From Nitrospirota bacterium (GTDB lineage Bacteria; Nitrospirota; Thermodesulfovibrionia; Thermodesulfovibrionales; JdFR-85), in contig JAYWMQ010000055.1 in NCBI GenBank assembly GCA_035873375.1, positions 1 to 49,784 on the forward strand: a stretch of 49,784 bases of DNA, written 5' to 3'. Position 1 is the stretch's first letter, and the number at the start of each line of letters is the position of its first letter. Made by a program: the position numbers and the translations under genes. The notes beneath the pieces were generated by a model. The model made no database searches and was not told where the DNA came from. It saw only the letters and a list, made by a program, of their open reading frames with translations. Positions 1 through 49,784 of the stretch are shown one piece after another.

Positions 1-149
1 AGAACCCTCATTGACCTGTCAAAGAACTGCTTGATCCTGTTTACAACAGCCAGCCCTGCCCTCTCCATCAAAACAGGTGACGCAACACCATAGTCCTCAA
101 TGGTCTGCCTGTCGATATCCCTCATCTGTCGAGCATCAACAACCTTCAT
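1..149 (-). CDS. nnr: NAD(P)H-hydrate epimerase/dehydratase (Nnr), N-terminal part only
   Basis: Only the first 49 codons are inside the window; the gene runs off the left edge. The reading begins MKVVDARQMRDIDRQTIEDY and continues to LMERAG, the usual opening of the YjeF_N / Nnr epimerase domain (an xEMRxIDRxTIE...G...LMExAG pattern). In the family this domain epimerises damaged (R)-NADHX and NADPHX in the cytosol and is often fused to an ADP-dependent dehydratase, but the window is too short to show whether the second domain exists here. The ATG at 147-149 has an AAGGAG about 14 nt upstream, a rather long spacing. It is on the same strand as the polysaccharide locus but is separated from wecB by about 300 nt, so it is probably a separate unit. 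Confidence 0.75.
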   Translation of the reverse strand, partial: MKVVDARQMRDIDRQTIEDYGVASPVLMERAGLAVVNRIKQFFDRSMRV

Positions 150-196
150 TCCAACACCAGATTCTCCTTTTTAATCCGGGTTATATGTGAACTACC

Positions 197-405
197 CTGT
201 GGCAGAGACCGCAGGGCGTCTGAAAACGGTCAAGGTCACAGTGGCTTGAAATTGTATGTCTATTTTTTCGGTGTCATTCCCGCTTGTCGGGAATCCTTCG
301 ACTTGTTCGGGATCACATAAAAGATTCCGGACATCCATCCTTCGTAGTACTACGGAGAACAGGAGCCAGCATGACAGAAACATGGAACTGCGGCAGAGAC
401 CACAG
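197..405. repeat. Intergenic element with hairpin and paired 18-bp end motifs
   Basis: The 306-nt gap between nnr and wecB holds no supported gene. It contains a compact hairpin at 276-294 (ATTCCCG, 5-nt loop, CGGGAAT), followed by text of the dispersed 'GGAATC...GACTTGTTCGGGATC' kind. The stretch is bounded by two near-identical 18-mers, CTGTGGCAGAGACCGCAG at 197-214 and CTGCGGCAGAGACCACAG at 388-405. Each of these can fold on itself (CTGYGG against CCRCAG), with the two differences falling at the paired position. This looks like a small REP/MITE-like element; no coding capacity was seen. Confidence 0.45.
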
Positions 406-455
406 TGTATTATATTTATTGCTTTACTATAATACTATAATATTTGATTATAATG

Positions 456-1580
456 CTACCTTGCTGAAAGGAGTATCCGCACAATTTTTTCTGCAGCCTT
501 TCCGTCTCCGTACGGACTGACGGCAACAGCCATCTCTTCATAGGCAGCCTTGTCCCGCAGTAAACGCTCGGTTTCTTCCACAATCCTGTCAGCATAAGGT
601 CCCACCAGCTTTGCAGTCCCCGCCTCAACACCTTCGGGCCGTTCGGTTTCAACCCGCATAACCAGAGCCGGCTTCCCCAGTGTGGGGGCTTCCTCCTGAA
701 TGCCGCCTGAGTCAGTCAGTATGATTGAAGAAGAGTTCATTAAATGTGCCATGGCATCATACTCGACCGGTTCTATGAGCAACACCCTCTCCACCCCCTG
801 CAGAATCCTGGTTACCGGTTCCTGAACATTGGGGTTCAAATGCACAGGATACACAATAACAATATCCTGGTTACGCTCAACCAGTTTTTTCAGACCATTG
901 CATATACTCTCAAAATTTTTTCCAAAATTCTCCCGTCTGTGCGCAGTAACAAGAATCATTTTCCGGTTGTTGCCATTTTCATTGATTTCAGCCTTGCTCA
1001 ATATATCGCTGACAACTTGCGGCATCGACTTCCGTAATATCATATTCAGGGCATCTATCACCGTGTTACCCGTCACAAAAATACTCTCTTCAGGAACGTG
1101 TTCTCTGAGCAGGGCATCTTTGGCATTTTTTGTTGGAGCGAAATGGAAGCGTGTCAATACAGATGTGATCCTCCGGTTCATCTCTTCCGGAAAGGGAGAA
1201 TATAAATTATTCGAACGCAGTCCTGCCTCAACATGCCCCACAGGGATCCTGTTGTAAAAGGCTGCCATTGCAGCAGCCATGACCGTTGTAGTATCACCCT
1301 GAATCAGCACTACGTCCGGTCTTTCTTTTTTAAAAACACTGTCAAGCCGGCTGACAACCCTGCCAGTCAATTCTGCCAGGGACTGATCCGGTTTCATCAG
1401 GTCAAGATCAATGTCAGGCACAATATCAAAGAGGTCCAAGACCTGGTCGAGCATCTGGCGATGCTGGGCCGTAACACAAACCCTGACCTGAACATCCGGG
1501 GTTTTCTGCAATTGCAGGATTACAGGAGCCAGCTTTATTGCTTCCGGCCGGGTACCAAATACGGCAAGTATCTTTTTCAT
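456..1580 (-). CDS. wecB: UDP-N-acetylglucosamine 2-epimerase (non-hydrolysing)
   Basis: This 374-residue cytosolic enzyme interconverts UDP-GlcNAc and UDP-ManNAc, supplying ManNAc units for capsule or O-antigen. The family signatures are in order: GTRPEAIKLAPVI at residues 8-20, HVEAGLRS near 116, VTGNTVIDA near 169, VTAHRRENFG near 211, and the C-terminal DSGGIQEEAP...ERPEG block near 291-317 that binds UDP-GlcNAc. Length is normal for the bacterial non-hydrolysing class. Its start overlaps the stop of the upstream glycosyltransferase by 4 nt (ATGA type), so the two are translationally coupled. No wecC-like dehydrogenase is visible in the window, so the product may be used as ManNAc itself, or the next enzyme is encoded elsewhere. 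Confidence 0.95.
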   Translation of the reverse strand: MKKILAVFGTRPEAIKLAPVILQLQKTPDVQVRVCVTAQHRQMLDQVLDLFDIVPDIDLDLMKPDQSLAELTGRVVSRLDSVFKKERPDVVLIQGDTTTVMAAAMAAFYNRIPVGHVEAGLRSNNLYSPFPEEMNRRITSVLTRFHFAPTKNAKDALLREHVPEESIFVTGNTVIDALNMILRKSMPQVVSDILSKAEINENGNNRKMILVTAHRRENFGKNFESICNGLKKLVERNQDIVIVYPVHLNPNVQEPVTRILQGVERVLLIEPVEYDAMAHLMNSSSIILTDSGGIQEEAPTLGKPALVMRVETERPEGVEAGTAKLVGPYADRIVEETERLLRDKAAYEEMAVAVSPYGDGKAAEKIVRILLSAR

Positions 1581-2812
1581 GATTGTCCTTTCCTTAGCGC
1601 ACTTTTAATACATTGTTCTAATTCTGCAACCGCCTTCTGGAGAGACATCTCACGGACAACAAATTCTCGTCCCTGCCTTGAATAATCTGCACAAATGTCA
1701 GGATTACCTGAAAGAAGAAGAATCTTTTCAGCCAGCAACTCGGGGTCCTCAGGACCGATGCATATACCACACTTAGCTGCACTGATCAACTTCGGGGCAT
1801 CACCATCAAGGGGCATGCTTGCAAGTACCGGTCTGGCTGCTGCCATGAGGCTCAATATCTTTGACGGAACTACCGGTGTTTTAACCTTATTGTTTAAAGT
1901 CACTAACCCCACATCCGAAGAGGCGACTACATATGGATAGACTGACTTCGTCTGCATCTCAAGAAACCTTACATTTTTCAAACCATATTCTTCTACCCTG
2001 CTTTTCAGGTTCTCTTTCTCTATGCCGTCACCGACAATAAAAAACTCGATCTCATCCCTGTCCCTTAAAATCCTTGCAGCCTCAATTACACTCAGGAGCC
2101 CCTGAGACATCCCCAAAGTCCCTGCATAGCCAACAATAAATTTCCCGTTAAGGTCGTATCTTCCGGAAAACTCGTTATCCCTTGGCAGTGGTCTCATCTC
2201 ACCTGTGTCTATCCAGTTGGGAAGAATCCTGACTTTTCCTTCATCAATCCCCTTTATGTCAACAATGTGGCTCCTGTTACCCCCTGAGTGGACTGTAATC
2301 AGTGACGACCTCCTATAACAAAACTTCTCAAGAGTCTCAAGAAGAAATATCAGCAGCCTGTTCTTCAGCACCCCCTGGTCTATATAACACTGCGGGTGCA
2401 GGTCCTGAACCCCCATGATAAACGGAACCCCCCTGAAGAGGTTCAGCAGCCATCCTGAGACCCCCATGAAGAGCGGTGGAGAGTAGATGAAGACGACATC
2501 CGGCTTCTCCGAAAGGAGTCCTCCCAAAAAAGAGGTCAGGGGAGCGGTCAGGTGTCCAACAGCGAGTTTTATTTTTTGTGGACCGAATACCGGAAAAGCT
2601 ATTCGTGTAACATTGACTCCGCCCATGTCCTCCTTCATAAAGAGCCTCCCCCGGTATTTATCGGGAACTGACTTCAGGTTATACCAGGGAAAGCTTGTGA
2701 CAACATTTACACTGTGTCCCTTATCAACCAATCCCTTTGATAATTCATAAAAAAGATTTGCCGCTGTGCCTATCTCGGGAGGGAAATATCTGGAAAGGAG
2801 CAGGATTTTCAT
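1577..2812 (-). CDS. GT4-family glycosyltransferase, WbuB-like
   Basis: A 411-residue retaining glycosyltransferase of the GT-B fold. The N-terminal acceptor domain starts MKILLLSRYFPPEIGTAAN, the opening typical of WbuB-type enzymes of O-antigen loci. The C-terminal donor domain carries YAGTLGMSQGL near 230, FIVGDGIEK near 261, and a PSKILSLMAAARPVLA block near 322-337, which stands in for the usual E-x7-E nucleotide-sugar motif. It probably transfers an N-acetylated hexosamine at the cytoplasmic face, which would suit the coupled wecB directly downstream; the donor is inferred only from this context. A repeat-rich gap of about 100 nt separates it from the GxxExxY gene. Confidence 0.85.
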   Translation of the reverse strand: MKILLLSRYFPPEIGTAANLFYELSKGLVDKGHSVNVVTSFPWYNLKSVPDKYRGRLFMKEDMGGVNVTRIAFPVFGPQKIKLAVGHLTAPLTSFLGGLLSEKPDVVFIYSPPLFMGVSGWLLNLFRGVPFIMGVQDLHPQCYIDQGVLKNRLLIFLLETLEKFCYRRSSLITVHSGGNRSHIVDIKGIDEGKVRILPNWIDTGEMRPLPRDNEFSGRYDLNGKFIVGYAGTLGMSQGLLSVIEAARILRDRDEIEFFIVGDGIEKENLKSRVEEYGLKNVRFLEMQTKSVYPYVVASSDVGLVTLNNKVKTPVVPSKILSLMAAARPVLASMPLDGDAPKLISAAKCGICIGPEDPELLAEKILLLSGNPDICADYSRQGREFVVREMSLQKAVAELEQCIKSALRKGQS

Positions 2813-2873
2813 AATACAAACATTTTTTCTCGCTAAGGCGCAAAGTTCGCAAAAAAACTTGGAAGAGGTTTCT

Positions 2874-2950
2874 TTACACTACCTTTTTCTCGCTAAGGCG
2901 CAAAGTTCGCAAAGTTTACAGATTATTTACTATACGGGTAATACCGCTTT
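2874..2950 (-). repeat. 77-bp direct repeat, copy A (3' end of GxxExxY gene)
   Basis: These 77 bp match 3340-3416 at 75 of 77 positions by eye. The repeat covers the CGC-word array and the last eleven codons of the GxxExxY gene, including its stop. Copy A is the working 3' end of the gene; copy B has no gene body behind it. Confidence 0.85.
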
Positions 2951-3293
2951 TTATTAATTCAACATTGAAATTGACCAATAACCCGAGTTTTAATCCCGTT
3001 AGTTTCAAGTATGTTAAAAGTTGTTTTTTATGAACAGGCATAATATTTTCAACAGATTTTAATTCGATTATAACCTTGTCCTCTACAATCAGGTCTGCTC
3101 TAAACCCAATATCCATTCTGACACTTTCATATATCACAGGTATTGCAACCTGCCGTTCGCACTTTAGATTATTTTTCAGCAACTCATAAAACAATACTTC
3201 TTCATAAACAGATTCTAATAGCCCTGGTCCTAAGCTTTTATGGATTTTAAAACTGTTGTTGACAATAATCTTAGCTATTTCATTTTCATTCAT
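2916..3293 (-). CDS. GxxExxY protein (PDDEXK_3 family)
   Basis: A 125-residue protein that matches the GxxExxY family throughout: HKSLGPGLLESVYEEVL at about residues 15-31 contains the naming motif (GPGLLESVY). It is followed by FRADLIVEDKVIIELKSVE near 65-83, where D-(x)n-E-x-K is the restriction-nuclease-like PDDEXK core, and by KKQLLTYLKLTGLKLGLLVNF. The family is predicted to have a nuclease fold but has no proven role. The start was set at the ATG of MNENEIAK (3291-3293); an upstream in-frame ATG at 3327-3329 would add 12 residues translated purely from flanking repeat (ALAEAQRTLRK). No strong ribosome-binding site is visible. The gene sits as an orphan between two polysaccharide genes. 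Confidence 0.9.
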   Translation of the reverse strand: MNENEIAKIIVNNSFKIHKSLGPGLLESVYEEVLFYELLKNNLKCERQVAIPVIYESVRMDIGFRADLIVEDKVIIELKSVENIMPVHKKQLLTYLKLTGLKLGLLVNFNVELIKSGITRIVNNL

Positions 3294-3339
3294 TTTTCTT
3301 AGCGTTCTTTGCGCCTCTGCGAGAGCCATTCTCCATCAA

Positions 3340-3447
3340 TTACACTACCTTTTTCTCGCCAAGGCGCCAAGTTCGCAAAGTTTACAGATTATTTACTATA
3401 CGGGTAATACCGCTTTCTTGGCGGCCTTTGCGCCTTTGCGAGAATTA
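3340..3447 (-). pseudogene. Gutted second GxxExxY cassette
   Basis: Copy B of the 77-bp repeat (3340-3416) encodes the same C-terminal GITRIVNNL plus stop as the intact gene. Immediately behind it, in place of the gene body, is a 5'-flank-like stretch (about 3413-3445) matching the one upstream of the intact gene. The simplest reading is a tandem duplication of the whole cassette followed by deletion of nearly all of one gene. Confidence 0.65.
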
Positions 3448-3463
3448 CATCCCGTCAATCACC

Positions 3464-5659
3464 TCAAAACAACCCCTTTTCCACCTCCACTGCTTCACCT
3501 GTTGTTATGGACTCCTCAATGGCAAACGTGGCTAATGTGGTTGCAACAAGGGATTTAAACCCTATCGGGGAAGGAGCACCGTTTTTAAGGGCATCATAAA
3601 CAGCCCTGATCTCATCCACATATCCCCTGTCGACCTCAAGGGATTTTTTCACCTTCTGCTTCCCTGAAGAGATAAAACTAACCGACTTGAAATTATTTAT
3701 TACACATATAGCCCCACCGGCAAACACCTGAACCTCTTCCCTCTGGAATGATTTGTCACCATTGGATGCATAAGTTATGGCAACCGCCGCACCGTTGTCC
3801 ATCTTCATGGATATCGTCAGATTGTCCCTTAATCCCTGCGGCGACTCTGTACAGGAGGCAAAAACCCTTTCAGGCAAACCTCCGGTAATAGCCTGAGCCA
3901 GGTCCACGAAATGGCAGACCTCACCGATAATCCGGCCACCGCCCTCGTCTTTCTTATGTACCCATGATTCGGCAGGAATATAACCGGCATTACACCTTAT
4001 CTGAACCACACTCGACTTTTTGGCCTGTCCTATAAATTCAATGCACTGCCTTGTCGTTGGCGCAAACCTCCTGTTAAACCCGACCATGAGAAAAGGGGTG
4101 GAATCGCGAGTGGTGAGTGACAGATACGTATCGGTAATCTCCTTTAATTCGTTCCTGTTAATACATAACGGCTTTTCAACAAATACAGCCTTCCCTGCCC
4201 TGAGCGCTTCACAAATAAACTTGCTGTGAGAATTGTGCCTCGTAAGTATAAAGACAATATCAATATCAGCGTCCTTCAGGATGTCCCTGTAATCAGTTGT
4301 GGCATAATGGAACTTATAGGAATCCAACAGGTTCTTGCCACTCAACCCCCTGGAGGAAGCCACACCCGTCAGGGTTATCCCGGAAACTTTCTTCATAGCA
4401 GGCAAGAGCGTCCCCCGGGCAAACAATCCGGCACCGATCAGGCCTGCAGAAACCCTGGAAATCTTTGGTTTCAGTTTACTACCCTCAGCCTGCAGGATTT
4501 TTGTCACCTGCTCATCTGCAGCCCCAGATCCGTTGTCACGTTCAGGATAATGAAGAACCACACCAATTGCAGGCTCTTTCCCGGACAATATAAGCCTGTA
4601 CGCATCGAGCGCCTTCTCAAATGAAAACCTGTGGGTTGTGATATCAGACAGGCTTATACGGCCAAGAGAAAGCATCCTCAGAAATTCGTCCATATTCCTT
4701 TGTGCCGTCCACCTGGCATATGCTATCGGATACTTGAACCCCCGTTCTTCATAATCAGGGTCAAACATCCCCGGGCCCCAGGCCTTGGAAACAGCAAAGT
4801 GCAATTCCTTTTCAAAAAATGATTGTCTTGGAATATTCAGGCCGATAAGCCCCCCGGCAATAATTTTGCCACGCTCCCTGCACATCTCAGCGGCATGAAT
4901 CAACGGCTCGTCAGAATCAACGGAAGCCAGAATAATAACAGCATCAAGTCCGGCATGACCTGAAAAATCATTGGCAATTGCAACAGGATCGTCTCTTCCG
5001 GTTACAGCTACAGCCTCTGCTCCGTTTTTTAAAGCAAGCTCGCATTTCTGTGCTGATATATCAATCCCGACTACATGACAACCCGCGGTTCTTAGTATCT
5101 GCACTGCCAGCTGGCCTAATAATCCAAGACCTATAACTCCTATCCTGTGTCCAAACTCCGGCGCTGAAAGCCTGACCGCCTCCATTGCTATACCACCGAG
5201 AGCAACATATGAGGCATCCTCAAACGGAACATTATCAGGAATCTTCACGCAAAGGTTCGGGGGCACCACATTCCACTCGGCATGTGATGCATAACCGCTT
5301 CCACTGCATGCCACCCTGTCACCGACACGGAAATCGTCTTCTGTATTATTCACTTCCCTTACTATCCCCGCACAGGAATATCCAAGAGGCACCGGCATAT
5401 CAAGCCGCGCCCTGGACTGCCTCCACGCCTCCATCAGGCCCTCTGTCTTAACCTTGTCTATTACCTGTTTAACCCAGTCCGGCCTTGCCAGTGCCTTGCC
5501 AAGCAGGCTCTTTTTAGCCACATCAATCATCGCCTTCTCCGTGCCTACCGAGACAAGAGAAGCCGCTGTCTCTACCAACAGACCGCTTTTAGATGTAATC
5601 ATCGGGACTTCAAGCATCTCAAGATTGCCGTTACTGTAATTCTGTGCAATAACTTTCAT
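3464..5659 (-). CDS. Bi-domain oxidoreductase (zinc-type alcohol dehydrogenase-like + Gfo/Idh/MocA)
   Basis: A 731-residue fusion. The N-terminal half is a medium-chain dehydrogenase-like domain: LGYSCAGIVREV near 92, GDRVACSGSGYASHAEW near 108, and the Rossmann loop GVIGLGLLGQLAVQ near 173. The second half, from about residue 400, is a Gfo/Idh/MocA NAD(P)-dependent oxidoreductase with AGLIGAGLFARGTLLPAM and the conserved EKPLC segment. This exact fusion recurs in exopolysaccharide and O-antigen loci and is presumed to oxidise or epimerise a sugar or sugar nucleotide; the substrate is unknown. The start ATG at 5657-5659 lies 8 nt after the sulfotransferase stop, so both are probably cotranscribed. 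The 3' end runs straight into the deleted GxxExxY cassette. Confidence 0.88.
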   Translation of the reverse strand: MKVIAQNYSNGNLEMLEVPMITSKSGLLVETAASLVSVGTEKAMIDVAKKSLLGKALARPDWVKQVIDKVKTEGLMEAWRQSRARLDMPVPLGYSCAGIVREVNNTEDDFRVGDRVACSGSGYASHAEWNVVPPNLCVKIPDNVPFEDASYVALGGIAMEAVRLSAPEFGHRIGVIGLGLLGQLAVQILRTAGCHVVGIDISAQKCELALKNGAEAVAVTGRDDPVAIANDFSGHAGLDAVIILASVDSDEPLIHAAEMCRERGKIIAGGLIGLNIPRQSFFEKELHFAVSKAWGPGMFDPDYEERGFKYPIAYARWTAQRNMDEFLRMLSLGRISLSDITTHRFSFEKALDAYRLILSGKEPAIGVVLHYPERDNGSGAADEQVTKILQAEGSKLKPKISRVSAGLIGAGLFARGTLLPAMKKVSGITLTGVASSRGLSGKNLLDSYKFHYATTDYRDILKDADIDIVFILTRHNSHSKFICEALRAGKAVFVEKPLCINRNELKEITDTYLSLTTRDSTPFLMVGFNRRFAPTTRQCIEFIGQAKKSSVVQIRCNAGYIPAESWVHKKDEGGGRIIGEVCHFVDLAQAITGGLPERVFASCTESPQGLRDNLTISMKMDNGAAVAITYASNGDKSFQREEVQVFAGGAICVINNFKSVSFISSGKQKVKKSLEVDRGYVDEIRAVYDALKNGAPSPIGFKSLVATTLATFAIEESITTGEAVEVEKGLF

Positions 5660-5667
5660 TTTACTCC

Positions 5668-6681
5668 TCAGGTATCCTTAATCATTAAACTTTTTTCCGG
5701 TTTGCTGTATCCATACAGTTCAGCACGTTCCCCGCAATGTCTATAAATCATATCAATATACTCATCAGGGATAGCTCTTAAATACTGCTCATTGACATCC
5801 ACCCGCAGGGGATACCACCGCTCCCTGTATTTCATTCCAAAGGGCAGTTTGTGATGGGGCTGTGGTATCATGTCATCGGAGTATTCGAGTCCGGAGAAAT
5901 CACATATCCGTTTAACTACAGTTTCAGGAGATTTTAACAGTTCCTCAAAACTTACCGACATAAAATTTGAAACTTTTCTTCTGTCTTCTTCCACGCACCT
6001 TGCGGAATTCAGCCAGTGTTCCATACAGATTCTCATCCTCTCATCAAGGCTCATATATTCCGCATACCTCTTCATATCACCGGCCTTCCCTGTTGCTGCA
6101 CGGTAAATTGAGGCGTAAGGATTGCGGGTAACCAAAACAAAATAAGGGTTGCAGTCTTTCAGCAATCTATTGATGAAAGACATCTTTACGGTATAGACCT
6201 GACTTTTATCAACAAACCTCGGCTTTTCCATATTTTTTCCATACCGTGATATTGCCATACCAATCGCATGTCTTAACCTGCAGGCAATATCGTCACTGGC
6301 ATCTTTATCCGTATTGCGATATTCACCAATCAGTTCATTGCACGCATAAGACCAGCTCCTTGGTGGTGTAAGTTTTTCATGCCTGGGGGCTTTAATCCTG
6401 ATACCTGATAGCTCCTGCCCCAAAACCGGTTCATACACATTGGCCATCTCATCGGCCCCCGCCCAGTACGCCGAGTTACCGGTCACTGATACGACACTGG
6501 GATTGCGCCGCAGGATTCTTGAAAGCAATGTCAATCCATCTCCCTGATTACCCAACAGAAATATGGGACTTTTTATTACAGCACTCTTATAACCATGGCC
6601 ATAGCTCTTCGGATCGAGCATCCAGCTGTTGCGTCTCCAGAGGTAGTATGCTTTGTTGAATTGAGATATAAGAACGCTCAT
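5668..6681 (-). CDS. Sulfotransferase family protein
   Basis: A 337-residue protein with the two PAPS-binding elements of sulfotransferases: a P-loop-like IFLLGNQGDGLTLLSRILRR near residues 40-59 and the 3'-phosphate motif FVLVTRNPYASIYRA near 180-194. Basic and aromatic residues in the C-terminal third (HHKLPFGMKYRERWYPL) are also typical. It would move sulfate from PAPS to a hydroxyl of a sugar or lipid acceptor in the cytoplasm. Together with the bi-domain oxidoreductase downstream and the glycosyltransferases upstream, this points to a sulfated surface polysaccharide, but no acceptor can be named. No PAPS-making genes are in the window. About 130 nt without a gene separate it from the next glycosyltransferase. 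Confidence 0.8.
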   Translation of the reverse strand: MSVLISQFNKAYYLWRRNSWMLDPKSYGHGYKSAVIKSPIFLLGNQGDGLTLLSRILRRNPSVVSVTGNSAYWAGADEMANVYEPVLGQELSGIRIKAPRHEKLTPPRSWSYACNELIGEYRNTDKDASDDIACRLRHAIGMAISRYGKNMEKPRFVDKSQVYTVKMSFINRLLKDCNPYFVLVTRNPYASIYRAATGKAGDMKRYAEYMSLDERMRICMEHWLNSARCVEEDRRKVSNFMSVSFEELLKSPETVVKRICDFSGLEYSDDMIPQPHHKLPFGMKYRERWYPLRVDVNEQYLRAIPDEYIDMIYRHCGERAELYGYSKPEKSLMIKDT

Positions 6682-6811
6682 TGTTATTCCCGTTATGCAA
6701 TTTGTTTTCAGAGATAGATGTCAGTGTCAAGCTATGTCCCATATAACGCAACCGCATGTGTTCTGAGCGACAATGTTAAGGCTTCTTATGCCACAAAGCA
6801 GGACATATAGA

Positions 6812-7954
6812 TCAGCAGACAGAACTGTGAACTTCCCTGAAAACTTCAAGCGTTTCCTGCGCAGTCTTTTCCCATGTAAACTGCCTGACTCTTTTGTAGC
6901 CTTTTTTTATAAGAGTTTTCTTCAATTTTTCGTCAATGATAATTCTGTAAATTGCCTCAGACATCTCACTGACATTATCCGGATCCACTATCAAAGCTGC
7001 ATCACCGCCAATTTCCGGAACAGACATTCTATTTGAAGCTACAACAGGAGTGCCACAAGCCATTGCCTCCAGAACCGGCAAACCAAAAGTTTCTACGCTG
7101 GATGGGTAAACAAACATATCTGCGTTTTCATAAACCAAGGCAATTTCTTCATGAGGGACCGCACCCGCAAAAACCACACTATCCGTTAATTTTTCCTGTT
7201 CGACAATCTTTTTTAATTTTTCCGTCTCATCATCAGGATCTCTTCCAACAATCATAAGTGAATGCGGAATCCTCCTATCGTGTTTCAACATAGCAAATGC
7301 TTTCAAAAGTTTATCAGCATTCTTATACTTAAATAGCGTACTCAAAAAAAGGATATAAGGCTTCTGAAGGCTTGATTTATACTCAGGATTCTCTCTACTA
7401 TTAACAAATGCCAAGTCAACACCTTCATGAATCACTCGAATTTTTAGCTCGGGGATATTAATCTGCTTTAAAAGACTTCTTTTCATATCATTAGACACGG
7501 CTATTATCTTATCTGCTTTTCCAACGGAAACAGGCAACATTACATCATAATAAAGCCTACGTATCCATGAAATCTCATTGGGTGCATGTTTTTTTCTAAT
7601 CTCTCTGATTATCAAAGGGCCTTGTATAACCAAAACCTGCCTGCAACTTGAATAAATGGTGGCGAAATTCCCCGGTGAAAATAAAACATCGACCTTATGT
7701 CTTTTAATATAAAAAAACAACAAAAACTGCTCTATCAGAATTTTTAAAATCTTATTGTCTGAATAAAGTGGGAAACGTATCTTCTTAAAGTTTTTCTCTT
7801 TAATATTAAATAGGGATTCATTATCATACGAGACAAAGAGATAATAGACATTATCCTTATCTATTTCAGCTAAATTCTTAATAATATTAGTAAGATATGT
7901 TTTCCCACCACCTCTTTGAGGTGTAATTGAAAGGGTATTAATAGCAATATTCAT
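6812..7954 (-). CDS. GT4-family glycosyltransferase
   Basis: A 380-residue GT-B glycosyltransferase. The N-terminal acceptor half opens with MNIAINTLSITPQRGGGKTY, with a glycine-rich loop. The donor half contains PYILFLSTLFKYKNADKLLKAF near 205-226, VFAGAVPHEEIALVYENADMF near 262-282, and SSVETFGLPVLEAMACGTPVVAS near 285-307, with the E-x7-E pair of GT4 enzymes intact. It is AT-rich like the rest of the 7-16 kb block. It likely adds one sugar of the repeat unit. About 300 nt of degraded sequence separate it from the broken GT4 upstream. Confidence 0.85.
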   Translation of the reverse strand: MNIAINTLSITPQRGGGKTYLTNIIKNLAEIDKDNVYYLFVSYDNESLFNIKEKNFKKIRFPLYSDNKILKILIEQFLLFFYIKRHKVDVLFSPGNFATIYSSCRQVLVIQGPLIIREIRKKHAPNEISWIRRLYYDVMLPVSVGKADKIIAVSNDMKRSLLKQINIPELKIRVIHEGVDLAFVNSRENPEYKSSLQKPYILFLSTLFKYKNADKLLKAFAMLKHDRRIPHSLMIVGRDPDDETEKLKKIVEQEKLTDSVVFAGAVPHEEIALVYENADMFVYPSSVETFGLPVLEAMACGTPVVASNRMSVPEIGGDAALIVDPDNVSEMSEAIYRIIIDEKLKKTLIKKGYKRVRQFTWEKTAQETLEVFREVHSSVC

Positions 7955-8256
7955 TTATTACACTCCAACTTCTCGGATACCCTTAAATATTTCCGATATC
8001 CCTGCTCATTCCCCATCCTGTTAGAATGATAATAGCAACCACCTGGGAATTCTTCTTATTAATCCGGCAACTATTCAGAGAGAGAGGAGAAGTTCGTCAG
8101 AATCAAATAGACATCTCCGGTTTTACCCCCCTCCACACAGACTCCGCCACCATTCACAAAACCTGCTGATTAAAAATATTCAAAAGCGAATCAACATCAT
8201 TGCCCCCCCTTTACCTTGAACGGAAGAATGTTAAATCAGATTGAATGCTTTGGTGC
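7955..8256. other. Gap without a supported gene
   Basis: About 300 nt between two minus-strand genes. On the minus strand short open fragments can be read (for example one ending GDVYLILTNFSSLSE), but none is long enough or recognisable. The stretch is probably decayed coding sequence left from rearrangement next to the truncated glycosyltransferase. Confidence 0.4.
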
Positions 8257-8825
8257 TCAATCCCATCGTGGGGCACATGGCGAATGTCCTCGTGTTAAAA
8301 AAGGAATATCTACCAATAACCGTTTCGCCCATAGTTTGGTATCAATCTGATACGACATTTGCAAACTTCTTTCCCCCATTTTGGCCGCACATTGACCTTC
8401 CGAAATATATCGCAATAATAGTGATAATAACTTGCCGTCATTTGCCGTGAAAGTAAACCCGTTATATCCGTTTCTAACTAATTCCACCGTGGCTCCATAT
8501 TTTGAACCATTTTGACAATGGGAACCTTATTAAATTGAAAAGAACGCTCTGTTGGTGAATATATCACATCAGGGGAAAATTCTTCTAAGTGTTGTTTCAA
8601 CTCTTGATCTGAACCTTGACGCATAAACCTGAATGGCTTACAATTTACAGATTCTACATTGGAAAGTGGTTTAAACCAGTCATGAACATTCAGAGATTTA
8701 GGAGAAGCACAAAGAATAGCCTCTACATTGGGGTGTACAGCCATTCGGGGGATGACATTACTTAAATATTTTATATACCCTCCACTCATTCCACCGCCGG
8801 TTAAATTGATAATGGCTATTTTCAT
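8257..8825 (-). pseudogene. GT4 glycosyltransferase with its middle deleted
   Basis: The 5' part (start ATG at 8823-8825, MKIAIINLTGGGMSGGYIKY) is a good GT4 N-terminus and reads to VQNMEPRW, where GT4 enzymes usually enter the interdomain region. The frame then stops, but in another frame VELVRNGYNGFTFTANDGKL follows at once. That is the post-catalytic segment found after the E-x7-E loop of the same family. About 200 residues, including the donor-binding core, are therefore missing and the halves are joined out of frame at about 8485. This is a true deletion, not a sequencing slip, and the product cannot be an active transferase. Confidence 0.8.
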
Positions 8826-8842
8826 GAAATTTCCCAACGCTT

Positions 8843-9685
8843 TTAACGTGTCCAAATCTTGGGCCTGTTTGTAATAAACCGATAAAAGTCAACTAAAAGC
8901 TTGGTTAACTTTTTGCCAATTAAACACCTTATTACCTTCTTTGTGTGTGCTTTCAAATATGTCCAATAGAATTGAACCGGGACCTTCCCTAAATGCTTTC
9001 TCAAGATAACAATATATTCCCGCAAGGTTTGTAACTCAAAAAATGGATCATTAGCTACCCCTCCAATTTGTTGCCCTGCAACAAGAACATCCACATAATG
9101 GGCATCAGCTTTTTTCAACTCTCTAAAAAGAAACTCGTAATCTCCTGCGATTTTTAAAGACGTATCAAATCCGCCATAGTTTTCAAATAAACTGCAATGA
9201 TGGAAGACTCCCTGATGGGGAAGACATTTTCCTTGAAAAAAGCGTTTTTTCAAATCATTCCATGGCTTACCATGTATTTCTAAAATATCACCGGTTGGTG
9301 AAGTTAAAGCTATCCTCCCATAGACTATGCGACTTTTATTTTGAGCGGCAGTCAACATCGGAACGATTTTCATTAAAACATCATTGCTCCAAAAATAATC
9401 ATCTGCACCTATAAAGAAAACCCATTCACCGTTAACCTTGTCAAGCGCCTTATTCCAAGCATGATAAATGCCGAGATCAGGCTTTGACTCCCAACAGGTG
9501 ATGGTCCTGTTGTTAGCCTTGAGTATATCCACTGAACCATCTGTGGAACCACCATCCATGATGATCAACTCTTTATACAGATATGTTTGATCGACAACAC
9601 TATCAATACAGCGTTGTAACGTTGCAGCACCGTTCAAAACCGCTGTAACAATCGATATCTTAGGATAGTAGTTCCTTCGAGTCAT
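8843..9685 (-). CDS. GT2-family glycosyltransferase
   Basis: A 280-residue inverting glycosyltransferase with the GT-A fold. It has KISIVTAVLNGAATLQRCIDS at residues 8-28, KELIIMDGGSTDGSVDIL near 38-55, and the metal-binding DXD region GEWVFFIGADDYFW near 87-100. The second half, with HQGVFHHCSLFENYGGFD, is the acceptor-site region of WcaA-like enzymes. Length and motif order are normal. The ATG at 9683-9685 lies 5' of an apparently unregulated AT-rich gap of about 150 nt. It likely adds one residue of the polysaccharide repeat. Confidence 0.88.
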   Translation of the reverse strand: MTRRNYYPKISIVTAVLNGAATLQRCIDSVVDQTYLYKELIIMDGGSTDGSVDILKANNRTITCWESKPDLGIYHAWNKALDKVNGEWVFFIGADDYFWSNDVLMKIVPMLTAAQNKSRIVYGRIALTSPTGDILEIHGKPWNDLKKRFFQGKCLPHQGVFHHCSLFENYGGFDTSLKIAGDYEFLFRELKKADAHYVDVLVAGQQIGGVANDPFFELQTLREYIVILRKHLGKVPVQFYWTYLKAHTKKVIRCLIGKKLTKLLVDFYRFITNRPKIWTR

Positions 9686-9839
9686 AAACTACCTCGCTCC
9701 TTTCACAAACGAGCATAGGATATAAGAGAATTGGAAGAAATCGTTTTCTTATATTAGGGAATGTGTTAGGGAATGGTTTCTTAGGCTATAGGAGAACCCA
9801 AAAAAAACATGTGTTTATTGAATATCTAATCACACAATC

Positions 9840-10268
9840 TTATTTATGAGATTCTTTGTCTGCCAAACCAGTCAGAATTCCCCCAACAGCCCAGAACAAA
9901 AAGCCTACTTTATCAAAAACAAGGGCATGACCTGTTATCCCATATACAATCGCTACACTAAGAAACCCAGCAGCATATGCCCTCAGATCGCTTTTATGAC
10001 ATACGTGTAATATTCTAGATACAGCAATGATGGCATATACCATTATTAAAACAGGGAGGGCTCCAATCACAAGCCCAAGTTGTCGAAAACTTTCGAGCAC
10101 CGCATTATGAGCTCCTACATTCCATTCAATAACTTGCTTAAATAAGAAAGGTGCTAAAAATGGACGTCCTGCAGGAACAATGAAATAAGGTGGTTGACTA
10201 ATTAAGTCAATGGCTCCTGCCCATACACAGCAGCTTTTGGGATATGGAGAAAAATTAAAGTTTTTCTC
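9840..10268 (-). pseudogene. C-terminal fragment of an O-antigen polymerase/ligase
   Basis: An open stretch of 142 codons without a proper start is bounded upstream by a TAA at 10269-10271. It contains PAGRPFLAPFLFKQVIEWN and then GAHNAVLESFRQLGLVIGALP. The G-H-N...LE...GL pattern is the conserved periplasmic loop and following membrane helix of the Wzy/WaaL (Wzy_C) family. Three hydrophobic helices follow (GLVIGALPVLIMVYAIIAV, AYAAGFLSVAIVYGITG, VGFLFWAVGGILTGL). About 250-300 N-terminal residues are missing. An intact member of the same family lies at 12293-13516, so this looks like a replaced ancestor. Confidence 0.75.
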
Positions 10269-10323
10269 TTATGAGCCATTAAATCCTTCCTATGTCAAAC
10301 TTCGATGACCATGGTAATTCTTC

Positions 10324-11172
10324 TTATGATTTCATCCATTGACCATCGTAATAGTGTATAATCTTTTTATTAAATAATCTTTTTATCTTGTTTGGGAAAA
10401 AGTAGTGAGGCACAATATATAAGTAAGCCCTCATTATGTCTAAAAAGGTTCTCTTCTCAGCGATGCTGTAAAACTCACTGAAATATTTATTTTTCTGACT
10501 TGAAAGTTGATGCTTACGACCTCTGAACCCCCCCAAACAACTCTTGACTATATATAAATCTACATATTTAGAAAACATATACCATGTATAAAAATCCCCT
10601 GCAAACTTATAACCCTTAAGACGATTCAAATCTAAAAAACTTAACAATTTAGGTCTCCAGAAAGTTGATTCTTGTTGAATGAATGGAAGGATTGAGCCAT
10701 AAATGCCTTTTCTTATCAAAGTGCGATTATATTTAAACGGCAAAGAACAACCCCATATTTGACCTTTTTCAGTATAACATACAGGCATTCCGGTCAACCA
10801 TTCAACGTCTGGATATGTTTTAAAGATTTCAACAACAGTGGAAAATGCATTGGGCAAATAAAAATCATCTGAATTTATATACGCTACGACATCTCCTATA
10901 ACTATATTCAATCCTTTTACAAGAGCATCATACATACCCGAATCTTCTTCTGAAATAGAAGTAATGGTAACATCGTTGCATCTTATTGAATACTGACCTA
11001 AGTTAATTAATCTTTTATATTTTTCGACTATTGAAATTGTTTTATCATCAGAACCACCGTCAACAATTATATACTCTATCTCAAAGTTTCCTCTCTGAGA
11101 TATGACGCTTTCTATAGTTTCATCGATATATTTTTCAGCATTGTAACAGGGCGTAATAATAGATATTTTCAT
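10324..11172 (-). CDS. GT2-family glycosyltransferase
   Basis: A 282-residue GT-A glycosyltransferase: MKISIITPCYNAEKYIDETI, then EYIIVDGGSDDKTISIV near 34-50 and the DXD segment DVVAYINSDDFYLPN near 93-107. The C-terminal part (IQQESTFWRPKLL, FAGDFYTWYMFSKY) matches the WcaA/WcaE-like branch. The gene is very AT-rich compared with the sugar-nucleotide genes. The start lies 1 nt after the stop of the frameshifted GT2 upstream, so the two were probably one translational unit. Confidence 0.88.
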   Translation of the reverse strand: MKISIITPCYNAEKYIDETIESVISQRGNFEIEYIIVDGGSDDKTISIVEKYKRLINLGQYSIRCNDVTITSISEEDSGMYDALVKGLNIVIGDVVAYINSDDFYLPNAFSTVVEIFKTYPDVEWLTGMPVCYTEKGQIWGCSLPFKYNRTLIRKGIYGSILPFIQQESTFWRPKLLSFLDLNRLKGYKFAGDFYTWYMFSKYVDLYIVKSCLGGFRGRKHQLSSQKNKYFSEFYSIAEKRTFLDIMRAYLYIVPHYFFPNKIKRLFNKKIIHYYDGQWMKS

Positions 11173-11173
11173 T

Positions 11174-12081
11174 TTACTTCCTTAAAAGGATTTTATTCAG
11201 AATCCTTTTAAACCTCAACTTTATAAAAAATATATAATCGATAGAACTATTCGATTTACTAAAGTAAAAATCATTGAGACTGTTAATCCCTAAAGAATTT
11301 TTCTTCAGACTATGCAAAATCACTGCATTAAATTTCTTTTTTAATTCCGTATCCGACACGTAGTTTTCCACAAAAAAAGCTTTTGCAATAAAATAAAACA
11401 AACCTAAATCAATACCGTTAGATGATTTTGTAATCGATCCTTCATGAGATCTAAAATAAGCTAACGGTTCATTTACAAAAGCAAATTTGGGGAAGTTCTT
11501 AGCAGTAAGGAGGAAAATTAAAACATCATTTCCTATCGCAAGGTCTGCAAAATTGAAGTTATGCTTGTTTGGTATATCTATAATCAGATTATTCCTTAAA
11601 TAGAGGTGGCCGGGATTGTTTGGACAGGCAGAAGCGATTTATAAGTGATAAGCTGCCCATTCATGCCGCCACCCGCTTTTATAGTTTTCCTACTGAGCAG
11701 GTGGTTCCCTGCAGTATCTATAATTTTATAATTTCCATAGATGAATCCAGCATCTATATTGCTTGTGAAAGCTTTTTCAATAGCAGAAACAGCATGAGGT
11801 AAAAGCAAGTCATCAGAATTAACCCAGGCAATAATCTCTCCTGTTGCCATTCTAAGTCCCTTGTTAATAGCATGGGTTTGTCCATTATCAGGCTCAGAAA
11901 GCCAAATAATATCTTTATCATATTTCTTCAAAATATCAAGGGTTCCATCAGTTGATCCGCCGTCAATAACAATATGCTCTATATTAGGATAATCCTGATT
12001 CTTGACGCTCAGAATCGTTTCTTCAATAAATTGCCCCTGATTATATGAAGGTGTAATGATGGAAACTTTCAGGACATTCAT
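11174..12081 (-). pseudogene. GT2 glycosyltransferase split by one frameshift
   Basis: The first 161 codons (MNVLKVSIITPSYNQGQF, HIVIDGGSTDGTLDILKKYD, EIIAWVNSDDLLLPH) give a complete catalytic GT-A half, ending PVQTIPATSI and a TAA at 11596-11598. From that point another frame stays open without interruption to 11174: RNNLIIDIPNKHN, then GNDVLIFLLTAKNFP, then LAYFRSHEGSITKSS, the normal C-terminal half of this family. Adding one base in the TTTAA run near 11596-11600 restores a 302-residue protein. The downstream half has no other decay, so the lesion is recent, a sequencing slip, or bypassed. The first half alone contains the catalytic residues but lacks the acceptor part. Confidence 0.85.
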
Positions 12082-12102
12082 GGATTTTATGTACTCACTA
12101 AA

Positions 12103-12264
12103 CTATATTGAACGGGTTAAAAGGATATTATCATCAAAATGAGGTCTGGATACAAAAGTTTTAATTTCTGAAGTTTCGTTTCTCTTCATCGGCATCTGAT
12201 CTTTATCTATGATATATGATGCTATATTAGTTTTATAATGATACCTGCCAACAAATTCATTAGA
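12103..12264 (-). pseudogene. Short relic of an unidentified coding sequence
   Basis: Between the GT2 and the Wzy gene an open minus-strand stretch of 53 codons has no start and is closed upstream by a TAA at 12265-12267. It reads EFVGRYHYKTNIASYI, then DKDQMPMKRNETSEIKTFV and a tail ending LTRSI. The sequence is protein-like in composition, but I do not recognise the family. It is most simply the 3' end of a lost gene. Confidence 0.35.
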
Positions 12265-12292
12265 TTAACAAACGACTTTCCGGACTGTAGCA

Positions 12293-13516
12293 TCAGTAAT
12301 AGGTCTGGACTAACTTGATATCATTTGAAAGTCTCCTTACCAAGCCGAGGAAAAAACAGGTTGCAGAAAAATACATTACAGATCCCCGCATTACTGGTTC
12401 CACCATAAAACCAACAAAAACAGATACTGTAACGGAGACAATAATAAGAATCAGCAATAGTGGAAGTTTTGCACGAATCACAGCGATAAAACTTCTTAAA
12501 TGCATAACATGAAATATCAGCAGGAAAATCATCGGCAGAATCCCGGCATCATAAGCTATATCAAGCCATAAATTATGCACATAGTTGAGACCACCAATAT
12601 ACACTAACCGTCCTCCACCCATATTTTCAGGAAGTGCTTTAAGCATATACATCCAAGCTTCGTATCTACCTGTCTCAAGCCCTTGTTCTTCAAATCTGGT
12701 CGTAATAGAATATTGTGAGTAATCTTGGCCAGCATAAAAAAACAGATAAAACAATATTCCCAGGAAAATGCTTATTAAAAAAACTGTTTTTATCTTATGC
12801 CTCAGCTTTTGCTTTTTTATAAAGAAGTAAAGAAAGACAGAAGCTATAAATGACAGCACCAGTGCTATAAAAGGTGATCTGTTTTGCAATGCGGTATTAA
12901 CATATACCCCAGCTACAACCAGAAGAGATATAATAATGATAATTAAAATTGAATAACGTTTACTCAGAGACTGATCCCTTCCAAGAAACAAAACCGGGGC
13001 AAGGCTTAATCCCAATGATGCAAAAAGTCCAAATAGTGTGCCATTGATGGAATCGCCGCCTGTCCAAAAACTGGGAGCAGAACGAGATAAAATTTCAGTA
13101 TTATGACCTGAGGAAACGATTGAATAAACGGACAGAAAAGAAAAGACAACAAACCCGGCTACCATTGACAATATAATCCACACCAAGCCATAAGGCCAAG
13201 CAGGTGTATTTTTTCGCGATATTGAATAACCAGCAGCATAAGAGCCCATTATCAATAGAGGGAGTTTTATTGCGGATTTTAAATCTATGAACCCATACTT
13301 ATAAATTATCAAATAATACATTATAGAGAACATCCCCAACAAGGAGACTTGAACAAGGAGGTCATTTATGACTCTCCCATTCCATGTAATGGAGCTAACA
13401 AAAAAAACTGCAAAAATAATCAACATAGATATTTTAGGGATATTTAAACCAAAAACAAATACGGCTAATACCAAAAAAACAAATTCAGATATCTTCTTTT
13501 TGTTAGATGTAATCAA
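12293..13516 (-). CDS. wzy: O-antigen ligase/polymerase family membrane protein (Wzy-like)
   Basis: A 407-residue polytopic protein with about ten to eleven hydrophobic helices. The diagnostic Wzy_C feature is the periplasmic stretch around residues 270-325 (TTRFEEQGLETGRYEAWMYM and GLNYVHNLWLDIAYDAGILP), where R-x-E-x-W and the H-N pair are the conserved functional positions. Such proteins polymerise undecaprenyl-linked repeat units (Wzy) or ligate O-antigen to lipid A core (WaaL). With wzx and wzz in the same locus, Wzy is the more likely role. The only in-frame start at this point is TTG (13514-13516), with a weak AGGATAAG upstream; the true start could differ by a few codons. Confidence 0.8.
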   Translation of the reverse strand: MITSNKKKISEFVFLVLAVFVFGLNIPKISMLIIFAVFFVSSITWNGRVINDLLVQVSLLGMFSIMYYLIIYKYGFIDLKSAIKLPLLIMGSYAAGYSISRKNTPAWPYGLVWIILSMVAGFVVFSFLSVYSIVSSGHNTEILSRSAPSFWTGGDSINGTLFGLFASLGLSLAPVLFLGRDQSLSKRYSILIIIIISLLVVAGVYVNTALQNRSPFIALVLSFIASVFLYFFIKKQKLRHKIKTVFLISIFLGILFYLFFYAGQDYSQYSITTRFEEQGLETGRYEAWMYMLKALPENMGGGRLVYIGGLNYVHNLWLDIAYDAGILPMIFLLIFHVMHLRSFIAVIRAKLPLLLILIIVSVTVSVFVGFMVEPVMRGSVMYFSATCFFLGLVRRLSNDIKLVQTYY

Positions 13517-13565
13517 GACTTTAACTCTACTTATCCTGTTAATATGTCTATAAATTCCTTACACA

Positions 13566-14816
13566 TCAAAGCAACTCTTCATATAGCTCTACATACCTTC
13601 TGGCCTGAACTTCAAGAAGATACTCTCTTTCAGCTTTATCGTGAGCGGCTTCTGCAAGTTTTTTCCGGTGGTTTTCATCACCCAGAATCCAGTTTATACC
13701 TTGAGATAGGTCTTCCAGATCTTTGTATTTTGCAAGGTACCCATTTTTCTTATGGTCTATCATGTCAGGCATACCACCAACATTAAAAGCAACAACCGGA
13801 GTTCCACACGCTAAAGACTCAATCACTGTATTTGGGAGATTATCTTCCAAGCTCGGCGCTACAAAAACATCAGCAGAACTGTAAAGAAGAGCAAGAGAAA
13901 CATCGTCTGAAAATCTTCCAGCATAATTAATTCCAAAGGGAAAAGTCTCGTTATTTTTGGAATGGCTGGCTCCGAACACAAGAAGATAGTAGTCTTTCAG
14001 ATTACTTATAATTTCACTTAAATGATTAATTGCTTTATGTAAAAAAGAGAACCCCTTTCTCTTATCGCTTGTGGAACTTATTGCCCCAAAAAGGATTATT
14101 TTTTTATTCTTAGGCAGGTTAAGAATACTTCTTGCTGTCGACTTATTTATAGACTTGAATATATTTGTATTTAAACCATTCGGAATTACTTCAACTTTTA
14201 CGTCTGATAATAACGAGCTTCTTTTAGCACATTCGGCAAGCCACTTGCTTGGAGTTACAATTGTCAAATTTAACCTCTTATATGCCCTCTCTTTTCTTGT
14301 CCAAATTCCTCTCGTAATGTCGCCATCCTTATCAGCATTCAACTGTGGACAAGAACCACAAGAATTGACATATCTTTCACATTCTCCTGAATAATGACAT
14401 CCACCGGTAAAAGCCCACATATCATGGAGGGTCCAAACTATCGGTTTGCCTAACTTAGCAAGTCTTGAGATATTCCTTATAGAAAGGAAGCCTGCTGCTA
14501 CCCAGTGGAGGTTTATAACCTCAGATTGCTTGAGCAATCCATCTTTCGCTATATTCCGTCCTATACAGCCCGTATAAAACGGTGTTCCTTCCCAATTATA
14601 AAACTTGAGAGGGATTTCATTTATAAAAGGTCGAGCCCTGCCCCATATTTTGTTAATTTTCCCAACAAGGCCATGAACACTTGGATCGTTACTTACTTTA
14701 TCATCCACAAGCATCTTTGAATCAACACCGATACTTTTAAGGCCCAAATGCAACCTGTAAGCTGCCCGGGCTGCTCCACCCTGGATGTCTGTTTTGTTAA
14801 GATGTAGTATTGTCAT
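13566..14816 (-). CDS. GT4-family glycosyltransferase, WcaC-like
   Basis: A 416-residue GT-B glycosyltransferase. The N-terminus MTILHLNKTDIQGGAARAAY and the cysteine-containing segment GGCHYSGECERYVNSCGSCP near 138-157 are hallmarks of the colanic-acid WcaC branch, where four or five cysteines probably stabilise or bind metal. The donor half has VEVIPNGLNTNIF near 206, LLVFGASHSKN near 276, and SLEDNLPNTVIESLACGTPV near 317-336 with the expected glutamate pair. It overlaps the upstream methyltransferase by 4 nt (ATGA-type), so the two are coupled. It probably adds one sugar of the repeat unit; donor unknown. Confidence 0.85.
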   Translation of the reverse strand: MTILHLNKTDIQGGAARAAYRLHLGLKSIGVDSKMLVDDKVSNDPSVHGLVGKINKIWGRARPFINEIPLKFYNWEGTPFYTGCIGRNIAKDGLLKQSEVINLHWVAAGFLSIRNISRLAKLGKPIVWTLHDMWAFTGGCHYSGECERYVNSCGSCPQLNADKDGDITRGIWTRKERAYKRLNLTIVTPSKWLAECAKRSSLLSDVKVEVIPNGLNTNIFKSINKSTARSILNLPKNKKIILFGAISSTSDKRKGFSFLHKAINHLSEIISNLKDYYLLVFGASHSKNNETFPFGINYAGRFSDDVSLALLYSSADVFVAPSLEDNLPNTVIESLACGTPVVAFNVGGMPDMIDHKKNGYLAKYKDLEDLSQGINWILGDENHRKKLAEAAHDKAEREYLLEVQARRYVELYEELL

Positions 14817-15667
14817 AATAATAACCGCAATTGCGCAGTAGTATTTTTGATTAATCCTTTAGCAAAAGATAAAACTCTAAAGACAGGATAAACTGCTTTA
14901 GAAACAAAAGCTAATCTATAAGCACTTTTTAACAGATGACTATTAATTTCTTTTACTTTTTCGTAAATGTGTCCATGCCCCCCTTTAGCTTTTTCTATAT
15001 ATGAAAAGCCCAATGAAGGAATTATCCATCTATGCATAGTATATCTAAAATGAAAATTTTCGGGGAGATGACATTTGATACAAGGGGTAAAATTCCAGGC
15101 AGCCACTATGATTCCACCAGTTGCAAGATGCCTGTTAATGTTAATTATGAGTGATACGGGGTCATCTATATGCTCGATTACATCCGTGGTAAATATATAA
15201 TTGTATTCCTTGTTATTTAATTTATCCACAATTTTGATATTGTCAAAATCTCTTATATTATCGTGGGCAAAGTTTGAAGCATGTGGTTCATATATCTCTA
15301 TATCCGCCTCAGGACAATGAAGAGCTATCTGTTTAGCGAGGGCACCAAAACCACCACCGTAATCAAGGACTTTAGGACTATCTCCTTCCACATACTGAGC
15401 CATCCCCTTTCTATGTTGCATTGACACAGTATCCGCTTCTATCCATAAACCGTTTAAGAGCCACACGGGATGAGTATAATATTCACTAAACCTTTCCTCA
15501 TCATAATTTTTATTATTCAATCCCAGATCATCCCAAACCTGGTCCATTATAGACCATACTTCTTCCAATTGAGGAGATTTGTCAAAATAAGGTTCTAAGT
15601 ATTTCTCTAAATCTTTCCACCCCGGAGAACTCCGTACAACTACTAAAACTTCATCCCATGTTCGCAC
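14813..15667 (-). CDS. Class I SAM-dependent methyltransferase
   Basis: A 284-residue protein with a SAM-binding Rossmann core: PKVLDYGGGFGALAKQIA near 94-111 (motif I), DIEIYEPHASNFA near 117-129 (acidic end of beta-2), and YNYIFTTDVIEHIDDPVSL near 154-172, followed by the post-motif GGIIVAAWNFTP. An N-terminal extension of about 90 residues precedes the fold. It is coupled to the WcaC-like glycosyltransferase downstream, so it probably methylates a sugar of the growing chain or a precursor. The position and sugar cannot be read from sequence. Confidence 0.8.
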   Translation of the reverse strand: MRTWDEVLVVVRSSPGWKDLEKYLEPYFDKSPQLEEVWSIMDQVWDDLGLNNKNYDEERFSEYYTHPVWLLNGLWIEADTVSMQHRKGMAQYVEGDSPKVLDYGGGFGALAKQIALHCPEADIEIYEPHASNFAHDNIRDFDNIKIVDKLNNKEYNYIFTTDVIEHIDDPVSLIININRHLATGGIIVAAWNFTPCIKCHLPENFHFRYTMHRWIIPSLGFSYIEKAKGGHGHIYEKVKEINSHLLKSAYRLAFVSKAVYPVFRVLSFAKGLIKNTTAQLRLLL

Positions 15668-15730
15668 TAAAATGTCTCCTTTGAAAAAATCCGAGACACT
15701 TAACCTCTCAGATTCCTTCTAATAAGTTCT

Positions 15731-16672
15731 CTATGTTACTACTTTTGCTTGTAGATTGGTGAACAATTTCCTTGCTTTAGATTTAGCACGGGCTATCAAG
15801 TTAGGAGGACCAAAATGGTTCTTTTGAGTAAACTCATCCGCCAGGGTATCACGAATCATGTAAGGAGGATGTTGTAAGGGGAATGTCATTACTTCAACAG
15901 GCATATTGGCAAGTCTGCTTTTGCTCATAGTATGAGTCGCCTCCTCCCCAAAACCAATATTTGAAACAAGGTTAACCTTGGGAAGAATACTAAGCCCGCC
16001 TTGAATCCAGCAGGCAAAGGTCCAACGATAAGCCCAAGAATTTATTCTACCTTTGTAAGTTATCTCAAAAATATTCTTCCAGTATTTCACAGCCTCAGGG
16101 TTGCAAAGCATGTCCTTAAGCCAATCGCCTTCCCGTATTTCCGGCCAACGACTCATGGTAATATCATAATGTCTCCAAGCCCGGCTCCAAGACGCCCATC
16201 CCCAGCAATGATTATAACGCGAAAAATAGTAGCTGTATTCAGTTCGTTTACGCCCAAACTGAAAATTGTCTCCGGAAATTGCCATGATGCGCTCATCATC
16301 CCGATATTTTTCCAGCAATTCCTCGCAAAAACGGAAAAATGTAGTGTGAGGCAAACAATCGTCTTCCAGAATAATGGCCTGCTCTACATTCTCAAATACC
16401 CAATCCAGTCCAGATGACACACGTTGGTTACAGCCCAGATTCAGATCAGAGTAATTTTTCAGAACTTCACATTCCCAGTCCACTCGGTCAATGATGGCCC
16501 TGACAGCCTCACACCGCCCTGCTTCGTCAGGTTGGTCTGGCCGTGGGCCGTCAGCCACAACCAATAACATGGAAGGTTTAGCCTTCCTGATTTCTTCAAA
16601 GACCCGTTCCGTTGTTCCCGGGCGATTGAAAACAAGAAAGGCAAGCGGAGTTTTTAACTGCCAGTCAGACAT
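15731..16672 (-). CDS. Glycosyltransferase (GT2/HlpA-like)
   Basis: A 313-residue cytosolic glycosyltransferase of a class often labelled hemolytic protein HlpA-like: TPLAFLVFNRPGTTERVFEE at residues 8-27, LLVVADGPRPDQP near 36-48, then AIILEDDCLPHTTFFRFCEE near 95-114 carrying the E-D-D metal-binding triad. YNHCWGWASWSRAWRHYD near 150-167 is also family-typical. It is less AT-rich than its neighbours. It stands between two methyltransferase genes, with gaps of about 60 nt on each side. It likely adds a decorating or chain sugar. Confidence 0.8.
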   Translation of the reverse strand: MSDWQLKTPLAFLVFNRPGTTERVFEEIRKAKPSMLLVVADGPRPDQPDEAGRCEAVRAIIDRVDWECEVLKNYSDLNLGCNQRVSSGLDWVFENVEQAIILEDDCLPHTTFFRFCEELLEKYRDDERIMAISGDNFQFGRKRTEYSYYFSRYNHCWGWASWSRAWRHYDITMSRWPEIREGDWLKDMLCNPEAVKYWKNIFEITYKGRINSWAYRWTFACWIQGGLSILPKVNLVSNIGFGEEATHTMSKSRLANMPVEVMTFPLQHPPYMIRDTLADEFTQKNHFGPPNLIARAKSKARKLFTNLQAKVVT

Positions 16673-16740
16673 TCAGTACCTTCTTAAAATAAGTAATGGT
16701 TCATATTATCTGCAAAGAATGAGGGGCTCTCCAAAGCTTC

Positions 16741-17430
16741 TTATGGCTTTTGTGCTTCCATATACAATGATTCCCAGCTTCTATCCTCACTATCCTTGAT
16801 AATTCTTTTATCCGCACCTTCTATAAAGTTAACTTCTTTAACATTAACAAACCCGACTTCATCTAAAAACCTTCCAAGCAACGCACTATCCCACACAGAA
16901 AAATGTCCATGGTTTTGAGTAAGAGACCATATAGCTTCAGCACCTGTCGGCCATCTCTTAAATATTTCGTGAGCTTTTTCCCCACAATAATAATCAATAT
17001 ATTTTCTAAGATCCGGCACGGAAAGTCTTGCCCAGCATCCTGATTTTAACGTTCTCAGTATTTCTTTTAAAAGATTCTGTCCTTGCAGAGGAGATAAATG
17101 TTCTAAAGTGTGTTCAGTGAAAACTCCATCCCAGTAATTATCATCGCAGTTTAGTGGAAATCTTAAATCTAACATCCAGTCAGGTCTTTTAGGGTATTTT
17201 TTCCAAAATTTAATACCTTGAAAAAAATCAGCATTTACCCAACCATCGAAAAATTTACTTCCACAACCAAGATGTAAAAATTTATACTTGCGGTTACAAA
17301 CAGGAGGTTTTTTATTCAGAAATAAACGTCCATAAAAACTAATACATTCAAATTTAATTAGTCCACTTAATGAAACTCTATATTTTGCTGAATAAATAGA
17401 ATAATCCTGAATAGTTGATTTACAATACAT
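16741..17430 (-). CDS. SAM-dependent methyltransferase (COG4627-like)
   Basis: A 229-residue protein. After an N-terminal extension of about 45 residues it shows FLHLGCGSKFFDGWVNADF near 51-69 (motif I and the acidic beta-2 position). Next come DWMLDLRFPLNCDDNYWDGV and FTEHTLEHLSPLQGQNLLKE, then LRTLKSGCWARLSVPDLRKY. This E-H-x-L-E-H and S-V-P-D-L signature is that of the small predicted methyltransferases found in polysaccharide loci. A GAGGG lies just upstream of the ATG at 17428-17430. The substrate is not predictable; its position next to wzx suggests chain modification or capping. Confidence 0.8.
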   Translation of the reverse strand: MYCKSTIQDYSIYSAKYRVSLSGLIKFECISFYGRLFLNKKPPVCNRKYKFLHLGCGSKFFDGWVNADFFQGIKFWKKYPKRPDWMLDLRFPLNCDDNYWDGVFTEHTLEHLSPLQGQNLLKEILRTLKSGCWARLSVPDLRKYIDYYCGEKAHEIFKRWPTGAEAIWSLTQNHGHFSVWDSALLGRFLDEVGFVNVKEVNFIEGADKRIIKDSEDRSWESLYMEAQKP

Positions 17431-17504
17431 TTTCCCTCACTTCATCTTAATAACTCTTGACTTCTGAATTCAAAAATACTTACGAAATTAGTGTTATCCG
17501 GGGT

Positions 17505-18880
17505 TTATTGCTTGAATGATCCCACGTAGTTTTTACCCCAAAAAACCACATATCTTATTGGTGCAATAAAAGCCTTGCTTTGCATAAGAGCAGTTTCAAA
17601 AAGTCGTGGATAAACGAATGATGAAAAATAGCCTGAAACAGCATAGGAAACTACCGTAGCAATTGCTGCACCTACACCTTCATACTGAGGTATTAAAATA
17701 AAGTTCAGAATTAAATTAATAATTGCTCCAAGTGAGGTAGTAAAAAACGAAAACCTGATCAATCCTTCATTTATCAGATACTGAGTCCTTGCAACTCCGA
17801 GGAAAACAAACAAACAAGCCCAGATATGAATGGCAAATATAGTTTCCGCTCCTGCATAAGCATCACCGTAAAGTATACGTATAATAGCGGGAGCTAAAAA
17901 AAAAACGGAATAGAGAGCCCGTATGCAAGGGTAGCGTTTAAATCATAAAACTTCTGCATGCGCTTTTTATAGATTTGCTCATCAAGTTGTTTGCTTTTTA
18001 CAATTGAAGGAAAGACCGACGATGCAATAGCCATGGGTATAAAATACCAGATTTCAGACAGGCGAACTGCTGCAGCATAGGTTCCCACTGCTTTTTTGCC
18101 AATCATCTCTCCCAGCATAATCTGATCTATTTTCAAATAAACTGCAATGGCCAATCCGGCAAAGATGAGCGGCCATGACTCCTTAACAAGGCTTAGTGCC
18201 ACTGAATATGCCGGCCGCCATTGGGTTAAGCTCTTCCCCTTCTTTTTGAAGAAAAAAAGCAGTCCAATCACTGACAGAATGGTTTGAGCTAAATTAATGA
18301 TAACAAAGGCAAGGAGCGATGCACGCTTAAGTATAAGGACAACCTTGGCAACAGAGGTAAGGATAAAAGAGGAATTTTGAGAAAGGACGGTATATTTGGA
18401 AGCAACACGGGATCTGAACCACAGGTCAATTGTGTTAAACGACTGCACGACCAAGCCAAGTCCAAGAATGGCAATCACCAAACGTGTAAGAGTATCCTCG
18501 GGCTTCAGCATGGCAGAGACACTAACCACAACGGCAAGTGCAAAAACCCCACCAGTCAGCTTAAGAAGGAAAGCACTCCCCAGGATTTCGTTCTGACGTT
18601 CCGGGTGTTTGACAAGCTCCCTAACCACTATATTGTCCAGCCCTAATGTAGACAGGACTGAAAATAGTCCCACAAAGGCTATTGCGTAATTCAGAATTCC
18701 ATACTGCTCAGGACCAAGGTAACGGGCTACCCACACGCCAACAAACAGTCCCACACCCATACGCAAAATCCTGTCGGCAAAGAGCCAACCGGCGTTAGTA
18801 ATAACTTTTTGCAGGTTGAGCCGCTTGTCTAACCTTGTGCGAATAAAGGCCGGGAGGAATTTAATCCATGTTTGATTCAT
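17505..18880 (-). pseudogene. wzx: Wzx-type flippase interrupted at a T10 tract
   Basis: Two minus-strand pieces together make a complete polysaccharide flippase of the MATE/MOP superfamily. The first 328 residues (NAGWLFADRILRMGVGLFVG, RYLGPEQYGILNYAIAFVGL, many membrane helices) end SIPFFF and TAG at 17894. From the same place another frame continues LAPAIIRILYGDAYAGAETI and into FVFLGVARTQYLINEGLIRF, the expected C-terminal third, ending at 17505. The coding strand carries ten T in a row at the break; one more T would give a 458-residue protein of normal length. Wzx moves undecaprenyl-linked repeat units across the inner membrane. The lesion may be mutation, a phase-variable state, transcriptional slippage or a homopolymer sequencing error. 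Confidence 0.85.
17896..17905. repeat. A10/T10 homopolymer inside wzx
   Basis: Ten A on the plus strand (ten T in the coding direction) sit exactly where the wzx reading frame breaks. This is the longest single-base run seen in any coding region of the window. Confidence 0.95.
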
Positions 18881-18891
18881 GTTTGATTCAT
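18870..18891 (-). repeat. 11-bp duplication spanning the wzx start codon
   Basis: Read on the minus strand, ATGAATCAAAC occurs twice back to back and is followed by ATGG. The second ATG (18878-18880) is the start of wzx (MNQTWIKF). The first ATG gives MNQT and then a stop whose TGA overlaps the next start. No Shine-Dalgarno sequence precedes either; the upstream side is the GCTNNCAR array. Confidence 0.8.
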
Positions 18892-18900
18892 GTTTATCAA

Positions 18901-19188
18901 GCTAACAGGCTAACAGGCTAACAGGCTAACAGGCTAACAGGCTAACAGGCTAACAGGCTAACAGGCTATCAAGCTAACAGGCTAACAGGCTATCAAGCTA
19001 TCAAGCTATCAAGCTATCAAGCTAACAGGCTATCAAGCTATCAAGCTATCAAGCTATCAAGCTATCAGGCTAACAAGCTATCAAGCTATCAGGCTATCAA
19101 GCTATCAAGCTATCAAGCTATCAAGCTATCAAGCTAACAGGCTAACAGGCTAACAGGCTAACAGGCTATCAAGCTAACAGGCTAACAG
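18901..19188. repeat. 36-unit GCTNNCAR tandem array with two main words
   Basis: Exactly 36 units of 8 bp with no insertion or deletion. By eye 17 units are GCTAACAG, 16 are GCTATCAA, 2 are GCTATCAG and 1 is GCTAACAA, so positions 5 and 8 vary almost in lockstep. The left end is a run of eight GCTAACAG, the middle is mostly GCTATCAA, and the right end returns to GCTAACAG. It fills the space between the 3' end of the four-helix-bundle gene and the wzx start, so it forms the wzx 5' leader or upstream region. There are no spacers and no palindromic repeats, so it is not a CRISPR. Confidence 0.97.
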
Positions 19189-19189
19189 G

Positions 19190-19540
19190 CTAAAGTGCCA
19201 ACTTTTTGTAAAACTTCCAGAGTAATTTCCCCACTTCACTACGTATGGCCTCAATCCCTTCGTATTCTTTTTCCGAAACGTATCCAAGTCTCCTTGAAAA
19301 ATCAAGCAGATATTCTGTTTCTGCCATTGAACCGATTGCAATGCTCACAAATCTTGCAAGCTCTTTATCACCCTTTCTGGCATATCCCTCTACAATATTG
19401 GTTGGGATTGAAAGGGCTGCCCTTCTTAACTGAGAAGTAATGCCGTAGATTTCGTCTTTTGGAAACTTCTTTGTTACTTTATACACTTCAATAGCAAGCT
19501 TATCAGAGGTTTGCCATACGATTAATTCCTTGTAGTTCAT
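19190..19540 (-). CDS. Four helix bundle protein (23S rRNA intervening-sequence / Avd-like family)
   Basis: A 116-residue protein matching the TIGR02436 family end to end: MNYKELIVWQTSDKLAIEVY at the start, FPKDEIYGITSQLRRAALSI in the middle, then PTNIVEGYARKGDKELARFV, and a C-terminal helix ending LLWKFYKKLAL. It is all-helical with basic surfaces. The family includes proteins encoded in 23S rRNA intervening sequences and is structurally related to Avd of diversity-generating retroelements; its cellular role is not established. The ATG at 19538-19540 was chosen because the ten codons before it are repeat-derived. No ribosome-binding site is obvious. Its stop codon is formed by the first bases of the 8-bp array, and another word array lies 13 nt upstream. 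Confidence 0.92.
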   Translation of the reverse strand: MNYKELIVWQTSDKLAIEVYKVTKKFPKDEIYGITSQLRRAALSIPTNIVEGYARKGDKELARFVSIAIGSMAETEYLLDFSRRLGYVSEKEYEGIEAIRSEVGKLLWKFYKKLAL

Positions 19541-19553
19541 GTGTTTTTTAACA

Positions 19554-19619
19554 GGCTGGCAAGCTTGCAAGCGAGCAGGCTATTAAGGCTATCACGGCTG
19601 GTAAGCTAACTGGCTAACA
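19554..19619. repeat. Degenerate GCTNNCA word array upstream of four-helix-bundle gene
   Basis: Consecutive 8-mers GGCTGGCA, AGCTTGCA, AGCGAGCA, then more drifted words to GGCTAACA. The first 28 bp match the array at 36624-36651 at 27 of 28 positions, so the order of words is shared between two distant sites. Confidence 0.85.
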
Positions 19620-19660
19620 CGGACCTATTTCTCGTTTCCTTAGAGAAGTCTTTATTGAAA

Positions 19661-19882
19661 TCATTTATAGTTCTGCAACCAATCAAGGTTGTTCTTTATC
19701 TCATCCCTTTGTCTTACATTAAGAAAACTTGTTATCCTCCTGATTAATTCCTTTAAAAGAAGATAATCTGTTACAACCATTCCACTGTGTGATATACCTT
19801 TTGCATTGTACCCTTTACTCCTTAAAGCAACTGCTATGCGGTCCGAGAGATCTTCATCTATATAGAGCTTTATTTTCTCCAA
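19661..19882 (-). CDS. DUF5615 (PIN-like) toxin, internally shortened
   Basis: A 73-residue protein. The N-terminus KIKLYIDEDLSDRIAVALRS followed by KGYNA is the first strand and helix of DUF5615 PIN-like proteins, with the acidic D-E-D of the putative nuclease site. The C-terminus (HSGMVVTDYLLLKELIRRIT) matches the distal part of the family. The central segment that usually follows, with the second and third acidic positions, is missing, and the protein is about 35 residues shorter than usual. It overlaps the DUF433 antitoxin gene by 13 nt, the common antitoxin-toxin order. It is probably an inactivated toxin. Confidence 0.7.
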   Translation of the reverse strand: MEKIKLYIDEDLSDRIAVALRSKGYNAKGISHSGMVVTDYLLLKELIRRITSFLNVRQRDEIKNNLDWLQNYK

Positions 19883-20168
19883 GTCTCGCCTTCTGTCTTC
19901 TTAAACCAGTACTCTTCCCTGTTCTCTTCGATTATTCTGTCAATCTCTTCTTTATGGTCATAATAGTAAGAAAGGGCATCATAAACCTGAGCATGCGTAA
20001 TGTGAGGATACATGGCTACTATCTCATCCACTGAATGTCCCGCTCTGTCCATTTCAACAATAAGACTAACACTAACCCTTGTCCCTTCAATTACAGGGTC
20101 TCCTCCACATACATTTTTTTTCTGCTAATATATAGATGTGGCTTTGACTTCTTAACTGCAAATCCCAT
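19870..20168 (-). pseudogene. DUF433 antitoxin with a frameshift at an A8 run
   Basis: The intact 3' part reads GGDPVIEGTRVSVSLIVEMD followed by EIVAMYPHITHAQVYDALSY, the standard DUF433 core (G-x-P-V-I-x-G-T-R and the P-x-L/I-T helix). DUF433 proteins are winged-helix-like antitoxins paired with DUF5615. Upstream of CGGDP the frame meets a TAG. A different frame gives a good start, MGFAVKKSKPHLYISRKK, from the ATG at 20166-20168 with GGGGG just before it. The two join at a run of eight A (20114-20121 on the plus strand); one extra A would give a 99-residue protein. Confidence 0.75.
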
Positions 20169-20215
20169 ACTTACCCCCGTATTATCTTTATAATCAAATT
20201 ATAGCATATATGTTT

Positions 20216-20255
20216 GGCTGACAAGCTAACAGGCTGGCAGGCTTGCAAGCTGGTA
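20216..20255. repeat. Five-word GCTNNCA array
   Basis: GGCTGACA, AGCTAACA, GGCTGGCA, GGCTTGCA and AGCTGGTA follow each other without gaps. The array closes the toxin-antitoxin islet on its 5' side. Confidence 0.85.
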
Positions 20256-20491
20256 AAAAGGACAGGCTACCGCCGTTCCTACGCCATGGGTAGGACTGAA
20301 AGTGGTGGATTGTGTGGCTCCTTTCAGAGCTGGAACCGTTGTTTATAGGCATGATCGAGAAGCCTGACCTGCAATACTTGATCTTGCTGGAGTTACTCAA
20401 ATTGGTTGTGGTCAGGAAGGGTACGTCTTGAACCCTTTGTGTTTAGACACATAAATTATAAAACTTGTCTCCTTATGGTGTCAAGGGAACA
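20256..20491. other. Gap without a supported gene; holds a 32-bp repeat shared with 31428
   Basis: No recognisable gene on either strand. The plus strand has a short open segment with GMIEKPDLQYLILLELLKLV that I cannot assign. At 20453-20484 lies AAATTATAAAACTTGTC plus 15 more bases, matching 31428-31459 at 29 of 32 positions; both copies sit directly left of a tandem word array. This could be the end of a small mobile element, but no partner end was found. Confidence 0.45.
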
Positions 20492-20564
20492 GGCTAACAA
20501 GCTGGCAGGCTATCAGGCTGGCAGGCTGACAAGGGAACAGGCTGGCTAACTGGCTGGCTGGCCA
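20492..20564. repeat. GCTNNCA array running into the 3' end of fcl
   Basis: Words GGCTAACA, AGCTGGCA, GGCTATCA, GGCTGGCA, GGCTGACA and AGGGAACA, then shorter GGCT repeats. The last six codons and stop of fcl (TGQPAS, TAG at 20546-20548) are translated from this array. Confidence 0.85.
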
Positions 20565-21526
20565 GTTACGTGAGTACGATACCAATCATAGGTCTGCTTG
20601 ATCCCCTGCTTCAGGGTTATTTGGGGGTTCCAGCCGAGTGATTTCAGTTTGGTCACATCAAGAAGCTTCCGTGGGGTGCCATCAGGTCTGGTTGTATCCC
20701 AGGTTATACCGCCCTTGAACCCCACGGTCTCCTTTATTATCTCTGCAAGCTCTTTTATCGTTATGTCTTTACCTGTGCCAATGTTGATCAGAGCAGGGTC
20801 AATGCCTGGCTTTATGTCATAGTTTTCCATAATAAAGAGGCAGGCATCTGCAAGGTCATCGACATGCAGGAATTCACGGCGGGGTGAGCCTGTGCCCCAG
20901 AGAACGACTGGTTGGAGGTTAGAGGCTGGAGGGGTGGGTTCAATGGATTTGGCTTCGTGGAATTTTCTTATCATCGCAGGAAGGACATGAGAGGTCTCAA
21001 GGTCAAAGTTGTCATTAGGGCCGTAGAGGTTTGTGGGCATCACTGATATAAAATTGGTTCCATACTGCCTGTTATATGCCTGGCACATCTTTATGCCGGC
21101 AATCTTTGCAACTGCATAGGGCTCGTTTGTGGGCTCAAGCACACCTGTCAAGAGATATTCTTCTTTCATTGGCTGGGGAGCAAATTTTGGGTATATACAG
21201 GAGCTCCCGAGAAAGACAAGTTTTTTAACACCGCTCAGGTATGCAGCATGCAGCATACAGGTCTGGATCATAAGGTTGGTATAAATAAATTCAGCCGGGT
21301 ATGTATTATTTGCTATGATACCACCGACCTTTGCTGCTGCAAGAAATACATACTCGGGCCGTTCTTTTTTAAAAAACTCCTCGACTTCAGCCTGTCTGGC
21401 AAGATCAAGTTCAGAGTGAGTGCGGGTGATTATGTCCGTGTATCCTTCGGATTGAAGCCTCCGCACGATAGCAGAGCCGACAAGGCCGCGATGACCGGCA
21501 ACATAAATTCTGGAGGATTTAAGCAT
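20546..21526 (-). CDS. fcl: GDP-L-fucose synthase
   Basis: A 326-residue cytosolic short-chain dehydrogenase/reductase that epimerises and reduces GDP-4-keto-6-deoxymannose to GDP-L-fucose with NADPH. Signatures: [16 protein letters not shown] near 9-24 (G-x-x-G-x-x-G cofactor loop), [20 protein letters not shown] near 106-125 with the catalytic serine region, and [11 protein letters not shown] near 133 with the Y-x3-K pair. It starts 2 nt downstream of the gmd stop, as expected for the consecutive reactions. The extreme C-terminus is made of intergenic repeat words, so the original stop has probably been replaced without harming the enzyme. Confidence 0.95.
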
Positions 21527-21528
21527 CC

Positions 21529-22710
21529 TTAACCTACCGTCTGTATATTTTTTGTCCAGTTTATGCCTTTCTCTTTCAGAACCTTTTTCCCGTCAAAGGA
21601 GAGGTCCACGCCTGCCAATTCCATATCAGATTCCACCATTATCTTCACAAGTTCTTTAAATGTTACCCTGGGTTCCCAGCCAAGCGCTTCCCTTGCCTTT
21701 GATACATCGGCAAGCAGGTATTCTACCTCTGTGGGACGGAAGTATTTTGGGTCAATCTCAAGAAGAACATCTCCGATGTTGACAGAGGTCAGATTTTGGA
21801 GATCAGGGGAGAGGGAACAAACAACACCTTTTTCATCAACTCCTTCACCCTCCCACCCTATCTCTATACCCGCATATCTGAAGGCAAGCTCCACAAAATC
21901 TCTTACTGAATGACTCTCGCCCGTACCAATCACATAGTCGGCAGGTTTGTCCTGCTGGAGCATCAGCCACTGGCATACCACATATTCAGGTGCAAAGCCC
22001 CAGTCCCTTCTGGCTTCGAGGTTTCCAAGATAGAGTTTATTCTGTTTTCCGGCTATTATACCTGCAACTGCCCTCGTAATTTTTCTTGTTACAAAGGTCT
22101 CACCCCTGCGGGGCGATTCATGATTAAATAGTATGCCGTTACATGCAAACATGTTATAGCCTTCTCTATAGTTAACAGTCATCCAGTAGGCATAGACTTT
22201 TGCAGCAGCATAAGGGCTTCTTGGATAAAAAGGTGTTTTCTCGTTCTGTGGCGGTGTAGATGCGCCAAACATCTCTGAAGAGGACGCCTGATAGAATTTT
22301 GTCTTTATCCCGCTCCTCCTGATTGCCTCAAGAAGCCTTGTTGTGCCCAAACCTGTTATATCTCCTGAAAATTCGGGCATGTCAAAACTTACACGCACAT
22401 GGCTTTGAGCGCCAAGGTGATAGACCTCGTCAGGCCTGATATTATAAATAAGATGTGTCAGTTGACCGGAGTCTGCAAGGTCTCCGTAGTGGAGAAAGAG
22501 CCTCGCACCCGAAATATGGGGGTCTACATAAATGTGATCGATCCTTCCTGTATTAAATGTGCTTGCCCTGCGGATAAGACCATGAACCTCATAGCCCTTT
22601 GACAGGAGAAATTCCGTCAGGTATGAACCATCCTGACCTGTAATACCTGTGATAAGGGCCTTGCGGCCTGCATGTGGCAGGTCCTTTCTTTTTAATTCCG
22701 CTGCTTCCAT
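21529..22710 (-). CDS. gmd: GDP-mannose 4,6-dehydratase
   Basis: A 393-residue extended SDR enzyme that converts GDP-D-mannose to GDP-4-keto-6-deoxy-D-mannose. It has [20 protein letters not shown] near 19-38, the NADP-specific [24 protein letters not shown] near 141, and [16 protein letters not shown] near 155-170 with the catalytic Y-x3-K, then [16 protein letters not shown]. Longer in-frame starts exist up to 22809, but the ATG at 22708-22710 was chosen because AGGAGGG lies 10-11 nt before it and the region upstream has no family similarity. The short tail before the Rossmann fold ([16 protein letters not shown]) is slightly longer than usual. Confidence 0.93.
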
Positions 22711-22774
22711 GAGTTCAAATCCCTCCTTCTTTAAATTCAAACAGTAAGCCATTACTGCAACAACATTCAGCTCT

Positions 22775-24205
22775 TTATTCCCTCTCGTCCCTTCCGTACA
22801 GATCATCAAATCTCACAATATCGTCCTCTTCAACGTACTCGCCATTCTGGACCTCTATTATCTCTATCGGCACCTTACCGGGATTTTCAAGTCTGTGGAG
22901 GGTGGATTTCGGCACATAGGCTGACTCGTTTTCATGAATAAACCTTTCCCCCTCACCGATTGTCACCTTTGCAGTGCCCCTCACCACCACCCAGTGCTCG
23001 GACCTGTGATAATGCATCTGCAGGCTCAGCCTTGCGCCGGGATTGACCTCTATCCTCTTAATCTTGTACCTCCGTCCTTCTTCAAGCACTGTATAACTGC
23101 CCCAGGGCCTGTATACACTGGTATGCTCCATAACCTCCCGCCTGCCCAGCGCCCTGAGGCTCTCAACCACTTCCTTCACTTTCTGGGTCTGATCCTTTGT
23201 TGTGATAAGCATGGCATCGTCAGTCTCTATAACCACAACACCCTCAAGGCCTATAGTTGCGATAAGCCTTCTGTTGCCTATTACAAAAGAATCCCGTGTA
23301 TCAATGGAAAGAACGTCTCCTATCTTTATATTCCCGTCCTTGTCCCTCTCAAATGCCTCGTACATGGACTCAAAACAACCGACATCGTTCCAGTAAAGAT
23401 CAACGGGCATTACAGCCACTTTTCCCGACTTCTCCATAACGGCATAATCAATGGATATATCCGGCATCTCCTTAAAGTGTAAAAGGGCAGCGTCAAACCC
23501 CTCACCGAGCCTCTGGTAAATATCAGGGCTCCATTGTCTTAACTCATCAAGGATAGTACCAATGGTAAAGACAAATATCCCTGCATTCCAGAAGTGTTTG
23601 CCCTCAGAGAAATAGCGCCCGGCAGTCTCCCTGTCTGGTTTTTCAGTGAATTCTCCCACTGAGAAACAGCTGTTTTCCGGCAGGGTTGAGGGTTGTCCGG
23701 TTTCCAGGCTGACCGGCTTGCCGGCTTTAATATATCCGTATCCGGTCTCAGGCCTTGTGGGTTTTATTCCAAGGGTCACCAGAAGGCCTGTCTCCGCAAC
23801 CTCAGCAGCCATATTCAGACAGGCCCTAAAGTCATCTTCAGGCCTTATAATATGGTCCGAGGGGAGGACTACCATTACCTCATCCATCCCGCATCCGAGT
23901 TTTTCCATACAGTAGATGGCTGAAAGACCTATAGCCGGAGCGGTATTCCTGCCAACAGGCTCAAGAATAAGGTTATTGCCGGGACTTCCCTCTATTGAAT
24001 TAAGGTCGGAAAGCACATGAAACTTGTGTTTTTCATTGGTCACCACCACGAAATCCTCTCCGGACACAAGGGGTGCAAGCCTCTTTACGGTCTGCTGAAG
24101 AAGTGAAAGAGAGCCGTTTATCTTCAGAAACTGCTTTGGATACTCCTTACGGGACAGGGGCCACAGCCTTGTGCCGGAGCCGCCTGCAAGGATTACTGCC
24201 TTCAC
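22775..24205 (-). CDS. manC: Bifunctional mannose-1-phosphate guanylyltransferase / mannose-6-phosphate isomerase
   Basis: A 476-residue type-II enzyme of the AlgA/ManC class that makes GDP-mannose in the cytosol. The N-terminal nucleotidyltransferase domain opens with [20 protein letters not shown] and FLKIN. It continues with [11 protein letters not shown] near 111-121, GYGYIKAG near 153, and EFTEKPD near 181. The C-terminal cupin isomerase domain carries [20 protein letters not shown] near 364-383 and [19 protein letters not shown] near 393-411 with the metal-binding histidines. It is coupled to manB by a 4-nt overlap, and its product feeds gmd directly downstream. Confidence 0.95.
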
Positions 24206-25614
24206 ATTACCTCCATTGAATCTTTGAGTTCCTTATCCAGCAGGGCCTTGTAGCTCTTCAGACTCTCCTCATCCTCTGCTTCCACTCTCATGACCACAAC
24301 CGGCTGCGTATTGCTTGCCCTTACAAGCCCCCAACCGCGCTCAAAGACCACTCTTACACCGTCTATGTTATTGAGCTCCTTTATTGGAACCGCCCCATTG
24401 CCGGATGCCATCTGTTCCTGAAACCGTTTCACCACTCTCTGCACCACTGATTTTTTTCTCTCCTCAGGACAATCTATTCTTATCTCCGGGGTATAGTGCA
24501 TCCGCGGGATATCAGAGAGCAGTTCATTCATACCCAATCCCCGTGTTTTCATTATCTCTACAATCCTCATAGTTGTATATACAGCATCATCATAGCCTAA
24601 ATAACCATCTGAAATGAATATATGGCCGCTGAATTCTCCAGCCAGAACGGCGCCCTCCTTTTTCATCTTGTCTTTCACAAGGGAGTGCCCTGTTTTCCAC
24701 ATTATGGGCCTGCCACCGTGCCGCTCTATGTCATCAAACATCACCTGGGAACACTTCACATCACCGACAATAACGGCTCCGGGAATCCTCTTCAGTATAT
24801 CCCTTGACAGCACTATCATAATCTGGTCCCCCCAGATTATATCGCCCGCTGCATCGACAACCCCGATCCTGTCTGCGTCCCCATCATATCCAACGCCTAA
24901 ATCAGCCCCCCAGGTTCTGGTTGTCCTTATCAGGTCTTCAATATACTCTATGATCGTCGGGTCCGGATGATGGTTTGGAAATCTCCCGTCCGGCTCGCAG
25001 TAGAGAGGCTTAACCTCACACCCGGCCGCATCCAGCAGCTCCGGTACTACCAGACCTGCTGTACCATTGCCGGCATCTACAACTACCTTCAAACGCCTGT
25101 ATTTTTTATCTGACAGATAAGAAAACCTGCTGATAATGAACTCTTTATACGCGGAAATAATATCGTATTCTTTTATACTGCCCTTGTGTTGACACTTAGA
25201 CCATTCTTTCTTCAGCAAGATATCCTTCAGCCTCTGAATGGAATCCCCGAAGATAGTCTCTTTGCCGACACTCAGCTTAAAGCCGTTATACTGCGGGGGG
25301 TTATGACTGCCTGTTACCATAACGCCGCCATCAACATCAAGATGAAATATAGAGAAATACTGAAGGGGTGTGGGACAGAGACCGACATCAATAACATCAA
25401 TACCGGAGCTGACCACTCCTTCAATCATGCCACCGGCAAGTTCCTCTGAGCTAATTCTTGCATCTCTGCCTATGGTTACACATTTAGCCTCCGGATTTAG
25501 CCTCCTGAGATATGAACCAAATGCCCTGCCGAGAGAAAAGGCAAACTTTACCGTAAGGTCCCTCCCGGCAACCCCCCTTATATCGTATTCCCTGAATATC
25601 TTCTCGTTCATCAA
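24202..25614 (-). CDS. manB: Phosphomannomutase / phosphoglucomutase
   Basis: A 470-residue alpha-D-phosphohexomutase of the AlgC/ManB type, converting mannose-6-P to mannose-1-P for manC (and usually glucose phosphates as well). Signatures: EYDIRGVAGRDLTVKFA near 8-24, the phosphoserine loop VMVTGSHNPPQYNGFK near 98-113, the metal site GYDGDADRIGVVD near 239-251, and the sugar-binding AGEFSGHIF near 319-327, where the usual E-x-S-G-H is present. The C-terminal phosphate-binding RASNTQPVVVMRVEA is intact. It lies between wzi and manC in the precursor half of the locus. Confidence 0.93.
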   Translation of the reverse strand: MMNEKIFREYDIRGVAGRDLTVKFAFSLGRAFGSYLRRLNPEAKCVTIGRDARISSEELAGGMIEGVVSSGIDVIDVGLCPTPLQYFSIFHLDVDGGVMVTGSHNPPQYNGFKLSVGKETIFGDSIQRLKDILLKKEWSKCQHKGSIKEYDIISAYKEFIISRFSYLSDKKYRRLKVVVDAGNGTAGLVVPELLDAAGCEVKPLYCEPDGRFPNHHPDPTIIEYIEDLIRTTRTWGADLGVGYDGDADRIGVVDAAGDIIWGDQIMIVLSRDILKRIPGAVIVGDVKCSQVMFDDIERHGGRPIMWKTGHSLVKDKMKKEGAVLAGEFSGHIFISDGYLGYDDAVYTTMRIVEIMKTRGLGMNELLSDIPRMHYTPEIRIDCPEERKKSVVQRVVKRFQEQMASGNGAVPIKELNNIDGVRVVFERGWGLVRASNTQPVVVMRVEAEDEESLKSYKALLDKELKDSMEVM

Positions 25615-25650
25615 CTATATTATAACCTGAGTTGAGGGATTCAAATCTCT

Positions 25651-27165
25651 CTAAAAATTATAACTCAGTTCAAAAGACATCAGATTAATCCTGCTGTCCT
25701 TATCAGAGAGGTCTTCATAATCCTTTAAACGTCCGGAGATATACCGTCCTTCCATACTCACCCCCCCTCCCACATCAAACTTCACACCTACCGACGATTC
25801 AACCTTGGTGGGGTTAATGCTGCCGGACAAATTATGCTTCTCCTTATCATATGAGAGCTTAACCCAGCCGTTTATCTCAGGCACACGATAACTCATTTCG
25901 AAAAAGAGATCCCTTGAGTCAGTGCCCATATGATGACCTATTATCCTGCCTTTATATGTATAGCCTGTTCTGTAAATATCATGATTATACCAGACATTCG
26001 GAAGATTCTTTAAATAAGTGTTTGCATATTCAGCCCTGAAATCAATCCTCTCAAGGCCAAGAATTCGCGGCAGATAAATACCTCCCAGATATGCCCACTT
26101 GGTCGGCAGTCCCCCTGCCTCGTCTTCTCCGGCAGCCTCCGCGTATATTTGCAATGGCTGCCATTTCAGAGGGAGTGTCAGCTTTATGTCACAGCCCATC
26201 CTCTGGTCTCCTGCCTCAACATCTTCAGGGTCTCCCGCAACATCATTTGCCGGGTTCTCCCCCCTACCCGTAAAACTATCCCACCACGTTTTAAGGTCTT
26301 CCGAACGGCCTTCTCCACCTAAAAGCGCTGTTCTCTGGAGCCCTATCTCAAAATATGGTATGGGCTTGAAATTAAAACGCATCCCCCATAAATACGGGTT
26401 GGGCACAACCCTCTCCTTCTCAAGCTCTGTTGCAAACAGGGTAAAATTAAAAGGGCCAAGATACTTGAATATCCAGGGCAGAAGGACGGGATGGGGATTT
26501 GTAATTTTTATAATATTCATGGGCTCGGAATTATTGGAGAGCAGTATGGAACCATGACGCCCCGGCCCCCACCACTGTGAATCCTTGCCTAACTCAAGCT
26601 CCAGGCCTGCAAAACTCAGAACGCCATAAGCCCTCTTCATTATTATATCTGTCTCATTGTCAGAATCAGAATACCTTCCCTCTGGATTGATGAAAAAAGA
26701 GGTCCTCCCGAGATCTGCCCTTGATATAAGGCCAAATCTTGCGTTGGACTCTTTTTTGTAGTTGTCACCATCGTTGTTATAGATTATCTCCTGTGGATCG
26801 CTGTCAGAGTAAATATACTTAGCATAAACTCTGTCAATAGGCTTTATATACTCGATATTTATATGTGTCGTTCCACCACGTTCATCCCTGAACCTTTTCT
26901 TCAGGGATTGAACCAGCTGCTGTATGAAAAGGCTTTTACCTTCTGAATTCCTCTCCGCCTCAAGTATCAGTCTTGCCACCTCCTTGCGGCTTAAAGGTCT
27001 GCTTGCAAGCAGAGCACTCTGGATAATCCCTTCTGCCTCCAGCCGGAGAAGGACATCGTAGGTATCGTCGTCTACAGGAACGTTTGTGGAAGCCACAGAG
27101 ACCTGGGTAATCAGCAAAACAGATACTATAACTATTACAATATTTATCACACCTTTAGAAAGCAA
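25651..27165 (-). CDS. wzi: Wzi-family capsule assembly protein
   Basis: A beta-barrel outer-membrane protein of about 500 residues from the Wzi family, which in Escherichia coli is a lectin holding capsule at the surface. After a hydrophobic leader (INIVIVIVSVLLITQVSVAS) come RLEAEGIIQSALLASRPLSR, family-typical near the mature start, then LGKDSQWWGPGRHGSILLSN and MRFNFKPIPYFEIGLQRTAL. The protein ends in an aromatic-terminated strand (NLMSFELSYNF), as outer-membrane barrels do. The start is uncertain: the gene overlaps the end of the exporter gene, and there is no ATG nearby. A TTG at 27163-27165 after GGGGGTGG is preferred, and a GTG at 27148-27150 is an alternative. Confidence 0.85.
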   Translation of the reverse strand: MLSKGVINIVIVIVSVLLITQVSVASTNVPVDDDTYDVLLRLEAEGIIQSALLASRPLSRKEVARLILEAERNSEGKSLFIQQLVQSLKKRFRDERGGTTHINIEYIKPIDRVYAKYIYSDSDPQEIIYNNDGDNYKKESNARFGLISRADLGRTSFFINPEGRYSDSDNETDIIMKRAYGVLSFAGLELELGKDSQWWGPGRHGSILLSNNSEPMNIIKITNPHPVLLPWIFKYLGPFNFTLFATELEKERVVPNPYLWGMRFNFKPIPYFEIGLQRTALLGGEGRSEDLKTWWDSFTGRGENPANDVAGDPEDVEAGDQRMGCDIKLTLPLKWQPLQIYAEAAGEDEAGGLPTKWAYLGGIYLPRILGLERIDFRAEYANTYLKNLPNVWYNHDIYRTGYTYKGRIIGHHMGTDSRDLFFEMSYRVPEINGWVKLSYDKEKHNLSGSINPTKVESSVGVKFDVGGGVSMEGRYISGRLKDYEDLSDKDSRINLMSFELSYNF

Positions 27166-30100
27166 CAAGCACCACCCCCGCTGAAACAGCAATCTGATAC
27201 AGTATCTGCGTAATATCCTTGATGTTTCGCATCCATGCAACTCTTTCAAGTTTCTCAGGAACAACTACGGTATCTCCTGACTCCACCTTTCCGCTGCCTG
27301 CCTCCCACCTGAACCTGTCACTGTTCCATGAAAGACCAAGGAACCCACTGCTTACTTTCAAGGCAACACCATTGGCCTTCAGTATATACACACTATCCTT
27401 ATCCGCGTTTTTAGTGTAACCACCGGCAAGGTCTATGTAGTAGTTATACTCTTTCTTGTCCTTTTCATAAACAAAGGCATTCTGGCTATAAACAGAACCT
27501 ATTACCTGAACAGTCATCGGGTCCGTGGGGATATATAAGGAATCGCCGTCTTCGAGTTCAATGTCATATGAGGTCTCTTTCAGTTTATCCGGAGGATATA
27601 ACTGAACCGCTATCCTGCCTTTAGCCCTGACTGAACCGAGTTTTGCAATAAACCGTCTTTTCTGTTCTGCCTCCAGCTTCATCATCTTCGCCTCTGCCGG
27701 GGAAGTCGCAGTTGCTATCTGTGCTGTTCCTGTGCTCAGGAGTTCCCTTTCGAGCCTGCCTACCATCTCATCAATCTGCTTCTGCTGCAGCTTTCTTACC
27801 CGTTCCCTCATAAAAACTGCGCCCCGCAGATACGCCTTATCAGAATACCCGCCAGCCCTTTCAATAAGCTCGGACAACCTCTCACCTTTTTTAATAATAT
27901 ATTTGCCGGGGAATCTTACCTCTCCGGTAACAGTGACAAACAGCTCTTCCTGCCATTCTGAAATGCGCTTTATATACAGCCTGTCGTAGGGTTTTAGAGA
28001 AAGGTTGTGGTCAGGGTCACCGCTGAGGGCCTTTCTCAGGTTTATCGTTTTATACTCCTCCCTCACGCTCTTGCCATCCTTTATAATCTGCGAGGATATC
28101 TCGACTTCATCCAGATATGCAGATTCGAGGACATTGCCTGATGCAAAGACAAGGTCGCCCACCTTCATGCCTTCCGTGAACTCGTATACCCCGGGGTTTA
28201 GAACATCACCCTCTATTGAAACCGTCTGCCTATAATTTTCTTCCCATATCGAATGGATGATTATTCTGTCAGACGCCTGGAGCAGGATATTTTCTTCCGG
28301 GTCTTCAGCCATTGCTTTTTCGACATTAAAGTATATTCGCGAAACTGCCCCATCTTCATCACGCCTAAGAATCTCACCCTTTTCGAGATAAGCATCCTTT
28401 GTGAGATTTCCTGCTGAAAGTATTGCATCCCGGACTTTAAAGTTTTTAATCAAATCGAGCTTGATCTTATCGGATGTTTTTGTTGCTTCTAATTCCTTCC
28501 TCCTGATCTTTAATTCCATTGCTTCAATCCCTAACTTCATTTTTTCAAAATCCGTTGTTTCGTTTAATTTCATCTCCTCAGCTTTAGACTTCAAATTCTC
28601 GAGTTCAGACTTCAAATTTTCAAGTTTTAATTTCGTTCTGATATTCTTTGCTGACTTTTCAAGTACTTCCCCGGAATCCCTGCCGGTTTTCAGATTCCTT
28701 ACCTCTCCTTCAACAGTCACAAATGGTTTTTCGAGGAAAAACCATTTTGAAAAAATATAAATTGAATCCTCCGGCTGCAACTCAATATTGTTTTCGGCAT
28801 CATCATAAAAAATGACTTTCCCGAGGTCAAAGGAAATCAACTTTACTTCAAGGGCAGGAGGGGTCAGCCGTTTAACCAGTGCATAGCCAAAATACGTCTC
28901 TTTCAGCAGGTCATTCTCATCCTTTATTAAATCTCTGACCCTCATCCCGGGTTTGAGCTCATATTTGCCGGCCCGCTTGACGTTTCCATTCAGGAAAACA
29001 ACGTTCTTCACCTCTTCAACTATTGAAAATACCTTTACCAGGTCTGCGTCCTGAAGCATGACATCCTTTGATTTGGTCAGGTCCTTATCATCAATATCAA
29101 TAACTACCTGTCTCTCGTTTTTCTGAATCCTCTCAACCTGTATCTGCTGTGTATAAGCAGTCGGGATTATCCCGCCCGCAAGTTCAAAAAGGTTTTGAAG
29201 ATCATATTTCCCCTTCAGCTCATAGATGGCAGGTCTTTTAACATTGCCGGCAATGCCGACCAATGGCCCTACAGTAGGAACGAACACGACATCACCGGAC
29301 TGGAGCACTTTGTCGTGGGACTTGTCCCCTTTCAGCAGAAGGTCGTAAAAGTCCATTACCGTTACAGTCCTGTTGTTTCTCTTCAACCGGATATTCCGCA
29401 AGGAACCGATCTCCGTGGGACCGCCTGCAGCTAAAATAGCATTTGTTATTGTTGAAAACGAGTCAAGGGTATAGCTGCCCGGCCGTTTAACCTCGCCAAG
29501 CACAAAGACCTGGATGCTTTTTAAATCCCCCATTGTAACATTTGCTTTTGCCCCCACTATCTGTTCAGCATTTTGAACAATAAACTTCTTCATATCCGCA
29601 AAACGCATGCCTACGACAGAAAGAGGGCCGATTTCCGGAATATTTATATTGCCGTCCCTGTCAACAGTAAGGACGTACTGTGCATTTATCCTGCCCCACA
29701 GCATGAGCCTGACTTCATCACCGGGGCCTACAATATAGTCAGATGTAACAGAAATATCCTGGCGGGGCATCAGCAATGCCTCTCTGAAGAACTCATAACC
29801 AAATGGTTTTAAGTCAGTTGAAATACCTTGATAAGCTCCAACAGTTCTGTATCTGTCAAATAATGAACGTGCACGCCTTTTTTCTCCAACTCTCTTCTTT
29901 GCTTTCTTCTGTTCTTTTACAAGAGTCTTCCTTTTCTCAAGGAGCTTTTTGCCCCTTTCTATATCTTCCGGAGTCAGGTCTTTAAACTCAGGCATTTCCT
30001 TTAATGTTTTTACGGCTTCGGGGGTAAGTGCGCCTCCGGTGACGCCAAGCCCTCTCTCTATGGCCTCTTGCTGAGCAGGGGAGAGTCTCTGTAATTGTTC

Positions 30101-30265
30101 TGTTTGCTTCTGTGATACTGCACTACCATTGTCTGCATGTACAGCAAAAGGAAATAGCAAGCAGACAGCAAGCAGAATGCAGAATACAGCGCCTGGAATA
30201 TGGAATCCGGAATATAAGCAGGATCTTTTTCTGATTTTCAACGTTCGGCTTCTGTCTTCAGACAT
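27155..30265 (-). CDS. Wza-like polysaccharide export protein with many SLBB domains
   Basis: A 1036-residue exporter. A cleavable signal (FCILLAVCLLFPFAVHADNG near 28-47) leads into a periplasmic part. The Poly_export domain is near 173-250 (SDYIVGPGDEVRLMLWGRIN). It is followed by about seven SLBB repeats, recognised by V-x-G-E/N-V-x-x-P-G-x-Y (LGEVKRPGSYTL, NVKRPAIYEL, NVKRAGKYEL, EGDVLNPGVYEF, TGEVRFPGKYII). The SLBB near 515-620 is split by a lysine/glutamate-rich coiled coil (ENLKSELENLKSKAEEMKL). A hydrophobic helix ends the protein. No clear lipobox was seen, unlike Wza. It starts inside the 3' end of wzz (8-nt overlap). It should form the outer-membrane conduit for the polymer. Confidence 0.88.
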   Translation of the reverse strand: MSEDRSRTLKIRKRSCLYSGFHIPGAVFCILLAVCLLFPFAVHADNGSAVSQKQTEQLQRLSPAQQEAIERGLGVTGGALTPEAVKTLKEMPEFKDLTPEDIERGKKLLEKRKTLVKEQKKAKKRVGEKRRARSLFDRYRTVGAYQGISTDLKPFGYEFFREALLMPRQDISVTSDYIVGPGDEVRLMLWGRINAQYVLTVDRDGNINIPEIGPLSVVGMRFADMKKFIVQNAEQIVGAKANVTMGDLKSIQVFVLGEVKRPGSYTLDSFSTITNAILAAGGPTEIGSLRNIRLKRNNRTVTVMDFYDLLLKGDKSHDKVLQSGDVVFVPTVGPLVGIAGNVKRPAIYELKGKYDLQNLFELAGGIIPTAYTQQIQVERIQKNERQVVIDIDDKDLTKSKDVMLQDADLVKVFSIVEEVKNVVFLNGNVKRAGKYELKPGMRVRDLIKDENDLLKETYFGYALVKRLTPPALEVKLISFDLGKVIFYDDAENNIELQPEDSIYIFSKWFFLEKPFVTVEGEVRNLKTGRDSGEVLEKSAKNIRTKLKLENLKSELENLKSKAEEMKLNETTDFEKMKLGIEAMELKIRRKELEATKTSDKIKLDLIKNFKVRDAILSAGNLTKDAYLEKGEILRRDEDGAVSRIYFNVEKAMAEDPEENILLQASDRIIIHSIWEENYRQTVSIEGDVLNPGVYEFTEGMKVGDLVFASGNVLESAYLDEVEISSQIIKDGKSVREEYKTINLRKALSGDPDHNLSLKPYDRLYIKRISEWQEELFVTVTGEVRFPGKYIIKKGERLSELIERAGGYSDKAYLRGAVFMRERVRKLQQKQIDEMVGRLERELLSTGTAQIATATSPAEAKMMKLEAEQKRRFIAKLGSVRAKGRIAVQLYPPDKLKETSYDIELEDGDSLYIPTDPMTVQVIGSVYSQNAFVYEKDKKEYNYYIDLAGGYTKNADKDSVYILKANGVALKVSSGFLGLSWNSDRFRWEAGSGKVESGDTVVVPEKLERVAWMRNIKDITQILYQIAVSAGVVLVAF

Positions 30266-31277
30266 CCTCCCCCTCCGTTTTTATATGTACCTCTTTATCT
30301 TTATCTCTATCTTTATTCTTAGCCCTCTCTATATTTTCCAGAAAAAAGGCAAGGAATATTCCTGCGAACAGTGAGAGCAAAAAACTCAACATCACCATCA
30401 AGGACCTTTTTGGCTTTATCTTTCTGTCAGGCACCATCGGAGGGTCAAGGACCTTGAATGCAAAGTTTTCCTTTACCTCCGCCATCATGGACGTCTCTAC
30501 CTGATGAGCTATCAGGTTATATATCTTCTGTTTTATAAAGGGATCCGAAGTGTTTTTCAACTGATCCTCGAGATATTTTCTATTAGTATTAGCCACTCTT
30601 TTTGCTTCTTCACTCATATGGCTGTTAAGTGTTGTCAAAAAATCTTCAACTATCGCTGCTGCCTCTTCGGGGTCATAAAAGTCTACTGAGATCACAATCG
30701 TGTTGTTCTTAATGTTATCATTAACTCTGACCATATTATCAAACGCCCTGAGCCCATCCCAGATAGAAGGAATCCCTTCCTCTTCTTCTTTCCTTGACGT
30801 TACCTTGTCCTCAGGTCTGATTACCTTAACAATACTTCCGATTAATTTGAAAGGGTTAAAGTTAAAAGAATCATCCTTTTTCCACTCTTTTTTCCCCTCA
30901 TCCCACTGCTCATCAAAGAGCACCGGCAAGAGATTATACTTCCTGATAATCTTTTCCCTGAGGATATTTGAGTTTAATAGTGCAATAATTTCCGATGAGC
31001 TTGCCGAGCCCGGCAGGGTAATTCTTGGCATACCGGAAAGCTGTGATGCAAGGGCAGCCAGTCTTCTTCCTTTCCCTCCTTTATCACTGACCGGTGCAAT
31101 AACAGCCTTTGATTGATAAATATTCGTCTCAAACAGGGAGATTATTGCAGTGGCAAAGACGGATACAAGCACGAGTATGATTATCAGTAGCTTGCGTTTT
31201 ACCAATACACGCCAGTAATCGAGGAGGGTCCTCTCCTCTTCGTCTTCAGGAAATATGCTTTTTATATTGTCTTGCAT
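30258..31277 (-). CDS. wzz: Wzz-type chain-length determinant / polysaccharide co-polymerase
   Basis: A 339-residue inner-membrane protein with the two-helix Wzz layout. The N-terminal DYWRVLVKRKLLIIILVLVS is the first membrane segment with its preceding basic patch. A periplasmic part follows, containing the QSKAVIAPVS strand, VKENFAFKVLDPPMVPD and PKRSLMVMLSFLLSLFAGIF, the second membrane helix preceded by the proline-rich motif. The very polar tail (NKDRDKDKEVHIKTEGEDV) is cytoplasmic; no tyrosine-kinase domain is attached. It sets polymer length together with Wzy. The ATG at 31275-31277 was preferred over a TTG one codon earlier. It is the first gene of the minus-strand locus. Confidence 0.9.
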   Translation of the reverse strand: MQDNIKSIFPEDEEERTLLDYWRVLVKRKLLIIILVLVSVFATAIISLFETNIYQSKAVIAPVSDKGGKGRRLAALASQLSGMPRITLPGSASSSEIIALLNSNILREKIIRKYNLLPVLFDEQWDEGKKEWKKDDSFNFNPFKLIGSIVKVIRPEDKVTSRKEEEEGIPSIWDGLRAFDNMVRVNDNIKNNTIVISVDFYDPEEAAAIVEDFLTTLNSHMSEEAKRVANTNRKYLEDQLKNTSDPFIKQKIYNLIAHQVETSMMAEVKENFAFKVLDPPMVPDRKIKPKRSLMVMLSFLLSLFAGIFLAFFLENIERAKNKDRDKDKEVHIKTEGEDV

Positions 31278-31301
31278 CAAATATCTTTAATTTTGTTTTA
31301 A

Positions 31302-31329
31302 ACTATACTTAATGCTGCAAGAAAGTTAA
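31302..31329 (-). promoter_or_regulatory. Possible promoter for wzz and the polysaccharide operon
   Basis: On the minus strand TTAACT (31324-31329) and TATAGT (31302-31307) are 16 nt apart, about 25 nt upstream of the wzz start. The -10 is a good match and the -35 is poor. It is offered because this is the only AT-rich stretch directly before the first gene of the locus. Confidence 0.3.
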
Positions 31330-31427
31330 GAAAGGATTTAATCAAGCTTACCACACTCCCGGCAACCCTCCGTCAACAGTAACAAGGTCAGATAAAGATG
31401 TATCCTGCACCTTCTGAGATTTGAATG

Positions 31428-31459
31428 AAATTATAAAACTTGTCCCCTTATACTGTCAA
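31428..31459. repeat. 32-bp repeat, second copy of 20453-20484
   Basis: AAATTATAAAACTTGTCCCC and the bases after it match the other copy at 29 of 32 positions. As at the first site, a tandem word array begins within 20 nt to the right. Confidence 0.75.
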
Positions 31460-31476
31460 CAAGAGCAGGGAGGAAA

Positions 31477-31542
31477 TGGAGAAATGGAGAAATGGAGAAA
31501 TGGAGAATCTGGAGAGATGGAGAACTTGGAGGGATGGAGATA
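31477..31542. repeat. TGGAGNNN tandem word array
   Basis: Words TGGAGAAA (three times), TGGAGAAT, TGGAGAGA, TGGAGAAC, TGGAGGGA and TGGAGATA, with two single-base spacers. Related words recur at 31775-31818, 32275-32332, 36205-36256 and 43268-43310. The rest of the 31281-31690 gap holds no gene that I can support. Confidence 0.85.
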
Positions 31543-31690
31543 GACCTTTGAATATAGAACTCTAAACCTTGACAATAGACTGCATATTATCGGAAAATTA
31601 AAGATGCGCAGGCAACTGCCCGGCATTCTTACAGACCTTGCAGGCTTCTTAACCTCTGTTATTTATTGTTATTTATGAATTCATGATATT

Positions 31691-31765
31691 TGGGGCGTCG
31701 ACAAACGGCAAGTCAGGAGATTTTGGATCTCCCATGTGGTGGTTCGAATCCACCCGCCCCAGCCA
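31691..31765 (+). tRNA. tRNA-Gln (anticodon TTG)
   Basis: A 75-nt cloverleaf with encoded CCA. The acceptor stem is TGGGGCG/CGCCCCA with discriminator G. The D arm is GAC...GTC, the anticodon stem is GGAGA/TCTCC with loop TTTTGGA (anticodon TTG at 31723-31725, reading CAA and CAG), and the T arm is GGTGG-TTCGAAT-CCACC. It stands at the strand switch between the polysaccharide locus and the housekeeping block, a typical place for integration next to a tRNA, but no attachment-site duplication was found. Confidence 0.97.
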
Positions 31766-31818
31766 AGGGAAAATATGGAGTGATGGGATAATACGTGGAG
31801 TAATGGAATAATGGAGCA

Positions 31819-32292
31819 GTGAAAAAGGATGATATATTTAAATTTATAGCAACACTCGGCCCCCTGGGTTATTCGCCTGTAGCGCCAGGCACAGTTGGAA
31901 GCGCCCTCTCCTGCCTGACTTATATATTCTTCCGCCCGGATGTCATGGCACTCTCCATAATCATACCCGTTGGGTTTGTTGCAGGAGTTCTGGTATCAGA
32001 CAGGACTGAAAAATTACTGAACGAGAAGGATAGTTCACATATTGTGGTGGACGAGTTTGTGGGATACCTCGTCTCCGTCTTCCTTGTCCCCTTCAGCATA
32101 CCCAATGCCATTCTTGCATTTTTTCTCTTCAGGGCCTTTGATATACTCAAACCCACCCCCATCAGACAACTCGAAAGACGCATACCGGGTGGACTCGGAA
32201 TAATGATAGATGATATACTTGCAGGGGTTTATGCTAATCTTGTATTGAGGTTAATTTTGGTTATAATCTTGAAGATTGGAGTAATGGAGTGA
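31819..32292 (+). CDS. pgpA: Phosphatidylglycerophosphatase A
   Basis: A 157-residue membrane enzyme that dephosphorylates phosphatidylglycerophosphate to phosphatidylglycerol. It shows LGPLGYSPVAPGTVGSALSC near 13-32, the conserved Y-x-P-x-A-P-G-T-x-G motif. It also has VVDEFVGYLVSVFL near 77-90 with the catalytic acidic pair, and FRAFDILKPTPIRQLERRIP and IMIDDILAGVYANLVLR at the end. The start is GTG at 31819, preceded by GGAG contributed by a TGGAGCAG repeat word only 2 nt away. Other short-spaced TGGAG words precede it. The gene is followed closely by the CinA-C gene. Confidence 0.92.
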   Translation: MKKDDIFKFIATLGPLGYSPVAPGTVGSALSCLTYIFFRPDVMALSIIIPVGFVAGVLVSDRTEKLLNEKDSSHIVVDEFVGYLVSVFLVPFSIPNAILAFFLFRAFDILKPTPIRQLERRIPGGLGIMIDDILAGVYANLVLRLILVIILKIGVME

Positions 32293-32329
32293 GAAAAGAC
32301 CTGGGGGGTTGGAGAACTGGAGGGCTGGA

Positions 32330-32806
32330 GTGGGGGAAACTTTAGAGGTCGTATCCGGGATACATGAAATTTTCAGGGAAAAGGGGTTAACACTCTCAAT
32401 AGCCGAGTCATGCACGGGTGGGCTTATCAGCCATTATATAACTTCACTTCCGGGTGCAAGTGCCTTTTTTGAGGCAGGAGTTGTCACATACTCAATTGAG
32501 TCAAAGGAGAGAATCCTTGGAGTCTCCCCTGAAATCATCTCTACCCATGGAGTGGTGAGTGAGGAGACGGCAAGGGATATGGCTGAAAAGGTAAGGCAGC
32601 TTACAGGAACAACATGCTCACTTTCAACTACCGGCAATCTTGGGCCTGACGTGCTTGAGGATAAAGAAGCGGGGCTTGTATATATGGCGGTAAGCACCGT
32701 AACCCAAACCCTTTCAAGGGAGATGAGATTCACCGGGGACAGAGGGGAGATTAAGGAAAGCGCAGCGCTTGCGGCACTAAAACTCCTTGTGGAAGGAGTA
32801 GCATAG
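32330..32806 (+). CDS. pncC: CinA C-terminal-type nicotinamide-nucleotide amidohydrolase
   Basis: A 158-residue stand-alone CinA_C domain, which deamidates NMN to nicotinate mononucleotide in the pyridine-nucleotide cycle. It has LSIAESCTGGLISHYITSLP near 23-42 with the catalytic serine in E-S-C-T-G-G and FEAGVVTYSIESKERILGVS near 48-67. THGVVSEETARDMAEKVRQL follows, then a G-N-L-G-P phosphate-binding segment (usually G-I-A-G-P). An upstream TTG at 32309 is possible, but the GTG at 32330 has GGAGG 6 nt before it, supplied by the TGGAG repeat words, and the extra residues would be repeat-derived. The N-terminal molybdopterin-like domain of full CinA is absent. Confidence 0.88.
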   Translation: MGETLEVVSGIHEIFREKGLTLSIAESCTGGLISHYITSLPGASAFFEAGVVTYSIESKERILGVSPEIISTHGVVSEETARDMAEKVRQLTGTTCSLSTTGNLGPDVLEDKEAGLVYMAVSTVTQTLSREMRFTGDRGEIKESAALAALKLLVEGVA

Positions 32807-32868
32807 TGCCGAGGGTATGTTTAAAAACCAGGTTGAGGTTGAGAAAGATGGGAGATATCAAAGAATAG

Positions 32869-32889
32869 ATTCCGGATCGAGTCCGGAAT
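32869..32889. repeat. Hairpin of the ATTCCGGA...TCCGGAAT type
   Basis: An 8-bp perfect stem with a 5-nt loop (TCGAG), followed by GACA and then a second half-copy (GAGTCCGGAATGGCA). The form resembles the hairpin at 276-294, with the same ATTCC/GGAAT ends, so both may belong to one dispersed REP-like family. Confidence 0.6.
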
Positions 32890-32961
32890 GACAAATATTG
32901 AGTCCGGAATGGCAAATATGGACAGCATTGACAGGATGAAACATTTTAGCCACAGAGGGCA

Positions 32962-33066
32962 GCAAATGTTAAATGTTAAATGAAGAATAATAAATGCCAA
33001 GTGATAAGTGGCAAGTGGTAAATGATAAATGTCAAATGATAAGTGGTAAATGGTAAGTGGTAAATG
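32962..33066. repeat. NYAARTG 7-bp word array ending in the thpR start codon
   Basis: From 32997 to 33066 ten units follow each other exactly (CCAAGTG, ATAAGTG, GCAAGTG, GTAAATG, ATAAATG, TCAAATG, ATAAGTG, GTAAATG, GTAAGTG, GTAAATG), with three more drifted ones at 32962-32982. Positions 1, 2 and 5 vary; A-A and T-G are fixed. The ATG of the last unit is the thpR start. Confidence 0.9.
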
Positions 33067-33627
33067 AGATGTTTTATTGCTATAGATATCGGGGAGGAGA
33101 TGAAAAAGGAGCTGGATGCCTTTATGAAAGGTCTGAAAAAGCTTGCCCCGGACGTTAAGTGGCTCTCAGGGAATCACATTCACCTCACCCTCAAATTTCT
33201 GGGCAATACAGACGAAAACCTCGTGGAGAGGATAAAGGCATCCCTGGAATCTGTTGCTTCATGCCACAGGAAATTCAATCTGACAGTGGCAGGCGCGGGG
33301 GGTTTTCCGGATTACTCGAGACCCCGTGTCCTCTGGGTTGGAATTAACAGGTCTGAAGAGTTGAATCTTTTGTATAATAATATAGAGTCGGCAATGGAAC
33401 TGCTCGGATTTGAGCGGGAAACGAGAAAGTTCAGGCCCCACCTGACCATTGCAAGGGTGAAGTCACAAAAGGGACTTCCACCTCTGCTGAAGGAAATCAG
33501 AGGATGCAAAGACAAGGAGTTTGGTAAAATAGAAGTATCCGAGGTCTTATTGATGAAAAGCACACTTAAAACCACCGGAGCTGAATATGAAAGGCTTTGT
33601 TCAGCCACCCTGGGGAAGGAGGATTGA
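33064..33627 (+). CDS. thpR: RNA 2',3'-cyclic phosphodiesterase (2H family)
   Basis: A 187-residue 2H phosphoesterase. Both H-x-T/S-x catalytic motifs are present: [10 protein letters not shown] near 39-48 and [10 protein letters not shown] near 124-133. The start [20 protein letters not shown] is typical of the LigT/ThpR class. It hydrolyses 2',3'-cyclic phosphate ends of RNA and can ligate tRNA halves in vitro. There is no Shine-Dalgarno sequence: upstream is the NYAARTG array and the start codon itself is the last repeat unit. The stop TGA overlaps the recA ATG by one base. Confidence 0.92.
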
Positions 33628-34637
33628 TGGATAAAGACAAGGCCAAGGCCCTTGAAATGGCCATATCACAGATCGAGAGGTCCTTTGGAAAAGGGGCCAT
33701 CATGCGCCTGGGGGCAAAGGGGGTAGTCGAGGGCATTCAGAGTATCCCCACCGGTTCTCTCGGGCTTGACATTGCAACCGGGATAGGGGGATTTCCCCGC
33801 GGCAGGGTTGTTGAGATATACGGACCCGAGTCTTCGGGAAAAACAACCCTTGCACTGAACGCCATAGCACAGGCACAGAAGACCGGTGGGGTAGCTGCAT
33901 TTGTTGACGCAGAACACGCCCTCGATATTAATTATGCAAAAAGAATAGGCGTAAACATTGAAGACCTCCTTGTATCACAGCCCGATACAGGCGAGCAGGC
34001 ACTTGAGGTAACCGAGGCACTTGTAAGGAGTGGCGCTGTGGATATTGTAGTTGTTGACTCCGTGGCAGCCCTCGTTCCAAGGGCGGAGATAGAGGGAGAT
34101 ATGGGAGACAGTCTCCCGGGGCTGCAGGCAAGACTGATGAGCCAGGCCCTCAGGAAACTGACAGCAGCCATATCAAAGTCTCTGACCACGGTGGTCTTTA
34201 TCAACCAGTTAAGGATAAAGATCGGGGTGATGTTCGGCAATCCGGAAACCACCACTGGCGGAACGGCCCTGAAATTCTACTCCTCCATGAGGCTTGACAT
34301 CAGAAAGATCGACAGTATCAAGAACGGCCAGGAGATGATCGGCGGAAGGGTGAGGGTAAAGATGGTGAAAAACAAGGTTGCACCCCCGTTTAAACAGGCA
34401 GAGTTCGACATTTATTATAATGAGGGGATCTCCAGAGAAGGCGAGCTCATTGACCTCGGGGTACAGGGTGACATAGTCGAGAAGTCAGGGGCGTGGTATA
34501 GTTATGGTGGCACGAGAATAGGTCAGGGACGGGAAAATGCAAAGGACTACCTGAAAAAAAATCCTGAAATGGCACTTGAGATTGAAGACAAGGTTCGCGA
34601 ATCCTTTAATATCAGGAGGAACAATGGAAATCAATGA
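33627..34637 (+). CDS. recA: Recombinase RecA
   Basis: A 336-residue strand-exchange ATPase of homologous recombination and SOS induction. It has [10 protein letters not shown] near 21, the Walker A loop [20 protein letters not shown] near 65-84, [37 protein letters not shown] (Walker B), loop L1 [40 protein letters not shown], and the L2 region [19 protein letters not shown]. The ATG at 33627 was chosen: [20 protein letters not shown] is the normal start and GGAGG lies 5 nt before it. It overlaps thpR by 1 nt and pilT by 14 nt. No LexA-like box could be assigned upstream. Confidence 0.98.
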
Positions 34638-35778
34638 ACTTCTGAAAGAGGCTTATTCGAGACAGGCTTCCGATCTTCATATCAAGGTAGGGTCTCCACC
34701 TGTGCTGAGGATTCATGGTGAGCTTGTCCCACTGCAAGGCATACAGAGAATAACACAGGAAGAGGCCCTCAAGATGGCTACTATCGTCATGAGTCCGGGC
34801 CAGAGGGAGCTGTTCAAGAAGAGACACGATATAGACCTCGCCTACAGCGTACCGGGACTCGGAAGATTCCGCTGCAATATACTTATCCAGCGCGGAACTA
34901 TCGGCCTTGTCTTCAGGGTAATACCCATGAAAATACCTACACTGGACGAGCTTAACCTACCGGAGGTCCTGAAAAAAATAGCCCTCGAGCCCCGAGGATT
35001 AATCCTCGTCACCGGAACAACAGGCAGCGGCAAGTCTACCACCCTTGCTGCGATTATTGACCATATCAATAATAACCGCACGAATAACATCATTACAATT
35101 GAAGACCCGATCGAGTATCTCCACCGGGACAAAAAGAGTATCATTAACCAGAGAGAGGTCGGCTCTGATACAGAATCCTTCAGCAAGGCCCTGAGGGCCG
35201 CCCTCCGTCAGGACCCGGACGTCATACTGGTAGGAGAGATGAGAGATTTCGAGACCATACAAACAGCAATCACTGCCGCTGAAACAGGACACCTTGTTCT
35301 AAGCACACTACATACCACTGACGCCACAGAAACTGTAAACAGGATAATTGCGGTCTTCCCCCCGTATCAGCACAAACAGATACGGACTCAGCTTTCATCT
35401 GTAATAAAAGGAATCGTCTCCATGAGACTTGTGCCAAGGGCTGATGGCAGCGGTCGTGTCCCTGCGGTAGAGGTACTCATGGCAACCGAGACCATTAAAG
35501 AGTGTATTTTTGACCCTGACAAGACAAAAATGATCTCTGATGTTATTGCAAAGAGCAAGGTTCATTACGGAATGCAGACCTTTGACCAGTCCATTTACGA
35601 TCTCTTCAAGTCCGGGCTTATAACCTATGAAGAGGCACTGATGCGCGCGACCAACCCTGATGATTTTACACTTAAGGTAAAAGGAATCCAGTCGACAAGT
35701 GACCTCACCTATGAAGATATCGAACAACAAAAGCAAGGGTCAAAGAGCGGCATCCCGATCGAGCGATTCCACCAGTAG
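34624..35778 (+). CDS. pilT: Type IV pilus retraction ATPase PilT
   Basis: A 384-residue hexameric motor that depolymerises type IV pili (twitching, DNA uptake). It has [20 protein letters not shown] at the start, Walker [21 protein letters not shown] near 132-151, the Asp box [20 protein letters not shown], Walker [21 protein letters not shown], and the His box [20 protein letters not shown]. The PilT-specific C-terminal motif is seen as AIRNLI-like [20 protein letters not shown] (here [20 protein letters not shown]). The ATG at 34624 follows AGGAGG and lies inside the last codons of recA. No other pilus genes are in the window. Confidence 0.95.
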
Positions 35779-36223
35779 TGCCAGGGGCTATGCCTTACGG
35801 CTCCTGAGTATCAGGGGAAGGAGTGAAAGGGAGCTCAGGGACCGTTTAAGGAGAAAGGGGTTTAAAGAAGACACCATCGATACAACTGTCTCGGCACTAA
35901 AAGAATTCGGCCTTATTGATGACCCGGCACTGGCAGATGATCTCATATCGTATGCCGTTAATAGAAAAAGCCTTGGCACAAGAGGAGTAAGAGCCCTGCT
36001 TCAAAAAAGAGGAATACCTGAGGATATTATTAACTCTTCGGGCATTGATACAATTGACGAGACAAAGAGTGCCGAGGAGCTTGTCCGGAAAAAGGTCAAG
36101 CTCTTTAAAGGACTTCCAAAAGAAAAGGTGATGAGGAGGCTCTACGGTATGCTGCAGCGGAGAGGGCATTCCTTTGAGACCATAAAGAGGGTTTTGGATG
36201 GAGAGAGGAAGAATCTGGAGTGA
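35699..36223 (+). CDS. recX: RecA regulator RecX
   Basis: A 174-residue protein made of three-helix RecX repeats: ALRLLSIRGRSERELRDRLR near 32-51, IDTTVSALKEFGLIDDPALA near 60-79, and SLGTRGVRALLQKRGIPEDI near 90-109, with a final repeat ending HSFETIKRVL. RecX binds the RecA filament and limits it. The reading frame overlaps pilT by 80 nt when the GTG at 35699 is used; an ATG at 35711 is an alternative. Neither has a good ribosome-binding site, so translation is probably coupled to pilT. The recA-pilT-recX order keeps regulator and target in one transcript. Confidence 0.9.
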   Translation: MTSPMKISNNKSKGQRAASRSSDSTSSARGYALRLLSIRGRSERELRDRLRRKGFKEDTIDTTVSALKEFGLIDDPALADDLISYAVNRKSLGTRGVRALLQKRGIPEDIINSSGIDTIDETKSAEELVRKKVKLFKGLPKEKVMRRLYGMLQRRGHSFETIKRVLDGERKNLE

Positions 36224-36284
36224 GGAAGTGATGGAGGATTGGAGTGATGGTAAATATATTAGACATAAATCAGGAGGTTGCGTT

Positions 36285-36620
36285 ATGAAGAGGTCTTTAC
36301 TGCTGTCTTTCTTGGTCTTTGTCTTATTCGCCGGCTGCACCAAGGCGATAAAATACACCTATGAGGAGATCAAGGACTACCCGCCACAGATTCAGGAACA
36401 TATCAAAAAGGCCGCAGTGGTCACCGGCATGACACTCCAGCAGGTAAGATATGCCTGGGAGGCACCAACCATAGTAAAAGTCCTTAAACCAACACCTGAC
36501 GGAAAGGACAGAGTCCAGTGGGAATATGACAGGTGGGGCGGGATGTTCAAGACCATACTGAGATTTACAGACGGCAAACTCACAGAGATAGTGAGTACGG
36601 AGCCGGGAATTGCAAAATAA
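36285..36620 (+). CDS. Small BamE/OmlA-like lipoprotein
   Basis: A 111-residue predicted lipoprotein. The signal MKRSLLLSFLVFVLFAGC ends in a lipobox (L-F-A-G-C). The mature part contains GMTLQQVRYAWEAPTIVKVL and then KDRVQWEYDRWGGMFKTILR with FTDGKLTEI. This is the short alpha-beta layout of SmpA/BamE-like proteins (G-M-T-x-x-Q-V, a W-x-Y strand, F-x-D-G-K-L), which in other bacteria help outer-membrane assembly. The similarity is by pattern only. The ATG at 36285 has CAGGAGG 7 nt before it; longer in-frame starts from 36198 would cover TGGAG repeat words. Confidence 0.7.
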   Translation: MKRSLLLSFLVFVLFAGCTKAIKYTYEEIKDYPPQIQEHIKKAAVVTGMTLQQVRYAWEAPTIVKVLKPTPDGKDRVQWEYDRWGGMFKTILRFTDGKLTEIVSTEPGIAK

Positions 36621-36623
36621 GCA

Positions 36624-36790
36624 GGCTGGCAAGCTGGCAAGCGAGCAGGCTGGCAAGCTTAAAGGATAATAGGGCTGGCAGAATAAACAGGCTGACAAGC
36701 TTAAAAACTTAAAGGATTAAAAGCTTAAAGGATTAAAGGACTGAGCATTTTGTCGTTTTGTCTGCTTTCTGGCTTGTTAGCTTGCCAGCC
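36624..36790. repeat. GCTNNCA words in opposite orientations before alaS
   Basis: Plus-strand words GGCTGGCA, AGCTGGCA, AGCGAGCA and GGCTGGCA run from 36624 to 36655, with looser ones to about 36705. The opposite orientation appears at 36771-36790 (GGCTTGTTAGCTTGCCAGCC). The outer copies can pair over 19 positions with two mismatches, giving a long-range stem with a loop of about 130 nt, ending 25 nt before alaS. Between them are AAGGATTAAA-type words. Confidence 0.7.
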
Positions 36791-36815
36791 AAAATATAAA
36801 AAACAAAGGACTTTT

Positions 36816-39455
36816 ATGACGAGTAGAGAGATACGCGAGAGTTTTCTCCGGTTTTTCGGGGAAAGAGATCATGCGGTTGTAAAGAGCTCACCCCTTGTTC
36901 CCCATGACGACCCTACCCTGCTCTTTACCAATGCAGGAATGGTACAGTTCAAAGGGGTGTTTCTCGGAATCGAGAGCAGGCATTACAGGAGGGCCGCCTC
37001 CTGTCAGAAGTGTATGCGTGCAGGGGGAAAACACAGTGACCTCGAAAATGTTGGACATACGGCAAGGCACCACACTTTTTTTGAAATGCTCGGAAACTTC
37101 TCTTTTGGAGATTATTTCAAGAAAGATGCTATATCCCTTGCCTGGGAACTACTGACCGAATGGTTTAAACTGCCGAAGGAAAGACTCTATGCCACTGTTT
37201 ATGAAGAGGATGACGAGGCAGAGAGGATATGGAAGGATGAAACCGGCATTGAACACTCCAGGATTGTCCGCCTTGGCGCAAAAGACAATTTCTGGCAGAT
37301 GGCTGATACAGGACCCTGCGGACCCTGCTCCGAAATACTTATCGACCAGGGAGAATCCGTGGGTTGCGGCAGCAAGGAGTGTGCACCCGGGTGTGACTGT
37401 GACAGGTTCCTTGAACTCTGGAACCTCGTCTTCATGCAGTACAACAGGGACGAAAAGGGGAACCTTACACCTCTGCCGCATCCAAGCATAGATACGGGAA
37501 TGGGGCTTGAACGTATCACGGCAGTACTTCAGGGCAAATTGAATAACTTTGACACTGACCTCTTTGAACCTATCATCAGGGAGATATCCACTCTTTCAGG
37601 TATAAAATACGGAGCTTCTCCGGACACAGACGCATCCATCAGGGTGATAGCCGATCATGTCCGCGCAACAACCTTCCTGCTCTCTGAAGGTGTTGTACCT
37701 TCAAATGAAGGACGGGGTTATGTGCTCAGACGGATAATCCGCAGGGCATCAAGACATGCAAGGCTTCTGAACCTGCATGAACCGTGTCTTTATAAAATCG
37801 TCATCCCTGTTATTGACTCAATGGGCGACCTCTATCCGGAAATCACAGATGAAAGAGGGAGGACCCAAAAACTCCTCAGGATTGAAGAAGAAAATTTTAC
37901 AAGGACAATTGAGCTCGGGATGAATATACTTGATGATGTTATTGCAAAGATAAAAAAAGAGGGAGAAACAGTTATTCCCGGTGAAGAGGTCTTCAAACTC
38001 TATGATACATATGGCTTTCCCCTTGACCTTGCACGGGATATTGCAATGGATGCAGGTTTAAGCATCGATGAAGAGGGGTTTCAGCGGGAGATGGAGATGC
38101 AGCGCAATAGGGCAAGGGCTGTATGGAGTGCGGAAGATCGTGCACTGACCTCTGTCTATGCTGAAATCGTCAAAGAGACCGGTGAAACGGAATTCACGGG
38201 CTATAACACTTTAAAAACTGAAGCATTAATTAAGGCATTGATCAAAGAAGGACGTCCAGTGGAGGAGTTGGCAGAGGGTGAAGAGGGAGAGATAATCCTT
38301 GACAAGACGCCGTTTTATGCCGAGTCCGGAGGCCAGGCGGGCGATGCCGGCATAATGGATACGGAAGAAGCCCATGTATGGGTCCTTGACACCAAAAAAC
38401 CGGTTCATGGCCTTCACGTGCATCGCGTAGAAATAAAACGCGGAAAGGTCAGAAAAGGGGAACGGGTTACCTGCAGTGTTGATGAAGAGAAAAGAAGGGC
38501 TACCATGAGAAACCATACAGCCACCCACCTCCTGCACAAGGCATTAAAGATAGTTCTTGGTGAGCATGTCAGGCAGGCAGGCTCATGGGTAACCCCTGAA
38601 AGGTTGAGATTTGACTTTACACACTTCTATGCCCTGCAAAAAAACGAGATAAAGAAGATTGAAGATATAGTAAACGAAACAATCCTCGACAATCTCCCTG
38701 TCCGGACAGATGTCATGTCCATTGAAGAGGCGATGAAGACCGGGGCGGTTGCCCTCTTTGATGAAAAGTACGGAGAAACCGTCCGGGTCGTCTCAGTAGG
38801 AGACTTCAGCAGGGAGCTCTGCGGCGGCACACACTGCAGGGCAACAGGTGAGATAGGGCTCCTTGTAATTGTCTCGGAAGGAAGTGTTGCCTCTGGCGTC
38901 AGGAGGATAGAGGCGTTAACCGGAAGTGAAGCCCTTGAATACTTCAGACAGAAGGCATATGAACTTGATTCGATAAAAGAGCTGCTGAAGACGGAAACAC
39001 CCCTGCAAAAGACGGAAAAACTCCTCTCTGCCATGAAAGCACTCGAGAAGGAGGTTCAGAAACTCAGGACTGGCACCTCAAGCGATGCAATTGCAGAGGC
39101 GCTGAAAGAGGCAAAGGAACTGAATGGTGTAAAGGTCATAAAGACAAGAAAGGATGGCCTTAATCCAAAGGAACTCCGTCTGCTGGCAGATAACATAAAG
39201 GACCGCATTCAGTCGGGTATCATTATAGCTTCATCAGCAATTGACAGCCAGGCTGCCATAGTCTGCATGATAACAAAGGACCTGAAGGGCCACTATAATG
39301 CCGGAGAGATTGTAAAAAGACTTTCCGCCCTTGCAGGCGGCAAGGGGGGTGGCAGGCCGGACATGGCTCAGGGTGGCATCAAAGAGGTGAAAAAACTTGA
39401 TTCTGTCCTCGATAAAGTGTACGATATAATAAAGGCCACGCGGGGCAATGGGTAA
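36816..39455 (+). CDS. alaS: Alanyl-tRNA synthetase
   Basis: An 879-residue class II synthetase charging tRNA-Ala. The catalytic core has MTSREIRESFLRFFGERDHA at the start, LFTNAGMVQFKGVFLG near 38-53, QKCMRAGGKHSDLENVGHTA, HHTFFEMLGNFSFGDYFK (motif 2), and the GMGLERI motif 3. The editing domain carries HTATHLLHKALKIVLGEHVR and CGGTHCRATGEIGL with the zinc ligands. A coiled coil and C-Ala domain ending AGGKGGGRPDMAQGG follow. The ATG at 36816 was chosen over a longer frame beginning in repeats because it gives the standard N-terminus and has AAAGGA 5 nt upstream. Length is normal. Confidence 0.97.
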   Translation: MTSREIRESFLRFFGERDHAVVKSSPLVPHDDPTLLFTNAGMVQFKGVFLGIESRHYRRAASCQKCMRAGGKHSDLENVGHTARHHTFFEMLGNFSFGDYFKKDAISLAWELLTEWFKLPKERLYATVYEEDDEAERIWKDETGIEHSRIVRLGAKDNFWQMADTGPCGPCSEILIDQGESVGCGSKECAPGCDCDRFLELWNLVFMQYNRDEKGNLTPLPHPSIDTGMGLERITAVLQGKLNNFDTDLFEPIIREISTLSGIKYGASPDTDASIRVIADHVRATTFLLSEGVVPSNEGRGYVLRRIIRRASRHARLLNLHEPCLYKIVIPVIDSMGDLYPEITDERGRTQKLLRIEEENFTRTIELGMNILDDVIAKIKKEGETVIPGEEVFKLYDTYGFPLDLARDIAMDAGLSIDEEGFQREMEMQRNRARAVWSAEDRALTSVYAEIVKETGETEFTGYNTLKTEALIKALIKEGRPVEELAEGEEGEIILDKTPFYAESGGQAGDAGIMDTEEAHVWVLDTKKPVHGLHVHRVEIKRGKVRKGERVTCSVDEEKRRATMRNHTATHLLHKALKIVLGEHVRQAGSWVTPERLRFDFTHFYALQKNEIKKIEDIVNETILDNLPVRTDVMSIEEAMKTGAVALFDEKYGETVRVVSVGDFSRELCGGTHCRATGEIGLLVIVSEGSVASGVRRIEALTGSEALEYFRQKAYELDSIKELLKTETPLQKTEKLLSAMKALEKEVQKLRTGTSSDAIAEALKEAKELNGVKVIKTRKDGLNPKELRLLADNIKDRIQSGIIIASSAIDSQAAIVCMITKDLKGHYNAGEIVKRLSALAGGKGGGRPDMAQGGIKEVKKLDSVLDKVYDIIKATRGNG

Positions 39456-39496
39456 TTTCAGGGAATCAGGATATTAATGACCTACCCCCATGCCCC
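39442..39496 (+). terminator. Possible terminator hairpin after alaS
   Basis: GGGGCAATGGGTA (39442-39454) can pair with TACCCCCATGCCCC (39483-39496) with one or two bulges. The left arm overlaps the alaS stop. An AT-rich run follows, but not a clean T tract, so termination is plausible rather than certain. Confidence 0.35.
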
Positions 39497-39549
39497 ATAA
39501 ATTATAACCTTATTAACCCTAATTTAAGCCGTAATGGAAAGGAGGTTTT

Positions 39550-39879
39550 ATGACAATTTTCGATGTTGTCAGGAATGCATTACTTGCCGGTTTTGGAGTT
39601 CAGGAAAAGATAAAGGAATCGATTGATGAACTCGTAAAAAAGGGTGAATTGAGTGAAACCCAGGGGGCAAAGCTTGTGAAGGAGTGGTCTGAGAAGGCGG
39701 AAAAGAGTTCCGACGAACTGACGAAGAGCATATCCGATGTCCTTGCAAAGACGCTTGAGAAGATGAACCTCCCCACAAAGGAAAATATTGAGGATTTAAA
39801 CAAGAAGATTAAGGCGCTCTCTACGCGGGTCAAAAAGCTTGAAGCTACCATTGAAGGGTCTGAGCAGAAAGGCACTTAA
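39550..39879 (+). CDS. Phasin-like coiled-coil protein
   Basis: A 109-residue protein with a short hydrophobic, glycine-containing helix (VVRNALLAGFGVQEKIKESI) followed by long amphipathic helices rich in K, E and S, ending IKALSTRVKKLEATIE, a coiled coil. This is the profile of small phasin/PhaF-like proteins and of the helper proteins often encoded directly before ubiB/AarF genes. There are no PHA synthesis genes in the window, so a storage-granule role is not supported. A strong GGAAAGGAGG lies before the ATG, and TAATG couples it to ubiB. Confidence 0.7.
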   Translation: MTIFDVVRNALLAGFGVQEKIKESIDELVKKGELSETQGAKLVKEWSEKAEKSSDELTKSISDVLAKTLEKMNLPTKENIEDLNKKIKALSTRVKKLEATIEGSEQKGT

Positions 39880-41582
39880 TGCTCCTTGAATTCCTCAGGT
39901 TAAAAAGAACATACAGGAACATCAGCAGGATCCGCCAGATTGTCAATGTATTCCTCAAACACGGATTTGGCCAGTTCATAGAACAGCTGAACCTCCAGAG
40001 GGTAGTACCATTCAGGAAGAGGCTGAAGATTCTCGGCGCACCACCCGAGTTAGCCGGGCACACAATCCCTGCAAGATTAAGGCTCGCCTTTGAAGAACTT
40101 GGCCCTTCTTTCATAAAGCTGGCACAGGTACTTGCATCAAGGCCCGACCTCATAACAAAACCCTTCGCAGATGAATTCAAGAAACTGCAGGACGAAGTGC
40201 CTCCCTTTCCTTTCCACCATGTACGGCAAACCATAAAGGAAGATTTAGGGCTTTCTCCTGAGGATCACTTCGAAAGCATTGATGAAACACCCATTGCTGC
40301 AGCCTCTATCGCCCAGGTACATTATGCAACCCTGAAGGATGGAACCCCTGTTGTAATAAAGGTGCAGAGACCCGATATCAGCGATATAATAGAAACAGAC
40401 ATTATTATCCTGAAGGCCATCAGCTCCCGGATGGTGAAATATATTCCGGAAACAGAGTTCTTTAATCCCACGGGTATTGTTGAAGAGTTTTCAAAGACTA
40501 TCAGAAAGGAACTCGACTTCACGGAAGAGGGGAAAAACGCCTCCAGGTTCCGCAGGAATTTTGCAGGACATCCTCACATTTTTATACCCTCGATATTCCC
40601 GGACCTCGTCTCAAAGAGGCTCCTCGTAATGGAGCGGATAGAAGGCGTCAGGATTGATGACATTGAAGGCATAACCCGTCTCGGCCTTGACAGGACCGAG
40701 ATCGCCAGAATAGGAGTGGCTGCCTATTTCAAGATGTTTCTTGAGGACGGTTTTTTTCACGCAGACCCCCATCCGGGCAACCTGTTTGTTATGCCCGACG
40801 GACGCCTGGGCCTTGTGGATTTCGGTATTATCGGATGGCTCTCCCCTGATATGATGGAAAGCATTGCCTCAGCCCTTGTAGCCCTTGTAAAAAAAGACTT
40901 CGACTCCCTGATCGATGAGTATATAGCCCTCGGCCTCGTCACGGAAGATGTAGATATAGAGGCGTTTAAACGGGAATTCAAGGCTGATATTATAGACTTC
41001 CTCATTCCCCTTTATGACCTCACAATCTCCGAGATAAATATTGCCCAGTACCTTGACACCCTGATGCACGTTGCCATAAAACACCGCATGAAGATACCCT
41101 CGGATCTGCTGCTGCTCAACAAGTGCATGCTTATACTCGACAGTATCGGCAGGGAGCTTGACCCTAACTTCAACTTCATAAGTATTGCAGAACCCTACGC
41201 ATCGCGCCTCATAAAAAGCAGGTATAACCCGAAGAAAATCTACAAACAGATGGAAAAGCAGATCAAAGACCTGACGGACTTCGCAACAACCACACCAAAA
41301 CAGGTGAGAATCCTCATGAGAAAGGCCCTGAAGGACGACCTCCATATAAAGATGACCCCTTTGGGGCTCGACCGCCTTATAAGGGATATCGACCGCTCAA
41401 CCAACCGCCTCGCCTTCAGTATTGTTATTGCAGCCATTATCCTGAGCTCTGCCATACTTACCCTCTCGGAGACAGGTGGCCGTGTCTTTGACATACCACT
41501 GCTGGGTCTTGCAGGGTTCCTGATGGCCTTCATGCTCGGGCTCTGGCTGCTTTATTCGATTATACGTTCGGGAAGACTCTGA
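39879..41582 (+). CDS. ubiB: UbiB/AarF (ABC1) atypical kinase
   Basis: A 567-residue member of the UbiB family of protein-kinase-like ATPases that support ubiquinone or other quinone/lipid metabolism at the inner membrane. It has FEELGPSFIKLAQVLASRPD near 70-89 (the K-x-G-Q-like signature), PIAAASIAQVHYATLKDGTP near 136-155 (the alanine-rich replacement of the glycine loop), VVIKVQRPDI (catalytic lysine), FFHADPHPGNLFV near 290, and GLVDFGIIGWLSPDM (the D-F-G equivalent). Two C-terminal membrane helices (SIVIAAIILSSAILT, LLGLAGFLMAFMLGLWLLYS) complete the usual architecture. It is coupled to the phasin-like gene. Confidence 0.92.
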   Translation: MLLEFLRLKRTYRNISRIRQIVNVFLKHGFGQFIEQLNLQRVVPFRKRLKILGAPPELAGHTIPARLRLAFEELGPSFIKLAQVLASRPDLITKPFADEFKKLQDEVPPFPFHHVRQTIKEDLGLSPEDHFESIDETPIAAASIAQVHYATLKDGTPVVIKVQRPDISDIIETDIIILKAISSRMVKYIPETEFFNPTGIVEEFSKTIRKELDFTEEGKNASRFRRNFAGHPHIFIPSIFPDLVSKRLLVMERIEGVRIDDIEGITRLGLDRTEIARIGVAAYFKMFLEDGFFHADPHPGNLFVMPDGRLGLVDFGIIGWLSPDMMESIASALVALVKKDFDSLIDEYIALGLVTEDVDIEAFKREFKADIIDFLIPLYDLTISEINIAQYLDTLMHVAIKHRMKIPSDLLLLNKCMLILDSIGRELDPNFNFISIAEPYASRLIKSRYNPKKIYKQMEKQIKDLTDFATTTPKQVRILMRKALKDDLHIKMTPLGLDRLIRDIDRSTNRLAFSIVIAAIILSSAILTLSETGGRVFDIPLLGLAGFLMAFMLGLWLLYSIIRSGRL

Positions 41583-41586
41583 AGAA

Positions 41587-42570
41587 TTAAAATTTATACC
41601 TGTATCCAAATCCAACCATAAAATCAGGGGCTCCTGCGGTATTTGTATCTTCCGAGAAGGAAAATTCCAGGAATCTTCCGGGATTAATCCGGTATCTGCC
41701 GCCAAGGCTCAGAATCGTAGCAACTTCATCTATGGCCCTGATGCCTGTATTCTTAAAAGGCGAACCCTGAATAAAAAACTGGGTATTAAGCGAAAGACTT
41801 CCGGAATAAAGCCACTCCACACCCACTGCACCATAAAGATAGTCCTCAAGGTCGATCGTCTCTTCACCCCTGAAACTGTCAGTAAAAACAGCCCCTGCAT
41901 TAAAATATGTCATGAGCCTGTCACCAATGCCTTTATTTACGAGAAGGGCAACACTTGTATCCAGGGCTCCGTTTCCGTAACCGCTTTCCGGATCACCCGT
42001 TGGAAATTCGACAAAACCGTAGATACTCACATAAGGGTCTTTGACGTAAACTGCCTTTTTAATTCCCATTCTTATATCACCTAAGGCTATCTCTCCGGAT
42101 TTACCGGCAACAACCGTCCTGCCGTTATGAGTGACCTCAAACAGGAAATCATTAGGGGGCCTGTTACTCCTGCCATAATCAGGAAATCCAAAGGCACTGT
42201 GATAAGACTCCAGAAATCCGTCCAGAAACCCGCTGTTAAAACTTATAACAGGAAGGTCGAGACTTAGTTCAAACGAATCACCAAAAAAAAGCCTTTTTAT
42301 CTGAATATCCATAATTGCGGCCTCTAAATCAAGGTTAAAGGACCAGTCTCCTGATGTTTTAACAAGATAGGTACTTGAATACATGAGATTGAGGCCAATG
42401 GAGTTTTCAGTCTCGGCAGATATAATTGAAGGACTTCCAATTGCAAGAAAGAGCGGAAAGCTATTTCTTATATTGAGGGGGACCTCAAAACCCCTGACTG
42501 TGCCTGCTGTACCAAGAAACGAGACCAGACACAGAATAATGGCAATCAGGTTTTTTTTATTAGTACGCAT
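41587..42570 (-). CDS. DUF3187 family outer-membrane-like protein
   Basis: A 327-residue secreted protein with a signal peptide (NLIAIILCLVSFLGTAGTVRG). The mature part has FEVPLNIRNSFPLFLAIGSP, then SLDLPVISFNSGFLDGFLES and YHSAFGFPDYGRSNRPPNDF. The R-N-x-x-P and F-H-x-x-F/P-D-x-G-R pattern is that of DUF3187. It has alternating beta strands and ends in an aromatic (FMVGFGYRYKF), as outer-membrane barrels do. Function unknown. The ATG at 42568-42570 (MRTNKKN) has AAGG at a good distance; a GTG eight codons earlier is possible. It is the only minus-strand gene in the right half and converges on ubiB with a 4-nt gap. Confidence 0.8.
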   Translation of the reverse strand: MRTNKKNLIAIILCLVSFLGTAGTVRGFEVPLNIRNSFPLFLAIGSPSIISAETENSIGLNLMYSSTYLVKTSGDWSFNLDLEAAIMDIQIKRLFFGDSFELSLDLPVISFNSGFLDGFLESYHSAFGFPDYGRSNRPPNDFLFEVTHNGRTVVAGKSGEIALGDIRMGIKKAVYVKDPYVSIYGFVEFPTGDPESGYGNGALDTSVALLVNKGIGDRLMTYFNAGAVFTDSFRGEETIDLEDYLYGAVGVEWLYSGSLSLNTQFFIQGSPFKNTGIRAIDEVATILSLGGRYRINPGRFLEFSFSEDTNTAGAPDFMVGFGYRYKF

Positions 42571-42698
42571 CACATAAACCTTTTTTGTTGTCACATCCTT
42601 CTATCCAAAACCAGGGATAAATGGTTGTTGGAAGCAATATGTTTGAGGTTTTTATCGGTGAATCCGGGCTCTAATTTCTCATATACTACAGAAATGAA

Positions 42699-42728
42699 TT
42701 GATATAATAGTGCAAAAGAAATTATACT
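42699..42728 (+). promoter_or_regulatory. Possible sigma-70-like promoter for queH
   Basis: TTGATA (42699-42704) and TATACT (42723-42728) are separated by 18 nt in the divergent DUF3187/queH gap. The -10 would put the transcript start about 10 nt before the queH ATG, leaving a very short leader. Confidence 0.4.
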
Positions 42729-42744
42729 AAATATCAGTAGACTA

Positions 42745-43272
42745 ATGCACCTCCTTATGCATATATGCTGTGCCAACTGTGCACTCTATCCACTGAAAAC
42801 GCTTAAAGACAGGGGCATAGAGGTCCAGGGGTTATGGTTCAATCCAAACATCCACCCCTTCACTGAATACAGTGCAAGGCTTGATGCCCTCAGGGAACTG
42901 CAGAAATCCTGGAAACTCGATATTCAGTACATTGAAGATTATGGGCTGAGGGAATTCGTAAGGGAGGTCGCCTACAGGGAGGATAGCCGTTGTTCATACT
43001 GTTATCAGGTCCGTCTCGAGAAGACAGCCAGGAAGGCCCGGGAACTCGGCTTGGATGGTTTTACAACAAGCCTCCTTGTCAGTCCCTATCAGAAATTTGA
43101 CATGATTGTAGAGACAGGACAGAGCCTTCAGGAAAAGTATAATATTGAATTCTTCATCGAGGACTTCAGGCCCGGCTGGAAGGACGGCGTAAAGCTCTCA
43201 AGGGAGCTGGGTCTTTACAGGCAAAAATACTGTGGCTGCATATACTCAGAGATGGAGAGGTATACGAGTTAG
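42745..43272 (+). CDS. queH: Epoxyqueuosine reductase QueH
   Basis: A 175-residue enzyme of the last queuosine step, reducing epoxyqueuosine in tRNA to queuosine. It replaces the unrelated QueG. The cysteine ligands of the family are all visible: LMHICCANCALYPLKTL near 4-20 (C-C pair and a third cysteine), EDSRCSYCYQVRLEKTA near 82-98, and YCGCIYSEMERY at the end. Length is normal for the short QueH form. No clear ribosome-binding site precedes the ATG, which fits a near-leaderless transcript from the promoter above. queA, the preceding enzyme of the pathway, lies two genes downstream. Confidence 0.93.
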   Translation: MHLLMHICCANCALYPLKTLKDRGIEVQGLWFNPNIHPFTEYSARLDALRELQKSWKLDIQYIEDYGLREFVREVAYREDSRCSYCYQVRLEKTARKARELGLDGFTTSLLVSPYQKFDMIVETGQSLQEKYNIEFFIEDFRPGWKDGVKLSRELGLYRQKYCGCIYSEMERYTS

Positions 43273-43297
43273 GGAGTGATGGAGGGGTGGAGAAGTG

Positions 43298-44311
43298 ATG
43301 GAGAAGTGGATGAAAGCAATAGTATTTATAGTTATCATGGTCTTGAGTTCCCTTTCCGTGGCTCATGCCAGGGACATACGGGTTCTTATACTCAATAAAC
43401 GTTTTTCAACAACTCCTGATACTGAAACAACCATCAAAAAGATAGGGAATTTCAAGGGCGAGCTGCTTGTCAGTGGTGTCCGTTACCTGGGCAACATCGA
43501 GATATGGAAGGGGGAGAAAGGGCTTTATCTCATAAATGAGGTGCCTCTTGAAGATTATGTCAGAAGCGTCGTCCTCTCAGAGGTTGCCGACGGCTGGGAG
43601 ATGGAGGCTTTAAAGGCACAGGCCGTCATAGTAAGGACCTATGCTGTAAAGTACATACAGAAGGGCACCAACAGGCTGTACCACCTCACATCATCCACAC
43701 TCCACCAGCTTTACAGGGGCGATAACTCCGACAGTGGGGTTTCCTATGCCGTCATGCAGACAAGGGGCGAAATCCTGACCTACAACGGTGAACCGATCGA
43801 GGCCTTTTATCACTCCACCTGCGGAGGTAAAACAGAAGTGGCAGAAGAGGTATTCGGAAGGGCTTATCCATACCTGAAATCAGTCTCTTCCGACTGCTCA
43901 ATCTCTTCATACTGGATCTGGCAGAGACGGCTCAGTATAAGGAAGATCGAAAAAAAACTTGGCCTCTCCGGACTCAAGGATATCAGGATAAGCAGTTATA
44001 CAAAAACCGGACGAGTTAAGGATCTGACATTTATTACTGAAAATGGGACAAAGGTGATACCCTCAAAAGACCTCAGAAGGTTTCTGGGCTGGAAGACCCT
44101 TCCAAGCACCTGGTTTAGTCTCAGAAAAAATGGCAATACATTTATCTTTGACGGCAAGGGGTATGGCCACGGTGTCGGGCTCTGCCAGTGGGGGGCCCAG
44201 CAGATGGCAAAGGATGGAAAAACCTACAAGGAGATACTCTCCTTCTATTACCCGGGAACGGTTATAAAACTGGACGATAAATTCATGCCGCTAAGTCAGA
44301 AAAAAGACTGA
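43298..44311 (+). CDS. SpoIID/LytB-domain protein
   Basis: A 337-residue exported protein. A signal peptide (MKAIVFIVIMVLSSLSVAHA) leads to RDIRVLILNKR. The SpoIID domain has LYLINEVPLEDYVRSVVLSE near 84-103, WEMEALKAQAVIVRTYAVKY near 109-128, SDSGVSYAVMQTRGEILTYN, AFYHSTCGGKTEVAEEVFG, and FDGKGYGHGVGLCQWGAQQM near 286-305 with Y-G-H-G-V-G-x-C-Q-W-G. SpoIID proteins are lytic transglycosylases acting on peptidoglycan with denuded glycan; in non-sporulating Gram-negatives their role is unclear. The ATG at 43298 has GGAG 5 nt before it, supplied by TGGAG repeat words. It lies between queH and queA. Confidence 0.9.
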   Translation: MEKWMKAIVFIVIMVLSSLSVAHARDIRVLILNKRFSTTPDTETTIKKIGNFKGELLVSGVRYLGNIEIWKGEKGLYLINEVPLEDYVRSVVLSEVADGWEMEALKAQAVIVRTYAVKYIQKGTNRLYHLTSSTLHQLYRGDNSDSGVSYAVMQTRGEILTYNGEPIEAFYHSTCGGKTEVAEEVFGRAYPYLKSVSSDCSISSYWIWQRRLSIRKIEKKLGLSGLKDIRISSYTKTGRVKDLTFITENGTKVIPSKDLRRFLGWKTLPSTWFSLRKNGNTFIFDGKGYGHGVGLCQWGAQQMAKDGKTYKEILSFYYPGTVIKLDDKFMPLSQKKD

Positions 44312-44320
44312 AACCCTATT

Positions 44321-45394
44321 ATGAAGCTGAACAGTTTTGATTTTGAGTTGCCGGAGGAGCTTGTAGCAAGGGAACCTGTCCTGAAGAGGGACTTTTCAAG
44401 GCTCCTGGTCCTCAGAAAAGACGGCTGCATTGAAGACAGGCTATTCACTGATATCAAATCCTATTTCAGAGAGGGTGATCTTCTTATACTCAATAATTCA
44501 AAGGTAACCCCTGTAAAACTTTCGGGCAAAAAAACCACGGGCGGCAAAATCGACATACTCCTGGTCAAAAAGGCCGCTGACAACAGCTTTTCTATCCTCT
44601 CACAGGGCAGATACACCGGCAAGGCCTATTTTGACGGAGGGGTTGAGGCTGAGATAGTTGAAGGAAGCTCTGCAAGGTTTAATACCGGAGACGTCGAGGG
44701 CTTCATCTGGAGATACGGCAATATGCCGCTTCCGCCTTACATTAAAAGGAGGCCTGATGAGAGAGACAGGAGCTGGTATCAGACGGTGTATGCAGCAAAA
44801 GAGGGCTCTATTGCTGCGCCTACTGCAGGCCTCCACTTTACAGAAAGACTCCTGAAGGAACTCGGATCAATGGGTGTGATTATAAAAAAGCTTACCCTGC
44901 ATGTCGGCATCGGAACGTTCATGCCTGTAAAAAGCCCGAATATCGGGAATCACAGGATGGAGCCTGAAGAGTTTGAGGTAGAACCCGGGCTTGCAGACCT
45001 GATAAGGAGGAGACGAGAGGAAGGGGGAAGGGTCTTTGCAGTTGGAACCACAACCACAAGGACCATTGAGTCCCTGATGAGCGGCCATTACAGGGATTGC
45101 AGATTAAAAAATGCCGACCACCCCGTTCATGAATCAGGCTCAGGACAGGCACTGACAGGCACAGGAGTTCAGGAGTCTGAAAACATAAGAGGGACAACCG
45201 ACCTCTTCATATATCCCGGGCACAGGTTCAGGGGAGTTGATTGTCTGATAACAAACTTTCACCTGCCGAAATCCACTCCCCTTATGCTTGCAAGTGCCTT
45301 TGCTGACAGAGAGAAGATACTGACGACATACAGAAAGGCCATTGCATCAGGTTATAGATTTTTCTCCTATGGTGATGCTATGCTTATTTTATGA
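44321..45394 (+). CDS. queA: S-adenosylmethionine:tRNA ribosyltransferase-isomerase
   Basis: A 357-residue enzyme that transfers and isomerises the ribosyl group of SAM onto preQ1-tRNA to give epoxyqueuosine. It has FDFELPEELVAREPVLKRDF near 5-24, GDLLILNNSKVTPVKLSGKK near 52-71, GNMPLPPYIKRRPDERDRSW, AAPTAGLHFTERLL near 166-179, LHVGIGTFMPVKSPNIGNHR, and FHLPKSTPLMLASAFA near the end. A stretch of about 25 residues (HPVHESGSGQALTGTGVQES) is inserted before the T-D-L-F-I-Y-P-G motif; such insertions occur in the family. It is coupled to the downstream SPOR gene by a 4-nt overlap. Confidence 0.96.
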   Translation: MKLNSFDFELPEELVAREPVLKRDFSRLLVLRKDGCIEDRLFTDIKSYFREGDLLILNNSKVTPVKLSGKKTTGGKIDILLVKKAADNSFSILSQGRYTGKAYFDGGVEAEIVEGSSARFNTGDVEGFIWRYGNMPLPPYIKRRPDERDRSWYQTVYAAKEGSIAAPTAGLHFTERLLKELGSMGVIIKKLTLHVGIGTFMPVKSPNIGNHRMEPEEFEVEPGLADLIRRRREEGGRVFAVGTTTTRTIESLMSGHYRDCRLKNADHPVHESGSGQALTGTGVQESENIRGTTDLFIYPGHRFRGVDCLITNFHLPKSTPLMLASAFADREKILTTYRKAIASGYRFFSYGDAMLIL

Positions 45395-46017
45395 ATCCAA
45401 AATTCTATCACAAAATCCCTGCTGATTTTATGACTGGCAAGGCAATATTGATTCTGATCGTAACACTCTGCAGTGCCTTCAGCTTTTTACTCGGATATTT
45501 TGTCGGCAAGAGCCAAATGGAGCCCCCACCTGCCCTCATGTCAATGAATACCCTGACAGTACCTGATGAAAAGGCCCGTGACATATCCCTGCAGGATAAA
45601 AGCCTGCAGGCAGACGACCTGCTTCCTACCCCAGCCATAGAAAGCAGGAAGAACAAGGATACCCCCCCTGCCCTTGCAGCTAAAGCCGGGGCAGGAAAGG
45701 AGAAGATATACAGGAATAACAGCAAAGGCAGTGCTGAAAGAACTCCAGGGAAAAAGAAGACAGAAGTCAGAAAAAAGACCTCCCTGTATTACACAATTCA
45801 GGTTGGCGCCTTCAGAAACAAACAGCAGGCTGAAAAACTGAAGAATCAGCTCAAAAGAAAGGGGTATAGTGTAAAAGTCACTTCAGCCGGGAAAAACAGA
45901 ACCCTTTACCGGGTATGGGTGGGCAGATTCAAGGCAAGGAAGTCTGCTGAAACTGCAGCCATAAAACTTACAAGGGCTGAAAAATTGAAGACCCTGGTCT
46001 TGAAGACGGAAAGATAG
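45391..46017 (+). CDS. SPOR-domain membrane protein
   Basis: A 208-residue protein with one N-terminal membrane anchor (AILILIVTLCSAFSFLLGYF near 19-38) and a low-complexity linker rich in K, P and A (about 45-128). A C-terminal SPOR domain follows, about 131-205 (YYTIQVGAFRNKQQAEKLKN and YRVWVGRFKARKSAETAAIK). SPOR domains bind denuded septal peptidoglycan, so the protein is probably a periplasm-facing division or wall-remodelling factor. The SpoIID-domain protein two genes upstream belongs to a family that acts on the same glycan form, a functional link worth noting. The start overlaps queA. Confidence 0.88.
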   Translation: MNPKFYHKIPADFMTGKAILILIVTLCSAFSFLLGYFVGKSQMEPPPALMSMNTLTVPDEKARDISLQDKSLQADDLLPTPAIESRKNKDTPPALAAKAGAGKEKIYRNNSKGSAERTPGKKKTEVRKKTSLYYTIQVGAFRNKQQAEKLKNQLKRKGYSVKVTSAGKNRTLYRVWVGRFKARKSAETAAIKLTRAEKLKTLVLKTER

Positions 46018-46021
46018 GGAT

Positions 46022-47035
46022 ATGGAAAGCGTAATTCTGGAAATCGAGATAGAGACTGATAACGAGGCGGACTTTTCCTACTCGGGAATTGATAAAAGCT
46101 TTAAACTTATTGAAGACAGTCTTGGTGTCCTCATCAGCGCAAGGGGAAACAAACTATTTATAAAGGGGCCTGCAGAAGCAACCCGAAAGGCAAAGAAGTT
46201 AGTTGAAGAGATCAAGGATATCAACCGGCAGGGTTATGTCCTTAAACCGGACGATATAAGGTTTGCCATTAATGCCATATCAAAGGGGGAGGAAACGTCC
46301 CTCAAAAATCTCTTTCTGAACCACATCCCTGTTTCATCAAAGAAACGTTTCATTATTCCCAAGACCGAGGCCCAGAGGAAGTATATAGAGGCCATCAGGA
46401 CATACGACATCGTATTCGGCATCGGACCTGCCGGAACAGGCAAAACTTACCTTGCTATGGCCATGGCTATAAATGCATTACTGAAAAAGGAAGTGAGCCG
46501 CATAGTGCTCACAAGACCCGCTGTTGAGGCAGGCGAGAAGCTGGGCTTTCTGCCGGGGGATTTATATGAAAAGATTCACCCCTATCTCAGGCCCCTGTAT
46601 GATGCCCTTTATGATATGGTGGACTTTGAAAAGGCAACCGGACTTATAGAAAAAGGTATAATAGAGATTGCACCCCTTGCCTATATGAGGGGACGGACAC
46701 TCAATGATGCATTTGTAGTACTTGATGAGGCCCAGAACACCACATCTGAACAGATGAAGATGTACCTTACACGCCTTGGGTTCAATTCAAAGACAGTTAT
46801 AACCGGGGATATCACACAGATAGATCTCCCGTCCGGAAAGACCTCGGGACTGATAGAGGCGGAAAAAATACTATCCTCCATAGAGGGGATAAAGCTCATC
46901 TATTTCACTGAAAGAGATGTAGTAAGACACAGACTTGTACAGGATATAATAAAAGCATATGAGAGATTTGAGAAACGGACAGAAAAAAGAACCGACAATC
47001 CGGAAGATAGGCAAAAGTTATACAAGGAATTTTAA
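46022..47035 (+). CDS. phoH: PhoH-like ATPase
   Basis: A 337-residue P-loop ATPase of the PhoH/YbeZ family. An N-terminal region of about 85 residues carries a KH-like fold (GVLISARGNKLFIKGPAEAT). The ATPase core has FGIGPAGTGKTYLAMAMAIN near 136-155 (Walker A), RIVLTRPAVEAGEKLGFLPG, NDAFVVLDEAQNTTSEQMKM near 231-250 (Walker B), and TGDITQIDLPSGKTSGL. It is implicated in RNA metabolism with YbeY, which is encoded one gene downstream, the usual partnership. It starts 4 nt after the SPOR gene stop, and its 3' end overlaps the HD gene. Confidence 0.95.
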   Translation: MESVILEIEIETDNEADFSYSGIDKSFKLIEDSLGVLISARGNKLFIKGPAEATRKAKKLVEEIKDINRQGYVLKPDDIRFAINAISKGEETSLKNLFLNHIPVSSKKRFIIPKTEAQRKYIEAIRTYDIVFGIGPAGTGKTYLAMAMAINALLKKEVSRIVLTRPAVEAGEKLGFLPGDLYEKIHPYLRPLYDALYDMVDFEKATGLIEKGIIEIAPLAYMRGRTLNDAFVVLDEAQNTTSEQMKMYLTRLGFNSKTVITGDITQIDLPSGKTSGLIEAEKILSSIEGIKLIYFTERDVVRHRLVQDIIKAYERFEKRTEKRTDNPEDRQKLYKEF

Positions 47036-48584
47036 CAGAAGCCATGCCGTAAAACTATCAATGATTCTCCTGTTCGGACTCGCTGCATCACTTACTGTCC
47101 AGGGGAGTTTCGGACTTCAGCATATAATCGGCGGCTTCTTTATAACAAGCCTTTTATTCCTGATCTTCTACAGGGATATACTGCGTTACAAGCCTGATTA
47201 TATAAAGAAATACAGGCTGCTTCTCCTCCTGGGCTCCCTTGTTATACTAACGCTCGTACTCGGCAGGAGTTTTCAGTACTTCTTCCGGCACTTCACCCTC
47301 GGGTTAGGCCTCTTCCCCTCAGGAACCGCAATTTACGGGATGCCTATCGCTGCAGGCGCCATACTGGTAGCTCTCATCTTTGATTTTCACACTGCCATTA
47401 TCTTCTCGTTCATAGTCAGCCTCCTTACAGGACTATGGACAGGGGAACCCCTGTATCCCATTTATGCCTTTGTGGGCAGCCTTGTGGGCGCATTCAGCAT
47501 CATGAAATGCAAAAAGAGGACCGATATACTGAGGAGTGGGGTCTATGTCAGCGCAATTAATGTATTCACTCTCATAGGCATTCTCCTTTTTACCAACAGG
47601 CTGTTTGACGACTATGCACCCATAGCCCTCCTCTACGCTGCTACATCCGGCATTGTAGTCTCTGCCGTGGTCTCCCTTATGTTGCCTGCTATCGAGTATT
47701 TCTTCAAGGTAACCACTGACATTACACTGCTTGAGCTGCTTGACCTCAACCAGCCCATAATGAAAAACCTGCTGATAGCCGCTCCCGGAACATATCATCA
47801 CAGCATTATAGTGGGAAACCTCGTTGAGGCAGTTGCCGAGGATATCGGAGTAAACCCCCTGCTTGCAAGGGTAAGCGCTTATTATCACGACATCGGCAAG
47901 ATGAAAATGCCTGAATACTTCGTGGAAAACCAGAAAGGTACTGTCAGCAGGCATGACAGGATAACCCCGCATATGAGCAGCATGATACTGATGGCCCATG
48001 TGAAAGAAGGTGTGGAGATCGCACGGGAATATAAACTCCCCGAACCCATTGTGGACATCATCCAGCAACATCACGGCACCTGCCTCATGACATATTTTTA
48101 CCAGAAGGCCAGAGAATCCGAAAACGGGGAACCGATTGAGGAAAATTACCGCTACCAGGGCCCAAAGCCCCAGAGCCGTGTGGCTGCGCTTGTGATGCTT
48201 GCCGATGCTGTTGAAGCAGCATCAAGGGTACTTCAGAACACTACACCGGCACGGATAGAATCCCTGGTAGACACGATAGTTAATCATATATTCCTTGATG
48301 GACAACTGGACGAATGTGAACTGACTTTGAAGGACATATCCATCATAAAGAAAAAATTCACCTATGTCCTGACCGGTATCCTGCACAAGAGGATCGAGTA
48401 TCCGGGGTTCAATTTTGAAGAGAAGAAAAAAGAGAAAATTGTACCCGGAGAAGAAGTAACTCTTAGTAACAAAAACATCAGGATTGAGGTGCCCACTCCG
48501 GATGAAGATTCTAATAAAAAATCTCCAGAAAAAGGTAAAGATCAACCAGAGAAGAGTGACCCGTCTCTTAAATCAGCTCGGTAA
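46959..48584 (+). CDS. 7TM-HD membrane phosphohydrolase lacking the extracellular domain
   Basis: A 541-residue membrane protein. About eight hydrophobic helices between residues 33 and 250 are followed by a cytoplasmic HD domain: YHHSIIVGNLVEAVAEDIGV, ARVSAYYHDIGKMKMPEYFV (the H-D pair), and IIQQHHGTCLMTYFYQKARE. This is the 7TM-HD arrangement of PgpH-type cyclic-di-AMP phosphodiesterases, but the large extracytoplasmic 7TMR-HDED part normally present before the helices is missing. The first 25 residues overlap phoH by 77 nt and are rich in basic residues; the next ATG (residue 35) would remove part of the first helix, so the long form is retained. Substrate not proven. The C-terminus is a charged tail. 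Confidence 0.88.
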   Translation: MRDLRNGQKKEPTIRKIGKSYTRNFNRSHAVKLSMILLFGLAASLTVQGSFGLQHIIGGFFITSLLFLIFYRDILRYKPDYIKKYRLLLLLGSLVILTLVLGRSFQYFFRHFTLGLGLFPSGTAIYGMPIAAGAILVALIFDFHTAIIFSFIVSLLTGLWTGEPLYPIYAFVGSLVGAFSIMKCKKRTDILRSGVYVSAINVFTLIGILLFTNRLFDDYAPIALLYAATSGIVVSAVVSLMLPAIEYFFKVTTDITLLELLDLNQPIMKNLLIAAPGTYHHSIIVGNLVEAVAEDIGVNPLLARVSAYYHDIGKMKMPEYFVENQKGTVSRHDRITPHMSSMILMAHVKEGVEIAREYKLPEPIVDIIQQHHGTCLMTYFYQKARESENGEPIEENYRYQGPKPQSRVAALVMLADAVEAASRVLQNTTPARIESLVDTIVNHIFLDGQLDECELTLKDISIIKKKFTYVLTGILHKRIEYPGFNFEEKKKEKIVPGEEVTLSNKNIRIEVPTPDEDSNKKSPEKGKDQPEKSDPSLKSAR

Positions 48585-48966
48585 AATACTGGATATTGAC
48601 AGGGTTGAACTGAGCATTGTCTTTGTTAACGACCGCAGGATGAAGGAGTTGAACAGGGTCTACCGGTCCATTGACAGGACAACGGATATCCTCTCTTTTC
48701 CGCTGTATAATTCAGTGAAAGATATCCGGAAGGGTTTAAAAACCCTTCCTGGAGAAATCCTGCTGGGGGATATAGTCATAAACCTTCACAGGACTGCCCA
48801 ACAGGCAAGGAAACACGGCAACACCTTTTATGAAGAACTCACCTTTCTCTTAATTCATGGCCTCCTGCACCTTATCGGATACGACCATGAGGTAAATGCA
48901 TACCAGGCAGGAAAGATGAGAAAAAAAGAACTGGAGCTTATAGATGCCCTTAAGAAAATGGGTTAA
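48502..48966 (+). CDS. ybeY: Endoribonuclease YbeY
   Basis: A 154-residue metal-dependent RNase for rRNA maturation and quality control. It has VELSIVFVNDRRMKELNRVY near 35-54, RTTDILSFPLY near 59-69, GEILLGDIVINLHRTAQQAR near 84-103, and the zinc motif LIHGLLHLIGYDHE near 119-132 (H-x3-H-x5-H). The ATG at 48502 begins MKILIKNLQKKVKINQ, the normal start; the frame is open six codons further. It overlaps the HD gene by 83 nt and the following DagK gene by 23 nt, so the whole phoH-to-dagK block reads as one coupled operon. Confidence 0.95.
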   Translation: MKILIKNLQKKVKINQRRVTRLLNQLGKILDIDRVELSIVFVNDRRMKELNRVYRSIDRTTDILSFPLYNSVKDIRKGLKTLPGEILLGDIVINLHRTAQQARKHGNTFYEELTFLLIHGLLHLIGYDHEVNAYQAGKMRKKELELIDALKKMG

Positions 48967-49642
48967 TTCCGCAAATCATGCTATAGAAGGTGTCCTGCAT
49001 GCGGCAAGGACACAGCGGCATGTGAGATTCCACCTCCTGGCAGCCTCCGGGATATTAATTTTGAGTTTCATTCTTGGAGTCAACAGGGACGAGTTTATCC
49101 TGATCTCACTTATTGCAGTTATGGTAATCCTTGCAGAGATGCTGAACTCGGCTTTGGAGGTGACTGTGGATATCATTTCGCCCCAGAAGAGCGAGAAAGC
49201 CAGGGTGGCAAAGGATATTGCGGCCGGAGCAGTCCTGATTACGGCCTTCGGGGCCTCTATCATCGGATATAGCATACTTGCCCCTTACATAAAAAAAACA
49301 TTCTCCGAAGGTCTGCATATCGCAAAACATACAGGTGAGGATATCGCAATCATTGCCCTGGTCATAGTCCTGATCCTGGTGGTGATAACCAAGGCACATT
49401 TTGGCAAGGGACATCCCCTGAGAGGTGGAATGCCAAGCGGACATGCCGCACTGTCATTCTCCGTATGGGTATCTGCGACTTACATCAGTGAGAACTACAT
49501 AATCTCGATCCTGACCTTTATCACTGCCGTGGCAATCGCCCAGAGCCGGCTTTCAGTCAAGGCCCATAATGCATGGGAGGTTATTCTGGGCGCACTCATG
49601 GGATCACTGATCACGTTCGTGCTTTTTAAGGTGTTTTATTGA
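48944..49642 (+). CDS. DagK-PAP2 fusion (undecaprenol/diacylglycerol kinase + lipid phosphatase)
   Basis: A 232-residue membrane protein. Residues 1-115 are a DgkA-type kinase: ANHAIEGVLHAARTQRHVRF, then AEMLNSALEVTVDIISPQKS and EKARVAKDIAAGAVLI (catalytic E-x-x-N-S/T-A-x-E and K-D-x-A-A-G-A). Residues 125-232 are a PAP2 phosphatase: GHPLRGGMPSGHAALSF (motif 2, P-S-G-H) and SRLSVKAHNAWEVILGALMG (motif 3), in which the usual last aspartate is a glutamate. Gram-positive undecaprenol kinases have the same fold. The fusion could recycle a lipid carrier, phosphorylating the alcohol and dephosphorylating the pyrophosphate. The first codons overlap ybeY. Confidence 0.9.
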   Translation: MPLRKWVNSANHAIEGVLHAARTQRHVRFHLLAASGILILSFILGVNRDEFILISLIAVMVILAEMLNSALEVTVDIISPQKSEKARVAKDIAAGAVLITAFGASIIGYSILAPYIKKTFSEGLHIAKHTGEDIAIIALVIVLILVVITKAHFGKGHPLRGGMPSGHAALSFSVWVSATYISENYIISILTFITAVAIAQSRLSVKAHNAWEVILGALMGSLITFVLFKVFY

Positions 49643-49651
49643 GGAAGGCGG

Positions 49652-49784
49652 CCTATCTGACCTATCTGACCTATCTGACCTATCTGACCTATCTGACCTA
49701 TCTGACCTATCTGACCTATCTGACCTATCTGACCTATCTGACCTATCTGACCTATCTGACCTATCTGACCTATCTGACCTATCT
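49652..49784. repeat. Perfect 9-bp tandem array running off the right edge
   Basis: CCTATCTGA is repeated at least 14 times without a single mismatch, beginning 9 nt after the DagK-PAP2 stop and still continuing at the last base. Unlike the other arrays its words do not vary, suggesting recent expansion (or an assembly boundary). Confidence 0.97.

Follow-up and report, generated by a model that had tools for sequence, protein, structure and literature searches.

The wzx locus and its octamer array

The window analysed here, the whole 49,784-nucleotide stretch of a Nitrospirota genome, carries on its minus strand a wzx-type flippase gene (17894..18880; Polysacc_synt, E=1.9e-31). About 20 bp upstream of its start lies an array of 36 gapless octamers (18901-19188), 33 of which are copies of two words: the tally over units 1-36 gives 17 GCTAACAG, 16 GCTATCAA, 2 GCTATCAG and 1 GCTAACAA, with zero insertions or deletions. 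Tandem Repeats Finder extends the same period-8 array to 18901..19193 (36.6 copies, 0% indels). The bases at positions 5 and 8 of the unit depend on each other (Fisher p=6e-7). Like units also cluster: position 5 shows 11 runs where 19 would be expected (p=0.006). For a relaxed two-unit pattern we counted 68 occurrences in the window, compared with an expectation of 4.3, and none of 100 shuffles exceeded 12. The initial annotation had described such an array, made of two words in blocks, with positions 5 and 8 changing together and no unit gaining or losing a base, and each of these features was borne out. As the genome is a 63-contig draft and the window ends in another tandem array, the figure of 36 copies is that of the assembly. 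At 18867-18895 the wzx start site is itself duplicated by an 11-bp repeat (CATGTTTGATT x2.6); translation from the upstream ATG meets a stop after only four codons.

The assignment of the array to the wzx leader was fair as to position, since wzx is preceded by a conserved leader of ~200 nt with a promoter-like sequence (20257-20487), but the array is not private to wzx. It abuts the stop codon of a gene that the initial annotation did not mention, which encodes an S23 protein (23S rRNA-intervening sequence protein, IVP; PF05635, E=1.1e-36) and extends over 19190..19540 on the minus strand. The TAG stop falls in the first TTTAGCC unit. In the reading direction of both genes the array, annotated on the forward strand, comes right after the S23 gene and before wzx, and would be the 3' word array of an S23/IVP cassette on the coding (minus) strand. 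The predicted protein, with solved relatives 2GSC and 2RLD, has 116 aa when read from the ATG giving MNYKELIVWQ, the listed ORF reaching upstream to 19570. Comparison with the homologue of a same-genus genome (G004) yields dN 0.059 and dS 0.302 (dN/dS ~0.20). Diverged octamers (GCTGGCAA GCTTGCAA GCGAGCAG and following; 19549..19612, forward strand) stand on the 5' side of the gene in the same orientation as the 3' array. The two flanks match each other directly (score 44) rather than in inverted orientation (17), and this copy lacks the complementary stem-forming ends that many of its relatives have.

Beyond the S23 gene, a two-gene module with octamers on both borders (19661..20052, minus strand) comprises a DUF433 gene (19870-20052) and a gene for a 73-aa protein with no Pfam match (19661-19882). 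The two proteins are a possible toxin-antitoxin-like pair, and the octamer borders look as if the module were also a cassette. A short octamer run (20217..20256, forward strand) separates it from the conserved sequence (20257..20487, minus strand), in which TTGACA (20484-20479) and TATAAT (20460-20455) are spaced by 18 bp, an arrangement kept in four same-genus genomes. This leader is possibly a regulatory RNA; it has no Rfam match (an Rfam search of 17-37.5 kb gave only a tRNA), and its fold shows little covariation and weak structural support. A gene-less octamer cluster follows (20487..20560, forward strand). In this genome, ~1.4 kb of repeat-flanked insertions stands between the conserved promoter and leader and the O-antigen flippase gene.

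Octamer words in the genome and at the wzx locus of relatives

The initial annotation had proposed looking for the same two words elsewhere in the genome. A search of the whole 2.67 Mb found no match to the exact GCTAACAG pair outside the array, whereas the wider family GCTNNCAR forms runs of 2-4 units on seven other contigs. Within the window, the family also occurs at 19555, 20217, 20493, 36625 and 36774, and we found it in two same-genus genomes (G003 and G004) and in one of the same order (G028). Octamer arrays outside the window were examined in targeted stretches of the genome; in the other arrays, both here and in related genomes, 7 of 103 units are GCTAACAG and 8 are GCTATCAA, these arrays being mixtures of many words. 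A scan of named genomes for three GCTNNCAR units returned Nitrospirota and scattered unrelated matches, some of them likely periodic coding sequence or chance, and 33 stretches of viral contigs with four units were also retrieved. Other short-period arrays are present as well. The window ends inside a perfect 9-bp array (49652-49784; CCTATCTGA x14.8), and another contig of the same genome (C31) ends, immediately behind two octamers (L019), with this 9-mer on the reverse strand, which indicates that such arrays break the assembly. Two intergenic arrays lie near a tRNA-Gln gene, at 31473-31540 and 32964-33067 (GAAATGGA; AAATGATAAGTGG-type).

Three same-genus genomes have wzx orthologues 78-91% identical to that of the window. 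In G002, with wzx DNA 90% identical, the two-gene module and the leader are present together with a few diverged octamers, and the S23 gene and the array are absent. In G001 and G005 everything from 18881 to ~20260 is absent, including the two-gene module and its octamers, leaving ~15 bp and ~83 bp, respectively, between leader and wzx, as compared with the ~1.4 kb of inserted DNA here. The S23 cassette recurs, 83% identical, on a short contig of G004, where it appears to adjoin the leader and not wzx, at a place matching 20487..20560. The simplest reading of these four genomes is that the octamer-bordered DNA entered the wzx leader stepwise; alternatively, G002 may once have had the cassette at wzx and then lost it. 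The octamers in the empty site of G002 make any target duplication at this locus unreadable.

S23 genes stand between short repeats in many bacteria

Most of the other S23 genes that we inspected also stand between short-period repeats, each with its own words. For 72 S23 genes sampled within the order, the adjoining gaps had higher short-period scores than 152 further gaps of those stretches (median 0.69 vs 0.53, p=1e-11), with period 7 the commonest. In the 68 genes used for flank matching, the upstream and downstream flanks of the same gene matched at the 5% level in inverted orientation in 35 cases and directly in 26, where 3.4 would be expected, the shared words being 7-9 bp long and specific to each locus. 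At a fixed score, matches were found for 34/68 S23 genes as against 17/326 ordinary genes (p=6e-18), about half of the S23 genes falling short of a strong match at this threshold. PIN toxin genes, which are likewise small and often horizontally moved, gave 0/29 inverted matches with the same script that gave 66% for S23 genes, a figure on the high side because that set consists of the highest-scoring members. The pattern extends to cyanobacterial plasmids (median inverted flank score 32 vs 16 for mismatched pairs) and to a set from Planctomycetota, Verrucomicrobia, Bacteroidota, Acidobacteriota, Nitrospinota and Deltaproteobacteria (14/30 inverted matches vs 0.8%). Folding of six plasmid cassettes gave 28-42 pairs between the ends, as a raw count made without shuffled control.

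Nearly all S23 copies have neighbours that share one strand, and with such neighbours they are co-directional in 56 cases and opposite in 1; only one S23 gene lies between divergent genes. This bias could reflect selection; ordinary small genes in such positions are also mostly co-directional (70:10). The coding sequence itself evolves under purifying selection, on the plasmids (dN/dS 0.10-0.14) as well as between the window and G004 (~0.20).

Empty sites and target duplications

Cyanobacterial plasmids offer several sites with and without the S23 gene. Relative to Nostoc linckia and N. carneum (97-98% identical), Trichormus/Scytonema have the S23 gene and its arrays inserted at AAAAAGTAAT|TAAC with a duplication of GTAAT, and comparison of pNsp_a of Nostoc ATCC 53789 with pNsp_b and C052 reveals a duplication of TTCTA at the insertion. 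A further insertion, one gene further on in pNsp_c and with different words, is bordered by TAATG/TTATG. The 5-bp duplications are thus exact at two plasmid sites and imperfect, by one mismatch, at the third. In all three of these cyanobacterial cases, the insertion abuts the stop codon of the gene before it. Where related cassettes occupy three distinct plasmid sites, the DNA they have in common is confined to the stretch from ~-40 to +14 around the gene, and one plasmid (L287) has an S23-less inverted word hairpin where a related plasmid (L272) has an S23 cassette. In Picosynechococcus PCC 7003 an S23 cassette lies between cas10 and cmr3, in an operon that PCC 7002 has without the cassette. 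No clean target duplication was found at the Picosynechococcus, N. edaphicum, Calothrix and Aulosira sites. Within Nitrospirota, the relatives of one locus (L232) lack the S23 insert but their flanks are too diverged to read a duplication, and the search at another (L188) gave no clean empty site. The dispersed matches of the L232 query in G022 had been candidate word arrays and were rejected, as they correspond to a separate palindromic repeat, CCCCAAAAAATCTAACGATTTTTTGGGG, found at dozens of places in G022 and also in G027.

Presence/absence polymorphism at otherwise near-identical sites is observed both at wzx (the window genome, G000, vs G002) and at three cyanobacterial sites (A, B and F). 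The only gene inside the unit is S23, and no transposase, recombinase or reverse transcriptase could be tied to it.

A probable small insertion cassette in the wzx leader

We consider the array most likely (probability about 0.75) to be the expanded 3' end of a small insertion cassette, namely a free-standing S23 element resembling an rRNA intervening sequence (IVS) and located in the wzx leader. Such a cassette would consist of one S23/IVP gene with arrays of 7-9 bp words directly before its start codon and directly after its stop codon, it is probably mobile as a whole, and it may be a free-standing relative of the rRNA IVSs that carry S23 genes. It would live in operon transcripts where, by likeness to rRNA IVSs, its complementary ends, or direct arrays such as those of the window, may be bound or processed at the RNA level, possibly with the help of the S23 protein. 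In the lineage of the window, one S23 cassette would have come to lie in the wzx leader, after which its 3' array would have grown by unequal crossing-over or by slippage of multi-unit blocks, with a two-word, indel-free result. Gene-less octamer runs could have been generated where recombination between arrays removed the gene, or where arrays moved on their own. Against this reading stand the direct, not inverted, arrays of the window locus, the lack of an enzyme tied to the unit, the four sites with no clean duplication and the S23 genes with no strong flank match.

The array might instead have been the target and not a part of what was inserted, if word arrays arise and spread independently by slippage and recombination and S23 genes preferentially insert into them. 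Octamer runs devoid of S23 genes at many places in the genome, the octamers in the empty G002 site, and the presence of word arrays at a minority of other gaps agree with this scenario, to which we give a minor share of our confidence. Against it, cyanobacterial sites A, B and F had no words before insertion, the words came with the gene, and related cassettes bring their own arrays to different sites.

Possible growth of the two-word mosaic

The initial annotation had considered slippage unable to produce a two-state array and had invoked gene-conversion-like exchange or selection for an 8-bp spacing. The first inference did not hold up, and neither exchange nor selection is needed to explain the mosaic, though either might have played a part. 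In simulations of block duplication and deletion with a mean block of 2-4 units, starting from an existing pool of words, mosaics like the observed one appeared in 12-21% of the runs, whereas single-unit slippage produced that type of mosaic in none. These simulations were simple and unfitted and demonstrate sufficiency only. With ready-made words and block duplication, positions 5 and 8 would differ together because whole units are copied from a pool already holding both words. A comparable gapless two-word mosaic (GGTGACA/GGGAACA, with GGGAAGA) is found beside an S23 gene on a plasmid of Anabaena sp. 90; the G004 counterpart of the window array has off-register stretches.

Since block duplication and deletion reproduce the mosaic, an ordinary microsatellite might suffice, that is, an 8-bp repeat of the wzx leader grown by slippage beside an S23 gene that is there by coincidence, in a genome where short-period arrays are common (such as the CCTATCTGA x14.8 array at the contig end). 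We regard this as improbable: the octamers flank the S23 gene on both sides, gene and array are jointly absent in G002, and the flank statistics relative to ordinary and PIN genes disfavour it. A regulatory contingency locus, in which selection maintains the array so that its length or word order tunes wzx expression, would agree with its position just before the wzx start and with its probable inclusion in the RNA transcribed from the conserved promoter (20484-20455). Nevertheless, this wzx is kept in three relatives that lack any such array, and the array is far from the promoter hexamers, which makes switching through promoter spacing unlikely; we consider such a role quite improbable. Exchange of a gene-conversion type between the two words, or selection that keeps the spacing at exactly 8 bp, would explain their arrangement in blocks with zero indels but is highly improbable, as both words pre-exist in other arrays, block duplication is enough, and the other arrays of the family are many-word mixtures with the G004 counterpart partly off-register.

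Relation to known elements

S23 genes are known from IVSs of 23S rRNA genes, for example in Leptospira and Coxiella (PMC4990558, PMC11270868), the Coxiella IVS being a 428-nt element with a 28-bp terminal stem and processed by RNase III (PMC4990558). The function and origin of these elements have been called unclear (PMC4990558), and the S23 protein has been reported to be homologous to the DGR accessory protein Avd (PMC10053308). The cassettes share with S23-encoding IVSs (PMC4990558) the single S23/IVP gene, a size of ~430 nt, pairable ends, a sporadic distribution and a suspected mobility. They differ in lying between protein genes (the window copy between wzx and the polysaccharide operon leader, not in an rRNA gene), in having arrays of 7-9 bp words as ends, which in the window copy are direct and not inverted, and in the target duplications read at some of their empty sites. 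By analogy, the window element may work like an IVS, but we do not class it as one. Small intergenic size, target duplications at some sites and the lack of an own transposase recall MITEs and REP-type repeats, as does the gene-less hairpin of L287, although the ends of the cassettes are tandem word arrays that vary by locus and not the fixed terminal inverted repeats of an IS family.

Short degenerate intergenic units also characterize the heptameric SSRs/STRRs of cyanobacteria and Xanthomonas (PMC4692102); the window array differs from them, including the 7-bp degenerate intergenic tandem units of cyanobacterial STRRs, in its 8-bp unit and in bordering a gene. The Xanthomonas heptameric repeats form 70-75 inverted pairs, lie 28 nt behind the upstream ORF and are mostly found between co-directional ORFs; they and those of Nostoc have been described without mention of S23, in a paper stating that detailed literature on heptameric repeats does not exist (PMC4692102). 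STRRs may be gene-less derivatives of S23 cassettes. In the literature searched, which left subscription papers mostly uncovered, no publication connected S23 genes with short tandem repeats, and a prior description is possible.

More tentatively, and with slightly less than even confidence, we suggest that S23/IVP genes across bacteria ride on widespread tiny transposase-less elements with word-array ends, inserted sense-wise beside the stop codons of operon genes, and that these elements and their gene-less remnants are a main source of unexplained 7-9 bp repeats (STRRs, heptameric SSRs) and of the reported association of S23 with CRISPR-cas operons. S23 cassettes may explain why many bacterial genomes carry such repeats. 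Linking S23/IVP function with the excess of heptameric repeats would provide a concrete element with defined ends, empty sites, target duplications and an orientation rule, as well as a natural system where tandem arrays grow and shrink.

A simpler reading is also available for S23 genes as supposed partners of cas operons, in which 23S_rRNA_IVP genes have been listed as having a possible CRISPR-associated function (PMC3936711, PMC10910872). The Picosynechococcus copy belongs to the same family and has cas10 and cmr3 as its neighbours, the arrangement described for Pleurocapsa (PMC3936711, PMC10910872); the PCC 7002 operon without S23, together with the repeat flanks, suggests insertion and not a CRISPR-associated function.

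Other S23 genes occur in cas contexts on plasmids of Pseudanabaena galeata (L267) and Anabaena sp. 90 (L271), where they are located between cas6 and cas4 with long 7-bp arrays. A near-identical Dolichospermum plasmid has unrelated DNA in that place.
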